DNA from: Candidatus Cloacimonadota bacterium
GTDB lineage: Bacteria > Cloacimonadota > Cloacimonadia > Cloacimonadales > JAIOQZ01
Length of the DNA stretch: 64,000 bases
Assembly: GCA_021108395.1 (NCBI GenBank)
Contig: JAIOQZ010000002.1
Location: forward strand, 1-64,000
Direction of reading: 5' to 3'
A program made the translations under genes and the position numbers. The notes beneath the pieces were generated by a model, which worked only from the letters and a program-made list of their open reading frames with translations, did not search any database and had not been told where the DNA came from. Each line of letters starts with the position of its first letter. Within the stretch, counting starts at the first letter, position 1. Shown here one piece after another: positions 1 to 64,000 of the stretch.

Positions 1-54
1 ACTACGAACAACGAGTCCACCTTATATGCTGGTCTGAAATATGGGGGTCACTAC

Positions 55-100
55 ACCCTGCTTCGCTTCGCTCCGCTGTCCCCCCTTGACAGGGGGGTGA
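55..100. repeat. Partial copy of nested palindromic repeat (CCCCCCTTGACAGGGGGGTG arm)
   Basis: GCTTCGCTTCGCTCCGCTGTCCCCCCTTGACAGGGGGGTG; same arm as in the copies at 47158-47327 and 51840-51968. Confidence 0.6.
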
Positions 101-101
101 G

Positions 102-131
102 AAAAAAGGGAGCGCCTTCCGGCGCTCCCTG
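102..131 (-). terminator. Rho-independent terminator for the minus-strand barrel gene
   Basis: Perfect AGGGAGCGCC-TTCC-GGCGCTCCCT hairpin followed by T-run on the minus strand. Confidence 0.75.
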
Positions 132-154
132 TCGCATAGTCTTGCCTGCGCGGC

Positions 155-1636
155 TCAGAAACGAAACTCCACGCCAAACGCCATTGTCTTGATTGTCTCG
201 TCGTTGCCGTTGATTTCCCCGTTACCGTCGAGGTCGATGTAGCGCTCCTGGTACTTGGCCACGAGTTCGGCGCTGCCGCCCACAGAGAACCCGGCGCGGC
301 CTGTGATGAGCGTCGAGGGCGTCTTGAAGTCTGTGAACACGTTATCGACGCGGGTCTGGGAGTAATCGACGCGGGCGGTGGTGAGTCGCGGGATGAAGCT
401 CTGGTCGAGCCACACGCCCGCCCACAGCGACTTGCCGTTCTCTACGTCGTCGCCGTACATATCCTCGTAAGCAATCTTCAGGAACAGCGTGTGGAACAGG
501 TGCGCCGTAACGCTGCCATACCAGCCCTGCATCTGCTGGTTGTAAGGCAGCGTCTCGCTCTTGACGATGACGCTGTCGCCCACGACACGGGCGCGGTTCT
601 CCTCGTAGAGGTTGTCGAAGAAGGCTGGCTCGAAGTCCTCCTGGTAGTAGCGATGTTCGAGCGTGACCTGAAAGATGAGGAAACGCATCCCGAAGCCCGG
701 CCAGATGAACCCCATGTTGTGGTCAACAATCTGCGCCGCTTCGCCATAGTGGGTGAGGGTGAAGTGGTCGGTCATTATCAGTGGCAGCTCGTAGTCGATG
801 CCCATGACGCTGACTTCGGACTCGCCGAAGTCGTCGAAATCTTTATTTCTCAAGCTATCGATAAATGTCGAGTTGGCAAACCAATCTTCAAAACCATCAT
901 AGCTTCCAGTGATGTCTTTATAAGCTTCGCGCCGCTCGTCAATCTCATAGTCAACTTCGTCGTGCCAGTTATCGTCGTACGGGTAGTCGTCAAAGTAATC
1001 GGGGTAGTTGTCGTTGTCGCTGTCGAGCAGGCCGTTGTACTGGTTGAGGTCTGTGGCGTAAGTGCCACCGAGACGCAGGCTGCTCAACAGCGGCAGTTCC
1101 ATTGCCTGTAGTGGCTGGAAGCTGGCGCGGCCTGCCAGGATGTCGTTCTCGACCAGGTTCGAGGTGTACGCCTCGACCTGCAAGCCTGACACGGGGATGT
1201 TGCCGCCCAGTTGCAGCCCAATCTGGCGATGCTCGGGATAGCGCAGCATGTTGCTGTAGTTCTGCATTACCAGTCCGTGACCCAGGGTGTAGCCGGGGAA
1301 GCCACCGATGCGGGCGAAGAAGGGGTCGCCGCGGCGGGCATAGCGGATGTAGTAAATCTTGGCCAGGTAGTCCTCGAACTCGTCCCAGTCTTCCTCGCGC
1401 ACGTTGCCTTGTTCATCTATGAGGATATCGACGTCGAGGCCGATGCCGATTTTGCCGAAGACCAGCTCCGGCATGAGGCGAATCTGGGTGTAGGTGTTGT
1501 CGCCCATCATAATGGTTCCAAAGCCGCCACCCATCGAGAAGCCTTCGGTGGAGGTTGTATCCGGCGCCTGCGCCGTAAGCAGTATGGGCGCCGCCAGCAG
1601 GCAGAGCAGAAGCGTGAATCGCGTAGTATTGATCAT
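155..1636 (-). CDS. Outer-membrane beta-barrel-like protein with Asp-rich (TSP3-like) insertion
   Basis: 493 aa, signal peptide MINTTRFTLLLCLLAAPILLTAQA, alternating hydrophobic strands, DSDNDNYPDYFDDYPYDDN insert, C-terminal Phe. Confidence 0.7.
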   Translation of the reverse strand: MINTTRFTLLLCLLAAPILLTAQAPDTTSTEGFSMGGGFGTIMMGDNTYTQIRLMPELVFGKIGIGLDVDILIDEQGNVREEDWDEFEDYLAKIYYIRYARRGDPFFARIGGFPGYTLGHGLVMQNYSNMLRYPEHRQIGLQLGGNIPVSGLQVEAYTSNLVENDILAGRASFQPLQAMELPLLSSLRLGGTYATDLNQYNGLLDSDNDNYPDYFDDYPYDDNWHDEVDYEIDERREAYKDITGSYDGFEDWFANSTFIDSLRNKDFDDFGESEVSVMGIDYELPLIMTDHFTLTHYGEAAQIVDHNMGFIWPGFGMRFLIFQVTLEHRYYQEDFEPAFFDNLYEENRARVVGDSVIVKSETLPYNQQMQGWYGSVTAHLFHTLFLKIAYEDMYGDDVENGKSLWAGVWLDQSFIPRLTTARVDYSQTRVDNVFTDFKTPSTLITGRAGFSVGGSAELVAKYQERYIDLDGNGEINGNDETIKTMAFGVEFRF

Positions 1637-1979
1637 AGTGCACCTCGTGTTTCATTTTTTATTGAGTGAAGTCAGTAGTGGGTCGTTGTCAAGTGGATTT
1701 TCCAGAATCGGCGTGGAGCCGCGTCGGAGCGGAAAACATTTCCGCCATGCAGTTCATTTTCACTCCTTCATGTAGCTTGTCGTGTCGCTGCACCCAAAAG
1801 GTGGGGAACATAGGAGATACATGTTCAACTGGCTGCCCGTTTCGCTCTGGTTTCCTTTGGCACGAAAGTTTCATATAACAGCCTTGAATGAACAGGCGAA
1901 AGAACGCCACCGGTGCGGCGCGACAGACGGCTGTTTCGCGCGCGACCGCGTTCATTAAGCGCAGGCTTTGAATAGACCA

Positions 1980-2146
1980 CTGTCTGCAAGCGCCGGATTT
2001 TCATACAAGAGCGAAGCTGGTTTCAGGGACGAAACGGCCATAGACGCGAAAGCGTCTTGTGTGAGTCACAGGGAAGTGCGAATCTTCGAATCTCTTGTGG
2101 CCCCGTCGATTCGCATGAGCCGACGGGGTTTTCGCTTTAACGGGAG
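1980..2146 (+). promoter_or_regulatory. Structured 5' leader, candidate riboregulator/attenuator of unassigned class
   Basis: GNRA-capped hairpin AGACGC-GAAA-GCGTCT (2042-2057); TGCGAATC (2077-2084) perfectly complementary to GATTCGCA in the terminator loop (2108-2115). Confidence 0.5.
2101..2132 (+). terminator. Intrinsic terminator in the leader of the TPR-GT2 gene
   Basis: CCCCGTCG-12 nt-CGACGGGG followed by TTTT, ending about 15 nt before the start codon. Confidence 0.65.
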
Positions 2147-3868
2147 GTGAACATGCAACATGCGGACGACAGCCAGGCGCGCACACGGCGCTATGACCAG
2201 TTCCTGAAGGAAGGGATGAAGCACTTCCGGCAGAACGACATCGAGACGGCCATCAATCTGTGGGAGAAGGCCAGCGAGCAGCAGAGCGGCGAGCCGGAGA
2301 TTCACTCGATTCTGGGCAACGCCTACAAGCTGCTGTCCGACTTCGAGCAATCGAGCCGCTGTCTGCACCAGGCGGTCGAGCTCGAACCGGACAATTTCAA
2401 ATATCTCTACAACTACGGCCTCATCCTTCAGGAGCAGCAGCGCTATGACAAAGCGGCTGTCGTGTTTCGTCACGCCCTCGACCTGCACCCGGACAATCAT
2501 GAATTGCTGAATGACCTGGGCGTGGTGCATTTCTATCTGCGACAGTTCAAAACAGCCCTGCGTTATATCGAAGAAGCCATCGAGATCGAGCCCGGATACG
2601 TAGTCGGCCGCATCAACCTCGCCTGGGTATGCCTTCACACCGGCGAAACAGAGCGAGCCGGCGACATCGTCGATTATCTGATGCGGGAACACAGCGGCAA
2701 CGCCGAAGTGCAAGAGTTGCAGCGTCAGCTCGAGGTGCAGTCCACCGACCCTGCCAGCGAAATCGACAGTGACGCCATGCGACTCGAGATGTCAGGCAAA
2801 ACATATCGGATTACGCCTCTCGAAATGCTGCGCGACTTCGATGTCGGTGCGCTCGATGAGCACATCGAGCTGTCGATTGTGGTGCCTATTCTGAACGAAC
2901 GCGAGAACCTACCCATTCTGCACGGTAAGCTTGTCGAGGTGCTCAGTAACCTGCACCAGAACTACGAAATCATTTTTGTGGATGATGGCTCGGTAGATGG
3001 CAGCCTGGAGGTGATGAAGCAGTTGGCCGAAATTGACCCGCATGTGAAGGTGATTATATTCCGCAGGAACTACGGTCAGACCGCGGCGCTCTCCGCCGGA
3101 TTCCGCTATGCGCACGGCAATGTCATCATCACCATGGATGGTGATTTGCAGAACGACCCCGCCGACATCCCCCGTCTGCTCGAAAAGATGGCCGAGGGCT
3201 ATGATCTGGTCAACGGCTGGCGTAAGAACCGGCAGGACAAAGCGCTCACCCGCAAGCTGCCGTCACGCCTCGCCAATATGCTCATCAACAAGCTCATCGC
3301 GGGTACCGGCATCTCTCTGCACGATTTCGGCTGCACCCTCAAGGCCTACAAACGCGGTATCGTCAAGAACATCCACCTCTATGGCGAGATGCACCGCTTC
3401 ATTCCGGTGTTCGCCGCCTGGCTGGGCGTACGTGTGGCCGAGATTCCGGTGAAGCATCACCCGCGTCGTTACGGCGTGGCCAAGTACAACCTCAGCCGCG
3501 TGTCGCGTGTTATTCTCGACCTCCTGGTGGTGCGCTTCTTCGCCGACAGCCTTACCCGTCCCATCCAGTTCTTTGGCAAGCTGGCGCGCTGGCTGTTCGT
3601 TTGGGGCAGCGGCATCCTGGCAACGGCCGGGCTGCTGAAGTTCGTGGTGGCAGTTCCCTGGTCGGTTGACACGCTTGTTCTGTTGTTCGGGATGCTGACC
3701 ATGATCAGCGTACTGGTGGTCATCATGGGCTTGCTGGGCGAGATCATGATGCGCATCTACTTCGAGACGCAGAAGAAAGATTACTTCATCGTCGAGCGCG
3801 TCATCAGTTCTGGTCACGGCGCTGGGCCCGCGCAACAGTCATTCGACGCGCCGGCAGGGAAAGTATAG
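2147..3868 (+). CDS. TPR-repeat protein fused to family 2 glycosyltransferase with two C-terminal TM helices
   Basis: N-terminal TPRs; LSIVVPILNERENL...DDGSVDGS...MDGDLQNDP; start at GTG 2147 or ATG 2153. Confidence 0.85.
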   Translation: MNMQHADDSQARTRRYDQFLKEGMKHFRQNDIETAINLWEKASEQQSGEPEIHSILGNAYKLLSDFEQSSRCLHQAVELEPDNFKYLYNYGLILQEQQRYDKAAVVFRHALDLHPDNHELLNDLGVVHFYLRQFKTALRYIEEAIEIEPGYVVGRINLAWVCLHTGETERAGDIVDYLMREHSGNAEVQELQRQLEVQSTDPASEIDSDAMRLEMSGKTYRITPLEMLRDFDVGALDEHIELSIVVPILNERENLPILHGKLVEVLSNLHQNYEIIFVDDGSVDGSLEVMKQLAEIDPHVKVIIFRRNYGQTAALSAGFRYAHGNVIITMDGDLQNDPADIPRLLEKMAEGYDLVNGWRKNRQDKALTRKLPSRLANMLINKLIAGTGISLHDFGCTLKAYKRGIVKNIHLYGEMHRFIPVFAAWLGVRVAEIPVKHHPRRYGVAKYNLSRVSRVILDLLVVRFFADSLTRPIQFFGKLARWLFVWGSGILATAGLLKFVVAVPWSVDTLVLLFGMLTMISVLVVIMGLLGEIMMRIYFETQKKDYFIVERVISSGHGAGPAQQSFDAPAGKV

Positions 3869-3871
3869 CGC

Positions 3872-5776
3872 ATGTGCGGCATTACCGGCGTGGTTGCAGC
3901 CAGTCCCGTTGACGCGGAACTGGTGCGCGCCATGACCGACCGGCTGGCGCATCGCGGCCCTGACGACGCAGGCGTGTGGACAGGCCGAAGCAGAGACCGC
4001 TTTTGCAGCCTGGGCCACCGGCGGCTGTCCATCATCGACCTCAGCGAGGCCGGGCATCAGCCCATGACCACAGGCGATGGGCGCATCGCCGTCACCTACA
4101 ACGGCGAAATCTACAACTGGCGCGAGCTTCGCGCCGAGCTGGAACAAGCAGGCCATGTGTTCACCTCGCAAACCGACACAGAGGTACTGCTGCACGGCTA
4201 CCGAGAGTGGGGCGAGGCTTTGCTGTCACGGCTCAACGGCATGTTTGCCCTGGGCATATGGGACGGCGAGCGTGGCCGTCTGCTGCTGGCCCGTGACCGC
4301 TTTGGCCAGAAGCCGCTGCACTGGTGGCGGGATGGCGACATGCTCGCTTTCGCCTCCGAGCCCAAGGCTTTGTTGGCGCACCCCGGCATCTCCGCCGGCT
4401 TCAATCCTCGCGCTCTGTCGCTGTACCTCGCCTGGGAATACGTGCCCTGCCCGTGGTCGGTGTATGAGGGCGTGCGTAAGCTGCCGGCAGGCCACATGCT
4501 GCTGTGGGAAGGCGGGGAACCGAAAGTGCAGCCGTGGTGGAATATTCGCTTTGAAGCAAGTGGGGAAGAGCTGCCACAGCGGGAGCTGGAAGCCAAACTG
4601 GTGAGCCTGTTGCAGGCTTCCATCCAGCGGCGACTGATGAGCGATGTGCCGCTGGGCGTGTTTCTCAGCGGCGGCATCGACAGCTCGAGCGTGGTGGCGC
4701 TGCTGGCCGAGATGATGCCGGCGAGTCAGATAAAAACATTCGCCGTCGGCTTTGCCGAGCAGAGTTTCGATGAAAGCTCCTATGCGCGGCGGGTGGCGCG
4801 GTTGTTTGGCACCGATCACCACGAGCGGCGGCTTTCCCCAGACGATATGTTGGACATCCAGCCCGAGATTTTCGCCCAGCTCGACGAACCCTTCGCCGAT
4901 TCCTCGATTATTCCCACCTATCTGCTGTCGCGCTTTACGAGGCAGCATGTGACGGTGGCCCTGGGCGGCGACGGCGGCGACGAGCTGTTCGCCGGTTACG
5001 ACCCGTTTCTGGCTCACATGTGGGCGCGCTGGTATGAGATGCTGCCCCGCGCCGTACACGACGGGCTGGTTCGCCCGCTGGCCAACCGCCTGCCCACGAG
5101 TACCGCCAACATGAGCTTCGACTTCAAGCTGAAGCATTTTCTCAAGGGCGTATATCGTCCCGCGCCGGTGCGCAACCAGATGTGGCTGGGCGCGTTTTCG
5201 CCGGACGAGCAACTGACGCTGCTCACGCCGGACGCCCTGAACTCGCTGGACGGCTTTGACCCCTACGGGTCGATGCAAGAAACCCCCCAGCCGCGCTTTC
5301 GGGACGCTCAGGACGAGATTGCCTGGCTCTACCAGCGTTGGTATCTGGCCGACGACATCCTCTTCAAGGTGGACCGCGCCAGCATGATGGTGTCGCTCGA
5401 AACGCGCACCCCCTTTCTCGATGTCGAGCTGGCCGAGTTCGCCAATTCATTGCCTTCGAATCAAAAACTGCGTGGTACCACACGCAAGCATATTCTGAAG
5501 CGCGCCATGAAGGGCCGGTTGCCACATGACATCCTTCACCGCAAGAAAAAGGGATTCGGCGTACCGCTGGCGGCATGGTTCAAGGGCCCGTTGCAGCGGG
5601 AGCTGCGTCGCACACTGCGCCCAGAGCGCTTGCGCCGCGAGGGCTGGCTGCGTCCCGAAACGGTGCTGCGGCTCATCGACGAGCACGCCGCCGGTGTCCG
5701 CGACAACCGCAAGAAATTGTGGACACTCTATGTGTGGCACAAATGGCGCGAACACTATCTCGAAGATACTGCGTGA
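3872..5776 (+). CDS. asnB: Asparagine synthase (glutamine-hydrolysing)
   Basis: MCGITGVVA with N-terminal Cys, LSGGIDSSSVVAL, GGDGGDELFAGY. Confidence 0.93.
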   Translation: MCGITGVVAASPVDAELVRAMTDRLAHRGPDDAGVWTGRSRDRFCSLGHRRLSIIDLSEAGHQPMTTGDGRIAVTYNGEIYNWRELRAELEQAGHVFTSQTDTEVLLHGYREWGEALLSRLNGMFALGIWDGERGRLLLARDRFGQKPLHWWRDGDMLAFASEPKALLAHPGISAGFNPRALSLYLAWEYVPCPWSVYEGVRKLPAGHMLLWEGGEPKVQPWWNIRFEASGEELPQRELEAKLVSLLQASIQRRLMSDVPLGVFLSGGIDSSSVVALLAEMMPASQIKTFAVGFAEQSFDESSYARRVARLFGTDHHERRLSPDDMLDIQPEIFAQLDEPFADSSIIPTYLLSRFTRQHVTVALGGDGGDELFAGYDPFLAHMWARWYEMLPRAVHDGLVRPLANRLPTSTANMSFDFKLKHFLKGVYRPAPVRNQMWLGAFSPDEQLTLLTPDALNSLDGFDPYGSMQETPQPRFRDAQDEIAWLYQRWYLADDILFKVDRASMMVSLETRTPFLDVELAEFANSLPSNQKLRGTTRKHILKRAMKGRLPHDILHRKKKGFGVPLAAWFKGPLQRELRRTLRPERLRREGWLRPETVLRLIDEHAAGVRDNRKKLWTLYVWHKWREHYLEDTA

Positions 5777-5799
5777 AAAGCAGTGATAAGGAGAGTATT

Positions 5800-6363
5800 G
5801 TGAATCGATACTGCACATGTTTTCTGTTTGTCGGGCGTTTGACGCTTCAGACGCGGCTGGACACGATTTTGCGCACTCTGGCGCATGTTGACGGCGATTG
5901 GCGACTGGATGTGCTGGGTGACGGGCCCCAGCGTCATGGGCTCGAATCACTGGCGGGCAGCCTTGATCTTTCCGAGCGGGCGCTCTTTCATGGTTGGGTG
6001 AGCGGTGAAGAAGTGATTGCCGCGATGCAGGCCGCCGACTGGCTGTTGCTGCCTTCGACCGTGGAGGGGCTTTCGATGGCTTGCCTGCAAGCCGGCAGCC
6101 TGGGATTGCCCGTTCTGAGCGCCGATACGCCGCGATTGCGCCGTTTCATCGAGCCTGGCGTTACCGGCCTTCTGGTGGGCGAGGGCGTTGCGAGCTGGCT
6201 CGACGCGCTGAACGATGTAATTGCTCACCCCGGCCAATCTGCGGCGATGCGCCAACACAGCCACGAAACGCTTCACGCCAATGATGGGCTGCCGACATCG
6301 CTCGAAATGCACCTCGAAGTGTTTCAGGCTCTGGCAAAGAAGTACAGCCAGTCGGCTTCCTGA
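5800..6363 (+). CDS. Truncated (C-terminal half only) GT4 glycosyltransferase
   Basis: GTG start with AAGGAG upstream; begins at the FLFVGRL motif, no N-terminal Rossmann half; homologous to C-terminal half of the next gene. Confidence 0.65.
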   Translation: MNRYCTCFLFVGRLTLQTRLDTILRTLAHVDGDWRLDVLGDGPQRHGLESLAGSLDLSERALFHGWVSGEEVIAAMQAADWLLLPSTVEGLSMACLQAGSLGLPVLSADTPRLRRFIEPGVTGLLVGEGVASWLDALNDVIAHPGQSAAMRQHSHETLHANDGLPTSLEMHLEVFQALAKKYSQSAS

Positions 6364-6401
6364 GCGATGCAAGCGACGAATTTTGAGACAGGCGCTCAAA
6401 T

Positions 6402-7541
6402 ATGAAGATTCTCATTGTGAACTACGAATTCCCGCCACTGGGCGGAGGCGCTGCGGCGCAGACGCGGCTGCTGGCACGGGAGTTTGCCGCCAGGGGGCAT
6501 AGGACGCTGGTGATAACGGCGCATTATCGGGGTATGCCGCTCTATCAGATGTGCGACGGCTGCGGGGTACTGCGAATCCCCTGTTTCCGTCGGCGCAAAG
6601 AGAGTAGCTGTCCCGTGCAGATGGCGCTGTTCCTTATTATGGCGGCGCTTCCATATAGCCTGGTTGTCTGGCGTTACCGGCCAGACATCGTGCTGTCGTT
6701 CTTCCTGCTGCCGACCGCGTTGCTGGGCCTGCTGAGTAAGCTGATTTTTCGCATTCCGTATATAGTGTCGCTACGAGGCGGTGATGTTCATTCATTCCTC
6801 GTCGATGAACTTGCCGGTTGGTTTCGCCACTTGAAGCCTCTGGCGCGGTTGACGGGGCGCAATGCTTCTCAACTTGTGGCCGTGAGCCACGACCTGGCGG
6901 CGATGACCCGCGAGGTGTTCCCTGAGTTCAGCCCGCTTGTTGTGCAGAACGCTGTGCCGTTGCCGCGTTTGACGGAAGCGCCGACGGCGGAGAGCACAAC
7001 GCTGTTGTTCGTGGGCAGGCTGTCATTCGAGAAGAACCTGCCGCTGGCGCTGGAGGCATTGGCGCAAACACCGCCGCAGCGCCGACTCGAAATCATCGGC
7101 GACGGCCCCCTGCGCTCGCAGCTCGAGGAGATGACGCAGCGGTTGAACCTGTCTGACCGCGTTCGCTTTCATGGCTGGCAATCGCGGGAGTATGTTCATG
7201 CCTGGATGCAGCGGGCCGACTTTCTGCTGCTGCTGTCAAAGGTGGAGGGGATGTCGATGGCTGGACTCGAAGCTTATTCGTATGGACTGCCCATCATCGG
7301 CTCGCTGTCGCCGGGTATGCGCGACTTCGTGATTCCGGGCAAGACCGGCTATCAGGTGAACACCGATACTGTTGACGAACTGGTGGCATTGCTGAACGAG
7401 CTGCCGGATTGCCCCGAAGAAACCGCACGGCTTCGCGAGTCCTGCCGCTTGCACATCCGCGAGCATCACAGCATCGACGTAGCGGCAGAGCGCTATCTGG
7501 CGCTCATGGCAGAGGTAATTGAAGGGGAGAAGGACAGATGA
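6402..7541 (+). CDS. GT4 family glycosyltransferase
   Basis: MKILIVNYEFPPLGGGAAAQTRLLA ... LLFVGRLSFEKN ... VEGMSMAGLEA (EX7E). Confidence 0.88.
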   Translation: MKILIVNYEFPPLGGGAAAQTRLLAREFAARGHRTLVITAHYRGMPLYQMCDGCGVLRIPCFRRRKESSCPVQMALFLIMAALPYSLVVWRYRPDIVLSFFLLPTALLGLLSKLIFRIPYIVSLRGGDVHSFLVDELAGWFRHLKPLARLTGRNASQLVAVSHDLAAMTREVFPEFSPLVVQNAVPLPRLTEAPTAESTTLLFVGRLSFEKNLPLALEALAQTPPQRRLEIIGDGPLRSQLEEMTQRLNLSDRVRFHGWQSREYVHAWMQRADFLLLLSKVEGMSMAGLEAYSYGLPIIGSLSPGMRDFVIPGKTGYQVNTDTVDELVALLNELPDCPEETARLRESCRLHIREHHSIDVAAERYLALMAEVIEGEKDR

Positions 7542-9388
7542 AACAGGGCATGATACGTCGCCAGGCAGCAGGCTTGCAGACCGCACTCGCCGCCCTCGAT
7601 CCTGAAACGCTGGAAGCGTCCGACTATTTCAAGGGCTATTTGCGCTCATACCAGGACGATCTCGAAGCCATCGTGCAGCGCTATGTCCGAATCTTGACGC
7701 GCAGTACTCGCAGGCATTCAACGACAGCCTTCTCGTTTCTCGACTACGGGGGCGGAACAGGCATCCTCTCGTTGTTGGCCAAGCAGTGCGGAATCGAAAC
7801 CGTTGTCTATCTCGATATCTCCGCAGAGGCGACCGCCGGCGCCAGGGCGCTTGCAGGGGCATTGAATATCGCCGTGGATGACTTTGTCACCGGCACTACC
7901 CCTGGGTTGGAACAGAAAATACCCACGCGCTTCGATGTGATTGCCAACTATGACGTGCTGGAGCACGTTTACGACCCCTTCGAGACATTCGTTGAACTGA
8001 GCAGACTGCTAAACCCAGGCGGCTCGATTTACATGGCGTCAGGCGCCAACACCTATCATCCGGTCATCAACCTGCTGATGCGCAAGAAGCACACAATCTC
8101 CGAACGCGAAGGCACGGTTCACGGCAAGGAAATGGACGCGAAAGCCCCCCTCTGCACGATTCGCGGCAAGATGATTCGGGACGCCTCGCCCGATCTGTCA
8201 GTTACGACAGTGCGAGCACTGGCCGGCCGCACCCGCGGCTTGACCAAACCCGACATCCTCTGCGCCGTGCATGCCTACAGCGACTATGGCATCTTGCCGG
8301 AGCCGCCCGACAGCACCAACACCTGCGATCCCATCACCGGCAACTGGGACGAACACCTGATTCCCTACTTCGCCCTGGCTCGCCGTCTTCGCGCCAGATT
8401 TGAGCAGGTCAAGCTGTTCCCCGGTTTCTACCCTGAGGTTGCGCCACGATTCATCGTTTCGCCAGGCATCAAGGACGACAACATCATCAAGCGGCTGTAT
8501 CCGTATCTCAGCTACTTCAGCAAGCTGGCGGCGCCGCTGTTGAACAGGCTCATCCGCCATCTTCCGGGCAGGATTCCGTTCTGCCTCGCGCCCTACTACA
8601 TAATCGAGGCCAGAGCGCCGGTGACCGCGCAACCGCAGTTTACCAGTGATGTGGCGCGCATCTACGACGATTGGGACGCCTGGCGCGAAACCGTGAAGCC
8701 CATCGACACCGAGGTGCCCTATACGCCCAGCGTCTCGGCGAAATATGTGGCGGACTTTCTGGCCGTGCACCACGAAATTGACACGATCTTAGACGCCGGT
8801 TGCGGCAACGGCAACACGGTTCTGGCTCTGAACCAGATGGGACGCCACGTCGACGGCTGCGACATCTCGAAACAGGCGGAAGGCGTCATCGACTCTTTCC
8901 AAAAGGCCAGCGTCACCGAGCTGCCATATGCCGACAACAGCTACGACTTCATATATTCACTTTCTGTACTGCACCACCTCGAAGACATGGAAGAAGGTAT
9001 CCGCGAGATTCGCCGAACGCTGAAACCAGGCGGCTGTTTCATCGCCACTTTTCACACGCGGTTGTCGCCGTATTATCTAGAATCCATGCTGAAGCAGCGA
9101 CTGAACCCCCGCAGGTATCGGCATTACGAATATATCACGTTCTCCAGCGTGGGTGAGATAATCGCGCTGTTTCGCAAACAGGGGTTTCACCTGGTCTCAT
9201 ACGATGGCATCCACCCGTTCTGGGGCCTTACGCAAGTGATATACCTGCTGGAATACCTGCGGCGCAGGACGGGCTGGAAAACCAACCCCGCCCGGCGGTT
9301 GGAAGCAGCGCTCAGTCGGCTGCTGCCTCGGCGGCTGCGGGCAGAAATCGGCTATCATTCGGTATTTACTTTCAGGTTGCGCAAATGA
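7538..9388 (+). CDS. Protein with two SAM-dependent methyltransferase domains
   Basis: FLDYGGGTGILSLLAKQ and ILDAGCGNGNTVLALNQMG motifs in one 616-aa ORF; ATGA overlap with upstream gene. Confidence 0.82.
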   Translation: MKQGMIRRQAAGLQTALAALDPETLEASDYFKGYLRSYQDDLEAIVQRYVRILTRSTRRHSTTAFSFLDYGGGTGILSLLAKQCGIETVVYLDISAEATAGARALAGALNIAVDDFVTGTTPGLEQKIPTRFDVIANYDVLEHVYDPFETFVELSRLLNPGGSIYMASGANTYHPVINLLMRKKHTISEREGTVHGKEMDAKAPLCTIRGKMIRDASPDLSVTTVRALAGRTRGLTKPDILCAVHAYSDYGILPEPPDSTNTCDPITGNWDEHLIPYFALARRLRARFEQVKLFPGFYPEVAPRFIVSPGIKDDNIIKRLYPYLSYFSKLAAPLLNRLIRHLPGRIPFCLAPYYIIEARAPVTAQPQFTSDVARIYDDWDAWRETVKPIDTEVPYTPSVSAKYVADFLAVHHEIDTILDAGCGNGNTVLALNQMGRHVDGCDISKQAEGVIDSFQKASVTELPYADNSYDFIYSLSVLHHLEDMEEGIREIRRTLKPGGCFIATFHTRLSPYYLESMLKQRLNPRRYRHYEYITFSSVGEIIALFRKQGFHLVSYDGIHPFWGLTQVIYLLEYLRRRTGWKTNPARRLEAALSRLLPRRLRAEIGYHSVFTFRLRK

Positions 9389-10587
9389 AAAACTATCTGA
9401 TAACCGGCGTCTCGCTGCGCAGCAAAGGCGGCTCTGCCATGGTGCAGGCAGCCTGTCGCCTCATCGGCGTCGAGCGCCGCTACAGCATCCTCAGCTTCTA
9501 TCCGCAGATGGACCGCGACGCCCTGCGCAATTCTGGCCTGAAGATCGACATCCAGCCGTGCCGCCTGCTCAGTCGGCGCGGGCTTGCCTTCAAGCTCGAA
9601 ATCTTTCTGATGACGTTAGATTATTTCGTCTCCGTCCGTCTGCCGCGACGCCCACTCCGACTCAGCAGTTACGCCCGTGTTCTGCGGGATATGGACGGCG
9701 TCCTCGAGATTCACGGCATCGCTTTTTCCGATCACTATGGCTTCAACGATGCCTTCACCTCGTTCTTGAAGATGAAGCTGGCCAGGCGGTTCGGCGTGCC
9801 CTTCTTCTGCCTGCCGCAGTCATATGGGCCAACGACGTCGCGCCTCAACCTCTTTCTGGCGAAGCAAGCGCTGGAATCGACCCGCCTGGCGCTGCCGCGC
9901 GGCATGATTTCGGTGAAATTTCTCCAACGCCTGCGCCTCAAAACCCCTCGCGTTGAATTCATGCCCGACCTGGCCTTCGCCTTCGAGAACCCGTCCCGCG
10001 AGCTGATTGACGCGATTGCCGCCCGTTACAAGCCGCAAACCGGAACCCGCTATGTCGCCATCATTCCCAACATTCTTTTTCTGCGCTGGGGGCGCCCGGA
10101 AACGGTCGATTACTATGTAGAGCTGATGCGACGCCTGCAAGCCGACTACGGCTTCGAGTTCATCTTGATTCCGCACCAGTACAATGATCGCGGAACCGAT
10201 GACCGCGACTTTAACAACGCCATCGCCGCACGGTTTGGCGCCGAGCTACTGATGAAAATAGACGGCCTGCTTACAGCCAACGAGATCAAGGCTTTGCTTT
10301 CCTTTTGCGACATCACGATCTGCTCGCGGTTTCACGGGATGGTTTCTTCCCTGAAGATGGGAGTGGAGCCTTTTGTCATCGGCTGGGCGGATAAGTATCA
10401 GGAGATTATGGACTTATACGAACTGGGCGATAACGTCTGCGACTACCGGTCGTTTGATGTGGAGCGGATGTATTCCCGCATACGGCAGAGGCTTGGCCAG
10501 CCGACAGACGCTATCCGCGCCCGCACCGAAGAACTGGCCACGATGTTAGAATCGCTGTCTGCAAAACTGGAGAGCGGCAATGAGTAA
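9385..10587 (+). CDS. Polysaccharide pyruvyl transferase family protein
   Basis: Family-like CDITICSRFHGMVSSLKMGVEPFVIGWADKY; ATGA overlap with upstream gene. Confidence 0.82.
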   Translation: MKNYLITGVSLRSKGGSAMVQAACRLIGVERRYSILSFYPQMDRDALRNSGLKIDIQPCRLLSRRGLAFKLEIFLMTLDYFVSVRLPRRPLRLSSYARVLRDMDGVLEIHGIAFSDHYGFNDAFTSFLKMKLARRFGVPFFCLPQSYGPTTSRLNLFLAKQALESTRLALPRGMISVKFLQRLRLKTPRVEFMPDLAFAFENPSRELIDAIAARYKPQTGTRYVAIIPNILFLRWGRPETVDYYVELMRRLQADYGFEFILIPHQYNDRGTDDRDFNNAIAARFGAELLMKIDGLLTANEIKALLSFCDITICSRFHGMVSSLKMGVEPFVIGWADKYQEIMDLYELGDNVCDYRSFDVERMYSRIRQRLGQPTDAIRARTEELATMLESLSAKLESGNE

Positions 10588-11230
10588 CTGGCTGTCAACG
10601 CAAATCGCCAGGCTGCGGTTCCGCGCCTCGATCATTCGCCCCTGGGAAGACACGGAATTCACCCGCGTTTTGCGCGAAGGGCGAAACCGACTCGATCCGC
10701 AGCGCAACTTCGTGCTGCAACAGTTCCTGCGTTACGCCCTGCCGCTGACGGGGGACGTGGCCGAATTCGGCGTTTACAAGGGCGGCACCGCCTGGTTACT
10801 GGCGCAGTCGATGACAGATTCCGGCAAGGGTCTTCATCTGTATGATACGTTCGCTGGTTCCCCGGCCGGCACAAAGCACGATTTCGCTGACCGCAAGGTT
10901 TTCTATCGCGACGCCAACCTGGATTCAATTCGGGAGCGGTTCAAGCCGTATCCGTTTACAGTGTTCCATCCAGGACTGCTGCCGGGCACCCTGTCATCGG
11001 CCCAGTTTGACCGCCTCTGCTTTGCCCATTTTCACCTCAACCTGTACCAGAGCACCCGGCAAACTCTCGCGGCCATCCATGCGCGCATGACTTCCGGCGG
11101 CGTGATCTTGATCGAGGACTACGGAATCAAACAATGCGCCGGTGTCCGCCGCGCTGTGGACGAATTCTGTGAGGGTCAAGACCTGAAGCTCGTTTATCTG
11201 CCAACCTGCCAGGGAGTAATCATCGTATGA
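10580..11230 (+). CDS. TylF/macrocin O-methyltransferase-like protein
   Basis: GDVAEFGVYKGGTAWLLAQ...LHLYDTFAGSP...GVILIEDYG. Confidence 0.8.
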   Translation: MSNWLSTQIARLRFRASIIRPWEDTEFTRVLREGRNRLDPQRNFVLQQFLRYALPLTGDVAEFGVYKGGTAWLLAQSMTDSGKGLHLYDTFAGSPAGTKHDFADRKVFYRDANLDSIRERFKPYPFTVFHPGLLPGTLSSAQFDRLCFAHFHLNLYQSTRQTLAAIHARMTSGGVILIEDYGIKQCAGVRRAVDEFCEGQDLKLVYLPTCQGVIIV

Positions 11231-12561
11231 AGAACATCAGATTCGTCGCTCCTTCGGCGCTCTGCACCGGCTGCGGCGCCTGTGCCGGGGTTTGCCCCAC
11301 AGGTGCGATATCCATGACCTGGGACGACTATGGCGACCGCGTCGCCTGTGTCGATGAGAGCAAATGCACAGAGTGCGGTCTCTGCCTGCGCATATGCCCC
11401 GGCCACGAGTTGGATTATCAGCAGATCAACGAGGTCAGCCCAAGACAGGAGAACAGCCAGCTCCTGGTGGGCATCGGCAGCCACCAGCGCTGCGAAATCA
11501 TCTATGCCACCGACGGAGAATCGTTTCGTCAGGCGACATCCGGCGGAATCGTGCGCACCCTTGTCGCCGACCTGCTGGAGCGGGGCGAAATCGACGGCGC
11601 GCTGATGATAACCGGTAACGAAGAACTATCATTTCCCTTTTTCGCGCCGGCGAAGATATTCACCGATCCCGATGAAATCCGCACCCATGAAATTCACTCG
11701 CGCTACTGTCCGGCCCCCCTGCTGGAGAACCTGAATCAGCTCGAAGCGGGCAAACGCTATGCGGTGGTGACGCTTCCCTGCCACACTCACGCTATTCGCA
11801 AACTCCAGCGACACGACCCCGCGTGGAAAGAGCGAATCCCCTACCTGTTCGGTCTCATTTGCAGCGGTACGCCCACAGCCTCCGCAAACGCCTACCTGTT
11901 CGCCGACAACGGGGTTGACCCCGATACGCTCGTCTGGCTCGACTACCGCTATGGCGAGTGGCCCAAGGGCGTTTTTGGACGCGACCGTCAGGGGAAACTG
12001 CACAATGTGCGCAAGATGGGCGGGCTGAAGGAACAGAACCGGCTCTTTCAGATGATCGGGGTCGTCTATATGAGTCCCTACTTCTGGCGGCGACGCTGCC
12101 TGTTCTGCGCCGACTTCTTCAACCAGTACGCCGACATTGCCTGCGGCGACCCCTGGGTGAAGCGCTACTGGAAAGGGTCCATCAAGGACGGCATCAAGGG
12201 CGGGACGCTGTGCATCGTGCGTACGCCGGAAATCGCCGAGCAGATAGAACGCCTCAAAGCCGAAGGGAAGATTGCCACACGGATGGAGCTCACCGCGCAG
12301 GACATAGACGGCTCTATGGGTCTGTTCCAGCACAAACGGATCAAATACTTCGCCGGTTACAGTCGCGCCGTGTCGCGCTTCGGGCTGAAGTTCCCCGTGC
12401 ACCGCAACTTCGTGAATCCATATGGGAAGGCGCTTACCCTGACGGCGCGCATCAACCTGCTCAAGAGCAACCTCAGCAAGAAACGCAAACGCTGGCCGGT
12501 GTTCAAGTACATCCAGTTCGTCGAAGAAGGATTTGCCTTTCTGCGAAGGAAACTGCTGTGA
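11227..12561 (+). CDS. Coenzyme F420 hydrogenase/dehydrogenase beta-subunit (FrhB)-like iron-sulfur protein
   Basis: CTGCGACAGVCPTGAI and CTECGLCLRICPG ferredoxin motifs; FRQATSGGIVRTL; CLFCADFFNQYADIACGDPW. Confidence 0.85.
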   Translation: MKNIRFVAPSALCTGCGACAGVCPTGAISMTWDDYGDRVACVDESKCTECGLCLRICPGHELDYQQINEVSPRQENSQLLVGIGSHQRCEIIYATDGESFRQATSGGIVRTLVADLLERGEIDGALMITGNEELSFPFFAPAKIFTDPDEIRTHEIHSRYCPAPLLENLNQLEAGKRYAVVTLPCHTHAIRKLQRHDPAWKERIPYLFGLICSGTPTASANAYLFADNGVDPDTLVWLDYRYGEWPKGVFGRDRQGKLHNVRKMGGLKEQNRLFQMIGVVYMSPYFWRRRCLFCADFFNQYADIACGDPWVKRYWKGSIKDGIKGGTLCIVRTPEIAEQIERLKAEGKIATRMELTAQDIDGSMGLFQHKRIKYFAGYSRAVSRFGLKFPVHRNFVNPYGKALTLTARINLLKSNLSKKRKRWPVFKYIQFVEEGFAFLRRKLL

Positions 12562-13838
12562 TTCGGGCAGCATTGCCGGAGCAGGGCGCCGCCAGGGCGC
12601 GGTATGTGCTCAGCGTGTTGCTGGAGGACTGGGGCGGGCTCGAAGTCGCCTACATGCAGCGCCAGAAGCCGGAAATCCGCTTGCAGGCAGGTGGGCGACC
12701 GTTGATTTTTCACTCGCCGTTCCTGCAAGCGCCACAGTCGCTGAAGATGACAGATGTTAAGCTCACGGATTTCGAGTATGAAGGCCTCGATTCCACCGTT
12801 CTGTGGCCAGTTCCGGCAGACCAGGCTATCATCGATACCGCCGACGGGATTCACATCCACGCCGACATTCTGGGCAGCGCGTTTTTTCTGCTCACGGGCT
12901 ATGAAACCGCTCTGCATCAGCCGCTGGACAGGCAGGGGCGCTTCAGCGCTCGTGATTCATTGTTGCGGGAGGTGTTGCAGCGGCCACTGGTGAACGAGTA
13001 TTATGAGATTTTGCGGGCGATGTTGCAGAAAACAATGGGCAATGATTGCTTCAAGCCGCGCCAGTTTCGGGTTGTCGCCACCCACGATGTCGATCATCCC
13101 ACGCGGACGCGGAGCCTTCCTCTGCCGCATCTGCTCAAGAACCTGGCCGGAGACGTGATGCAGAGAAAGCAAACCTGCCTGCCTCGGCTGCGCGACTACC
13201 TCTCATCCCGCCGACCGGATGCCTATGACACCTTCGATTACCTGCTGGAGCGGGAGCGCGGCATCGAGTCCATCTGGTATCTGTTCGCCGGCGGGTTTGG
13301 CTGGAACAACCCGTCTTACCGACTGGACGCGGTGACGCCGCTGCTGCATAAGCTCGCCGACAGCGGAACGACAATCGGCGTTCACTTCGGTTTGGGCAGC
13401 TATCTCGATTCCACCCGCATGAGGCGAGAAAAGCGCAACCTCGAACGCTATTTCCCGGCCATCGAGCACTCGCGGCAGCACTGGCTGTCGTTGTCGGCGC
13501 CCGCCACATTCCGTGCCCTGGCCGCAGCCGGAGTCGGCACAGACTCCACGTTTTCCTACCGCGACGCCCCCGGGTTTCGTGCCGGCTGCTGCCGCAGCTA
13601 TCAGCTCTTCGACTACGAAACTGACACGCCGTTGCCAGTACGCGAGTTGCCCCTGATTTTGATGGAATCGACGGTTGTTGACCAGCCTGAACTGTCGCAG
13701 CTTGAAAAAATGGAAACGATTGCCGACCTGAAGGACACGGTGCGGCGGCATAAAGGCGATTTCGTTTTCCTGTGGCACAACCACCGTCTCGTCACACCCG
13801 AAGAACGCCTGCTGTACGAAGTGACTTTGCAGGCCTGA
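12558..13838 (+). CDS. Polysaccharide deacetylase (NodB-like) family protein
   Basis: ATHDVDH motif, IGVHFGLGSY, LPLILMESTV; GTG start overlaps upstream stop (GTGA). Confidence 0.75.
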   Translation: MIRAALPEQGAARARYVLSVLLEDWGGLEVAYMQRQKPEIRLQAGGRPLIFHSPFLQAPQSLKMTDVKLTDFEYEGLDSTVLWPVPADQAIIDTADGIHIHADILGSAFFLLTGYETALHQPLDRQGRFSARDSLLREVLQRPLVNEYYEILRAMLQKTMGNDCFKPRQFRVVATHDVDHPTRTRSLPLPHLLKNLAGDVMQRKQTCLPRLRDYLSSRRPDAYDTFDYLLERERGIESIWYLFAGGFGWNNPSYRLDAVTPLLHKLADSGTTIGVHFGLGSYLDSTRMRREKRNLERYFPAIEHSRQHWLSLSAPATFRALAAAGVGTDSTFSYRDAPGFRAGCCRSYQLFDYETDTPLPVRELPLILMESTVVDQPELSQLEKMETIADLKDTVRRHKGDFVFLWHNHRLVTPEERLLYEVTLQA

Positions 13839-13850
13839 GGAGGATAGCCG

Positions 13851-14648
13851 ATGCAGTTCAACTTTGGCGAGAACTGGAAAGAGTTTTCCGAGAAGGCTCT
13901 GACTCCTGCGATGCTCGATGCCGCAGGCAGAGACTTCGACGAGCTGACTGCGGGGCTGCCCCTGGACGGCAGCAGTTTCCTCGACATCGGGTTCGGCCAG
14001 GGCATGAGCTTGATATTGGCTCACCGTCGCGGCGCAAAGTGTGTGGGCAACGACATCAACCCGCTCTCCAGGGAAATCCTTGCCTACAACCTGTCTCAAA
14101 GCGGTTTGCCCGATGTGAGCATCTCCACAGTCACCGGCTCGATTCTGGAGCGTGGGACACGTGAGCGGATTCGAGAAATCCGCCGCGAGTTCGACATCGT
14201 CCACTCCTGGGGCGTTTTGCATCACACCGGCGATATGTGGGGCGCTATCAAGCTCGCCGGCGAGTTTGTCGCCCCCAAGGGCCATCTGATTCTCGCTCTG
14301 TATAACCTTCACTGGTCTTGCCCAGCCTGGCACGGCATCAAGCTTGTCTATAACAAATCGCCCCGCTGGATTCAGCGGCTGATGATTCGCCTGCTCTATC
14401 CGGTCATCTTTGTCGCCAAATGGGTCGTGACCCGTCAAGACCCCCGCAGCAAAGAACGAGGCATGGATTTCTATTATGACGTAATCGACTGGGTGGGCGG
14501 CTATCCATACGAATATGCCTCCGAATCTCAGGTGGTTCACTACATGAAGCGCCTCGGCTTCGAGTGCACACGAATCATTCCCGCCGATGTGCCCACCGGA
14601 TGCAACAATTTTGTTTTCCGCAAGATGGACGCGCCATGCGAATCATGA
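13851..14648 (+). CDS. Class I SAM-dependent methyltransferase
   Basis: FLDIGFGQGMSLILAHRRGA...FDIVHSWGVLHHTGDMW; AGGAGGATAGCCG ribosome-binding region. Confidence 0.85.
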   Translation: MQFNFGENWKEFSEKALTPAMLDAAGRDFDELTAGLPLDGSSFLDIGFGQGMSLILAHRRGAKCVGNDINPLSREILAYNLSQSGLPDVSISTVTGSILERGTRERIREIRREFDIVHSWGVLHHTGDMWGAIKLAGEFVAPKGHLILALYNLHWSCPAWHGIKLVYNKSPRWIQRLMIRLLYPVIFVAKWVVTRQDPRSKERGMDFYYDVIDWVGGYPYEYASESQVVHYMKRLGFECTRIIPADVPTGCNNFVFRKMDAPCES

Positions 14649-15805
14649 TGCTGGGCCTGTTCGACGCATCCATCAGCGACGCCGCCACCATCCATTTTTG
14701 CGAAGTTGCGAACGCCTATGCGAGCATTGGCCACCGCGTAACGGTGATTTGTCCGGCGTTGCCGGCGGGGAAATCGCTGTTCGCGCCCAGAGTTCGCGTG
14801 TGCGCCCTGCCATTTCGCTACAAAGAGAACCTCTGGTGCGCCAGCTGGCAAAACATTCTGCTGCTGCTGAAGTACCTCGCCCTCGCCGGCCCCTGCTATG
14901 ACGTTGTTCACATTCGCTGGCGGCTGCTGCCCTCGATTTTGCTGCGCATCATTCACCGCCTCAAGAGCGCCGGCACATGCGTTCTCACCGAGCACAACGG
15001 CTGGCTGGGACTGGAAATCATGCTCCAGAGGCGTTCACGGGTGATGGCCGCGATAGGGAAGTGGCTACAGGCTTTTGACGCCCGCCATGCAGACAAAGTG
15101 CTGGCGGTGACTCCGGGGATTCGCCAACTGTTGATGGAAAGCGGAGTTCGAGGAAAGAAGATATTCGTCGTTGGCAACGGCGCCAACACAAGCCATTTCC
15201 GTCCGCTGGCAGACCGCGAGCAGATTAAGCGTCGCGAGCTGGGCATCGAGGGGAGAGTGCTGGGGTTCATCGGCAATATCTCGAAGTGGCAGGGGATCGA
15301 CCAGCTGGTCGATGGGTTCGTTGCGCTCTACGACCGGTATCCAGACCTCTATCTGCTCATCGCCGGAAGCGGGATGTATGCCGCGGAACTCAAGCGCCGC
15401 GTCAGCGCGCTGCCGCAGTCTGACCGAATTCTGCTGAAGCCGAATATTCCCTATGAGGACGTGAATCGCTGGATGAATCTCATAGACATCGCAGTAGCGC
15501 CCAAATCCAAGAAACTGAACGCGGTGGGGTACAGTCCGTTGAAAATCCGCGACTACGCTGCCGCCGGCAGGCCGGTGATTTCCACAAATGTCAACGGCAT
15601 AAAGGAATTCGAGCCATTCGGCTGGCTGGCCACCTACGACCCCGACACGCCTGGGGCTTTCACCGATTTGGTAGATGACGTGCTGTCCCGACGCGATCTG
15701 GAAGAAATGGGGCGGCTTGCCCGCAGCTATGCCATCGAGCATTTTGATTGGGACACCATTGCACGGCAGATTGTCGATATGACAGGACTGTCACAAAGGA
15801 GATGA
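14636..15805 (+). CDS. GT4 family glycosyltransferase
   Basis: MRIMMLGLFDASISDAAT...VLGFIGNISKWQGIDQLV...YSPLKIRDYAAAGRPVIS; start overlaps upstream gene. Confidence 0.83.
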   Translation: MRIMMLGLFDASISDAATIHFCEVANAYASIGHRVTVICPALPAGKSLFAPRVRVCALPFRYKENLWCASWQNILLLLKYLALAGPCYDVVHIRWRLLPSILLRIIHRLKSAGTCVLTEHNGWLGLEIMLQRRSRVMAAIGKWLQAFDARHADKVLAVTPGIRQLLMESGVRGKKIFVVGNGANTSHFRPLADREQIKRRELGIEGRVLGFIGNISKWQGIDQLVDGFVALYDRYPDLYLLIAGSGMYAAELKRRVSALPQSDRILLKPNIPYEDVNRWMNLIDIAVAPKSKKLNAVGYSPLKIRDYAAAGRPVISTNVNGIKEFEPFGWLATYDPDTPGAFTDLVDDVLSRRDLEEMGRLARSYAIEHFDWDTIARQIVDMTGLSQRR

Positions 15806-15808
15806 AGC

Positions 15809-17584
15809 ATGCCGAATTTGCTGATCCAAAGAACAATCAAGCCTGTTGAGCTGACAGACGACAAGACACATCAGTCACTCAACCATTTCAACTACCAGCA
15901 CAGCGTGTTGGTTCAAAAGGGCTTGCGCATCGACATGTTTTGCCACCAGCACGATGCCGAGCCGCGAGCGCTGGAAACCGCCGAGACCGTCATTTACTAC
16001 CAGGGTTCCATCTTTTTCTACCGCGAATCCGGTGACACTTTGAGGCAGCTCGAACGCCTGTACCTGGCGGGAGACAGCATCCCGGCCGCTATCGAGTCCG
16101 GTCGCTTCCTCATCCTCATCTACGACAAGGCACAGGATAAGCTGCTGCTGATAAATGACCGCTTTGGGGGAATGCCTCTGTTCTGCTATCGTGATGAAGA
16201 AAGTGTGATTATCTGCACAGAGTTAAAGGGGATTCTCGGTTCTGAGTTGTTAACGAGCCAGCTTACCTTGAATTACGCTGCAATTGCCAACGACATCTTC
16301 TACGACTATCCGTTGGGAACCAAAACATATCTGGAGGAAGTGAACCGGCAGGCCCCCGCCACGCAGCTTACTGTGGAAAACGGGAAGTGTGCCGAAACCG
16401 CCTACTGGGCCTGGGATTCCAGCTTCAATAAACCGCTGACCGCTGACCTTCTGCACGAGATGCTCGATACCTTCAGGGATGGCATCGGCAAGCAGCGCAG
16501 AAAATATGGCGGGCTCTATCTCAGCGATATTTCCAGCGGCTATGATACGCGACTGATCTACATCAACGACCCCGATGTCCACCACTGCCTCACCTACGGC
16601 GACCCCGATAACTTCGAGTACAAAGAGGTATTGAATACCCTGGCGCTCAAGCCGGCCACTTTGATCAATGCGCGAACCCGTCTCAGTGTCGATAAGCTGA
16701 TGCGGCTGTTTGCCCTGCACGACAACACGGGCAGCATGTATTCCACTCAATCGATAGATATGTTCGACACCCTGGCTGCGAGGCCGGAACGTTTCGAGTG
16801 GGTGCATGACGGGCTGCTTGGCGAGACCATTCTGGGCGGCAAATATCTCGACGAGAGCAAGGAATTCATGGCTGAGTTCGGCATTGGGCGTTCATATACA
16901 AGGGCTGACATGCGCATCCTGTTTTTCAACAAGGCGTTGCTGACGCCGGAATTCCGACAAACGCTGGAGGCTCACGACGATGTCGAGGCCGTTCGAGACC
17001 GCTTTCTGGTCGAGCGTGACGGGAGCATTGACTACAAGCGCTCACTGGTGAAGTTCAAGTTCTATAACGAGGGCATCAACTTCAATATCCTGTCCGGCAC
17101 GAACATCCGCAATAAATGGACAAATCGGCATACGCCGATCCTGTATTATCCGTTCTGGGATATTTACAATCGGATTCGCTTCGAGGATATTCGCATCAAA
17201 AAGAGCTATACGCGGCTATATAATATCCTGCCGCGCCAATATCGCCGACTGCGGGACGATTTCTTCAAAGCGCCGTTCAACTGGCCATACAAAGTCCGCT
17301 TTCTATCCGCTGCGGCGCAGCAGGCTTTGATACGCATGAACATCTATCAGCATAAGGGCTATATCACCTTCGGCGAAGATTTGGCCGGCGATGCGGAATT
17401 GCAGGATTTCTTCCGGGAAAAGCTGACGTGCTCTGGCGTTTCGCACCTGTTCAGCAGAGCCTACATCGAGGGGATTCTCTCTCGCCCAGATTTCATGCGA
17501 AAGCAGTACGCATATCTTAACCGTGTTCTGGGGTTGGTTCTTTTCATAGAGAAATACGGAGCGAAAATCTGTAATCCGCTGTAG
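15809..17584 (+). CDS. Asparagine synthase-like protein with degenerate catalytic motifs
   Basis: LLINDRFGGMPLFCY...CTELKGIL of the glutaminase-like half; LSDISSGYDTRL in place of SGGxDS; HDGLLGETILGG in place of GGDGGDELF. Confidence 0.65.
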   Translation: MPNLLIQRTIKPVELTDDKTHQSLNHFNYQHSVLVQKGLRIDMFCHQHDAEPRALETAETVIYYQGSIFFYRESGDTLRQLERLYLAGDSIPAAIESGRFLILIYDKAQDKLLLINDRFGGMPLFCYRDEESVIICTELKGILGSELLTSQLTLNYAAIANDIFYDYPLGTKTYLEEVNRQAPATQLTVENGKCAETAYWAWDSSFNKPLTADLLHEMLDTFRDGIGKQRRKYGGLYLSDISSGYDTRLIYINDPDVHHCLTYGDPDNFEYKEVLNTLALKPATLINARTRLSVDKLMRLFALHDNTGSMYSTQSIDMFDTLAARPERFEWVHDGLLGETILGGKYLDESKEFMAEFGIGRSYTRADMRILFFNKALLTPEFRQTLEAHDDVEAVRDRFLVERDGSIDYKRSLVKFKFYNEGINFNILSGTNIRNKWTNRHTPILYYPFWDIYNRIRFEDIRIKKSYTRLYNILPRQYRRLRDDFFKAPFNWPYKVRFLSAAAQQALIRMNIYQHKGYITFGEDLAGDAELQDFFREKLTCSGVSHLFSRAYIEGILSRPDFMRKQYAYLNRVLGLVLFIEKYGAKICNPL

Positions 17585-17598
17585 TTTCAGAAATCAGG

Positions 17599-18621
17599 CT
17601 ATTTCCTCACCTCAGCAAGGTTTTGCTGATACTGCCTATTATCGGGACTAAGAGCGACAGCGGCGCCGATGTGCGTTTTCGCTTTGTCCATCGCCCCCGA
17701 TTGCCAGTAGCACACCCCCAGATTGTTGTTCAGTCGGGCATTCGCGGGGCTGCCTGGCACAAGGGCGAGAAAATGTTCGAGGGCGTTCGCATATTGCTGG
17801 TTGCCAAAGAGTTCCTCTCCGCTTGCCAGCTTCTCTTCCAAAGACACCGAGGTTTCGTCTAACAGGTGGGCAAAACGGGTGTTAATCAAGAGATTGTAGA
17901 TTTCGGTATAGTTTTCCAGAAGGTCAGGCAGGTTCACCGGATTGGTTTTTCGGTAGGGGGTGGTCAGTTGGGGGCCACCCAATGGAAGCCCGAGGAATTG
18001 CAGAATACTATCCTGTATCTCGGGAACGATGTTCTGGGCTTCTCCTCTGTTGGCGGGGAAGAACTTCTCGTAATGTAGCTCCAGATATGGAAAATGACGC
18101 TGCATAAAGCTGCTGAAGAACTTGATTTTGCTCTCGCGAAGCGCCAGCTCCTTCAGCAGTTTTTGCCCACCAGAAAGAGTTATCTTCGCCGGCTTCACCT
18201 TTACAGTCCCATGTGACTTTCGGTTCAGTTCCTGCTTCAACTGATTGAATTTCAGAGAAATGAACGTTTTCAGGAAATTCTCGCGTATCAGGTGAATTAT
18301 GCGGACATCCTGTTTTTTCAGCACGGCCTCCATATTGGCGATTGTGTAGAACTGGTTATATTTTATATCAAAACCAACAGCCTTTTTCTGATGTGACCTG
18401 AAGTAGTTCGTGCAATATTGACCAAGCAGCTTTGACGAGAATTTGGGCGTGAGGTTTCGGGGGTCGATATAGACCATCTCAGCCCATTTTCTGATAAATG
18501 AACCTTCGTTATCGTAGAGCAGCAGCTCGCCTGTGCAGTGGATGTCTGGATGACTGTTCAGGATGGTTTCCAGAAAGACAGTGCCAGATCTTTGCGTAGC
18601 CAGAACGATGAATTTTACCAC
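17599..18621 (-). CDS. Sulfotransferase family protein with C-terminal TPR repeats
   Basis: MVKFIVLATQRSGTVFLETILNSHPDIHCTGELL (5'-PSB-like); C-terminal LNNNLGVCYWQSGAMDKAKTHI TPR. Confidence 0.8.
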   Translation of the reverse strand: MVKFIVLATQRSGTVFLETILNSHPDIHCTGELLLYDNEGSFIRKWAEMVYIDPRNLTPKFSSKLLGQYCTNYFRSHQKKAVGFDIKYNQFYTIANMEAVLKKQDVRIIHLIRENFLKTFISLKFNQLKQELNRKSHGTVKVKPAKITLSGGQKLLKELALRESKIKFFSSFMQRHFPYLELHYEKFFPANRGEAQNIVPEIQDSILQFLGLPLGGPQLTTPYRKTNPVNLPDLLENYTEIYNLLINTRFAHLLDETSVSLEEKLASGEELFGNQQYANALEHFLALVPGSPANARLNNNLGVCYWQSGAMDKAKTHIGAAVALSPDNRQYQQNLAEVRK

Positions 18622-18630
18622 AGTGTCTCC

Positions 18631-21600
18631 TCAATTCAGGCTCAACGCCGCTTCGACTATCTTTTCGGCAGCGTCACCGGTTTCTTTGTTTGCAAACAGT
18701 TGAGCGCTATATTTGTTTCTCAGCTCCGATTTGGCGTCGGGATTGGCAAAGCATTCTGCCACAGCCTCTTTCATTTCCGTCAGGTTTGATACCTCGATGC
18801 CAATATCTCTCCAACTGAAATCAATGTCTGCGGGATTGAAGCCTTTATACTGGCGCCAGTCGGGGCTGTTGAACAGGATAACCGGCTTGTCCAGCGCGGC
18901 AAACTCCATCATCGCCGAGGATACATCGGTGATGATGATGTCACACAGGGCCAGGAACGGGGTGATGTCTTCTTCCTCGGCCAGAATGACCCGCCGGTCT
19001 TTTGTCACCAGCTCCCTGAACATCTCGACGTGATGTCTTGCCGTGGAGTTGTGACACTTGACGATCAACAAGGTGCCGCTGTCGGGGATAACATCGTTGA
19101 TGTGCGCTCCAACGAAGGGTATGGCGGAAAGCTCGTCGTTGAAGGTGGGCGCGAAGAGAATATACTTTGCCGCCGCCGGCAGTTGATACTTCTCGATTAC
19201 CGATTGCCTGTCGATTTTGCCGCTGAAAAGATCATCCAGCTTTGCCATGCCTGTGGCGATCACCGGTTTCGAGATGATTTTCCGCATAACGTCTCTGTGA
19301 TAGCTGCCCGGAACGCAGACCAGGTCTGCCGCTTCTTCTCGGCGGGCAACTGGCGTATCGGTATAGTATTGCCCTTTCGACAGCGCCCCGTGGCCGATGT
19401 TGACGATCTTGCCGCAGTCCTGCACCAGCGGGTACACCGAGTCGGCGATGAAGGTGATGTCTGGACTGAACACCTGTGGTGACTCGTAGAGCGTTTCACC
19501 TGTCATCGAGATATTGCGTTTCTCTTTCTCTGTGAATCCCGCTCGAATTTCCGGCGCGTATTTCATCAGCGAGAAACCGATCTCGATTTCCGGGTGTTTT
19601 TCTTTGAGTTCTCGATAGACCGGCATGAGAACAGGGATGTGCACGTTCTTGAAGAAATAGAACAGCGCTCGTTTCGCTGCTTGCGGCCGGCTGCTGCTCA
19701 AGCGTTGCGTAATCTCGACATCTTTGGAGAGTATGCGCTTGAATTCGGGAATGGAGCCGACGATGTCGAGCAAGCGTTCTTTGTACTTCGCGTCATGGAA
19801 CCGAAAGAGAACGCTCAATTGAGCGCTGCGAACAAGCTCGCGGAAATCACCTTCGGATTCATGCAGAGCGGAAGTGAGAAGCTGGGCTATGTCAGGGTAG
19901 AGATAGCTGTCCAGGATGTTTTTCAAGATTGCAACACGGTCGCCGAGCGGAATGCGGCCAAGCTGCTTCACGGTGTTCTTTATCGTGGTGAAGTCGTTTA
20001 CTGGCAGAGCGCTGTAGAACAGCGACCTGGCGATATAGATGTCGCGGCTGATGCTCAGGAACAGTTGGTTGTCGGCGTTGACGCCCCGCAGCAGCTTGCT
20101 GTCGATGGCCCACAGCAAAGGCAGGATGATCTGGTCTGACTTAACACATTGGGTTCCCTGATATTTGTTGATAAAGAAATATGCATACGCGGAAAGCTGA
20201 ACATCTTTTTGCAGCGGGATGTACTGGCGAGCATCCTGTGGAGAGTTCTCAATCAGGGTGAGGCCGGTGAGAGCTTTGATTTCGGGGTGATGACTAAACG
20301 ACTTGTAGATGAAATAGTCATAATTCTTATAAATCTCGGCAGCTTCGTCAACATAGATCACGATGCGGCCGGTGGGGTTCTTCAACAGCTTCACCAGCTT
20401 GTCGGGCGCGTTTGCATCGACATCTCTGACAACAATATTGCTGAACGAGTTAAACTGAAGCAGATAGTCGATGTATTCAGCTATTGCCGGAGTGCGGGAC
20501 TCTACTCCCAGAAGAAGCTCCATCGGCATAACCGAATAGAACTGCAAGAAATGAATAGTCTGTCGCACCGCAAACAGGTTGTCTTCCGATAGAATCTGTA
20601 CTACAGATAATTGGGGAATCCCTGATGATATGTCGGCGTCTGTCAGGGTTTTTGTGGCCTGCCAGATGTTGTGGGCGGCATTGCCGGTACGGTCGGCAAA
20701 GAGCTGCTGTGCATACCGCTGCCTGATGGCGGAGCGGTCGTCCCCGTTCAGCAGCGAGGGCAGCGCCGCTTTCAGTTCGTCGAATGAGTCAACCTCGGTG
20801 GCAAGGTCTCGCCACAGATATTCGATGTTATCGGGGTTATAGCCGTGGTAGTTTTTTCGCTCAGGGTTGTTGTAGAGGATAACCGGTTTATCTAACGCCA
20901 TGAACTCCATTGACGCTGACGAGACATCGGAGATCATCAGGTCGCAGCCGCCGATGTAGGGAGCGATATTGTTGTCCTCGATGTAGATGAAGTTGGGATA
21001 CTGCTGCGCCAGGTCGCGATATTGCTGGATCAACCTGGGCATGGATGAGCCGTGCAGTTTGAACAGAACATAGTAGCTCTGCGAGTGAAGCTCAGACATT
21101 CTGTCCGCGAAATTGTACAGACTGCTGAGAAACAGATTGAACGTCGGAGCATAGAGAATCAGCTTTTTCCGCTCGTCCAGACCGAGCTGCCGACACAGTT
21201 GTTCTCTACTGTATTCTCCCCGAAACACCGGGTCCAGCTTTGCCATTCCGGTGGCCACCACTTTGGTTTTCAAAATCGGTTTCAACTTGTCTTCGGCATA
21301 TTGCCCGGGAACGCAGAGCAAATCGACCCAGTTCTCCCGTTCAGTCCACACGGAGTTGGTGAAGTAATATCCCTTCGAGATGGTTCCATGCCCCACGTTG
21401 ACGATTTTGCCACAGCCCTTCACCTTGCCGGCAACGGTATCGGCAATGAAAGTGACGTCCACATCCCTGCGGGGCAAGGCGGTAACTGTCGCCCCCAAAG
21501 AGAAGATATGGTCGATGAGGTCATAGTTGGAGGCTGATATCAGGTTCTCGATATGGGGAAGACAGAAGATGATTTCTTCAACCTCGTCTTTCGACTTGAG

Positions 21601-24600
21601 ATAGTTATAAAGCTCTTCAAACATAGGAAAATGCACGTTCTTGAACACATAGAACTGAACCTTGCAGGTTTTTGCAGGTGTGCCGATTGCGGGAACATCG
21701 CTCTGCCGCCCCATGTATTCATTGAAGTAAAAGAGGGCGTCTTCATCAAGCGATCTCACGGGTTTTATGTTTCTGCTGAACTTTTCGATCAATGACGGGT
21801 CTGCGATGATGGTTTCGACCTGCTTTCCCAGTTCTTCGGCGCTGCCCACCTCAAAGAGCAGCCCGTTGTGCCCGTGCTCGATCACTTCAGGGAAGCCACC
21901 GACATCGCTGGCGATAACCGGGACTTTGCACAAGAACGCTTCTTGCACAACCAACGGATAGTTTTCCCAGATTGAGGGGACAATCAACACATCGATGTTC
22001 GCCATAATCTTCGGCAAGTCTTCGGGGGTGTAGGCGCCCAAATACTGCACGTTTGGCAAATCGTTGACCCTTTTCTGGATATTCGCAAAGAAATTCTCAT
22101 GGTAGGATTTACCATAGATGAGGAGTTTCGCATCGTCTTTATGCTTCATGCTCTCGAACACGTCCAGCAGTGTGTCTGTGCCTTTTCTTGGCGATATCTG
22201 GCCGATAATGCCAAATTTCACAGCTTGCTCTCTTCGTTTCGGCAGTATCTCGATGGGCTTCATACCCAGGTTTTGCACAGTGATGCCCGTGAAGCCGTAT
22301 TCGGCGAACTTGTCGGCGAGAAAGTGGCTGGGAGCGAATATCCTGTCCACCTCATGGAACACCTTCTGGAAGTACTCGAAACGGTAAGCGATGAATTCGC
22401 TCACTGCCTGATAGTTTTTCTTGTTTTCGGGCAGCTTCGTGTAATTGTTCAACACGCATTCTGTGCATTTCTCGATGGAATCTGGCCCACTGCATATTTT
22501 CTGTTCTTTGGTGGTCATCAGAAACCAGAAGAAACAGAGAAACCAGTGCTCGTGCAGCGTCATTATCGTGCGCAGATTATGTTTCTGGGCGATTTCTATC
22601 GGCACGGGGGTGAGCTGGCCGAATCCGTGAAAGTGAATGGCGTCATATTGGCGCATTTGCAGGAATTTGTCGAAAATCTCGGCGACTGCGGGATGCCTCA
22701 CGGCCAGATCGAAGCCTCTGGAAAAGTCTTTGGCCAACTGAAAGACTTTCAGTCCTTCAAATTCTGTCTCGATTATGCCATACTGCTTGATTTCGCCTCT
22801 GAACAACGGATACAGTATCTCGACATCGGCAAAGCCACTATCTTTGATTTTCTTCGCCAGATTCAAGGCATACAATTGCGCCCCGCCGTATTTGTGAGGC
22901 GGGAAGTTGTGGCAGACAAACAGAATTCTCGGCTTTTTCTTCGAGGTGACAGCGATGGGTTGTCGCTCTGCGTTTTTATCACCCTTTGTTATTTGCATTT
23001 CTGTCGGGATCAGGCCGATTTTCTGTTTCAGAAGCTGGTCGCTGTCTGGCGTATCCTGCTTGTATATCCGGGGGTGATTGCCGATTATCTGAGCCTTTGC
23101 CAGAGCGTCATATTCGCCCCTGTTTTCCAGCATCGAATTGTTTTTGCGACGATAGAGGAACAGCGGCTGATGGATATTGCCGCCGTTGAATCCGTTTTCG
23201 ATGGCGGTCAGCCAGAAATCCCAGTCCTCGTAGCCGTATTTCATGTTTGTTTTGTAGCCGTTGCACTTTTGCCAGACCTCTTTGCGGAAAAGAGTCGTGC
23301 AAGTCATCATGTTGCGTGTTTTCAGATACTTGTCATCAAAGTCCCTGAATGCCCAGATTTCGTTCTTAGCGCCAAAGAAGAGCGCTTCGGTATAGACGAA
23401 ATCGACGTCGGGGCGTTGATCGAGATAGGCGACAGTCTGCTTCAGGAAATCCGCCGCCAGCAAATCATCCGAATCGAGTGGCAGGATGTATCTCCCGCGG
23501 GCCTTCGAGATGCCATAGTTGCGCGTGGCCGCCAGGCCCTCGTTGGACTTGAAATAGTAGTCGATAGACAGCTCGGGCGCTTCCGCCGAGAACTTTTGCA
23601 GGGCTTTCTCAACCTCGCGGCTGTCTCCATCATTCACGATGATGATCTCGAAATTCTGATAGCTCTGGTTGCGAATCGAGGCGAGCGTTTCTATAATCGT
23701 GTCCGGTTGCTTGTAGTAGGGAATCACAATCGAGACCAGCGAGGTGGAGCCTGACCACCTGGGCTGTGGCCTCAGCAGTTCGCGCATCAACTTCTGCGTG
23801 ATGTCGGCATCGCCTTTATGCTGCTTCAACGCAGCGGCGAGCCGACTGATCTCGCCATCGTTCGAGCCGCACGGCAGTGGCGTGTCGTCCGCCAGGCCGG
23901 AAATGAACTCGTGCAGCGCTTTCATCTTGACCCCCCAGTCAAGCTTCTGCTCTGCATAGTCCCTGATCTGCCACTTCAATTCAGGATTGCCGAGGTAGTT
24001 CTCTGCCAGCTTCACCAGCTCGGCGATGTCCAGTGGCTCGTCATTGAGCGGATACTGGTGAACAAACGGGAGGCTGCGCGGGAAGTCGGGGTCATTGCCG
24101 GCAAAGACAAAGGGAATGCCGCGAGCGCAGTATTCGCGCAGCTTGAGGGCAGCCACTTCTTTTTGCCCTTTTCTGTGGATAGCCAGCGCTCCGATTCCTA
24201 CGGAGCATCGATTGATTACCCCGGTAATCTCATCTTTGTGCAAAACACCATAGAAACGGAAGTTACGGGCAACATCCCGTTGCTTGATCTGCTGAAAATA
24301 CTCATCATCTACGTTGCCAATGACGTGAATCATCACCTTGTCTTTATCTTTGTAGTTAGCTATTCCATCAATTATTCTGTCGAACCCCTGCCAGAGTTGA
24401 GTGAACATAGAGAGATAGATCACATGTATTGTCTCATTATCTCCAGTTGGCTCTATGAGTGGGTAAGAGGCAACGTCAATGCCGTTTGGGAAGACGAAGC
24501 CAGGGAGAGCGGTTTGAAACAGCTCGCTTTCGTAAGTCAGAATATCCCTGGTGCCGCCAGCAATCGCTTTTATGTTTGCGTAGAACTCTTTGCCGTGAGC

Positions 24601-26199
24601 GATTTCCTGTTTATAGAGGAAAGCGTTGGATTTGAATTCCTCAATCTGGTTTGATTGATACTCGACAATGATGTTCTTGTGCCGTTTGACAAAATCGACA
24701 GTGTGCCGGTTGGCAAGCGGATAGCGCAGGTAAATGTAGTCTGGCTGCCATCTGTTGATGTGCATCGAGGCCAGCCTGGTGGACAACTCCATTGTCTCCA
24801 GAAAGTTGGGTTTGGGCAGCAGTGTTCGGACATCAAGATATTGATACGGCTTATCAGCAGTAGGATGTTTGTCATCGCCCTTGCCGATGAGCAGAAGCTC
24901 GGTTTGAGGATGGATTTTTTTCATCGCTCTGTACTGTTCAAATATCTTGTGAAGGATTTGCGGGTATGTGGCGTTGACAAATCCCAGGAAGAGAAGCTTG
25001 AAATCGCGCTTGTGCGCCGGTGGGTTGCTCGGTTCTGGCACGATTCTCAGGGGGCCGGGGGTGAAGCGTGGGGCAGAGGCGGCCTTGTCTTTGTTGCCAG
25101 CCTGGTCGATGTAGATGTGAAACAGCTTGCGCCCCTCAAAGTCGCCGATTTCCTTGTATGCCGTCAAACAGGAATTATCAATTATGAACTGAGCGAATTC
25201 GGTGGGGCTGTAATTCCGGTAAGCGGTTTTCATCTGATTTTCGTCTTGTTTGTGCGCTTGCAGGAACATCTCTTTCATTTTCAACTGGCCAAGCATCTTG
25301 CACAGTTTCTGGTGGAGTTCTTCCGTTTTTATGAAGTGATGAAAGATTGCGAGCGCCAGAACCGTATCGAATTGCCTATTCTGTTCGACATAATCGAAGA
25401 TGTCTGCAAAGATTGTGTGGTAGCGCTGTCCGTTGGCCTTTCTAATCCTTTCGAGATAATAGAAGGTGCCTTTGCCGTTTTCGATTGCGAAACATTCTCT
25501 TCCGCATTCCCGCTCAAGCTGACTGCACATGTAACCCCAATGCGTGCCGATGTCCAGAACGGTTCTGCCGGCCGGGTTGAGGCGTCGCTTTATGCTCTCG
25601 AAACGACCGCTGTGCATGGACGGGATGTCTTTGAGATCAGGGTGGATCAGCGGCGCATAGACAACGCCATCGTGCTTTTTCGCGTAGCCGATGATTTTAT
25701 CGCGGAACTGCTTCCACTCAGAGTGTTCAACCGTTATCTTCACCGGTATCGTGGGGATATTCAGCAGCCTGGCGAAAACCAGGCGATGCCTGCCGTTATT
25801 GAATATCATCTCGCCATTTCGCCCGATGTTTATCGCAACATAATCCTTTGCAGGGTCTTGCCTGTAGCCGTTTCCCTTTATATCGACAAAGATCCTGGTC
25901 AGTTTGTTACACCTGCCAATCAGTTCCTGCTCCGTTGTGCAGCCCCACTTCACCTGTCCGCTGTTAATCTCGGACAGAACACGTTGATAATAGGGAGTCT
26001 CGTTCCAGGTCGCCTTCCCTTCATAGATCGATTTGAAAGAGCTGTAAAAATCTATTCTATCTTCAAATGGCATGACTTTTGTGTCCCAGTTCCCATCGAT
26101 TGCCTCGCCTGAGAAGTCGGCGATATTGAACTCGTCTATCATCGCAACTTTTATCGCCTGGGGTGATATCTGTAGGATTCTGTCTTCTGTTTGATTCAC
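18631..26199 (-). CDS. 2522-aa multidomain protein: ParB-like/SAM-MT, GT4, GT2, GT4, and two CDP-glycerol glycerophosphotransferase-like domains
   Basis: Single open frame; GRHRLVFARLL; VLDIGTHWGYM; LVSIVIPYYKQPDTIIETLASIRNQ; ILFVCHNFPPHKYGGAQ; two copies of VNxGHGxxSKGxYxT...LFADRTGNAA / LFANKETGDAA. Confidence 0.88.
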   Translation of the reverse strand: MNQTEDRILQISPQAIKVAMIDEFNIADFSGEAIDGNWDTKVMPFEDRIDFYSSFKSIYEGKATWNETPYYQRVLSEINSGQVKWGCTTEQELIGRCNKLTRIFVDIKGNGYRQDPAKDYVAINIGRNGEMIFNNGRHRLVFARLLNIPTIPVKITVEHSEWKQFRDKIIGYAKKHDGVVYAPLIHPDLKDIPSMHSGRFESIKRRLNPAGRTVLDIGTHWGYMCSQLERECGRECFAIENGKGTFYYLERIRKANGQRYHTIFADIFDYVEQNRQFDTVLALAIFHHFIKTEELHQKLCKMLGQLKMKEMFLQAHKQDENQMKTAYRNYSPTEFAQFIIDNSCLTAYKEIGDFEGRKLFHIYIDQAGNKDKAASAPRFTPGPLRIVPEPSNPPAHKRDFKLLFLGFVNATYPQILHKIFEQYRAMKKIHPQTELLLIGKGDDKHPTADKPYQYLDVRTLLPKPNFLETMELSTRLASMHINRWQPDYIYLRYPLANRHTVDFVKRHKNIIVEYQSNQIEEFKSNAFLYKQEIAHGKEFYANIKAIAGGTRDILTYESELFQTALPGFVFPNGIDVASYPLIEPTGDNETIHVIYLSMFTQLWQGFDRIIDGIANYKDKDKVMIHVIGNVDDEYFQQIKQRDVARNFRFYGVLHKDEITGVINRCSVGIGALAIHRKGQKEVAALKLREYCARGIPFVFAGNDPDFPRSLPFVHQYPLNDEPLDIAELVKLAENYLGNPELKWQIRDYAEQKLDWGVKMKALHEFISGLADDTPLPCGSNDGEISRLAAALKQHKGDADITQKLMRELLRPQPRWSGSTSLVSIVIPYYKQPDTIIETLASIRNQSYQNFEIIIVNDGDSREVEKALQKFSAEAPELSIDYYFKSNEGLAATRNYGISKARGRYILPLDSDDLLAADFLKQTVAYLDQRPDVDFVYTEALFFGAKNEIWAFRDFDDKYLKTRNMMTCTTLFRKEVWQKCNGYKTNMKYGYEDWDFWLTAIENGFNGGNIHQPLFLYRRKNNSMLENRGEYDALAKAQIIGNHPRIYKQDTPDSDQLLKQKIGLIPTEMQITKGDKNAERQPIAVTSKKKPRILFVCHNFPPHKYGGAQLYALNLAKKIKDSGFADVEILYPLFRGEIKQYGIIETEFEGLKVFQLAKDFSRGFDLAVRHPAVAEIFDKFLQMRQYDAIHFHGFGQLTPVPIEIAQKHNLRTIMTLHEHWFLCFFWFLMTTKEQKICSGPDSIEKCTECVLNNYTKLPENKKNYQAVSEFIAYRFEYFQKVFHEVDRIFAPSHFLADKFAEYGFTGITVQNLGMKPIEILPKRREQAVKFGIIGQISPRKGTDTLLDVFESMKHKDDAKLLIYGKSYHENFFANIQKRVNDLPNVQYLGAYTPEDLPKIMANIDVLIVPSIWENYPLVVQEAFLCKVPVIASDVGGFPEVIEHGHNGLLFEVGSAEELGKQVETIIADPSLIEKFSRNIKPVRSLDEDALFYFNEYMGRQSDVPAIGTPAKTCKVQFYVFKNVHFPMFEELYNYLKSKDEVEEIIFCLPHIENLISASNYDLIDHIFSLGATVTALPRRDVDVTFIADTVAGKVKGCGKIVNVGHGTISKGYYFTNSVWTERENWVDLLCVPGQYAEDKLKPILKTKVVATGMAKLDPVFRGEYSREQLCRQLGLDERKKLILYAPTFNLFLSSLYNFADRMSELHSQSYYVLFKLHGSSMPRLIQQYRDLAQQYPNFIYIEDNNIAPYIGGCDLMISDVSSASMEFMALDKPVILYNNPERKNYHGYNPDNIEYLWRDLATEVDSFDELKAALPSLLNGDDRSAIRQRYAQQLFADRTGNAAHNIWQATKTLTDADISSGIPQLSVVQILSEDNLFAVRQTIHFLQFYSVMPMELLLGVESRTPAIAEYIDYLLQFNSFSNIVVRDVDANAPDKLVKLLKNPTGRIVIYVDEAAEIYKNYDYFIYKSFSHHPEIKALTGLTLIENSPQDARQYIPLQKDVQLSAYAYFFINKYQGTQCVKSDQIILPLLWAIDSKLLRGVNADNQLFLSISRDIYIARSLFYSALPVNDFTTIKNTVKQLGRIPLGDRVAILKNILDSYLYPDIAQLLTSALHESEGDFRELVRSAQLSVLFRFHDAKYKERLLDIVGSIPEFKRILSKDVEITQRLSSSRPQAAKRALFYFFKNVHIPVLMPVYRELKEKHPEIEIGFSLMKYAPEIRAGFTEKEKRNISMTGETLYESPQVFSPDITFIADSVYPLVQDCGKIVNIGHGALSKGQYYTDTPVARREEAADLVCVPGSYHRDVMRKIISKPVIATGMAKLDDLFSGKIDRQSVIEKYQLPAAAKYILFAPTFNDELSAIPFVGAHINDVIPDSGTLLIVKCHNSTARHHVEMFRELVTKDRRVILAEEEDITPFLALCDIIITDVSSAMMEFAALDKPVILFNSPDWRQYKGFNPADIDFSWRDIGIEVSNLTEMKEAVAECFANPDAKSELRNKYSAQLFANKETGDAAEKIVEAALSLN

Positions 26200-26212
26200 T
26201 GATTACTCCTGG

Positions 26213-28369
26213 CTATGCCCCAACTGCCGCTACGCAGTTCAGGTTTTCTTTTGCTTCGGCAAAATCCGGCTTCAGCGCCAAAGCCGTCTTGAAGCACGAG
26301 ATTGATTCGTTGTACTTTTTTTGCTGGTTGAAATAAACACCCAGATTGTTGTATGCTTCCGCCGACAGCGGATTTATCTTCAATGCCTGCTCGAAGCAGC
26401 TTTTGGCAGCGCTCAAATCACCCATGAGAAAGGCCACTTCGCCCAGGGCGAGGTAGTTGCGGAAATCATCGGCAGGGCTCGCGCTCAGCAGTTTCAGGGT
26501 CTCCTCGAACTGGCCGGCGCGATAGAAAAGCCTGCCGAGCATGTTGCGGGCAACAGTTGCCTCGCTGTCGCTATCAGTCGAACCAAGAAGCTCTTGCAAG
26601 TGGAGAATTTGCCGCTCGCTGTCCATACCAGCGGTTGCACGCACGATATTCAATTCACAATCGTCGGCATCCACGTTCGTCAGCTTCATCAGTGTCCGTT
26701 TGCGGGTCGCTTCGTCGGTGTCGTGGTTTTCGATCTGGGCGTGAAGGATTTGCTTGTAAACATCATCGATTCGCTCATAGAGCGGGAAATTGTGCGATTT
26801 GCCATCTGAGAACGTGAAGTTCTTCTTGAGGCGATACGGAGCGCCGATGAGGCTCTGAATCTTGTCGATGCTCCAGCGCTTTTTCAATTTGTAGTCAAAT
26901 ATCTGGATATATTCGGGGGCTGTTTTGTTCTTCACTGCCCGAGCGAGGATGTCTGACCGCAGCAGGGTGTTGTTGGGGAACAGGAACGGATATACCGGCA
27001 TATAGGCTTCTCTGTCCGCATAGAGCAGGATGTTCGAGTAATTGCCCCAGACCAGCAATTTGTCGCGTTCCTGAGAGTTTTCCTGGATATAGCGCCCAAT
27101 CCGCTTGCACAGGGTGAAAAGCCCCTGAATATTCTCGTTGAAGTCGTTCAGTTGAGAACGCCTGCTCGTGCTGAGGTTCCCCCGAAATCTGGCGCTCAGA
27201 GCAATGATATAGACAGCGGCAAAAACCAGTATGAAGAAGTTGCCCATCAGGTTCTGAGAGACGATGCTCACCGCGTAACCAACCGAGATTGAGACCGGCA
27301 GCCACATCGTGTTGATTTTGGGACGGTAGTAGTTTTTTTGCACGATAACCAACGCGATATTGGTGACGAAGAGCATCAGCATGAGCAGGATATAGCGGTT
27401 GAAATCGATAAACAGGTGCGCCCAGGAAGCGATTGCCATGACGAACAGGAAATCAAACGCTGCCCAGTATGGCCTTATCAGAGCGGTCAGTTTCTCGAAT
27501 TCCTTCTGCAATGTATTGCTGGCTTCCCACTTGGCTTTGGTGTACACCCCCTGCTCAGTGACGAGATTGTCTGCCGTTGTTCCCTCTTTTATTCTGATTA
27601 ACTTCATTCTTTGCATTATCAATAGAGCGGTATAGAGAAACGGGATGAAGGTGTTTTTCAGATAGTATCCAATCACAAGCCTTTTCTTTTGTGATGACGA
27701 CAGGCTGATGAGCAAAACCGGCAGGAAAGTCAACAGCAGGATTGCCGCCCAGTAAACCGTTAGTTGAAGCAGCCAGGCCTGACTGAGGAAAACGAGGGGA
27801 ATAATCAGCGCGAAGGCGATGGAGGTGAGTTTCATTTGAAAAGCCCAGCCGCAAAAAACGCCGGCGAGAGCGAACATCAACAGCGAATCCTGCCCTGTTT
27901 TGAGCGAGACGATCGCCAGGCAGAGGGGGAGGATCAAGTACCACTCGGCGTAGGTGACATCCGAATAAGTCACTTGCCCCAGGAATGTGGCCAGAGCAAA
28001 GACCATGCCTGCCGTGACGCCCACAATGAGGCTGTCGAACAGGAAAAAGCCCGTGAAGAAAAGCGCCGCCGAATTAAGCGAGTAGTAAACGATCTTGAAC
28101 CACTGCAGATATGTCGGCAGCGGCCAGCTGTGGTAGTGAAACTTCCCTGCCAGCCAGTCCAGCGTGAAATACCCGTAGGGGCGAAGCAGGTCGAAAATGT
28201 CGTCCTCGATGGTATCGTTGTAATGATACAGCTTTCTGCCGTACTTTGCAAAGGCGGCGCTGTAAAACCAGTTCCCATCATCGGTGTACAGCGGTTTATG
28301 CCGCTTACTCAAATTGAGTATCAGTGTCAGAAGAAAAACGCAGGCTCCGATAATTATCGCTGATTCCAT
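26213..28369 (-). CDS. Polytopic membrane protein (GT-C/dolichyl mannosyltransferase-like) with C-terminal TPR repeats
   Basis: MESAIIIGACVFLLTLILNL, many TM segments, YTDDGNWFYSA; C-terminal AEAYNNLGVYFNQQKKYNESISCFKTAL; start chosen at ATG 28369. Confidence 0.72.
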   Translation of the reverse strand: MESAIIIGACVFLLTLILNLSKRHKPLYTDDGNWFYSAAFAKYGRKLYHYNDTIEDDIFDLLRPYGYFTLDWLAGKFHYHSWPLPTYLQWFKIVYYSLNSAALFFTGFFLFDSLIVGVTAGMVFALATFLGQVTYSDVTYAEWYLILPLCLAIVSLKTGQDSLLMFALAGVFCGWAFQMKLTSIAFALIIPLVFLSQAWLLQLTVYWAAILLLTFLPVLLISLSSSQKKRLVIGYYLKNTFIPFLYTALLIMQRMKLIRIKEGTTADNLVTEQGVYTKAKWEASNTLQKEFEKLTALIRPYWAAFDFLFVMAIASWAHLFIDFNRYILLMLMLFVTNIALVIVQKNYYRPKINTMWLPVSISVGYAVSIVSQNLMGNFFILVFAAVYIIALSARFRGNLSTSRRSQLNDFNENIQGLFTLCKRIGRYIQENSQERDKLLVWGNYSNILLYADREAYMPVYPFLFPNNTLLRSDILARAVKNKTAPEYIQIFDYKLKKRWSIDKIQSLIGAPYRLKKNFTFSDGKSHNFPLYERIDDVYKQILHAQIENHDTDEATRKRTLMKLTNVDADDCELNIVRATAGMDSERQILHLQELLGSTDSDSEATVARNMLGRLFYRAGQFEETLKLLSASPADDFRNYLALGEVAFLMGDLSAAKSCFEQALKINPLSAEAYNNLGVYFNQQKKYNESISCFKTALALKPDFAEAKENLNCVAAVGA

Positions 28370-28679
28370 AGCAAACAAACTCCAGCACACAGTTGTTTCT
28401 TTATACAGTATATAAGAAATTTCTGTGCCACTCGGTGATGAACGCGAAACAGTTTGCTCCGCCAGCGGTTTGCGGACGGAACGCGCTGCATCTCTGGAGG
28501 TTATGGCGGCCAGGTAGCGCCAGGCAAGTGAGAGGACGTTTTGCGCAATGTGAGGGTGCGGAAGAAATTTCCGGCTATTCTGGGGAAATATGAGCCGCGC
28601 CATAGTATCCACGAACAGCCCAAACAGCCTGTTGTGGCAGTCTGAACAGCCGGTGGCTGCCTGTGGCAGTCTCCGGCGG

Positions 28680-29162
28680 TTAGTGCAGCTTGGTCAGTTC
28701 GCCTGTTTCGCGGTCGATGAGAATGAGCGCCACCCCAGCTTCCAGCATGAGTTCACGCGCCAGCTCGTCGTCGTAGCTCTCGGCGATGAACACGGTCTTT
28801 ATCTGCGCGTTGATGATGAGCTTGGCGCAGATGACGCAGGGCTGAGTGGTGCAGTACATCTCCGAACCGTCGATGGCCGCGCCGTAAACGGCGGCCTGCA
28901 CGATGGCGTTCTGCTCGGCGTGAACGCCGCGGCACAGCTCGTGGCGCTCGCCGGACGGCACGTTCAGTCGCTCTCGCAGGCAGCCGACCTGGGCGCAGTG
29001 GGTCACCATCTTGGGTGCGCCGTTGTAGCCCGTCGAGATTATCTGGTTGTTCTTGACGATGATGGCGCCCACCTTGCGCCGCAGGCACGTGGAGCGTGTT
29101 GACGCCAGAAAGGCCATCTCGATGAAGTAGGTCTGCCAGGTAGGTCGGGTGTCAATTTGCAT
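28680..29162 (-). CDS. dCMP deaminase / ComEB-like cytidine deaminase
   Basis: GVHAEQNAIVQAA and TTQPCVICAKLI zinc motifs. Confidence 0.92.
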   Translation of the reverse strand: MQIDTRPTWQTYFIEMAFLASTRSTCLRRKVGAIIVKNNQIISTGYNGAPKMVTHCAQVGCLRERLNVPSGERHELCRGVHAEQNAIVQAAVYGAAIDGSEMYCTTQPCVICAKLIINAQIKTVFIAESYDDELARELMLEAGVALILIDRETGELTKLH

Positions 29163-29178
29163 GTCACATCCTGTATTA

Positions 29179-31143
29179 TCAGTTAGCTTTGTTAATCGTC
29201 AGTTCGATCAGGTTCCGCTTCACTTCCGACCACAGCGGTTTGTCTCGCAAGCTGTTAAGGCTCTCCAGATACTCCACTTGCGCTCTGGTGTAGTTGACAA
29301 AGGCTACGACATTGTAAAACATCTGCTCTCGGTGTTCTGCAACGCGAATATGACTGTAAGTTGTATCCGCGGTTGAATAAAGATAGAAGTAAACCTCTTC
29401 GTTCTCGCTGAACAGAACGATGTAGCCGTCAACTGTAATCGGTTCTCCGCTTTCGTTTGTGGTCACGGCGTCCCACGAAACATCTGCGTCAGGATAGTTT
29501 ATCACGATTTGAATATTCCCCGGCGCGGCGGGCGGACTGTATGAAACCGTTATCAGGTTGTGTTGCACAAGCGAATCCACCAGCGTGCCGTTGCTTATCC
29601 GCAGTTTTACGCTGTATGTGCCCACAGTGTTGTAGATATGCGTGGGGTGCTGCTCTGTTGAATCAAAGACGCCGTCGTTCTCGAAGTCCCACTCCCAGGT
29701 GGTGGGATTGCCAATTGACAAATCTGTGAAATCAACCTGCACTGTAAGATAACCGAACACAGGATTTGCCGAAAAGTCTGCAAGCCAGCCGCTTTCCAGC
29801 TTGGCAACAAAAACATCCCCGCCACCGGAATTGCTAAGAGTTGTAGATCCGAATGTTACTGCTTCATCCCAATAATATCCTGTAACGTATGTATTACCGG
29901 CGTAATCGATTGCAATTGAATAACTGCTTTCATCGCCAGTTCCAACCGCACTGGTTACCCACATCCAATTCCCAATAGAATCCAATTTGGCAATGAAGAC
30001 ATCACAATCACCAGTACTGGTTATAGAGTAGGTACCAAACGTTGCAGTACCCCAAAATTCTCCTGTAACATAAGTGTTCCCATCGTTGTCAATTGTGATT
30101 GATAGACCTATGTCAGAATAACTCCCCCCAGCATTGGTGGCCCACAACCAATTTCCATTCCCATCCATCTTTGCAACGAAAATATCCTGTTGTCCAGTAC
30201 TGGTAATGGAACATGACCCCAATGTTATTGTTCCGTTTAAGTATCCTGTAATGTAACTATTATTTTCATCATCTATTGTGATTGATTTCCCATGACTGGC
30301 TGAGCCTGTACTTCCTACGGAATCAGATGCCCATACCCAATCTCCATCGGTGTCAAGTTTAGCAACAAAAACTTGGGTAGAAGTGTTGCTTGTAATGGAA
30401 TGAGAGCCAAAAGTTGCTGTCCCGTAAAAAGATCCAGTAACGCAAGTGTTCCCGTTAACGTCTAATGAAATTGAATAACCTATATCATGACTACTACCAC
30501 CAGCACTGGTTGCCCACAGCCAGTTTCCATCTTCATCAAGTTTAGCAACGAAAACGTCCTCTTGACCACTACTGCCAATTGAATGAGAGCCAAATGTTGC
30601 ACTGTAGCGTAATTTACCCGTAACGTATGTATTGCCAACATTATCCACTGCAATAGAATATCCAATAACGAAATCTCCTACGCTTTGACTTGCCCATAGG
30701 CATTCACCATTTGTATCAAATTTAGCAACAAAAACACCAACACCAGCACTGGTAAGAGTATAAGAGCCAAATGTTGCAGTGTAGCAAAAGAATCCCGTAA
30801 CATAAATGTTGCCAACACTATCTACCGTTATTGAATAACCAAAATCATTTGAATTTCCACCGGAACCAAGCGCCCACAGCCAATTCCCATTAACATCCAA
30901 CTTAGCAATAAAAATATCATGATTACCATTACTGGTAAGAACCGCTGTACCGATTGTTGCTGTTCCTTCAAAATCTCCCGTAATGTAAGTGTTTCCGGCA
31001 TCGTCAATTGTGATTGAATTACCAATAACACTACCACTTCCCCCGGCCCCAGTTGCCCACTGCCATTCGGGGGCCTGGGAAAAAACGCAAGTGGGGAAGA
31101 GGAACAGGGCGGCCAGTGCAGCAAATGCGAGCATGCTTTTCAT
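29179..31143 (-). CDS. Secreted SBBP-type repeat protein with PKD and FN3-like domains
   Basis: About seven copies of GNWLWAT.AGGS..DIG.SITID..GNTYVTG.F.GTATFGS.SITSTG..DVFVAKLD; PKD TWEWDFENDGVFDSTEQHPTHIY. Confidence 0.87.
   Translation of the reverse strand: MKSMLAFAALAALFLFPTCVFSQAPEWQWATGAGGSGSVIGNSITIDDAGNTYITGDFEGTATIGTAVLTSNGNHDIFIAKLDVNGNWLWALGSGGNSNDFGYSITVDSVGNIYVTGFFCYTATFGSYTLTSAGVGVFVAKFDTNGECLWASQSVGDFVIGYSIAVDNVGNTYVTGKLRYSATFGSHSIGSSGQEDVFVAKLDEDGNWLWATSAGGSSHDIGYSISLDVNGNTCVTGSFYGTATFGSHSITSNTSTQVFVAKLDTDGDWVWASDSVGSTGSASHGKSITIDDENNSYITGYLNGTITLGSCSITSTGQQDIFVAKMDGNGNWLWATNAGGSYSDIGLSITIDNDGNTYVTGEFWGTATFGTYSITSTGDCDVFIAKLDSIGNWMWVTSAVGTGDESSYSIAIDYAGNTYVTGYYWDEAVTFGSTTLSNSGGGDVFVAKLESGWLADFSANPVFGYLTVQVDFTDLSIGNPTTWEWDFENDGVFDSTEQHPTHIYNTVGTYSVKLRISNGTLVDSLVQHNLITVSYSPPAAPGNIQIVINYPDADVSWDAVTTNESGEPITVDGYIVLFSENEEVYFYLYSTADTTYSHIRVAEHREQMFYNVVAFVNYTRAQVEYLESLNSLRDKPLWSEVKRNLIELTINKAN
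29950..31075. repeat. Tandem coding repeats, unit about 180-189 bp (60-63 aa)
   Basis: GCCCA.. landmark recurs at 30140, 30329, 30512, 30692, 30872, 31055. Confidence 0.8.
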
Positions 31144-31204
31144 TTTGTCTCCTGTGTCGGTGAAGGTTCAACATAAGACAGGCCGACACACGAGCCGTGT
31201 CAAG

Positions 31205-31232
31205 AAAAAACCCGCCTCTTGTGAAGACGGGT
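31205..31232 (-). terminator. Rho-independent terminator downstream of the 133-aa ORF
   Basis: Minus-strand ACCCG...CGGGT hairpin followed by TTTTTT. Confidence 0.6.
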
Positions 31233-31241
31233 CTCAGTCAG

Positions 31242-31643
31242 TCAACGCTTCTCGTCAACCTGCGTATCATGCTCAATCGAGCCTTGCAGAGATCGAAGGG
31301 CCGCGTCCGTTCCCTGGATCTGATACTGAAACAACCGGAAGTGTTTGTTCGCTGTAATAGGTGAGGGAGAAGCAGGGCGTGCTAGCGCGTGGTCAGCTTC
31401 CCCCTCGGTTACTCGTTCAGCAGAACGAACATCCGAAGCTATAGCCGTATCGACGGCCTCCGGGGGCAAATCTGCTACAATTGACCCGGAACCGCCGGGC
31501 TTTCGCCCCGGGGGTGTCTCCATTCCGGTAGGTTCAGTAATTCTGACGTCCTTGTCCGCAGCCTTTCGTTTTCCCCGCTGAGCAGTCTTGGGCAGACGCG
31601 CGGCAGGATGTCCGAGGAAGCTGAGTTCTCTGGGGATGGTCAT
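31242..31643 (-). CDS. Hypothetical 133-aa protein
   Basis: AGGAGG a few nt upstream of start on the minus strand and a terminator just downstream; no recognised domain. Confidence 0.45.
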   Translation of the reverse strand: MTIPRELSFLGHPAARLPKTAQRGKRKAADKDVRITEPTGMETPPGRKPGGSGSIVADLPPEAVDTAIASDVRSAERVTEGEADHALARPASPSPITANKHFRLFQYQIQGTDAALRSLQGSIEHDTQVDEKR

Positions 31644-31732
31644 GCCATCCTCCTTTCCGTCAGAATTACCTCACGCTTTTCAATGATCTCGCTACACTAT
31701 CGACCCGCCATGCACGATACTTGAGGTTTTTT

Positions 31733-31760
31733 TTGACAAACTCGCGCGTTTATGTGTTAT
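31733..31760 (+). promoter_or_regulatory. Candidate sigma70 promoter
   Basis: TTGACA-16 bp-TGTTAT upstream of ATG 31779. Confidence 0.4.
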
Positions 31761-31778
31761 GGCGTACGCAAAGGGGGA

Positions 31779-33374
31779 ATGATGAAACAACTGGCGTTGC
31801 TGGTTCTGCTGTGCATCTTGCTGGGAACGGCATTCCTGCACGCCGACAAGAACACGCCCCCCCGCGACAAGAACGGCCACTATCCCGGCCTGGTGAGCTA
31901 TCTCGACAGCCTGCGCAGTCAGCCGGACAGCGAAGACAGATATATCCTGCTGGCCGAATACTGGCTGCAGCGACCAGACTTTGAGCGCTATGACGCCACC
32001 GTGGCCGAGGGGCTGCTGCGCTATCCGGCCAGCCTTGCGCTTCTGCGCCATCAGGCACAGATACATACCCGCAACGCGAACTACGACGAGGCGACAGCCA
32101 TCTATGCGCGACTGTGCACCGGCGCGCCTTCGAGCGAGCTCGAGCTGGACTATGCGCACAACGAGAAGCTCGCCGGCCGCATCGACACCGCAAGGCGGCT
32201 CTATGCCTCCGTTTACGCCCGACACCCGCAGCAGCGTGAGGTGTTCGACGCCTATCATCGCTTTCTGATTGCCTACATTGCCGAGAAGGATGCCCAGCGG
32301 TTGATGTTGGGCCACCTGCGGCGCTATGGCGGCTCCGCCGATCTGTGGTTGCAGGCCGGGGATGTGTGGATTGATCGCAACAAGCCATATCGCGCCCTGC
32401 ACGCATTCGAGCAGGCCAACCCCGACTCGAACATTGTCGCCGGCATCATGCAGATGCGACTGAAGCAGTTCCTGCGTCCCAGCCTGTATGGCCGCTTCGA
32501 GTTTATCGAGGAAGACCTGCCCGTCAGCAATACCCGCTACAAGCGTCTTTACGCCTCGATAAATCATCGCCCCACCGACTGGCTTACAGTGTCTGCCGAG
32601 GTGTATCTGGATCACGTGGCGCGTCGTTACCATGATGTGAGCTTTTCCGATAACCGAGAAGAACGCGACATCTCGGCGCTGACGGGTACGATGCACCTGA
32701 TGCCCGTGCCTTCGCTGTATGTTGGCGTCAATGGGCAATACTACATTCGTCATGAACACTGGGGCGACTTCGGCTTCTCCTGCGAGCAAAACCTCGAGTG
32801 GGAACAATGGGCGTTTTGGTGGCGGGTTATCCTGGCGGAGAACGTTGTCGAGCACTGGGAGTTCATGCGCCAGCGTGAATACACGGCGCAGGTTGAGCTT
32901 TCCTGGCAGTCATTGTCGTTGTGGAACGGCTATAGCCACTACTACACGCCTGATGACGAAGTATTCCAGGCGCCCGAATACCCCTGGATGTATGACGACA
33001 TTGTTGTCCGTGACAACTACGGCTATCGTAACCACACCACGTTGGAATACACCGTGCTCGAACAGCCGTCTCTAAGCCTGGGGTTCTATGGGCTTGCACA
33101 GGGCTATGACTATGAAAGCCGCTTCTATTCAACCCCGTCCGAGCAACTATACTATGGCATTCTGGCCGACTATGGCACAATGCTTGCCGACCTCGAACTG
33201 GACGTGTCGGGGCAGCTTGGCCTCAACGAAGACCAGCGCTCGCACTGGACGCTTTCCATCGACGCCGGTTACGAAGCCGGCCCGTTTCGCGTTACCCTGG
33301 GGCTTTCGCTGGACGACGACGAATACTCCAGCTCGCGCACATTGTCGTTCACTGTGTCGGACCTTTCGCTGTGA
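31779..33374 (+). CDS. TPR-repeat protein with C-terminal outer-membrane beta-barrel-like region
   Basis: Signal peptide MKQLALLVLLCILLGTAFLHA, TPR-like helices, then alternating aromatic strands. Confidence 0.65.
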   Translation: MMKQLALLVLLCILLGTAFLHADKNTPPRDKNGHYPGLVSYLDSLRSQPDSEDRYILLAEYWLQRPDFERYDATVAEGLLRYPASLALLRHQAQIHTRNANYDEATAIYARLCTGAPSSELELDYAHNEKLAGRIDTARRLYASVYARHPQQREVFDAYHRFLIAYIAEKDAQRLMLGHLRRYGGSADLWLQAGDVWIDRNKPYRALHAFEQANPDSNIVAGIMQMRLKQFLRPSLYGRFEFIEEDLPVSNTRYKRLYASINHRPTDWLTVSAEVYLDHVARRYHDVSFSDNREERDISALTGTMHLMPVPSLYVGVNGQYYIRHEHWGDFGFSCEQNLEWEQWAFWWRVILAENVVEHWEFMRQREYTAQVELSWQSLSLWNGYSHYYTPDDEVFQAPEYPWMYDDIVVRDNYGYRNHTTLEYTVLEQPSLSLGFYGLAQGYDYESRFYSTPSEQLYYGILADYGTMLADLELDVSGQLGLNEDQRSHWTLSIDAGYEAGPFRVTLGLSLDDDEYSSSRTLSFTVSDLSL

Positions 33375-34879
33375 GCGGTTTCTTCGCCCGCCTCGAACGG
33401 CGGATGCTGTCCACGCCGCTGTCCGCATTCTTCTTCACCTTCGCCTGCATCGTCACCTTGCGCAACGTGCTCGAAATCTACGCCGACGGCTCGACCATGG
33501 ACCCCCGCCAGTTCGTCGATTTCTCGCTGTTCTACCTGGCGTTGGGGTTGAGCCTGCTTCTGTTGCTGCGCCTGCTGGCGGGCGTTCGCCCCGAACTCGC
33601 CCTGCGCGCCGTGCTGCTGGGCATGTGCATTGTGGTCATGCCACCGCTGGTGGACATGCTGGCCACCGCCGGTCGCGGCTTCAATATCGGCTATGTGAAT
33701 CCGCGCTCGTGGAGCGACGCCCTGTGGAAGCTGCTCACTTTCTGGGAAGGGCTGCGCTTCGACCGCGCCACCCTGGGCATCAAGATCGAGGTGGCGCTGG
33801 CGTCGCTCGCCACAGCTCTGTGGGTGCGTCACCACACCGGCAAATGGCGGCGGGGCCTGCTGGCCGGGTTGCTGGTCTATCTGCTCATCTTCACATACTC
33901 AATCCTGCCCTGGCTGGCCATACAAGCATGGTCGCTGCTGGGCGCCGCGCCGCGCCGGATGCTCATCCATCAGCGAACGCTCATGTTCACGATTTTGACC
34001 CTGACGCAGCTCGTACCGGTATTGGCCTGGACAGGGGGGCGGGGCTTCACGGCTATGTGCCGCAACCTGCGCCTGACGCGAATGGCGCACTTCCTGGTGA
34101 TGCCTTTGCTGGGGATGGCGCTGGCCGGTGGCGCAAGGTTCAACCACTGGCGCGGGGTTGACTGCCTGTGGTTCTATCTGGCGATGACTGCCGCCATGAT
34201 CTATCTGACCATTCAGAACGACATCGCCGACAGCGTAATTGACCGCGTGGCCAATCCGGAAAGACCACTGTCCGCCGGGGCGATACCGCTGCCGCTGTAT
34301 CGTCGCATGGGGCATGTGTTCCTGGGTGCGGCGTTGCTGCTGGGCTTGCTCGCCGGATTCCGCCTGTTGCTCTACACGGCGGCGTTCATTGCCATCTACA
34401 CGCTATACAGCGCTCCGCCCCTGCGACTGAAGCGCGTGCCGGTGTTCTCGAAGCTGCTCATCGCCGCCAATACGCTGCTGATGGTTCTGGCCGGTTACGA
34501 CTTCGCCGGTGGGAACCTGCGCCAGTTTTCAGCCGGTTACATCTTCCTTTTTCTAATCATCTACGGTGTGCTGATCAACTTCATCGACCTCAAAGATGCC
34601 GCCGGTGACCGCGCCGCCGGCATCCCCACACTGCCGGTCATTCTCGGTTTGCGCACGGCGCAGTGGACGATGGCCGCGCTGTTTACGCTGTTCTATCCGC
34701 TGGTGGCACTTGCTGTGGGCGACCTGCGCCTACTGTGGGCTTGTGTTCCGGCGGGGTTGCTCAGCGCTGCCGTGTCGCTGTCACGGAGCTACGGCAGCCG
34801 CCATGATCGTGCCATCATCCTCATCTCGCTGGGGGTGATTGTCGTCGCCTTCCTGCTGGGTCTGCCACATCTCGCGTAG
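33371..34879 (+). CDS. UbiA-like prenyltransferase family membrane protein with N-terminal membrane domain
   Basis: IQNDIADSVIDRVANPERPLSAGAI and INFIDLKDAAGDRAAGIPTLPV Asp-rich motifs; GTG start overlapping upstream gene. Confidence 0.8.
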   Translation: MSGFFARLERRMLSTPLSAFFFTFACIVTLRNVLEIYADGSTMDPRQFVDFSLFYLALGLSLLLLLRLLAGVRPELALRAVLLGMCIVVMPPLVDMLATAGRGFNIGYVNPRSWSDALWKLLTFWEGLRFDRATLGIKIEVALASLATALWVRHHTGKWRRGLLAGLLVYLLIFTYSILPWLAIQAWSLLGAAPRRMLIHQRTLMFTILTLTQLVPVLAWTGGRGFTAMCRNLRLTRMAHFLVMPLLGMALAGGARFNHWRGVDCLWFYLAMTAAMIYLTIQNDIADSVIDRVANPERPLSAGAIPLPLYRRMGHVFLGAALLLGLLAGFRLLLYTAAFIAIYTLYSAPPLRLKRVPVFSKLLIAANTLLMVLAGYDFAGGNLRQFSAGYIFLFLIIYGVLINFIDLKDAAGDRAAGIPTLPVILGLRTAQWTMAALFTLFYPLVALAVGDLRLLWACVPAGLLSAAVSLSRSYGSRHDRAIILISLGVIVVAFLLGLPHLA

Positions 34880-34965
34880 TCCCACCGCCTGTCATCTTTC
34901 TGATACATGTCGCAATCACTTGACAAGTCTGCTCTCCTTGTGACATACTGTCAACAGGAGGTGAC

Positions 34966-36336
34966 ATGCCACAGCGAATTCTTATCGTGGACGATGAGGT
35001 CGAATCGCTCGACATCTGCCAGCGTGTTCTGCAAAAGCAATATGACGTGTGCACAGCGCAACGCGTGAGTGACGCGCTCGGCATCCTCGAGGCGGGGCCG
35101 ATTGACTGCTGCCTCACAGACCTGGTGATGCCCGATGTGGAAGGGCTCGAGTTTGTGCAGAACCTGGCCGCCAGTTACCCCGATATGCCCCTGTTGGTGA
35201 TGAGCGGCAAAGCGACGGTGAAAATGGGCGTGCAGGCCATGATGGCCGGCGCTGTTGACTTCATTGAGAAGCCAATCCTCAATCTCGATATCCTGTCGGT
35301 GATGGTGAAGAAGGCCCTCACCTCGCACGACATGCTCATCGAGAACCGCCGCCTGCGCGAGGAGCTGTCCAATCTCAAACGGCGCAACTTTGTGGGCAAC
35401 AGCCCCCAGATTCAGGCAGTGCTGGGCATCGTGCACAAGGTGGCGCCCCTCAACTCGACTATCCTGGTCGAGGGCGAGACCGGCACCGGCAAGGAGCTGA
35501 TTGCGCGGATGATTCACGATAACAGCCCCCGCTCAAATAAACCGTTCGTAGCCGTCAACTGTGGCGCCATTCCCGAGAACCTGCTCGAGAGCCTGTTGTT
35601 TGGCCACATGAAGGGCGCCTTCACCGGCGCGACCAGTGAGGCCGAGGGTTACTTTCGCCAGGCTGATGGCGGCACACTGTTTCTCGACGAGATTGGCGAG
35701 ACGCCGCTACCCTTCCAGGTGAAACTGCTGCGCGCTTTGCAGGAAAAAACCATTCGCCGCGTGGGCGAAGACCGCGACATCGACATCGATGTTCGCATTA
35801 TCGCCGCCACCAACCGCAGTTTGGCCGATGAGATGAAGCAGGGCAACTTTCGCAAAGACCTCTATTTTCGCCTGCATGTTATCAAAATACTCATCCCGCC
35901 GTTGCGCGAGCGCCCCGACGACATCCCGTTGCTGGCCGCTCACTTCCTGAAGCTATTCATCAAGGAGAACAACATCGAGAAGCTGCGCATATCGAAGGAA
36001 GCGATGGCTGTGTTGAAGAAATCCCGTTTGGAGGGCAATGTGCGCGAGGTGCAGAACGTTATCGAACATTCCGCCGCATTGTGCCGCAGCGATATTATCT
36101 GGGTGGAGGATATGCCCGACTACATCCGAGGTATCGATACAGGCGAGGACAGCCTGTCATTCTCCGGCGACTATGACAGCGCCAAGGGGGCGTTCGAGCG
36201 GCTGTATTTCACCAAGCTGCTGCAAAGCACCGGATCGGTCATCACGCGTGCCGCCGAGGTGTCAGGGCTCACCCGCCAGCACATCTATCTCAAGCTGAAA
36301 AAGCTCAACATCGACCCGGGCAGCATGCGCCAGTAA
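34966..36336 (+). CDS. Sigma-54-dependent response regulator (NtrC family)
   Basis: Receiver (IVDDEVESLD...DLVMPDVEG), AAA+ GETGTGKELIAR, GAFTGA, C-terminal Fis-like HTH. Confidence 0.95.
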   Translation: MPQRILIVDDEVESLDICQRVLQKQYDVCTAQRVSDALGILEAGPIDCCLTDLVMPDVEGLEFVQNLAASYPDMPLLVMSGKATVKMGVQAMMAGAVDFIEKPILNLDILSVMVKKALTSHDMLIENRRLREELSNLKRRNFVGNSPQIQAVLGIVHKVAPLNSTILVEGETGTGKELIARMIHDNSPRSNKPFVAVNCGAIPENLLESLLFGHMKGAFTGATSEAEGYFRQADGGTLFLDEIGETPLPFQVKLLRALQEKTIRRVGEDRDIDIDVRIIAATNRSLADEMKQGNFRKDLYFRLHVIKILIPPLRERPDDIPLLAAHFLKLFIKENNIEKLRISKEAMAVLKKSRLEGNVREVQNVIEHSAALCRSDIIWVEDMPDYIRGIDTGEDSLSFSGDYDSAKGAFERLYFTKLLQSTGSVITRAAEVSGLTRQHIYLKLKKLNIDPGSMRQ

Positions 36337-36397
36337 AAGAAATCATATCTCGAATCGACATTAGAAGTGCGGGCGTATAAACTTGTCGGGTGAGCGA

Positions 36398-36943
36398 TCA
36401 CCTTTTCATCTGCACGGCAATGCTGAGCGCCGTCGCCAGCTTCACCACATACTCGTCCGTCGTTTCCAGTCGGCGCGCCATTGACTGGCTGATGTTGCGC
36501 ATCATGTGATAGCCGATGGCTGTGTCGTGCTCCACAAGTCTTTCGAATGCCTCACGCTCCAGCTTATACATAACGCAATCGGTTTTGGCGATTACGTTGG
36601 CGCTGCGCTTACCGGCGCACACAAGGCCGTTCTCGCCGAAGGCAGGCAGGTTTTTGTCGCTCAGGCTGGCCAGCATCTTTTCTTCGGCCTCCAGTCCCTC
36701 TATCTCCAGCGTGAGTTTGCGGGTAACGTTTACCCTGCCCCGATAGAGGATATAGAGCGCACTGCCCTGAGTATTTTCATAGATGATATAGTCGCCCTGG
36801 TCGATGACGATAACCTGTAGGGCGGCGGCCACCTGTTTGAGCTGGGAGTCGTTGAGCCCGGCGAAAGTATGAACGCTTGTAAGCGAGGCGAGATCAATCT
36901 GCAAATCCGAGGCGGTTGGCGCGCTTGGGGTCGTTTTTCCCAT
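36398..36943 (-). CDS. Cyclic nucleotide-binding (Crp-like CNB) domain protein without recognisable HTH
   Basis: IVIDQGDYIIYENTQGSALYILYRGRVNV...FGENGLVCAGKRSANVIA. Confidence 0.82.
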   Translation of the reverse strand: MGKTTPSAPTASDLQIDLASLTSVHTFAGLNDSQLKQVAAALQVIVIDQGDYIIYENTQGSALYILYRGRVNVTRKLTLEIEGLEAEEKMLASLSDKNLPAFGENGLVCAGKRSANVIAKTDCVMYKLEREAFERLVEHDTAIGYHMMRNISQSMARRLETTDEYVVKLATALSIAVQMKR

Positions 36944-36956
36944 CGTTACCTCGCTG

Positions 36957-38123
36957 TTAGCTTAACACCAGGGCCGAGTCGTTCGGCTGCAGGCGGTAGT
37001 CTTTGTTTGGTTTGATCTGGATGGACCAGCGTTGGTCGGGCAGCTTGCCGCTGCTCTGCTCCAGTGCGCTGCGGATGAAATCGTCGATGGTGGATGAATC
37101 GTCTGAGAAGATGTCGGTGAGTTCGAGGCGCGGACGCTCTGAGAGGATGCCCATGACAATTTTCCCGCGCTCCTCGTAGAACCATTGCACCAGGTCTCCG
37201 AACGTCTGCTCCGCCAGAGTCGCCGGGATTTTCACGGTTTCGATGCCGTGGTCGCGGCTTTGCAGCAGGCTTTCTACAACTGCGAGATAGTGCTGGTTGA
37301 GCACATTGTTGGCCAGCAGGTTGCCCCCCAGTTCACCGAAGATAACGATGTTGTCAACTGCGCAGTTGTCGAGGTGAGTGCGAGAGTCGCGGTGGACAAG
37401 CTGCACAGTGAGCGGCACGGTCTTGGAAAGGAAGCGCACCGCGCTGGCCACGATGATCGAGCGGTCGTCGGCGCCCTGCTGCGGGAGGTTTTCATCGGCC
37501 AGCACAAACACCTGGTTGGCGACCGACACCCCCGCACGTTGCAGGATTTCCTTCAGGGCGTAGTCGCCCCGCACGAAACGCAGCTTGAGGCCGGGGAATT
37601 TCGCTTCGAGGTCGCCGAAGAACTCGGTTGGGTGATTGCCCACCAGCACGATTGTTTCGTCAATCTCCTTGTCGGCAAATGTTTGCAGCATGATCAGGGC
37701 GGTATCGTTCCAACCGCACACGACCGCGTGCCCCCTGTCTTTGATAGGTTTCAAACCGCGTGCTCCTTTTAGTTTTTCCTCCACCATCATCGAGGCGATA
37801 AGGCCGGTTAACGACGAGAACGAGATGAAGCCCACCAGGATGAGCCCGACGCCGACGATTCGCCCGATGGGGGTGACGGGAACCTCGTCGCCATACCCCA
37901 CAGTAGTGATGGTGACGATGGACCACCAGATGCCATCGGCCAGCGATGTGATGAGGTTCTCATCGGGGGAGCGCACCGCCTCGAGATACCAGATAACCGC
38001 GGAGCTGGTGGCGATGAGCATTATGATGAACACTCCGATGATGATGAAGCGTCTGTTCGCTGTGCCCGGGCGCAGTGTGCGTGCAATTCGACGCAACAGA
38101 TTCCGTCTCTTTTTTTGTGCCAT
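36957..38123 (-). CDS. 2-TM potassium channel with RCK/TrkA-N-like domain
   Basis: TITTVGYGDEVPVTP selectivity filter; GHAVVCGWNDTALIMLQ Rossmann; start set at ATG 38123. Confidence 0.9.
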   Translation of the reverse strand: MAQKKRRNLLRRIARTLRPGTANRRFIIIGVFIIMLIATSSAVIWYLEAVRSPDENLITSLADGIWWSIVTITTVGYGDEVPVTPIGRIVGVGLILVGFISFSSLTGLIASMMVEEKLKGARGLKPIKDRGHAVVCGWNDTALIMLQTFADKEIDETIVLVGNHPTEFFGDLEAKFPGLKLRFVRGDYALKEILQRAGVSVANQVFVLADENLPQQGADDRSIIVASAVRFLSKTVPLTVQLVHRDSRTHLDNCAVDNIVIFGELGGNLLANNVLNQHYLAVVESLLQSRDHGIETVKIPATLAEQTFGDLVQWFYEERGKIVMGILSERPRLELTDIFSDDSSTIDDFIRSALEQSSGKLPDQRWSIQIKPNKDYRLQPNDSALVLS

Positions 38124-38197
38124 GTCTTTTTTTTCTGGATAAATTGCCTCATTGTCAAGGGTTTTAATTATATCTTTGGAAATCGATGAAAAATCCG

Positions 38198-38226
38198 TTG
38201 ACAAAGGTTAAGGTAAAAATTAGATT
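38198..38226 (+). promoter_or_regulatory. Candidate sigma70 promoter of MerR-like gene
   Basis: TTGACA-17 bp-TAGATT; GGAGGT RBS immediately downstream. Confidence 0.55.
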
Positions 38227-38242
38227 ACATTTGGAGGTAATT

Positions 38243-38896
38243 ATGTTAACACTTGAACAAGTACTCGAGAAAACAGGCATTTCCCGTGCAACGCTTTACA
38301 ACTGGAAAGACTACGGTTTGCTGCCGGAAAAACTGTTCTTCGTCGAGCGGCTCGGCAAGCGCTGGAAGCTTTCCATCAGTGAAGAAGCCGTGGAAATGAT
38401 TGATCAGATCCACAAAATGAAAAAAGAGGGCAAGAAGTTTGACGCCATGCTGGCCATATTCAGGCCCATCACCCTCATCGAGCTCGAACCGATCACATCG
38501 CCGGCAGGATACTCGAAGCTCACATTTCTGCTGTCTCGCAAAATGTTCGACCGCTTCGTCATAATCAACTCTGCACGCTCGGCAGACTTGTTCACCGAAG
38601 AGAGCATCGAGAAGTTCCGCAAGAATCGGGTGAAGCTTTCACGCCAGAGCATCAGGGTTCGCCCTCAGGAAGACGGCAACATCGAGCACACGATATTCGA
38701 ATGCGGCCTCTTCGAGCAAGAGATTCTGGATGACATCGTCATCAGCGCGTTCGTGTCGGCCGAGGATGTGCACAACACCGTCGATGTTTTCATACCCGTT
38801 GGCCACGAGGTAAAATTCCGCGAGAAGTACAGCTTCCTACAGGAACGTTACGCCAAGATGGCGAACAAACTACGGAAGAGACAGAACAGAGCCTAA
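38243..38896 (+). CDS. MerR-like HTH regulator
   Basis: MLTLEQVLEKTGISRATLYNWKDYGLLPEK; GGAGGT RBS. Confidence 0.75.
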   Translation: MLTLEQVLEKTGISRATLYNWKDYGLLPEKLFFVERLGKRWKLSISEEAVEMIDQIHKMKKEGKKFDAMLAIFRPITLIELEPITSPAGYSKLTFLLSRKMFDRFVIINSARSADLFTEESIEKFRKNRVKLSRQSIRVRPQEDGNIEHTIFECGLFEQEILDDIVISAFVSAEDVHNTVDVFIPVGHEVKFREKYSFLQERYAKMANKLRKRQNRA

Positions 38897-39185
38897 ACAA
38901 TATCGGGCATGTGCACGATTAGGGTTGCAGCGACTTTGAATCACTGTCAGCCGCCGTGCACAGAGCAGATTGGGGCGCGAAGCAGGTTGAGCACGACTAA
39001 GATCGAGCGCAACGAAGCTGGGTATCGAGGTTTGACAACAAGCAATCCTGTGACTGCTGACACCTTTTGTCGCGTCCCTCCAAACTGCTCACTCACATTT
39101 CCTTACTCAATCACTCTTTTTCAGTTGACTGTCCGTACAGTGAGTTATGTTTGACGCTATCAAGACATAGTCAACGGAGGTTTCA

Positions 39186-41630
39186 ATGACCGAAGCTGTG
39201 AATGTAATTCCATTTTTGTGGTACATCGCACCAGCCGGAGCAGTACTGGCCCTTATTTTCGCCTGGGTTTTGTTTCGCGGTGTGAAGAAAGAGGACGAAG
39301 GCACCCCCGAAATGCGCAAAATAGCCAAGCATGTGCGCGATGGCGCCTTTGCCTACCTCAAACAGCAATACAAAGGCGTAACGTTTTTCTTTATTGCCGC
39401 CTTCATCGTGTTCAACATTATGGCATGGTGGCTGAAGGTGCTGCATCCGCTCATCCCCTGGGCGTTTCTCACAGGCGGCTTCTTTAGCGGCATGGCGGGC
39501 TGGATTGGCATGAATACCGCTACTTTGGCCTCCAACCGCACCGCTCAGGGCGCCTCGAAGAGCCTCAACAAGGGCCTCAAGGTCGCCTTCCGCGCCGGTG
39601 GCGTCATGGGGCTGGTCGTGGTGGGCCTGGCGCTCATCGACATCAGCGCCTGGTTCTATGTTCTCAACTATCTCAAGATGGACTTGCACACCATCACCGT
39701 CGTCATGCTCAGCTTTGGCATGGGCGCCAGCACACAGGCGCTTTTCGCGCGTCTTGGCGGCGGTATCTTCACCAAAGCCGCCGACGTGGGCGCTGACCTC
39801 GTGGGCAAGGTAGAAGCCGGCATTCCCGAAGACGACCCGCGCAATCCCGCCACCATCGCCGACAACGTGGGCGACAACGTGGGCGACGTGGCTGGCATGG
39901 GCGCCGACCTCTACGAGAGCTACGCCGGTTCCATCCTCGCCACAGCCGCGCTTGGCATGGCCGCTATCACCCAGCTTTGCAGGGTTAACGACTATGTGCT
40001 GTCCGACTGGGCCATCAAGTTCGTCACAGCGCCGATGGTGCTGGCCGGCGTGGGCGCGTTCCTGTCCATCCTGGGCATCTATATGGCCTCGACCAAAGAA
40101 GACGCCGACACCAAAGACCTCATGTTCGCGCTGAACAAGGGTGTCTATGGCAGCTCGGCGCTCATCGCTGTCGCCGCCTTCTTCGTGACCAAATACATGT
40201 TGCCCGCCGAGGTTTATCTGGGCGTGTTCTTCGCCAGCATCATCGGATTGGCGGCCGGCATTCTCATCGGCTGGTTCACCGAGCGCAGCACCTCATACAG
40301 CTATAAGCCTACTCGCGGCATTGCCGCACAGTCAGAATACGGCCCCGCCACCGTCATTATCGACGGACTGGCGGTGGGCATGTTCTCCACCGCAGCGCCG
40401 GTCATCGTCATCGGCATCGCCATCCTGGCCGCCTTCAGCGTCGCCGGTGGATTCAAAATCCCTGAGCTTGGCCTCTACGGCATCGGCTTTGGCGCTGTGG
40501 GCATGCTGGCCACGCTTGGCGTGACCTTGGCCATGGACGCCTTCGGTCCCATCGCCGACAACGCCGGCGGCAACGCCGAGATGAGCAAGCTGCCAAAGGA
40601 AGTGCGCAATCGCACCGACGCGCTGGACTCGGTGGGCAACACCACCGCCGCCACTGGCAAAGGCTTCGCTATTGGCTCCGCCGCCCTCACCGCCATGGCT
40701 CTCATGGCCGCCTATCTCGAAGAAATCCGCAACGGCGCCATGATTCTGGCCAGGAACAGCGGCCTGGTTGACAACCCCGAAGAACTGATGCTGATGGTTA
40801 ACGACAAATGGATTGGCATCAAAGAGATTACCGCCAGCCAGTTCATGGACTATTATCACGTCAACCTGATGAACCCCAAGTTTCTCATCGGCATCTTCAT
40901 CGGTGCGATGGTGTCGTTCGTGTTCGCCGCGCTCACCATGAAGGCCGTTGGCCGCGCCGCCGGCGCAATGGTGGCCGAAGTGCGCCGCCAGTTCCGCGAG
41001 ATTCCCGGTATTCTCGAGGGTAAGGCCGAACCCGAATACGCCCGATGCGTACACATCAGCACCATAGGCGCGCAGAAAGAAATGATAGCGCCTGCTATAC
41101 TGGGCATTTCCACCCCCATCGTGCTGGGGCTTCTGTTGGGTGTGCCCGGCGTGCTGGGACTGCTGGCCGGTGGCCTCTCCACTGGTTTTGTGCTGGCGGT
41201 GATGATGAACAACTCAGGCGGCGCCTGGGACAACGCCAAGAAGTATGTCGAGTCTGGCGCTATGGGCGGCAAGGGTTCCGAAGCCCACAAGGCCACAGTC
41301 GTCGGTGACACCGTCGGCGATCCCTTCAAGGACACTGCCGGCCCCTCCATCAACATCCTCATCAAGCTTATGAGCATGGTCAGCATTGTCTTCGCCGGCC
41401 TCATCATCGCCTACTCACCCGCCATCGAAAGCCTCTATAGCGGTGAGCAGAAAACGATACTCGAAGCCTACGAAGAAGACTACCTGCCGTTGCAAATCGA
41501 GGTCGAGCCGGTTGTCGAGCCTGCCGCCGCCACAATGGAAGCCGATGACCCCGGCGCCACCGACAGCGCCGAGACACCCGCCATCGTCGAGGAAGCGGAA
41601 ACACCGCCTCCCGCCGCGGTCAACGAATAA
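39186..41630 (+). CDS. hppA: Membrane-bound ion-translocating pyrophosphatase (K+-dependent type)
   Basis: DVGADLVGKVEAGIPEDDPRNPATIADNVGDNVGDVAGMGADLYES; GNTTAATGKGFAIGSAALTA; GDTVGDPFKDTAGPSINILIKL. Confidence 0.95.
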   Translation: MTEAVNVIPFLWYIAPAGAVLALIFAWVLFRGVKKEDEGTPEMRKIAKHVRDGAFAYLKQQYKGVTFFFIAAFIVFNIMAWWLKVLHPLIPWAFLTGGFFSGMAGWIGMNTATLASNRTAQGASKSLNKGLKVAFRAGGVMGLVVVGLALIDISAWFYVLNYLKMDLHTITVVMLSFGMGASTQALFARLGGGIFTKAADVGADLVGKVEAGIPEDDPRNPATIADNVGDNVGDVAGMGADLYESYAGSILATAALGMAAITQLCRVNDYVLSDWAIKFVTAPMVLAGVGAFLSILGIYMASTKEDADTKDLMFALNKGVYGSSALIAVAAFFVTKYMLPAEVYLGVFFASIIGLAAGILIGWFTERSTSYSYKPTRGIAAQSEYGPATVIIDGLAVGMFSTAAPVIVIGIAILAAFSVAGGFKIPELGLYGIGFGAVGMLATLGVTLAMDAFGPIADNAGGNAEMSKLPKEVRNRTDALDSVGNTTAATGKGFAIGSAALTAMALMAAYLEEIRNGAMILARNSGLVDNPEELMLMVNDKWIGIKEITASQFMDYYHVNLMNPKFLIGIFIGAMVSFVFAALTMKAVGRAAGAMVAEVRRQFREIPGILEGKAEPEYARCVHISTIGAQKEMIAPAILGISTPIVLGLLLGVPGVLGLLAGGLSTGFVLAVMMNNSGGAWDNAKKYVESGAMGGKGSEAHKATVVGDTVGDPFKDTAGPSINILIKLMSMVSIVFAGLIIAYSPAIESLYSGEQKTILEAYEEDYLPLQIEVEPVVEPAAATMEADDPGATDSAETPAIVEEAETPPPAAVNE

Positions 41631-41642
41631 CCAAATTCAAGC

Positions 41643-41672
41643 AGAGCGGAGCCACGTGTTCCGCTCTTTTTT
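41643..41672 (+). terminator. Rho-independent terminator after hppA
   Basis: AGAGCGGA-GCCACGTGT-TCCGCTCT followed by T6. Confidence 0.85.
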
Positions 41673-41676
41673 GCCT

Positions 41677-42528
41677 ATGAAACTAATCATCACCGTGCTT
41701 GTTCTCGCCCTGCTGCTGGGGCTAACGTTTTTTCTCGTCAAGCGCCCTGAAGCTGACGGTGGACTGGTCATTACCTCGCCGGAGATGGCCGAGATTGTGG
41801 CGCTGGTGGCGGGTGTGGAGCCAATCGCCGCTGTGGTGGCGGAATGCGACTGGCCGCCTGCCATGCGCGAGCTGCCGCGTGTGGGCAGCTTTGGCAACGT
41901 CGAGCTGCAAGCCGTGGCCGCTTTGCGCCCCTCGCTGGTGTTCACGGCCTCACCATCGCAAGACGCCCTCACCGCCCGCCTCAACACGTTGGGCATAGCA
42001 GCCCAAAGCCTGCCGTTGCGCAGCGTGAACGACCTGCTGTCCGCTATGCGTCATGTGGGGGAGCTTACCGGCAATCCCGCCCGCGCCACCATCGTGGCAG
42101 ACAGCCTGGCCGAAGCCTTCGCGGCTGTTCGTGCCGACACGCTGTACGCCATGCGCGTCTATGTGGAGGTGAGCCCAGGATTCTGGACGACTTCCGGCGG
42201 CTCGCTGCTGGGCGAGGCAGTGCGTCTTGCCGGTGGCGCGGGCCTGTTCGAGAACGCCGACTGGGATTACGCCCAGGTGGCTCAGGCCGATGTCGTTATC
42301 GCCGACCCGGACGTAATCCTGGCGTTGTACCCAGGGGTTTCCGTCGCCGACATTGCGGCGCGCAAGGGGTGGTCGCGGGTGAGCGCAGTGCAAACTGGCC
42401 GCGTCTTCACAACGGATGACATTGACCCCGACCTGTTGGTGCGATGCGGGCCTCGCCTGCCTCTGGGCGTGGCATGTTTGAAAGCCTTGCTGCGTGGTGG
42501 GGAAGAGGCTGCACATGAAAGGCCTTAG
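41677..42528 (+). CDS. btuF: Periplasmic cobalamin/Fe-siderophore-type substrate-binding protein (BtuF-like)
   Basis: MAEIVALVAGVEPIAAVVAECDWPPAMRELPRVGSFGNVELQAVAALRPSLVFT; followed by FecCD permease. Confidence 0.78.
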   Translation: MKLIITVLVLALLLGLTFFLVKRPEADGGLVITSPEMAEIVALVAGVEPIAAVVAECDWPPAMRELPRVGSFGNVELQAVAALRPSLVFTASPSQDALTARLNTLGIAAQSLPLRSVNDLLSAMRHVGELTGNPARATIVADSLAEAFAAVRADTLYAMRVYVEVSPGFWTTSGGSLLGEAVRLAGGAGLFENADWDYAQVAQADVVIADPDVILALYPGVSVADIAARKGWSRVSAVQTGRVFTTDDIDPDLLVRCGPRLPLGVACLKALLRGGEEAAHERP

Positions 42529-43453
42529 GCTGGCCCTGCTGATTTTGCTGGCGCTGGCGGCCTGTGCTCTATACCTGTTTATCGGCGCTCCTTCCGGCTA
42601 CATCGTGGCGCAGTTTCTGGTGCCGCGTCTGCTGCTGGCGGTGATGGCGGGATTCGTGCTTGCGGGCACGGGCACTGTGTTTCAGGCGATGCTGGGCAAT
42701 CCCCTCGCCGATCCATACATTCTGGGCACGAGTTCGGGGGCGGCCCTGGGCGCAACTGTGGCCGTCGTTCTGGGTCTGTGGTGGGCAATGCCGCTGCTGG
42801 GGTTCATCGGGGCGCTGCTGAGTATGGCGCTCGTATGGCGGCTGGCGCAGTTTGGCGGATTTCAAACCACCCGCTTGCTGCTGGCGGGCATCATCGTCGG
42901 CATGTTTTTCTCGGCGGCCATATCGCTGCTGATGTACCTGAATCCCGACAAGCTCAACAGCATCGTCAACATCTTGCTGGGGCGTCTCGACCCTGTCTTT
43001 ACGGGCGCTTCATGGTCGCTGTTCCTGGTGGTGTTCGCTCTGTCGGGGGCGCTCATGGTCGTGCTGTTCGGGTTGAGCGAGCACCTGGCTGCGCTCACCG
43101 CCGGCGACCTCGTGGCCACAAATCTGGGCATCCGCGTACAGCGGCTGCGACTGTGGCTGTTTGTGCTCTGCTCGTTGCTGGTTGGGGTGACAGTGGCCTA
43201 TGCGGGCGTCATCGGGTTCGTGGGACTGGTGGTGCCGCACATGGCGCGTATGCTTTTCGGTTCACATCCACGCCGCAGTTTGCCTGCCGCCGCCATACTG
43301 GGGGCTGCGCTTCTCGTTCTCTGCGACTTCCTCGCCAGGCACGTGGCCGGCTGGATCGTTCCCGGCAGCGCGATGCAGATTCCTGTGGGGGTCATCACGG
43401 CGTTCCTCGGCTCACCTTTTTTCCTTTACATCATGGCTCGCTCCCGCCGATAG
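42515..43453 (+). CDS. btuC: FecCD/BtuC-type ABC transporter permease
   Basis: RLLLAVMAGFVLAGTGTVFQAMLGNPLADPYILGTSSGAALGA; VIGFVGLVVPHMARMLFG. Confidence 0.87.
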   Translation: MKGLRLALLILLALAACALYLFIGAPSGYIVAQFLVPRLLLAVMAGFVLAGTGTVFQAMLGNPLADPYILGTSSGAALGATVAVVLGLWWAMPLLGFIGALLSMALVWRLAQFGGFQTTRLLLAGIIVGMFFSAAISLLMYLNPDKLNSIVNILLGRLDPVFTGASWSLFLVVFALSGALMVVLFGLSEHLAALTAGDLVATNLGIRVQRLRLWLFVLCSLLVGVTVAYAGVIGFVGLVVPHMARMLFGSHPRRSLPAAAILGAALLVLCDFLARHVAGWIVPGSAMQIPVGVITAFLGSPFFLYIMARSRR

Positions 43454-43460
43454 TGCAGCC

Positions 43461-43946
43461 ATGAAGATAACACTTCCTGAAAGACTGACGGAATTCAAGC
43501 GTCACTGGAAGAGCTACGTGGTGCAAAGCTCTATGGCGTTCGCCACGCTTTTCGTCGTGCTCATTCTGTTGGGAGAGGGCCGCCTGGCCAACGTCGCCTC
43601 GCTGGGGGCGTCGGCGTTCATCGTGTTTGCCATGCCCACCGAGATTACCGGCCAGACGCGCAACCTCGTGGGCGGACAGTTCATCGGGATGTTCATCGGT
43701 GCGCTCATTGGCCTGGCGCCCATCGAGAGCCATGCTCTGGGCGTGGTGATGACAGCGCTGGCGGTGGGACTGACCATGTTTGTGATGGTGGTGGTGGACA
43801 TGGAGCATCCACCGGCTTGCGGCACGGCTCTGGGAATGGCGGTGTATGGTTGGGAATGGCGCGCTCTGGGCACAATCGCTGCCGCGGTGGTGCTGCTGGC
43901 GGTCATCCACCGAGTGTTCAAGCCCTACCTGCGCGACCTGGTGTAG
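43461..43946 (+). CDS. HPP family integral membrane protein
   Basis: SLGASAFIVFAMPTEI...DMEHPPACGTALGMAVYG; starts 7 nt after btuC stop. Confidence 0.85.
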   Translation: MKITLPERLTEFKRHWKSYVVQSSMAFATLFVVLILLGEGRLANVASLGASAFIVFAMPTEITGQTRNLVGGQFIGMFIGALIGLAPIESHALGVVMTALAVGLTMFVMVVVDMEHPPACGTALGMAVYGWEWRALGTIAAAVVLLAVIHRVFKPYLRDLV

Positions 43947-43950
43947 CCAC

Positions 43951-44577
43951 CTACATATTGATTTCTATCGACTTGACAGCCTCGAACTTCTCGAGGTGCT
44001 CACGAATCTCCTCGGCAATATTGTCTCGATACTGGTCGAACTTGGGTACGCCCAAGTCGATAATTACCTCACCGTTCTCGAAGCCCACGTACTTGACCAT
44101 CTTCAGAGTGACAATATCCTCGCCCACTTGGGGATAGATAACCTTGCGCAGCTCATCCAGAATCGCTTCCTTGTCAAAGCCGCTGCGCTTTGCCTGGCCG
44201 TGCCGTTCTTTATAGTTGCGGATGGCGGCATGCAGCGTATCGACCGCCAGCACCGAGCAGTGCATCTTTTGCGGCGGCAGGCCGTCAAGCTCGGCGGCGG
44301 CGTCCTTCCAGTGGATTTCGCTCGCCTCGTCCAACGTTTTGCCCAGCGCCATGTCGGTGATGATGGAGCCGGTGGCGATGTTGGAGGCGCAACCGTAGCT
44401 CTGGAACTTGATGTCCTCTATTATCAGCGTCTCAGGGTTTACCCGAAGATGCAGCGTTACCTGGTCGCCGCAGGCGGGGCTGCCTTCGGTCGCCTCACCA
44501 TCAGGATTCTCGATCTTGCCCACGTTGTGCGGCTTCATGAAATGATCGAGCACTTTCTGCGAATACTGCATTTGCAC
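43951..44577 (-). CDS. NifU/IscU-like Fe-S scaffold fused to MIP18/DUF59-like C-terminal domain
   Basis: VGKIENPDGEATEGSPACGDQVTL, SYGCASNIATGSIITDMALG; C-terminal DELRKVIYPQVGEDIVTLKMVKYVGFENGEVIIDL. Confidence 0.85.
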   Translation of the reverse strand: MQMQYSQKVLDHFMKPHNVGKIENPDGEATEGSPACGDQVTLHLRVNPETLIIEDIKFQSYGCASNIATGSIITDMALGKTLDEASEIHWKDAAAELDGLPPQKMHCSVLAVDTLHAAIRNYKERHGQAKRSGFDKEAILDELRKVIYPQVGEDIVTLKMVKYVGFENGEVIIDLGVPKFDQYRDNIAEEIREHLEKFEAVKSIEINM

Positions 44578-44591
44578 CTCTCAGCGTCGTG

Positions 44592-45770
44592 TTATTCATT
44601 TTCAGGATTGTAGAGCGGACTGCGCCGCCGCAACTCTGCCACAATGCCCGCCAGCTTCTCCACTGTCAAATCGATTTCTTCGCGGGTGTTGTAACGGGAC
44701 AGCGTGAACTTCATCGAGCCGTGCGACTGCTCGTGAGTGCGCCCCATCGCAATCATCACGTAGTTGGTCTTCAGTCCCTGCGAAGCGCAGGCGCTGCCGG
44801 TGGCCACCACGATGTCTTGCAGGCTCAACATCATCATCATCGCCTCGCCCTCGATGTAGTCGAAGCTGACGTTGATGTTGTGGCTGATGCGCTCCTCGCC
44901 ACGCGGGCCGTTCAGCATCGTGTGTGGGATGGCGCTCTCGATGCGATCCAGCAGGTAGTCGGACAGAGCGCGGATGTGGGCGATGGCGCCCGGCAGGTCG
45001 TCAAAGGCCAGCTCGACGGCGCGGGCGAACCCGGCCATCCCCGCGATGCTGACGCCGCCGGTTTCGAGGCTGTCCACGCGGTTGATGCCGTGCATCATCT
45101 GGGCGAGGTGAACCCCTTTGCGCACATACAGCGCGCCCACGCCCTGCGGACCGTGTATCTTGTGCGCGGAGACGGTCAGCATGTCGATGGCGGGGTCGTT
45201 GACGTCGATGGGCATGCGGGCGTAGGCCTGCCCGGCGTCCACCAGCAGCTTTGCCTGGCTGCCGGCGGCGTCGAGGATGCCACGCATGGCGCGCACGTCC
45301 TGGATCGTACCGACGGTGTGGTTGGCTAACGTGGTCATCACCAGGATGGTGTCCTCGCGCAGGCTGTCGCGCAGCTCGTCGAGGTTGACGCGGCCGTCGC
45401 GGTCGCAGCTAATGTAGCTCACCTCAAAGCCGCTCTGCTCGAAGAAGGCGGCGTTGGTGAGGATGTCGGGGTAATCGACCACCGAGCAGATGATGTGGCT
45501 GCCGTTGGCGGCGTTGGCGGTGACGAACCCCTTGATGGCGAGGTTGTTGGCGCTGGTGCCGCCCCGCGTGAAGTGAATCTCGCCCGGGCGCGCGCCCAGG
45601 CTGTCGGCCACAGTGCGCCGCCAGTTGTCGATGTCGGCGGCGATGACCGAGCCGTGCCGCACATAGTTGGCCGGGAACCAGAACTTCTCGCGCATGTATG
45701 GCAGCATGGCCTCGATGACTTCCGGGGCCGGCTGCGAGGTGACGCAGTTGTCGAAATATATCAGAGCCAT
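44592..45770 (-). CDS. Cysteine desulfurase (NifS/IscS-like)
   Basis: TVSAHKIHGPQGVGALYVRKG (PLP Lys), VATGSACASQGLKTNYVM (active-site Cys loop); start at ATG 45770. Confidence 0.88.
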   Translation of the reverse strand: MALIYFDNCVTSQPAPEVIEAMLPYMREKFWFPANYVRHGSVIAADIDNWRRTVADSLGARPGEIHFTRGGTSANNLAIKGFVTANAANGSHIICSVVDYPDILTNAAFFEQSGFEVSYISCDRDGRVNLDELRDSLREDTILVMTTLANHTVGTIQDVRAMRGILDAAGSQAKLLVDAGQAYARMPIDVNDPAIDMLTVSAHKIHGPQGVGALYVRKGVHLAQMMHGINRVDSLETGGVSIAGMAGFARAVELAFDDLPGAIAHIRALSDYLLDRIESAIPHTMLNGPRGEERISHNINVSFDYIEGEAMMMMLSLQDIVVATGSACASQGLKTNYVMIAMGRTHEQSHGSMKFTLSRYNTREEIDLTVEKLAGIVAELRRRSPLYNPENE

Positions 45771-45973
45771 TGTTGTCTCCTTGTTCTTCTGCACAAAAAG
45801 TATGATACTCACACTTGAACGCAAGTTATTTTTTGTGCGATTTTAATTTTGACGGTGTCAAATAAAATGAGCGCTGTTCGGTGGCGGCGCTCAGGGGTGG
45901 ACATTCAGGGAATGGCTTGACAGCGTGGGGGAGAGATGGTTGGTTTGCGGCACTATCTGCTGGAGGAAACTAT

Positions 45974-47134
45974 ATGCGACTGTCGCTGCTCGTGTTGCTC
46001 GTTTGCCTGGCCGCTTGCGCCTGGTGCCAGGATGCCACTGATACGCCCGAGGTGCCTGCGCCTGTGGACAGCACAGCCACTACGCAGGACAGCGAAGACG
46101 CGAAGCTGCAAGCACAGATTGAAAGCCTCCGAACAGAGCTGAACAACCTCAGTGAAGCGGAGCTGGTGCGGGTGGCCACAAAGCAGTTTGATAACGCACA
46201 AATTGTATTGGGGCACAATATTGATTTACTTGGATTGATGATTGTTGTACTTGGGGTGATGATAGCGTTAACTGCAGTAATACTGACAGCGCTAAGTTAT
46301 TTCAAGTCTATGGAAACAAAATCACAACTGAAGCAGTTAGCCGAGGCTGAAGAAACATTAAAAGACCTTCAAACAAATGTGCAAGCTTTGAAAAAGGAGA
46401 GTGAAGGTTTAGCAGAGCAAATGAAAAATGACAGGCTGAAAGACCGTGAGGTGAAATCGGATGAATCAGACTTGAATAAACAGGTTTCTGAGAAATTCTT
46501 GCGTAACGAAGAACTGCTACATCTATTCGGCCAGAAACAGGACAGTGCAAATGACTTGCTTAACAGGGGCAATGCGCTTGCCAACCTCGGCAAGTATGAA
46601 GAAGCACTAGTCGCTTATGAAGAGGCAACCAAACGAGAGTCGGATTATGCGGATGCTTGGTACAACAAAGGCGTTGTGTTTGACAACCTCGACAGACATG
46701 AAGAAGCCCTTGCTGCCTGTAATGAAGCTATCCGCCTGAAACCGGATCATGCATCAGCTTGGAGCAACAAGGGCTCTGTACTTGGCAATTCCGGCATATA
46801 TGAAGAAGCCCTTGCCGCCTTTGATGAGGCTATCCGACTGAAGCCGAACCAAAACGATGTCTGGAACAATAAGGGCAATGCGCTTAGTAAGCTCGGCCGT
46901 CACGAAGAAGCCCTTGCCGCCTTTGAAGAGGCCATCTGCCTGAAGCCAGAATTCGCGAAAGCCTGGTACAACAAAGCCTGTGCACTTTCGCTGATGAACC
47001 AGAAAAACAACATGCTGGCCAGTCTGCATCGCGCAATAGAGCTGGATGAAGAAAACAAGAGCATGGCCCGCGAGGACGACGACTTCAAGGCCTACTGGGA
47101 CGACGCGGACTTCATAGCGCTAACGGAGGAGTAA
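45974..47134 (+). CDS. TPR-repeat protein with signal peptide and TM/coiled-coil region
   Basis: GGAGG RBS; MRLSLLVLLVCLAACAW; repeated AWYNKG..L..LGRHEEALAAFEEAI.LKP. Confidence 0.85.
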   Translation: MRLSLLVLLVCLAACAWCQDATDTPEVPAPVDSTATTQDSEDAKLQAQIESLRTELNNLSEAELVRVATKQFDNAQIVLGHNIDLLGLMIVVLGVMIALTAVILTALSYFKSMETKSQLKQLAEAEETLKDLQTNVQALKKESEGLAEQMKNDRLKDREVKSDESDLNKQVSEKFLRNEELLHLFGQKQDSANDLLNRGNALANLGKYEEALVAYEEATKRESDYADAWYNKGVVFDNLDRHEEALAACNEAIRLKPDHASAWSNKGSVLGNSGIYEEALAAFDEAIRLKPNQNDVWNNKGNALSKLGRHEEALAAFEEAICLKPEFAKAWYNKACALSLMNQKNNMLASLHRAIELDEENKSMAREDDDFKAYWDDADFIALTEE

Positions 47135-47157
47135 CGGCACCTCGCCCTGCGTTCTTG

Positions 47158-47327
47158 CACCCCCCTGTCAAGGGGGGACGCTGAGCTTGGTGAACCGTAC
47201 GCGAAGCGCGGTTCCACCTCTTCTCGAAGCGAAGCTGGGGGGTATTGTCTTCTCTGCCAGTGTATCAACTGATTTTCTATACCCCCCTGACCCGCCGACG
47301 GGTCTTCCCCCCTTGACAGGGGGGTGC
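47158..47327. repeat. Nested palindromic repeat element, full copy
   Basis: CACCCCCCTGTCAAGGGGGG ... GGGGGGTATTGTCTTCTCT ... TACCCCCCTGACCCGCCGACGGGTCTTCCCCCCTTGACAGGGGGGTG. Confidence 0.85.
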
Positions 47328-47393
47328 GAAGAAGAGTCACTTCGCTCAGTCGTATTCATTGACAACCCCGCCACCGCACTTCTTTATTGCATC

Positions 47394-48182
47394 ATGATTG
47401 AACTGGAAGGCGTGAAGGCAGGTTATGGCGCGCTGCCGGTGCTTCAGGGCATCAACCTGACACTGCGGCGCGGGGAGTTCTGCGCCGTGCTGGGTCCCAA
47501 CGGCGCGGGCAAATCGACGCTGCTGAAGGCCATCATCGGCTGGCTGGGACTGCAAGACGGCAGCATCCGCGTTGATGGCCAGCCGCTCGAGGCATGGTCG
47601 CGGCGCGAACTGGCCAAGCGTGTGGCGCTCATCCCGCAGGAGCTCGCCCTGCCGTTCGACCACACCGTGCATGACCTCGTGCTCATGGGCCGCTTCCCTT
47701 ACCTGCGCATGTGGCAGAGCTATTCCCCGGACGACCTCGAAGCCGTGCAGCGCGTGCTCGAACGGCTCGAGCTGGACGACAAACGCGACCGCCCGTACTC
47801 GCAGCTCAGTGGCGGCGAGCAGCGCCGTGTGAGCATCGCCCGCGCCCTGGCGCAGGACGCCGACGCCATCCTGCTGGACGAAAGCCTGGCCAACCTCGAC
47901 CTCAACCACCAGCTCGATCTCGTGCGTCTGCTGCGTCACATACAGTCAGTCGGTGAGCGGCTGGTGGTGCTGGTGTCGCACAATCTCAACCTCGCTGCCG
48001 CCTGCGCCGACCGCCTGGTGCTGCTGCACGAGGGCCGCGTTCTGGCCGACGGCCCCCCCCGCGAGGCGCTCACCCAGGACAACCTGCGCACTGTCTATGG
48101 CGTCGATGTGCCGGTGACGGTGGATGACGCCGGCGTGCCCGCCTTCGCCTACCCGCCACTGTCTTCGCGTCCCCGTCACTGA
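47394..48182 (+). CDS. btuD: Cobalamin/siderophore-type ABC transporter ATPase (BtuD-like)
   Basis: VLGPNGAGKSTLLKAIIGWL Walker A, LSGGEQRRVSIARALAQ signature, ILLDESLANLDL Walker B. Confidence 0.9.
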   Translation: MIELEGVKAGYGALPVLQGINLTLRRGEFCAVLGPNGAGKSTLLKAIIGWLGLQDGSIRVDGQPLEAWSRRELAKRVALIPQELALPFDHTVHDLVLMGRFPYLRMWQSYSPDDLEAVQRVLERLELDDKRDRPYSQLSGGEQRRVSIARALAQDADAILLDESLANLDLNHQLDLVRLLRHIQSVGERLVVLVSHNLNLAAACADRLVLLHEGRVLADGPPREALTQDNLRTVYGVDVPVTVDDAGVPAFAYPPLSSRPRH

Positions 48183-48183
48183 G

Positions 48184-50277
48184 ATGAAACTGCTGCTCCT
48201 GCTGCTGTTGCCCGCGCTGCTGGGCGGGGTTACCGTTGTGGACGAGTCAGGCGCTCCATTGCGTGGCGTGGCCATCAGCGACGGCGCCCGCGTTGTCTTC
48301 ACCGACTCGACAGGCACGGCGACGCTGCTCGGCGAGCCGACGGCGCTCGTGTTCACGCGACTGGGCTACCACCCATGCGAAATCCTCGTCGCCAGTCTGC
48401 CGGAACCCGTCGTGCTGCGGCGGCGTCCCGAGCCAGTGCCAGGCTTTCGGGTGACAGCCAGAACGCCTTCGCGGGTTATAGAGGTGCCCAGCGGTCAGCC
48501 GGGTTCCGTTGCCGTCCTGCTGCGGCGGCACCCCGACATTTTTGCCGGCGAATCCGCGCTGCCCGGTCACCCGCAAGTGATGTCTTTGCAGGGCGGACTG
48601 GCCAGGCATGTGCAAATCGAGCTGGACGGCGTCGTGCTCAACCGCGCCGGACAGGCGTTCGACCTGGCGAGCATCCCCGCCGCCGCCATCGAGCGTATCG
48701 AGGTGGTTACCGGCCCTGTGCCGGGCTCCGGCGGTATGGACGGCGTAGTGCGGCTGTGGTCGCGCCGCGTGGGCCAGCACAATCTCTGGCGCGTTGGGGC
48801 GACTACAGGCGCGTTTGGCTTGCGGCGATTGCAGCACGAACTCGAGCTGGGCGACGAGACGCTCTCGTTTGCCATGCTGGGCCGCCGCGAGGTCGCCACA
48901 GGCGACTTTTCATACGACGACCCGCTCACCGGCGAGCCCTCACACCGCCATAACAGCGACTCCCGCGCAGACGACGTGCGCCTGAGACTGGACATGCACA
49001 GCATGTTTACAGTGCGTAGCATGTTCACCACGCACACTGCGATTCCCCTTGGATGCGAGCTGCAGCGGCGTGTCTTCGAGCGTGGGCTGCCCGGCCCGGC
49101 GCATCAGCAGTCATTGCATGACGCGGCGCGGTTGAGTGGCGATGTCTCGCGCCTGCGGCTGGAACTCGGCGGACGCTCGCTGCAACTGCGGTTGCTGCGC
49201 GAGGACGAACGCATCCACTATCGCAATATCGGCTCGACCAACCCTGCTTTTCGTTCGAGCGGCATAACGCGCTCGGAGCTGCGGCAGGGTAGCATCGAGT
49301 CAAGCCGCGCATGGGGGAGATGGCGCGGCGAGGTCGGCCTCGACCTGCGCCGTGAGACCTTCGCCTATGACGACAGGCTCAACCCTACCGGCTCCATCGA
49401 TCGCCGCAACCTGGACAACCTGGGGCTGCAAAGCATGATAGAACGGCAAGGTGGATGCGGGCGGCTCATATGGTCGGCGGCGGGTACGCTGCGCGGCGAC
49501 TGGATAGACAACGACCTGCGCGAATCGCCGGAAGCATCGGGGCGGTTCGACATGGCGCTCGACTGGAACGCGAGCCTGCCCGTGCGCTTCGAACTGGGGC
49601 TTGGTCGATCGTTCACGCTGCCATCGTTTTACGACCTCTACTGGCGGGGTGACTCGCAGGCGATGGGCAACCCCGATTTGCGCCCAGAGAGCAGCTATGG
49701 CGGGCAGGCGAGGTTCGAGTTGGCCGCCGCCGCCTGGAAGCTGTCTGCCGGTGGCTCCTGGCGCTGGTATGACGATCTCATCTACTGGCATCGCGCCGAG
49801 ATGGGCTGGAAGCCTGACAACATCGACGGCGCGGAAAAGCGCGTGGTCGAGCTGGCGGCTTCGTTGCGGCCCGTGCACTTTCTCGAACTGACCGCCGACT
49901 GGCGGCGCATCTTCGCCTGGGATCGCTCACTCGACGCTGATGACACTCACGGCGACCACTGGGGCTGCAACCTCACCCACACGCCCTCGTCACAGACGCG
50001 GCTGGCTGCGGCGCTCACGCCCGGGCTGTGGCGACTCGAGGCCGACTGGACTCGCACCGGGCGGCGCTGGCCCACCCGTGACAATCTCTGGGGCAGCCTT
50101 GCGCCCTATGAACTGCTGCACGCGACGGTAAGCTGGTCACCGCGCTGGGGCGGCCTGGCGTGGCATCTCGCGGCGGAGGGCGAAAATCTGCTGGACAGAC
50201 GCTACGAGGTTTTCAGTTCCGAGCCGATGCCCGGCCGCCACTGGCAGATTTCGCTTTCGGCGGAATGCAGGCTGTAA
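48184..50277 (+). CDS. btuB: TonB-dependent receptor (BtuB-like) with N-terminal carboxypeptidase-regulatory-like domain
   Basis: Plug ...VQIELDGVVLNRAGQAFDLASIPAAAIERIEVVTGPVPGSGGMDGVVRL, barrel C-terminus GENLLDRRYEVFSSEPMPGRHWQISLSAEC; follows BtuD. Confidence 0.83.
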   Translation: MKLLLLLLLPALLGGVTVVDESGAPLRGVAISDGARVVFTDSTGTATLLGEPTALVFTRLGYHPCEILVASLPEPVVLRRRPEPVPGFRVTARTPSRVIEVPSGQPGSVAVLLRRHPDIFAGESALPGHPQVMSLQGGLARHVQIELDGVVLNRAGQAFDLASIPAAAIERIEVVTGPVPGSGGMDGVVRLWSRRVGQHNLWRVGATTGAFGLRRLQHELELGDETLSFAMLGRREVATGDFSYDDPLTGEPSHRHNSDSRADDVRLRLDMHSMFTVRSMFTTHTAIPLGCELQRRVFERGLPGPAHQQSLHDAARLSGDVSRLRLELGGRSLQLRLLREDERIHYRNIGSTNPAFRSSGITRSELRQGSIESSRAWGRWRGEVGLDLRRETFAYDDRLNPTGSIDRRNLDNLGLQSMIERQGGCGRLIWSAAGTLRGDWIDNDLRESPEASGRFDMALDWNASLPVRFELGLGRSFTLPSFYDLYWRGDSQAMGNPDLRPESSYGGQARFELAAAAWKLSAGGSWRWYDDLIYWHRAEMGWKPDNIDGAEKRVVELAASLRPVHFLELTADWRRIFAWDRSLDADDTHGDHWGCNLTHTPSSQTRLAAALTPGLWRLEADWTRTGRRWPTRDNLWGSLAPYELLHATVSWSPRWGGLAWHLAAEGENLLDRRYEVFSSEPMPGRHWQISLSAECRL

Positions 50278-50491
50278 GCGGTCTCGGTGCGGGAATGATA
50301 AAAAGGTCTGTGCTGACAATAGAAAATTCTTGACAATCCTTCAAATTTTAGTCACCCTCTTGGTTGTTGGACGGAGATGGAAGTTTGTCATCAGTGGGTT
50401 CACTGTTACGGACATAGAAGGTCATCAACCGAAATTCAACGTCGCTATCAAGTTCACATACGACTCAAACACCTACAACAAGGAGATATTC

Positions 50492-51790
50492 ATGCGCAGG
50501 GCAATTGTACTTCTCGTTCTTTGTTTCGCTTTCATGTCGCTTTTCGCTCAGTGGGATCCACTGAACGATTACAAGATGACAGTGGTACAGCCGCCGAACC
50601 CCATGGGCTGGGACGTCAACTTCACGGCTCCGCTTACCCTCGGTGCCGACTGGCAATGCAGCCGTACGGGGGCAGTCAGCGACATCTGCATCTGGCACTC
50701 CTGGGAGGCTGATAATATAGGCACTTTCCAGTCAATTAGCGTCTCCATATACGATGACGTGCCAATGCCAAATCCATGGGGATACAGCCATCCCGGCAAC
50801 CTGCTGTGGAATGAGCTCTTTTTGCCGCCAAATTACGGCATCACGGGGCCTGACATGGGAGACCAGGGCTGGCATGACCCATTTGCCCCCTGGACAAATC
50901 GCCCTGATCACATGATGTATTTCGGCCTGATTCTGACTCCGACCGCTCCGTTCATTCAGACAGTGAACAACATCTACTGGCTGGTTGTAACCGTTACCGT
51001 TGACGGTCCGGAACTGGCCGGCTGGAAGACGACCTTTGAAGTGTTCAACGACTTAGGTGTGTGGTGGGATCCGAACATTCCACCGACGGGCTTCTGGAAT
51101 CCGGTGATAATTCCTCCCCCCTGGGACGAACCAGTTGACTTCGCCTTCAGCATCAGCGATTACACCGATCTGCTGCCGGTCGAGCTTTCCAGCTTCACGG
51201 CCAGCGTAACTACCGCCAACTTCGTCTCGCTCGACTGGATTACGCAGACCGAGAGTGACATGCTGGGTTACAACGTCCTGCGCGCCGAGACACCAGAGTC
51301 ATCTCAGGCATTGCTCGCCAGCACCCTGATTCCCGCGCAGAACCAGTCCACCGAGACTGCCTACAACTTCATCGACATCGATGTAGAGCAGGAGCACACC
51401 TACTGGTACTGGCTCGAGGCCATCGAACTTACGGGCGAGTCCACCCTGCACGGCCCGGTGAGCGTGATGCTGACCGGCGGCGAGCCAGAGGACGAGGAAA
51501 CACCCGATGTGGTGTGGGTCACTGCTCTCGAGGCGAACTTCCCCAACCCGTTCAATCCCAGCACGAGTATTGTTTATACTCTCGCCGAGGCGAGCGCGGT
51601 TGACCTGGCCGTCTATAACAGCCGCGGCGCGCTTGTGCGCCTGCTGCATGACGTCAAGCCCCAGGGCCGCCACAGCATCGTGTGGGACGGCATGGACACC
51701 TCCGGCGCCACCTGCGCCAGCGGCGTGTATTACTTCCACCTTCAGGCCGGCGGCGTCACCGACGTGAGCAAGGGCATCCTGATCAAGTAA
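50492..51790 (+). CDS. Secreted protein with FlgD-like/type-IX-style C-terminal sorting domain
   Basis: AAGGAGATATTC RBS; C-terminal NFPNPFNPSTSIVYTLAEASAVDLAVYNSRGALVRLL...SGVYYFHLQAGGVTDVSKGILIK. Confidence 0.85.
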   Translation: MRRAIVLLVLCFAFMSLFAQWDPLNDYKMTVVQPPNPMGWDVNFTAPLTLGADWQCSRTGAVSDICIWHSWEADNIGTFQSISVSIYDDVPMPNPWGYSHPGNLLWNELFLPPNYGITGPDMGDQGWHDPFAPWTNRPDHMMYFGLILTPTAPFIQTVNNIYWLVVTVTVDGPELAGWKTTFEVFNDLGVWWDPNIPPTGFWNPVIIPPPWDEPVDFAFSISDYTDLLPVELSSFTASVTTANFVSLDWITQTESDMLGYNVLRAETPESSQALLASTLIPAQNQSTETAYNFIDIDVEQEHTYWYWLEAIELTGESTLHGPVSVMLTGGEPEDEETPDVVWVTALEANFPNPFNPSTSIVYTLAEASAVDLAVYNSRGALVRLLHDVKPQGRHSIVWDGMDTSGATCASGVYYFHLQAGGVTDVSKGILIK

Positions 51791-51811
51791 CCAAAACCAA
51801 CGTTAGACAGC

Positions 51812-51836
51812 GGGGCTGTTTCGGCGGCCCCTTTTT
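51812..51836 (+). terminator. Rho-independent terminator
   Basis: GGGGC...GCCCC followed by TTTTT just after the stop at 51790. Confidence 0.55.
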
Positions 51837-51839
51837 CTG

Positions 51840-51968
51840 TCACCCCCCTGTCAAGGGGGGGAAGACCCGTATTCGGGTCAGGGGGGGGTATGAAAAGCAA
51901 GCGAGATTCAAGAACAAGAAAGAGAAGAGAAGTCAATACCCCCCTGCCGCTTCGCGGCCGCCCCCCTT
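51840..51968. repeat. Nested palindromic repeat element, second full copy (inverted relative to 47158-47327)
   Basis: CACCCCCCTGTCAAGGGGGGGGAAGACCCGTATTCGGGTCAGGGGGGGGTA ... TACCCCCCTGCCGCTTCGCGGCCGCCCCCC. Confidence 0.85.
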
Positions 51969-52079
51969 TATTTCTTGACGCGATTCCACGCACTGACAAT
52001 CTGCCATCAGACGGACACGGTTCACCTATAAGTCAAATAATGCCGCATGGTTTACGAGTAGCGCTAAACCAATTGCATT

Positions 52080-52230
52080 ATTTGTTGACGGTGCAAAGAT
52101 GGAATCCCGTGAAAACCGGGAGCAACCCCCGTTACTGTGAAAGGCGACGAAAGCCCAGCGCCACTGCTCGAACGAGCGGGAAGGCGGGTGAGTAGGCTGG
52201 AGCCTTGAGCCAGGAAACATGCCGTGTCTG
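52080..52230 (+). ncRNA. Cobalamin (B12) riboswitch
   Basis: AAAGATGGAATCCCGTGAAAACCGGGAGCAACCCCCGTTACTGTGA ... GCGCCACTG ... GAGCCAGGAAACATGCC matches the B12-riboswitch consensus. Confidence 0.92.
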
Positions 52231-52341
52231 CGAGTTTACCGCTTTCGGAGGGAAGGATGGGTAGATTGCGGCCACGCCGCGCATTTCCGGCGGATTCTCC
52301 GTCGCCCACATCCCTTCTTGCGGACAAAGCAAGGAGGACTC

Positions 52342-53613
52342 ATGCGAACATTCACCGTTACCATCGTCATGCTGACGTTGCTCGCCACGCTTCACGCTCA
52401 TCTCTTCGTGCTCAACTCGGAGAGCCAGACACTGTCCCGTCTCGACATCGACGACTGGAGCATCGACAACGCCTTTGCCACCATCGGGCAATACCCCTAT
52501 GCCGCCCCAAACCGCATCGCGGTGCACGACGAGACGGCCTGGATTACCGTCACCTACGAGAACAGCATCCAGGGCATCCCGCTCGACGACGGCGGAGCGG
52601 GCGCCGTTATCTATCTCGAAGACAGCGCCGCGCCCTATGACATCATCACGCACGAGGGTATGGCTTACGTCACCGGCGGCACCAGCAACAAGGTCTATCG
52701 CGTTGACCTTGACGCGCTTGCGGTGACCGGCAGCCTCGACGTTGGCCGCTCGCCGCAGGGAATGGTAGTTCACGACGGCCTGCTGTATGTGTGCAACACC
52801 GGCTTCCGCCTCGACACCTGGACATACGACCCCGGCACCGTCACCGTCATTGAGATGGACGGCTTCACGGCCATTGACACGCTGGATTGCGCCACCAACC
52901 CACAAGTGGCAGCCGTGGTTGGCGACGAACTCCACGTCGTCTGCACGGGTGACTATGCCACCGAGTTCGGACGCATCGACATCTTCGGCCTCACCGGCCA
53001 TGAGTTTCTGGAGTCGCTCGACACCGGCGGCTCGCCCGGGCGCGTTTCTGTATGCGGCGACAGCGTTTTTCTGGGCAACGTCTGGCCGGCGGGAGTGTTC
53101 GTTTATTCCGCCAGCGAGCGCGAACTGATCTACACTCCCGACACATCTCCCTACACCGGCGGCACCGACGTGTATGCGCAGGATGGGCGGTTGACGGTGC
53201 TCGACGCCGGCGATTTCGTGCAGAACTCGCATGTGCGCGTTTACAGCCTCGCCGACAACTCGCTGCTGGCCGATGCCACCGCCGGCGTGGGCGCAGTGGA
53301 TGTGAAAGCCTGGAGCGCTCCTGTGAGCGTGAACGACGACACATACACGCCTGGCGAGACGTTGTTGCAGGTGTGGCCCAACCCTGTGCGAGAGAGTTGC
53401 CGCATCGCTTTTTCACCCGCGTCTGGAAGCGGGGCAGAGGCGGCGGTGTTCAACGTTCGCGGGCAGATGGTGCGTCAGTTGCAACTCGATGATGGCCGTG
53501 GCCGGTGGGACGGACGAGATTCATTGGGACGGCTATGCCCCAGCGGGGTGTATCTTGTGCGGGTGAAAACGGGAGAAAGCAGCGCGGCTAAGCGACTGAC
53601 ACTGCTGCGGTAG
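52342..53613 (+). CDS. Secreted YncE/BtuG-like beta-propeller protein with C-terminal sorting domain
   Basis: AAGGAGG RBS; repeated propeller-like blades (GMAYVTGGTSNKVYRVDLDALAVTGSLDVGRSPQGMVVHDGLLYVCNTG); C-terminal LLQVWPNPVRESCRIAFS...RWDGRDSLGRLCPSGVYLVRVKTGESSAAKRLTLLR; B12 riboswitch upstream. Confidence 0.85.
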   Translation: MRTFTVTIVMLTLLATLHAHLFVLNSESQTLSRLDIDDWSIDNAFATIGQYPYAAPNRIAVHDETAWITVTYENSIQGIPLDDGGAGAVIYLEDSAAPYDIITHEGMAYVTGGTSNKVYRVDLDALAVTGSLDVGRSPQGMVVHDGLLYVCNTGFRLDTWTYDPGTVTVIEMDGFTAIDTLDCATNPQVAAVVGDELHVVCTGDYATEFGRIDIFGLTGHEFLESLDTGGSPGRVSVCGDSVFLGNVWPAGVFVYSASERELIYTPDTSPYTGGTDVYAQDGRLTVLDAGDFVQNSHVRVYSLADNSLLADATAGVGAVDVKAWSAPVSVNDDTYTPGETLLQVWPNPVRESCRIAFSPASGSGAEAAVFNVRGQMVRQLQLDDGRGRWDGRDSLGRLCPSGVYLVRVKTGESSAAKRLTLLR

Positions 53614-54534
53614 TTAGTCGATGTGGTCGGCGGGGGCCTCGAATGGTTCGAGGTGCACAATCACGTCCACGAGATCGTCCACAGTGTCCAGCAGGTGCGC
53701 TTTCACCTGTTCCGAGATGTCGTGCCCTTCGCGTACGCTAAGTTGCGGATTTACCATGATATGCAGGTCAACGAAGATGCTATGGCCGAGTATCCGGGTG
53801 CGGATTGCATGGGCCGAGAGCACACCGTTGAGGGCTGCCGCTTTCCGGTGAATATCCTTGCGCAGGCGGCTGTCCGCTCCGTGATCGGTGAGACCGTGAA
53901 GGCTGCCGACGAGAAGCTTGCCCGCCGACCATAGAATAAACAGCGACACCAGCACGGCGCCCAGATGGTCGAGGAACGCCAGGCGCGGGTTGATGGCAGA
54001 GGCCAGCACAGCCACCAGTACCGGCACCGATGAGATGGCGTCGGTGCGATGATGCCAGGCGTTGGCCACCAGCGCGCTTGATTTGAGCCGCCTGCCGGTG
54101 GCCGCTGTCCAGTGGTAGAGCCATTCCTTCACCACGATAGACACTGCCGCGCCCCAGAGCGCAATCAATCGCGGCCCTTCCAGGCGTGGCTCGAAGAAAC
54201 CATGCAATGCCTGCCAGCCGATGCCCACCGCCACGACACACATCAGCAGGGCGATGCCGGCGGTAATGATGGTTTCAAACTTGGCGTGGCCGTAGGGGTG
54301 TTCCTCGTCGGCGGGGGCAGTCCAGTACCGCACCCCGAAGATGATGGCCAGGTCTGTGCTGACATCCGAGAGAGAGTGAACGGCGTCGGCCACCAGCGCC
54401 TGGCTGTTGCCCAGCAGTCCCAGCAGCAGCTTGACAGCCGCCAGCAGCAGGTTCATGGCCAGTCCCACCCAGGTGACGCGCCGGATAATGCGCACGTCAG
54501 ATTGCCTTCGTACAACCGATGCGCCGCGGCTCAT
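53614..54534 (-). CDS. Cation diffusion facilitator (CDF) family transporter
   Basis: ALVADAVHSLSDVSTDLAIIFG...DEEHPYGHAKFET; C-terminal domain VDLHIMVNPQLSVREGHDISEQV. Confidence 0.92.
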   Translation of the reverse strand: MSRGASVVRRQSDVRIIRRVTWVGLAMNLLLAAVKLLLGLLGNSQALVADAVHSLSDVSTDLAIIFGVRYWTAPADEEHPYGHAKFETIITAGIALLMCVVAVGIGWQALHGFFEPRLEGPRLIALWGAAVSIVVKEWLYHWTAATGRRLKSSALVANAWHHRTDAISSVPVLVAVLASAINPRLAFLDHLGAVLVSLFILWSAGKLLVGSLHGLTDHGADSRLRKDIHRKAAALNGVLSAHAIRTRILGHSIFVDLHIMVNPQLSVREGHDISEQVKAHLLDTVDDLVDVIVHLEPFEAPADHID

Positions 54535-56073
54535 CTAAGCGTCCTCAGCCAGAAAGACAGGATTGGTGACGACGTGGCCGCCGCGCTCAGTGTGAAGCTC
54601 CATCCGTACATAGCCACCAGGGGGCAGCAGCAGTTTCATTCCATCCAGCGCCTGCGTGTGCAGTGTCTCACGGTGGCTGCGCACATCACCGATGAACAGC
54701 TCGATGTCGCGCACTGCCCCAAACTGCGGCGTGGTGGCGTACTCGAAATGCAGGACGCAGTGGCGCTCGCGCATCTCCTGCCCGATGCGATACTCAGCGT
54801 CTTGCCCCTGCAAGCGAAACATTAGAAACGGCCCGTTGGACACGATAATTTCGCGCCCCTCCAGTCCGGCCACCGGTTCATTGGCTGTGTGGCGAAAGGC
54901 AGTGAACCAGTCGCCGAAAATCTGCTCCCGCGAGCGGAACAAACGCAGCATCGGCTGCGCAATCTGGCGCATGCAGCCAAAGTTGCCGTGGGCGTCGTTG
55001 CCGGCGACAATGAGCCGGCGCCGTCCTGCGAGCAATGTCTCGCGCCAGGCGTCCAAATTGCGGCGTACGCTGTCCGTTCCACCACCGTTTATGGCCTGTA
55101 GCCATTGCGTTTCGACGGACTGGAAGTCGTCGTCGGCCCACTGGCCGCGCCGCAGCGTCAGGCGTTGCAGGGGCGGCACAGGGTCGAAGGGATGCGCCGG
55201 AATGAGCAGCGAACCCTCGTGGCGGGCGATGTCGCTCAAGTGCAGCTCGGGGCGGTTGCGAAACCAGCGCTCGGCGCTGTCGCCGCTGCCGAGGTGGAAG
55301 CGCGGGTCGTTTATGGCCAGCAGATGCACGTTCTGTCCGCGGCTGTTGCCCACTGAGATTTCCTCGCCCCACAGCACGCGCACGTCCGGCGTGTCGGCGG
55401 CGCGGCAGGCAGCCATCATCGCGCCCCACTTGGGATGCGCCGGGTCTTGCCGCAGCGGGTTGCCCGGCGCATCGTCGAGATCGTATGAGTGGTCGGTGAC
55501 GAAGAACCAGCGCAGCCCCAGCGCCCGCGCCATGACGCTCGCGGTGGCGGGGTCGGCGCCGAACTCGACCTGATCGTCGGTGAAATGGCTGTGATAGTGC
55601 GCGTCGCCGGCATACCAGTCGGTTGGCAGCGGCAGCCCCTCAGCGGCGTACCAGCAATCGAACGGCTCCCAGAGGAGTCCGCGATAGTTGTCGTTATAGA
55701 ACACGCGGCGACGCCCTCGCAGCTCTACCTCGATGCGCACATTCACCCGTAGCGCCTGGTCAGGCGCTATGTCCTCGAGTGGTACATACACGACCGACGA
55801 ATGATAGCGTTCGCGCACCTCGTGGCCATGCAGGTCAACTTGATGGCTGTGCACGCCATGGTCGCTGTGCACATGCACGGTGAGACTTAGCAGGCGTAGC
55901 GGCCAGCGGTTGGCGTCTTTCACTATCAGCGCGACGGGAAGTCCGCTCAGGCTGCCGCGAATGTAGCGGTGGGGGAGGTCGGCGACGATTTCCGGCATGC
56001 GGCGGTAATAGAGGCCACGCAACGGCCCCAGCGCGTAGTGTACCTCGGCGTACGAAAAAATGATGGGTATCAT
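54535..56073 (-). CDS. PHP/CehA-like metallohydrolase family protein
   Basis: DWYAGDAHYHSHFTDDQVEFGADP, WFFVTDHSYDLDD, VAGNDAHGNFG His/Asp motifs. Confidence 0.75.
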   Translation of the reverse strand: MIPIIFSYAEVHYALGPLRGLYYRRMPEIVADLPHRYIRGSLSGLPVALIVKDANRWPLRLLSLTVHVHSDHGVHSHQVDLHGHEVRERYHSSVVYVPLEDIAPDQALRVNVRIEVELRGRRRVFYNDNYRGLLWEPFDCWYAAEGLPLPTDWYAGDAHYHSHFTDDQVEFGADPATASVMARALGLRWFFVTDHSYDLDDAPGNPLRQDPAHPKWGAMMAACRAADTPDVRVLWGEEISVGNSRGQNVHLLAINDPRFHLGSGDSAERWFRNRPELHLSDIARHEGSLLIPAHPFDPVPPLQRLTLRRGQWADDDFQSVETQWLQAINGGGTDSVRRNLDAWRETLLAGRRRLIVAGNDAHGNFGCMRQIAQPMLRLFRSREQIFGDWFTAFRHTANEPVAGLEGREIIVSNGPFLMFRLQGQDAEYRIGQEMRERHCVLHFEYATTPQFGAVRDIELFIGDVRSHRETLHTQALDGMKLLLPPGGYVRMELHTERGGHVVTNPVFLAEDA

Positions 56074-56075
56074 CA

Positions 56076-56110
56076 GAAAAAAAGCACCTTCGAAATTGCC
56101 GAAGGTGCTG
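56076..56110 (-). terminator. Rho-independent terminator of prepilin-like gene
   Basis: AGCACCTTCG/CGAAGGTGCT hairpin followed by T7 on the minus strand. Confidence 0.85.
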
Positions 56111-56126
56111 CAAAACATGTTGTTGA

Positions 56127-56654
56127 TTACGGCAGCCAGTTTTTCTGGATGATGTCTTCGTCGCTCTCATTTTCGTAGAGAACGGAGTATGGGCCGTCTG
56201 GCTGGTGATAGACCACTTTGATGCCTTCTCTGCCAAAGGCGGGCTTGGTCTCGGCCACGATGACGGATTCGTCGTTGGGGTCAAAGAAGTAGCTGAAGTA
56301 GGTGGTGTCGGGGTGAACGCCGAAGTACTCGTTGCCCGGCAGGATGTTCAGCATTGAGATGTCGAAGGCGTAATCGCCGTCGCCGAGATTGGGGTCGATC
56401 TTGAAATCTTCGTTGAGCCGGTGGATGACGGTGATGTTTTCCACGGCGATCATCGTGCGCGCTTTGTATTGCTTCATCTGCTGTAGGGGAATCACGAAGG
56501 TGATGATGATGCCCACCAGCATGATAATCATGAGCAGCTCGATAAGTGAGAACTTGCTCTTGCGGGTGATGCCGATGTCGGCCTGTGATGCCGTGTCGGT
56601 CAAATCAGGTTGCAGTCCGCCTTGGGCCTCGGCGTTTTCCATGTTGTCGCTCAT
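56127..56654 (-). CDS. Type IV prepilin/pseudopilin-like protein with atypical leader
   Basis: RKSKFSLIELLMIIMLVGIIITFVIPLQQM after a 33-residue N-terminal extension. Confidence 0.7.
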   Translation of the reverse strand: MSDNMENAEAQGGLQPDLTDTASQADIGITRKSKFSLIELLMIIMLVGIIITFVIPLQQMKQYKARTMIAVENITVIHRLNEDFKIDPNLGDGDYAFDISMLNILPGNEYFGVHPDTTYFSYFFDPNDESVIVAETKPAFGREGIKVVYHQPDGPYSVLYENESDEDIIQKNWLP

Positions 56655-56847
56655 GGTGCCTCCAACAGATATTTCTACACTAAAAGCCGCATATCACCTG
56701 ATTTTGTCAAAGGAAATTTTCGGAAAGCGGGCATGAGGGCTGCTTGAGGTGAACTGGTGGAGAAAATCCTTTACAGCGAGACGACCGCGCATCTTTATGG
56801 TGAAAAGGAAAACATGCTGGTCATGCGACCGGTCGGCAGGATCGACT

Positions 56848-59466
56848 ATGAAAATACACGCTTTGCTGGTTTGGCTTTTTATTCTCATTACAGTAGCGGC
56901 AGTTGCTGAGGCCAATGAAGGCCTGAATTCCTCGAACAGCGCTGAACTTACGGAATTGCCAACCTCCATTTCATCTCCTGACGTGGCAAACAGAACACAC
57001 TGTGGAGGGTGTGGAACAGCAGACATCCCGCAAGCGCCCGATCCCATCAACCTCAACGAGGCGACGCTCGACGACTTGCGCGGCTTGCCCATCAGCGAAC
57101 AGCAGGCGCACGACATCTGGCAATATCGCACCTACATCGCCTGGTTCGAGAGCGTCTATGACCTGCGCGAGATCCCCTCGATTGACCAGCAGACGCTGCT
57201 GCGTCTCAAGCCGCTGGTCACCGTGACGCATGACTATGGCCGCGATGAAACCGACCGGCGCCGCGACGAGATATTCTTTCTCATCGAGCGGCTTGGTTCG
57301 AGCGAAGGCCAGCAGGAGGGCATCGCCGATGTTTGGGAAGACTACCTGCTCACGCCGCGCAACGTCAACCGGCTCACAATGGCCGAGATTCACAACATGC
57401 CGCAGGTGTCGCCCATCGACGCCACGGCCGTGGCCCGCCGGCTGGCGCAGGAGGACTCCATCGCCGACTGGCGCGACCTGCGCAACACATCCGGCATCGC
57501 CTACTATGGCGCTCGCAACCTGCGCAACTACATCTATTGTCACGAAAGAACGCCCACCCAGCGCCTGTTCGTCGATTACCAGCTAAAGTACTACGACGGC
57601 CTGCGCGACGACGAGATTGACGGCGTCATTGTGCAGCCGCGCAATGACCGCGCCCCGACGGTGATGAACAAGCTACGCATGCGCCTGGGCAACCGCTGGA
57701 AAGCCGGCCTGATGCACAACGCCCGCAAGGGCGAGCGCAACCTGTTCGAGCAGTCACTGGCCGACCTGCCCGCCGACCTGAAATTTTATCTGGGCTATGA
57801 GAACTACCTGCCCTTTGACGGCGAGGGCTATCTGAAGGTGTATGGCGGCAACTACCGCGCCACATTCGGCGAAGGCCTGGTGATGGAGAACACCGATTTC
57901 TTCAGTGCCCGCAAAACCGGCATGGGCTTCTCGAAGCGCATCACCGGCATCATCGGCGATGTGAGCCGCACCCAGGAGTATTCCCTGCGTGGCGCCGCCG
58001 CCGAGTGGCGCAGCGACCGCTTCAACCTCGCCCTGTTCGGCTCGGTGGACGACAAAGACGCCGTGCTCTATGACACTGACGGCGATGGCGTCTTCGGCAG
58101 CGAGGGCGACGAGGTATTCAGTTACATCACGATGGGTGAGCGCGTCGAGGAAGAGGAAGTGCTGTCGGTGGCGGGCGAGAAGCTGGCCCCGGTGCGCGAC
58201 GCTCTGCGCGAAACCCTCGTGGGCGCGCACTTCGAGTATTCGCCCATACTGGGTACGCATGTGGGCGTCACCGCCTACAACGCCGCCTACGACCGCGACT
58301 TCTACATCCCCGACACCATCGAGGGCATCACGCCGTTTGTGGTGCGCAAGTCCAGCGACTATGACAAGATTAAGCTGAACGACGGCGAGATTGCCGCTCT
58401 GGCCTCCTGCGGCGACAACCGCCGCGTCTATGGCTTCGACTGGCGCACTGTGGTGTCCAACGTGAGCTGGCAGGGCGAGTATGCCGAGATGGCCGACGGC
58501 GGCAACATGGCCAAGCTGGGCGACGACCCCAGCGCCATCCTCACCAGCGCATTCGTGCAATACGAAAACTTCCACTTCATGGCCATGTTCCGCGACTACG
58601 ACCTCGACTTCGACAACCCCTACAGCCGCGCCTTCTCCGAGGCGAGCAAGCTCGAGGACACCATCCTCGAAAAGGACTACTATCTCACCAATCCCGCGCT
58701 GATAGACCTCTATAACAACGGGGCGCAGGCTCAGGCCGAGCGCGGATTCTACTTCGAGACGCGCTATCAGTTTCACCGCCAGTTCACGCTCACCCACGCC
58801 TACATCGACATGTGGGAGCGCAAGAGCGATGGCCGCAGGAGCCTGCGCTTTCAGGGCGAGCTCGAATATCGCCCCATCTTCCCCTTGCGCCTGCGCCTGA
58901 AGCACAAGCACCAGGTGAAGCGCACCGAAGACTGGGCCGACCGCGGGAAATCCACCACCGACGAGAGCACGTTCCTGGTGCGGATGTTCCTCTCGCGGCG
59001 CGACCAGCTCGAACTCGAATACCGCTACTCGCAGGTGAAGATGCCGCCATACACCAATCTTTCCGACGACGCCGACCCCATCGAGGAATGGGAGTTCAAC
59101 AGCTTTGTCGGGGCGCAGAGCCTCATTCACGGCGACTTCCTGGCAGTCAACTACACCCACAACTTTCACCCCGGACTGCGCGTGCGCGGTGGAATTCTGT
59201 ATTGGAACGGCCACGGCGTGAGCCACTGGGACTGGGAGGACATGGAGATAGACTTCATGGGCGACGAGGGCATCAAGTTCTGGTTCACCGTCCACGACCG
59301 CATCTCGTCCAACCTCTACCTGACGCTGAAGTACCGCGTCAAACGCTACCGCACCCGCGAGATAGACATCCGCGACTACAACGTTGACGAGACCGAGCCT
59401 GTCTTCGCCAACCGCGTAGAGAACACCGAGCAGGCCATCCGCCTGCAACTCGACTGGAAATTTTAA
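56848..59466 (+). CDS. Helix-hairpin-helix (ComEA-like) domain plus outer-membrane barrel-like protein
   Basis: Signal peptide MKIHALLVWLFILITVAAVAEA; PINLNEATLDDLRGLPISEQQAHDIWQYR HhH repeats; long beta-strand-rich C-terminus. Confidence 0.75.
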   Translation: MKIHALLVWLFILITVAAVAEANEGLNSSNSAELTELPTSISSPDVANRTHCGGCGTADIPQAPDPINLNEATLDDLRGLPISEQQAHDIWQYRTYIAWFESVYDLREIPSIDQQTLLRLKPLVTVTHDYGRDETDRRRDEIFFLIERLGSSEGQQEGIADVWEDYLLTPRNVNRLTMAEIHNMPQVSPIDATAVARRLAQEDSIADWRDLRNTSGIAYYGARNLRNYIYCHERTPTQRLFVDYQLKYYDGLRDDEIDGVIVQPRNDRAPTVMNKLRMRLGNRWKAGLMHNARKGERNLFEQSLADLPADLKFYLGYENYLPFDGEGYLKVYGGNYRATFGEGLVMENTDFFSARKTGMGFSKRITGIIGDVSRTQEYSLRGAAAEWRSDRFNLALFGSVDDKDAVLYDTDGDGVFGSEGDEVFSYITMGERVEEEEVLSVAGEKLAPVRDALRETLVGAHFEYSPILGTHVGVTAYNAAYDRDFYIPDTIEGITPFVVRKSSDYDKIKLNDGEIAALASCGDNRRVYGFDWRTVVSNVSWQGEYAEMADGGNMAKLGDDPSAILTSAFVQYENFHFMAMFRDYDLDFDNPYSRAFSEASKLEDTILEKDYYLTNPALIDLYNNGAQAQAERGFYFETRYQFHRQFTLTHAYIDMWERKSDGRRSLRFQGELEYRPIFPLRLRLKHKHQVKRTEDWADRGKSTTDESTFLVRMFLSRRDQLELEYRYSQVKMPPYTNLSDDADPIEEWEFNSFVGAQSLIHGDFLAVNYTHNFHPGLRVRGGILYWNGHGVSHWDWEDMEIDFMGDEGIKFWFTVHDRISSNLYLTLKYRVKRYRTREIDIRDYNVDETEPVFANRVENTEQAIRLQLDWKF

Positions 59467-59486
59467 TACACACTATAGAGGACCTT

Positions 59487-60845
59487 ATGAGAACCACACT
59501 TTCAATACTCTGCCTGCTGCTGGCGGCCAACATCGCCGCCTACTCGCTGTGGGAAGCCGACGGCCTGGGCAACTTCAGCCTGTCGCCAGACGCCCGCACC
59601 GCCGCTATGGGCGACGCCGGAACCGCCGGCGGCCAGGGGCTGTTCAGCCTGCTGCTGAACCCGGCCAATCTGGGTGCGCAACCCGCCGGCCTGCATGTTC
59701 AGCTTGGCGGCGCCCTGCTGATGGACGCCGACAAGCGCAGCATCCCGCTGTTCGACTCGTTCGACTCGGTGGTGGACGAAGCCACCTACGCCGACAACAC
59801 CAACACCTGGAGCGAGTTCTCGCTGGCGGCGGCCTGGGGGCGCAGCTTTGGCCTGCACACGGTTCAACTGGGGCTGCACCACGCGCCGGTGGTTAACTTC
59901 GACGCCCGCTATGAGGAAGAGGTGCGCACCGACGACAACTCCGACTACAACAGCTACCCGCCGCTCATCGCCTGGAACGAGATTGACAGCGAAGGCGCCA
60001 TCACCGCCACCGGCGGCACGTTGTCGCTGCAAAGCCGCAGCCTGCTGGACTGGTTCAGCGTGGGCGTGAGCGTGGAGATGCTGTCCGGCGAGCGCACCTG
60101 GGAACGCCGCGTGGTATGGACGGAAGCCGCCCGCGACAGCGTACAGACGTTCATCCTGCCCGACCAGGCCCGCAAAACCGACACCGAGTGGGACGGCATG
60201 CGCTTTCGCGGCGGTTTGCAGTGCCAACTGAACGACCGTGTGGCGCTGGCGCTGGCCTACACCGCCAAAGCGGAGCTCGACCAGACGCTCAAGACCCGCA
60301 CATTGGTGCAGCCACTGTATTCCGAGGGCTACGGCAACGTGGTCGAGACCGACGGCGAGTACATCCTGCCCGGCTCTGTGCGCTTAGGGGTGCACTATCA
60401 ACCGCGCAATTTCTGGCGCACGCACGTCAACTTCGACGTGGAACTGGTGCAGTGGAGCGGTGTGGACGCCGGCTTCGACGACGCCTGGCGCTGGTATGTC
60501 GGCATCGAGCACAGCGTGTGGCAAACCACCCCGTTGCGGCTGGGCTTCCGTTGGGAGACCTCGCCCGTTGACGACAGCGTGGCCATGCCCACCATCACCG
60601 GTGGCGCCGGATTCCCGCTGATGGCCGGCGTCAACGTCGATGTCGCCCTGCACTATACACAGCGCAGCTACCACGCCACCGACCTGTTCCCCGACGGCTA
60701 CTACAACGATGTGACGCACAACACTGCCGATCCTGCCTACGAAAGCCGGCTGTGGAACTACACGGTTCCCGCCGACCGTGACGAACTGGACAGAGTGGAC
60801 GAATCGTTGCTGGGGCTGCAGGTTTCCCTCAGCTATCACTTTTAG
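59487..60845 (+). CDS. PorV/OmpP1-like outer-membrane protein
   Basis: Signal peptide; SPDARTAAMGDAGTAGGQGLFSLLLNPANLG motif; beta-strand pattern ending LQVSLSYHF. Confidence 0.75.
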   Translation: MRTTLSILCLLLAANIAAYSLWEADGLGNFSLSPDARTAAMGDAGTAGGQGLFSLLLNPANLGAQPAGLHVQLGGALLMDADKRSIPLFDSFDSVVDEATYADNTNTWSEFSLAAAWGRSFGLHTVQLGLHHAPVVNFDARYEEEVRTDDNSDYNSYPPLIAWNEIDSEGAITATGGTLSLQSRSLLDWFSVGVSVEMLSGERTWERRVVWTEAARDSVQTFILPDQARKTDTEWDGMRFRGGLQCQLNDRVALALAYTAKAELDQTLKTRTLVQPLYSEGYGNVVETDGEYILPGSVRLGVHYQPRNFWRTHVNFDVELVQWSGVDAGFDDAWRWYVGIEHSVWQTTPLRLGFRWETSPVDDSVAMPTITGGAGFPLMAGVNVDVALHYTQRSYHATDLFPDGYYNDVTHNTADPAYESRLWNYTVPADRDELDRVDESLLGLQVSLSYHF

Positions 60846-60854
60846 GACAACCGC

Positions 60855-62498
60855 ATGAGATGCTTTCTCGCTTTCTCGCTGCTGCTAACGCTGACCTGCG
60901 GTCTTGCCGCCGAAGACCTCATCCTCGACATCCTGTGGTCAAACGACATCCACGGCGGCATCGACCCCTACCCAGCCACGTTCATGAACCCGCAGTTTCC
61001 GCCAATGCTTGGCGGCGGCGGCTCGGCAGGCACCTACATCAGGAGCGCACGCGCCCTGAGCGAGAATGACCCTGGTCGTGCCAACCTGCTGCTGGACATC
61101 GGCGATTTCTTTCAGGGACATCCCATCGGCACCGTCACCGAAGGCCGCGCCGTGATAAAGTATATGAACATGGTTGGTTACGACCTGACGGCTATCGGCA
61201 ACCACGAGTATGACATCGGCGAGGAAAAGCTGATCGAAACCTACAAGCTGGCCGAATTTCCGGTGCTGTCGTGCAATGTCTATCGTCGCGGCACTGACGA
61301 CCTGGTCGAGTATGCCATACCCTACCTCATCTTCGAGAAGCTCGGCCTGCGCATCGCCGTCATCGGATTGACAACCACCGACACCGCGCAGATGAGCATC
61401 CCCGAGCACATCGAGAACGTCGAATTTCGCAACGCCAAAGAAGCGCTGGAGCGATACATCCCCCTCGTTCAGGAACAGGAGCGCGCCGATATCGTCATCG
61501 TCGCCGGGCACATGGGCTTGCCCTACGAACCCGAACCCGCCTATCAGCGTCGCTACGTTGACCGCCCCGAAACCACCGAACCGCGCCGCTGGGGCTACGA
61601 CGCCCAGGAGCTGGCTCACGAGGTGCAGGGCATCGATCTGTTCGTGGGCGGCCACATGCACAAGGGCTTCCAGCAACCCTGGGTGGACCCGGTAACGCAC
61701 ACGCTGGTGGTGCAGGGCTATGCCTACGGCAGCAACGTGGGACATCTCATACTGCGCATCGACCCGGAAACAAAGAGCGTCACCGGCTGGGACAGCCCCG
61801 CCGAAGGCGAGATTCTCGTGACCATGATGCAGGACACGTTCATTCCGGAGCCAACCATTCACGACAGCATCCTGGCCATGCAAGCTCGCGCCGAGAGTGG
61901 TATGGACGAGGTAATCGGTGAGGCCACCGTGCATCTCACCCGCATAGGCGACGCCCAGAGTCGCATGGGCAATCTCGTGGTTGACGCCATGCTCGTCGAG
62001 ACCGGTGCAGATTTCGCCTTCCTCAATCTGGGCGGCGTTCGCGCCGACATCGCCGCAGGCCCCGTTACCTATCGCAACGTGTTCGACGTGCTGCCGTTCG
62101 ACAGCCAGCTCGTTGTCTTCGAGGCCGATGGCGCGTTTCTCAAGCAGATTATCGAGAAGCGCATCGAGGGCAGCAGGCACGGACTGCGCGTTGCCGGCGT
62201 GAGGGTGGTGAACAACCGTGAGCGCCCCGACTTCGACCGCGTAGTGACGCTCGAAGTGGGTGGGGAGCCGCTCGATTACGACAGAACATATCGCATCGCC
62301 ACCAGCGATTTTCTCATGCAGGGCAATGCCGGGCTTACCATGCTGCCCAAGGTGCCCGAAGAGCAAATCACCCGCTATGAGACTATCCTGCGGGACGTGG
62401 TGGTGGAGTATATCCGCAAGTACAGTCCCGTTACCGCCGAGATAGACGACCGCTGGCGACGGGACGACTCGATGCCCAAGGCAGACTACCTGCGGTAA
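60855..62498 (+). CDS. 5'-nucleotidase/2',3'-cyclic phosphodiesterase-like metallophosphatase
   Basis: LWSNDIHGGI, LLDIGDFFQGHP, AIGNHEYDIGE, VIVAGHMG; C-terminal 5'-nucleotidase domain GNLVVDAML. Confidence 0.9.
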   Translation: MRCFLAFSLLLTLTCGLAAEDLILDILWSNDIHGGIDPYPATFMNPQFPPMLGGGGSAGTYIRSARALSENDPGRANLLLDIGDFFQGHPIGTVTEGRAVIKYMNMVGYDLTAIGNHEYDIGEEKLIETYKLAEFPVLSCNVYRRGTDDLVEYAIPYLIFEKLGLRIAVIGLTTTDTAQMSIPEHIENVEFRNAKEALERYIPLVQEQERADIVIVAGHMGLPYEPEPAYQRRYVDRPETTEPRRWGYDAQELAHEVQGIDLFVGGHMHKGFQQPWVDPVTHTLVVQGYAYGSNVGHLILRIDPETKSVTGWDSPAEGEILVTMMQDTFIPEPTIHDSILAMQARAESGMDEVIGEATVHLTRIGDAQSRMGNLVVDAMLVETGADFAFLNLGGVRADIAAGPVTYRNVFDVLPFDSQLVVFEADGAFLKQIIEKRIEGSRHGLRVAGVRVVNNRERPDFDRVVTLEVGGEPLDYDRTYRIATSDFLMQGNAGLTMLPKVPEEQITRYETILRDVVVEYIRKYSPVTAEIDDRWRRDDSMPKADYLR

Positions 62499-62512
62499 TC
62501 TCACAAAAAGAT

Positions 62513-62598
62513 TTGACGCGCTTCCGATTACGGTTACACTATCTCTGATTGCATCAGTGCGTAAATTCCATTGACGAAACTCGCATAGCATGTAAAGT
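62513..62598 (+). promoter_or_regulatory. Two candidate sigma70 promoters
   Basis: TTGACG-16-TACACT (62513-62540) and TTGACG-16-TAAAGT (62571-62598). Confidence 0.4.
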
Positions 62599-62675
62599 GG
62601 GTTCATAAATTCACAATAGGCCGTTTCGCAGCACGATTTCATTTCGCAGAAAACGGCTTACATTAATGCAATGCA

Positions 62676-62727
62676 GCGCCCAAGCTTGGTGCATATTGTG
62701 ACGAGTGCACCCAGGCTTGGTGTGTAC
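62676..62727 (+). promoter_or_regulatory. Two operator-like palindromic sites
   Basis: GCGCCCAAGCTTGGTGC and GCACCCAGGCTTGGTGTG, centres 31 bp apart. Confidence 0.45.
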
Positions 62728-62796
62728 GGTTCAGATGAAACATTTTCATTCAAATAAACGTTATCAGACAGTAGCGGCTATCAGGAGCAGAACCAC

Positions 62797-63642
62797 ATGC
62801 TGAAAAAAATAGGACGACTCGATATTACAGCCCAGCGCGAAATCGACGAGAAGGTTGTAGAGATTTTCGCGCTGTTAGACAAAAAAACCGACAAGGCCAG
62901 AGAGAAGGCGCACGAGAAGCTGTTCGACATGGCCAAAACGCCTAACTATTTCATCCGCGAATATCTGGGCAAGAAGCTAACGGAGTACCACGACCAGCGA
63001 GTGTTCTATCACCTTGCCCGCAAGATGCTGCAACACAAGCTATACGGCATCCGCGCCACAGCGTTGTTCTACTTCTACAACCGCTACTTCGATGATCCCG
63101 ACAAGGTGCTGGGGTACCTCGAAGAATGCCACGACACCGTGCCCTGGGAGGTCGAGAGTGTCATCAATGACATCTGGCGTCGGTTCCCCAAAGAAATGAA
63201 AAAGAAGATGCTGCTGTGGCTCGACTCGAACGATGAAAAACGCCGTGCGCTGTCGTTTCACGGCATGGAGAACATCGCAAGCCGCGACCCGCTGTACATC
63301 ATGAACTTCCTCGACAAGGCCATCGACGACAAGAGCGTCGAGGTGCAGAAGAAAATCACGCACATCCTCACGCAGGTGGCGCGCAGCCGCCCCGCAGATT
63401 GCTATCCCTACATCTATGAATGGTTGCTGGACGCAGATGACACCCGCATGAAGACCATCTGGGTGTCGATGAAGAAACTGGCCAATATCGTGGTGCAGAA
63501 GAGCAAACGAGACAAGAGCCAGGAGTTCATCATGCTCACGCACCGCACCATACAGGACTGGAAAAACGACGAGAACAAGAACGTCTCGCAGATGGGGCAG
63601 AAGCTGGCGGGCATTCTCAAGAACAAGCCGCACAGTAACTGA
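62797..63642 (+). CDS. HEAT-repeat / DNA alkylation repair-like protein
   Basis: AREKAHEKLFDMAKTPNYFIREYLGKKL, alpha-helical HEAT-like repeats, WVSMKKLANIVVQKSKRD. Confidence 0.65.
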   Translation: MLKKIGRLDITAQREIDEKVVEIFALLDKKTDKAREKAHEKLFDMAKTPNYFIREYLGKKLTEYHDQRVFYHLARKMLQHKLYGIRATALFYFYNRYFDDPDKVLGYLEECHDTVPWEVESVINDIWRRFPKEMKKKMLLWLDSNDEKRRALSFHGMENIASRDPLYIMNFLDKAIDDKSVEVQKKITHILTQVARSRPADCYPYIYEWLLDADDTRMKTIWVSMKKLANIVVQKSKRDKSQEFIMLTHRTIQDWKNDENKNVSQMGQKLAGILKNKPHSN

Positions 63643-63684
63643 GAGATAACCCGCGCCGAGGCTGTTATCGAAGAAGGCTTAACG

Positions 63685-64000
63685 GTGACTGGAAGACACG
63701 AGAGTGGCGGCGTTGAGATAAGGAAACTTCAGGGGATAGACGCGGCTCGCACATGTGCTCGGTTTATGGCCGATTCTGAGCCGTGGATTACTCTGCGCCG
63801 GACTTTCGATGATGCGCTGAGGATATTGCGCGATCCATCCAGAGAAGTATATCAGGCAGAGATAGAGGGAAAAATCGTTGGTTTCCTCATCCTGCAAATG
63901 AGCGGAGCGTTCGTAGGTTACATTCAGACTGTGGGTGTTTTGCCCGGGTGGAAGAATCGCGGGATAGGAACCCTGCTGCTCAAGTTTGCCGAGAAAAGAG
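63685..64000 (+). CDS. GNAT-family acetyltransferase, truncated by window end
   Basis: Manual translation VTGRHESGGVEIRKLQGIDAARTC...YIQTVGVLPGWKNRGIGTLLLKFAEKR; acetyl-CoA motif; not in supplied ORF track. Confidence 0.8.
   Translation, partial: MTGRHESGGVEIRKLQGIDAARTCARFMADSEPWITLRRTFDDALRILRDPSREVYQAEIEGKIVGFLILQMSGAFVGYIQTVGVLPGWKNRGIGTLLLKFAEKR

Follow-up and report, generated by a model that had tools for sequence, protein, structure and literature searches.

A BtuG-like β-propeller gene with a T9SS sorting tail behind a cobalamin riboswitch: a candidate corrinoid-capture protein of Cloacimonadota

In the genome of a Candidatus Cloacimonadota bacterium, a gene for a protein with a signal peptide and a predicted seven-bladed, BtuG-like β-propeller fold lies directly behind a cobalamin riboswitch and downstream of genes resembling btuF, btuC, btuD and btuB. 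We consider it likely that its product, by the mechanism set out below, is displayed on the cell surface, captures corrinoids in the manner of BtuG and acts together with the BtuB-type receptor encoded nearby. The fold, the gene linkage and the regulation together suggest that the propeller may bind B12 and serve as a lid on the receptor.

Results and discussion

Organisation of the locus

The features found in the window, i.e. the whole 64-kb stretch of DNA that was analysed, are collected in Table 1. The first-pass annotation of this DNA had described the propeller gene as lying downstream of btuFC, btuD and btuB, and all four btu-like genes are indeed found upstream of it on the same strand.

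Table 1. Coordinates of the features at the btu-propeller locus
Feature	Position	Strand	Evidence or remark
BtuF-like periplasmic binding protein	41677..42528	+	Peripla_BP_2; best NCBIfam match BtuF, below cut-off; start set at ATG 41677
BtuC-like permease (FecCD family)	42494..43453	+	PF01032, E 9e-74; best NCBIfam match BtuC, below cut-off
BtuD-like ABC ATPase	47394..48182	+	ABC_tran; corrinoid/heme ABC ATPase families best, below cut-off
BtuB-like TonB-dependent cobalamin receptor, 697 aa	48184..50277	+	PDB, Foldseek and NCBIfam matches
DUF7901 protein with T9SS sorting tail, 432 aa	50492..51790	+	PF25470, E 5e-32; TIGR04183, 25.2 bits
Terminator-like hairpin between the DUF7901 gene and the riboswitch, parting their transcripts	51812..51831	+	Pattern scan, weak
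Cobalamin riboswitch aptamer RF00174, complete	52032..52240	+	94.8 bits, E 2.6e-22, model positions 1-189 of 189
Antisequestor pairing (predicted)	52247..52317 (arms 52247-52253 and 52311-52317)	+	MFE fold of 52235-52325, z -2.96
Shine-Dalgarno sequestor hairpin	arms 52313-52321 and 52329-52337	+	9 bp, 7-nt loop
BtuG-like seven-bladed β-propeller (predicted) with sorting tail, 423 aa	52342..53613	+	ATG 52342
T9SS type A C-terminal sorting domain (residues 344-419)	53371..53598	+	TIGR04183, 32.6 bits, cut-off 23

Among TonB-dependent receptors, the 697-residue protein is nearest to BtuB. In PDB sequence comparison BtuB2 and BtuB3 of B. theta come first, followed by E. coli BtuB, and a profile of its family scores BtuB1-3 of B. 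thetaiotaomicron higher than E. coli BtuB and far higher than any siderophore receptor. The top seven Foldseek matches of its model are all BtuB chains (BtuB3, BtuB2 and E. coli BtuB), and the best NCBIfam match is TIGR01779 at an E-value of 1.2e-17, which is below the cut-off.

The genome encodes B12-dependent methionine synthase MetH and methylmalonyl-CoA mutase, both assigned from a B12-binding domain and from how the reading frames look; CbiC and CobS were not found in it. Since B12 enzymes are present and these two proteins are absent, B12 is used and probably imported rather than made, and the organism is probably unable to make it.

Between the receptor gene and the riboswitch lies a gene for a secreted DUF7901 protein that the first-pass annotation did not mention. 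No DUF7901 gene separates btuB from the propeller in the other surveyed riboswitch or btu loci, and the protein probably stands outside the B12 system. Terminator-like sites in the region number three, with 2.4 expected by chance, and the one listed in Table 1, upstream of the riboswitch, is the nearest. The stretch between btuC and btuD (43482-45824) encodes a TM_HPP membrane protein, and its minus strand carries NifU-like and cysteine-desulfurase-like genes. An apparent minus-strand NifU gene occupies the same position in at least one relative (L130), a conserved and unexplained arrangement.

Riboswitch and leader folding

A strong B12 riboswitch had been noticed ahead of the propeller gene from the letters of the sequence, and a cmsearch-type check confirms it, with a score about three times the RF00174 gathering threshold (94.8 against 31.5 bits). 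RF00174 is the sole Rfam family above threshold inside the window. The region as first drawn, from 52080, left out 48 bases at the 5' end of the aptamer, which begins at 52032. A longer reading frame starting at 52219 was rejected as the gene start as it begins within the aptamer.

An Rfam scan of the genome, which is estimated to be 98 % complete, showed this to be its only cobalamin riboswitch; none precedes any of the btuF-, btuC-, btuD- or btuB-like genes in the window and genome scans, as the first-pass annotation had noted for btuF and btuD. Because the downstream neighbour gene lies on the opposite strand, the riboswitch governs the propeller gene alone. That btuB in this genome is not under riboswitch control is a point against our main reading, and it marks a difference from BtuG, as here it is the propeller gene, rather than btuB, that carries the riboswitch.

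The leader can adopt two mutually exclusive predicted folds of nearly equal energy, one of which masks the Shine-Dalgarno sequence. Over the whole leader, the antisequestor fold has an energy of -46.3 kcal/mol against -45.2 kcal/mol with the sequestor forced. The Shine-Dalgarno sequence AAGGAGG (52331-52337) falls inside the 3' arm of the sequestor hairpin, whose local fold reaches -15.4 kcal/mol (z -3.0), and a fully complementary partner for it appears in just 0.7 % of shuffles. An equivalent hairpin of different sequence is found in many relatives, where GUUCAUCUC pairs with GAGGUGAAC. Control by transcription termination was considered and set aside, since a pattern scan found no terminator-like site from riboswitch to gene and a Shine-Dalgarno sequestor is present instead. 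From these modelled structures we infer an OFF switch, in which B12 would repress translation of the propeller through sequestration of the Shine-Dalgarno sequence. When intracellular B12 is low, the riboswitch would keep that sequence free and the propeller would be translated; when B12 is plentiful, the masking hairpin would be favoured.

Linkage of the propeller to B12 genes across Cloacimonadota

The propeller was detected in 104 of 125 Cloacimonadota genomes, nearly always as one copy, and in 67 of the 71 good ones; a cobalamin riboswitch was detected in 101 of the 125. The first gene after the 115 riboswitch sites is btuF in 52 cases, the propeller in 37, btuB in 15, btuD in three and another gene in five, the remaining three sites being cut by contig ends. 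Thus 107 of the 112 readable sites open into btuF, btuB, btuD or the propeller. The operon orders seen are btuF-btuC-btuD-btuB-propeller, btuD-btuB-propeller, btuB-propeller and the propeller alone.

In 58 genomes the propeller lies directly behind a riboswitch or within a riboswitch-led operon. Forty further genomes comprise 31 with btuB immediately upstream of the propeller, three where the locus is cut off and six with neither. The linkage of riboswitch, propeller and BtuB that the first-pass annotation had proposed to look for in relatives is therefore a feature of the phylum, the propeller being tied to B12 genes in 89 of 95 readable cases. In the six exceptions, five from one genus plus G051, the propeller lies away from btuB and no riboswitch was found, although the phylum-wide riboswitch search used stricter filters and these cases may conceal weak switches. 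For one of them (G001), direct cmscan of the fetched stretch around the propeller found no riboswitch.

Some further observations were made at individual loci. In G001 a CRISPR array with 25 or more repeats is found close to the propeller gene (L235). In G051 and G068 (L121 and L122) a riboswitch precedes, as judged by eye, a gene for an ATP-grasp, succinyl-CoA-synthetase-like protein and a DMT-type permease, which are not obvious B12 genes. At another G051 locus (L041:1-940, minus strand) the riboswitch leads into a secreted protein in which 'WAGxGSxQ..LVIDF..WGY' motifs recur and for which Pfam gave no family, possibly a further B12-regulated surface protein. In G025 (L125) the gene behind the riboswitch, again judged by eye, is ribonucleotide reductase-like with an ATP-cone start and is perhaps a B12-independent backup.

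Linkage beyond the phylum

When the propeller alignment was searched against one genome per species, blind to gene context, relatives were found in records labelled Zixiibacteriota, GN15, WOR-3, Calditrichota, KSB1, Marinimicrobia and LCP-89. A btuB-like gene lies ahead of the propeller in all 24 readable loci outside Cloacimonadota, and in 13 non-Cloacimonadota loci a cobalamin riboswitch precedes the pair. The pair is thus present in some seven groups of phylum rank outside Bacteroidota, mostly uncultured ones, and is near-universal in Cloacimonadota; labels of metagenome bins may err (one record is titled Armatimonadetes), and it is the number of groups that makes the spread firm.

Fold of the propeller and its relationship to BtuG

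The protein consists of a signal peptide (residues 1-19), the propeller (residues 20-325) and the sorting domain. The AlphaFold2 model has a mean pLDDT of 89.3, and its 28 strands form seven blades with N-C closure, in keeping with the earlier description of a β-propeller with a signal peptide. The proposed resemblance to BtuG was examined by Foldseek against the PDB. The archaeal YVTN propeller 1l0q came first and BtuG1, BtuG2 and BtuG3 occupied ranks 2-17, with E-values from 4e-16 to 1.5e-14 and target TM-scores of 0.73-0.80 except for the longer BtuG1 chain (8blw). E. coli YncE was placed below the BtuGs (E 2e-10, TM 0.67). The family profile gave the same order, 1l0q being followed by BtuG1 (E 1e-21), BtuG2 and BtuG3 (1e-17 to 6e-16) and YncE (9e-6). 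An hhalign comparison of the family with BtuG2 kept 270 columns in register at a probability of 96 %. The Pfam family PF16819, which BtuG2 matches at an E-value of 2e-20, is touched by 15 of the 34 propeller family members.

That the top match in both fold and profile is a generic archaeal propeller speaks against our main reading. It agrees, together with weak matches to the YncE and YVTN families, with the notion of a generic YncE/YVTN surface protein that stands behind a riboswitch by chance, the archaeal 1l0q being an S-layer propeller. We regard this notion as extremely improbable, as it is contradicted by the linkage to riboswitch and btuB throughout the phylum and across phyla, and YncE falls far below BtuG in both sequence profile and fold. 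On the same ranking and linkage, an assignment as generic YncE was rejected. E. coli YncE (3vgz) and 1l0q share the general propeller fold and are not tied to B12.

Pairwise searches give weaker signals. BlastP of the propeller against BtuG2 gave an E-value of 0.002, and the best phmmer E-value against BtuG1 and BtuG3 was 3e-5; identity in the Foldseek alignments to BtuG, a protein of a different phylum, is about 15-17 %. The kinship is visible through profiles or folds only. Published work defines BtuG by a BlastP E-value below 1e-10 to BtuG1, BtuG2 or BtuG3 (PMC6143338). The propeller of the window, with its E-value of 0.002 to BtuG2 and with no lipobox cysteine in its signal peptide (MRTFTVTIVMLTLLATLHAHLF), is thus not a BtuG by that definition. 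Since the pocket aromatics of BtuG2 are for the most part not kept here (see below), 'analogue of BtuG', the wording of the first-pass annotation, is better supported than 'is a BtuG'. The analogy draws on the fold ranks, the linkage to B12 genes and a receptor nearest to the BtuBs of the BtuBG complexes.

BtuG of Bacteroides (BtuG1, BtuG2 and BtuG3; BT1954; PF16819) is likewise an exported, acidic seven-bladed propeller encoded beside btuB at loci with cobalamin riboswitches; here btuB is also a neighbour, with one gene between it and the riboswitch. Its defining traits include femtomolar corrinoid binding and a stable complex with BtuB, and it carries a lipobox and LES where the window propeller has a T9SS sorting tail. 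In the BtuBG complexes (8blw, 8bmx, 8p97 and 8p98; Nat Commun 2023, PMC10404256) both partners are solved relatives of the genes described here. The lid would here be held by a T9SS tail or sorting product rather than a lipid, and the pair is known from sequence and single-chain models. BtuH and BtuJ/DUF4465 of Bacteroides are riboswitch-regulated surface B12-binding accessories too (PMC8941943, PMC13398666), although they belong to other families and the window propeller matches neither in Pfam or NCBIfam. One published paper places PF16819 propellers often near DUF4465 genes and the DUF4465 family in eight clades.

Candidate binding face

Pocket aromatics of BtuG2 named in PMC10404256 are Trp194, Trp272, Tyr316, Tyr335 and Tyr239. 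The position of Tyr335 is aromatic here as well, with Phe in the window propeller and Trp in the majority of relatives. There is no conservation at the positions of Trp272, Tyr316 and Tyr239, and the alignment at Trp194 is ambiguous. That most of these aromatics are not conserved weighs against our main reading, and corrinoid binding, if present, would use a residue set partly different from that of BtuG2.

Conservation is concentrated on one loop face. Of 101 positions in or at the D-A and B-C loops, 26 reach a conservation of 90 % or more; of 71 in the A-B and C-D loops, 3 do, and the difference in mean conservation was reached by none of 20,000 permutations, although part of it may reflect the structural YVTN motif. 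By sequence position, the named pocket residues of BtuG2 fall in the D-A and B-C loops too. The propeller part carries a net charge of -31, compared with -15 for BtuG2 by the same count; strong acidity has been reported for BtuG2.

Loss of the pocket aromatics would also suit a B12-regulated accessory of BtuB that binds no corrinoid and acts as a plug, a gating cap or a binder of some other ligand, and the conserved face might equally be a contact face for BtuB. Such a role seems very unlikely to us, given that the nearest solved structures besides one generic propeller are corrinoid-binding BtuGs, that the strong negative charge is as in BtuG2, and that it is hard to see why the propeller alone should be under riboswitch control if it has no part in B12 handling.

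Sorting tail, secretion and anchoring

The first-pass annotation had described the C-terminus as a FlgD-like sorting domain. A sorting domain is present, but the T9SS type A model TIGR04183 fits better and the name FlgD-like was dropped. Pfam Por_Secre_tail scores 26.8 on the window propeller, just below its cut-off of 27 and ahead of the weaker FlgD_ig match, and is found in 32 of the 34 aligned Cloacimonadota members, the other two being cut short. The genome encodes the SprA translocon (496 bits) and the PorU sortase (541 bits), along with about 140 comparable T9SS tails. The earlier idea that a sorting domain replaces the lipid as anchor agrees with a TIGR04183 score above cut-off and with the presence of SprA and PorU, and the tail together with these secretion genes suggests a surface location for the propeller.

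Relatives differ in their anchors. Propellers of Calditrichia and Marinimicrobia are lipoproteins with no sorting tail, and tail-less lipoprotein propellers stand beside btuB at several loci of other phyla (L198, L202, L211, L219, L223 and L228). At WOR-3 loci tandem propellers follow btuB, one with a lipobox and no tail and the other T9SS-tailed; such a tandem pair was seen at L198, L202 and L211, which come from WOR-3 and one further bin. Some propellers of Zixibacteria/GN15 (L209 and L220) end in two dockerin-like repeats (GDVNGD...DLSD...LVN), which at an E-value of 0.01 were recognised by neither Pfam nor NCBIfam for L209 and not by NCBIfam for L220. In the tree, whose automatic anchor labels are approximate and in which the branch to BtuG2 is very long, the lipoproteins of the two groups fall into distinct clades with good support, nested among tailed proteins. 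Since anchors interchange among relatives, surface retention appears to be a selected trait.

T9SS cargo may be attached to the cell or released. With no lipid anchor on the window propeller, the protein might accordingly be exported by the T9SS as a free or loosely held scavenger that, like a hemophore, binds corrinoids away from the cell and brings them back to BtuB, with no lid. The propeller gene often stands behind a separate riboswitch of its own, away from btuB, as at 37 sites, so that a fixed stoichiometry with BtuB would not be enforced. This reading is nonetheless rather unlikely in our view, because the btuB-adjacent propeller of other phyla is a tail-less lipoprotein, which points to retention at the cell, and because the linkage of btuB and propeller is tight, holding at 24 of 24 loci outside the phylum.

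Under the reading we prefer, a lid working with BtuB, the signal peptide would take the propeller across the inner membrane and the T9SS would move it across the outer membrane by means of its C-terminal sorting domain. At the surface, the propeller would catch corrinoids on the conserved loop face and pass them to BtuB, probably as a lid; BtuF and BtuCD would then complete the import.

Conclusions

BtuG and capped TonB-dependent transporters are stated in two papers (PMC6143338, PMC10404256) to be confined to Bacteroidetes. No report of BtuG outside Bacteroidetes is apparent in the titles and abstracts of the literature that mentions it, and the propeller gene is not mentioned in the accessible portions of the Cloacimonadota literature on B12 or T9SS. 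The device described here resembles the B12-catching system reported only from Bacteroidetes, with a different anchor to the cell.

We judge the chances to be about even that propeller lids on BtuB, far from being an invention of Bacteroidetes, are widespread in the whole FCB group and perhaps ancestral to it, with interchangeable anchors, namely a T9SS tail, a lipid or a dockerin-like tail. Cloacimonadota are common in anaerobic digesters, where corrinoid supply matters. If the lid reading is true, the T9SS would deliver lids to TonB-dependent transporters. If the propeller binds B12, vitamin capture by propellers would be of old standing and broadly distributed in the FCB group, and lids for nutrient uptake would number among the cargo of the T9SS. 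The analysis also offers a candidate function for a large group of proteins now named just YncE-like or T9SS-tailed.
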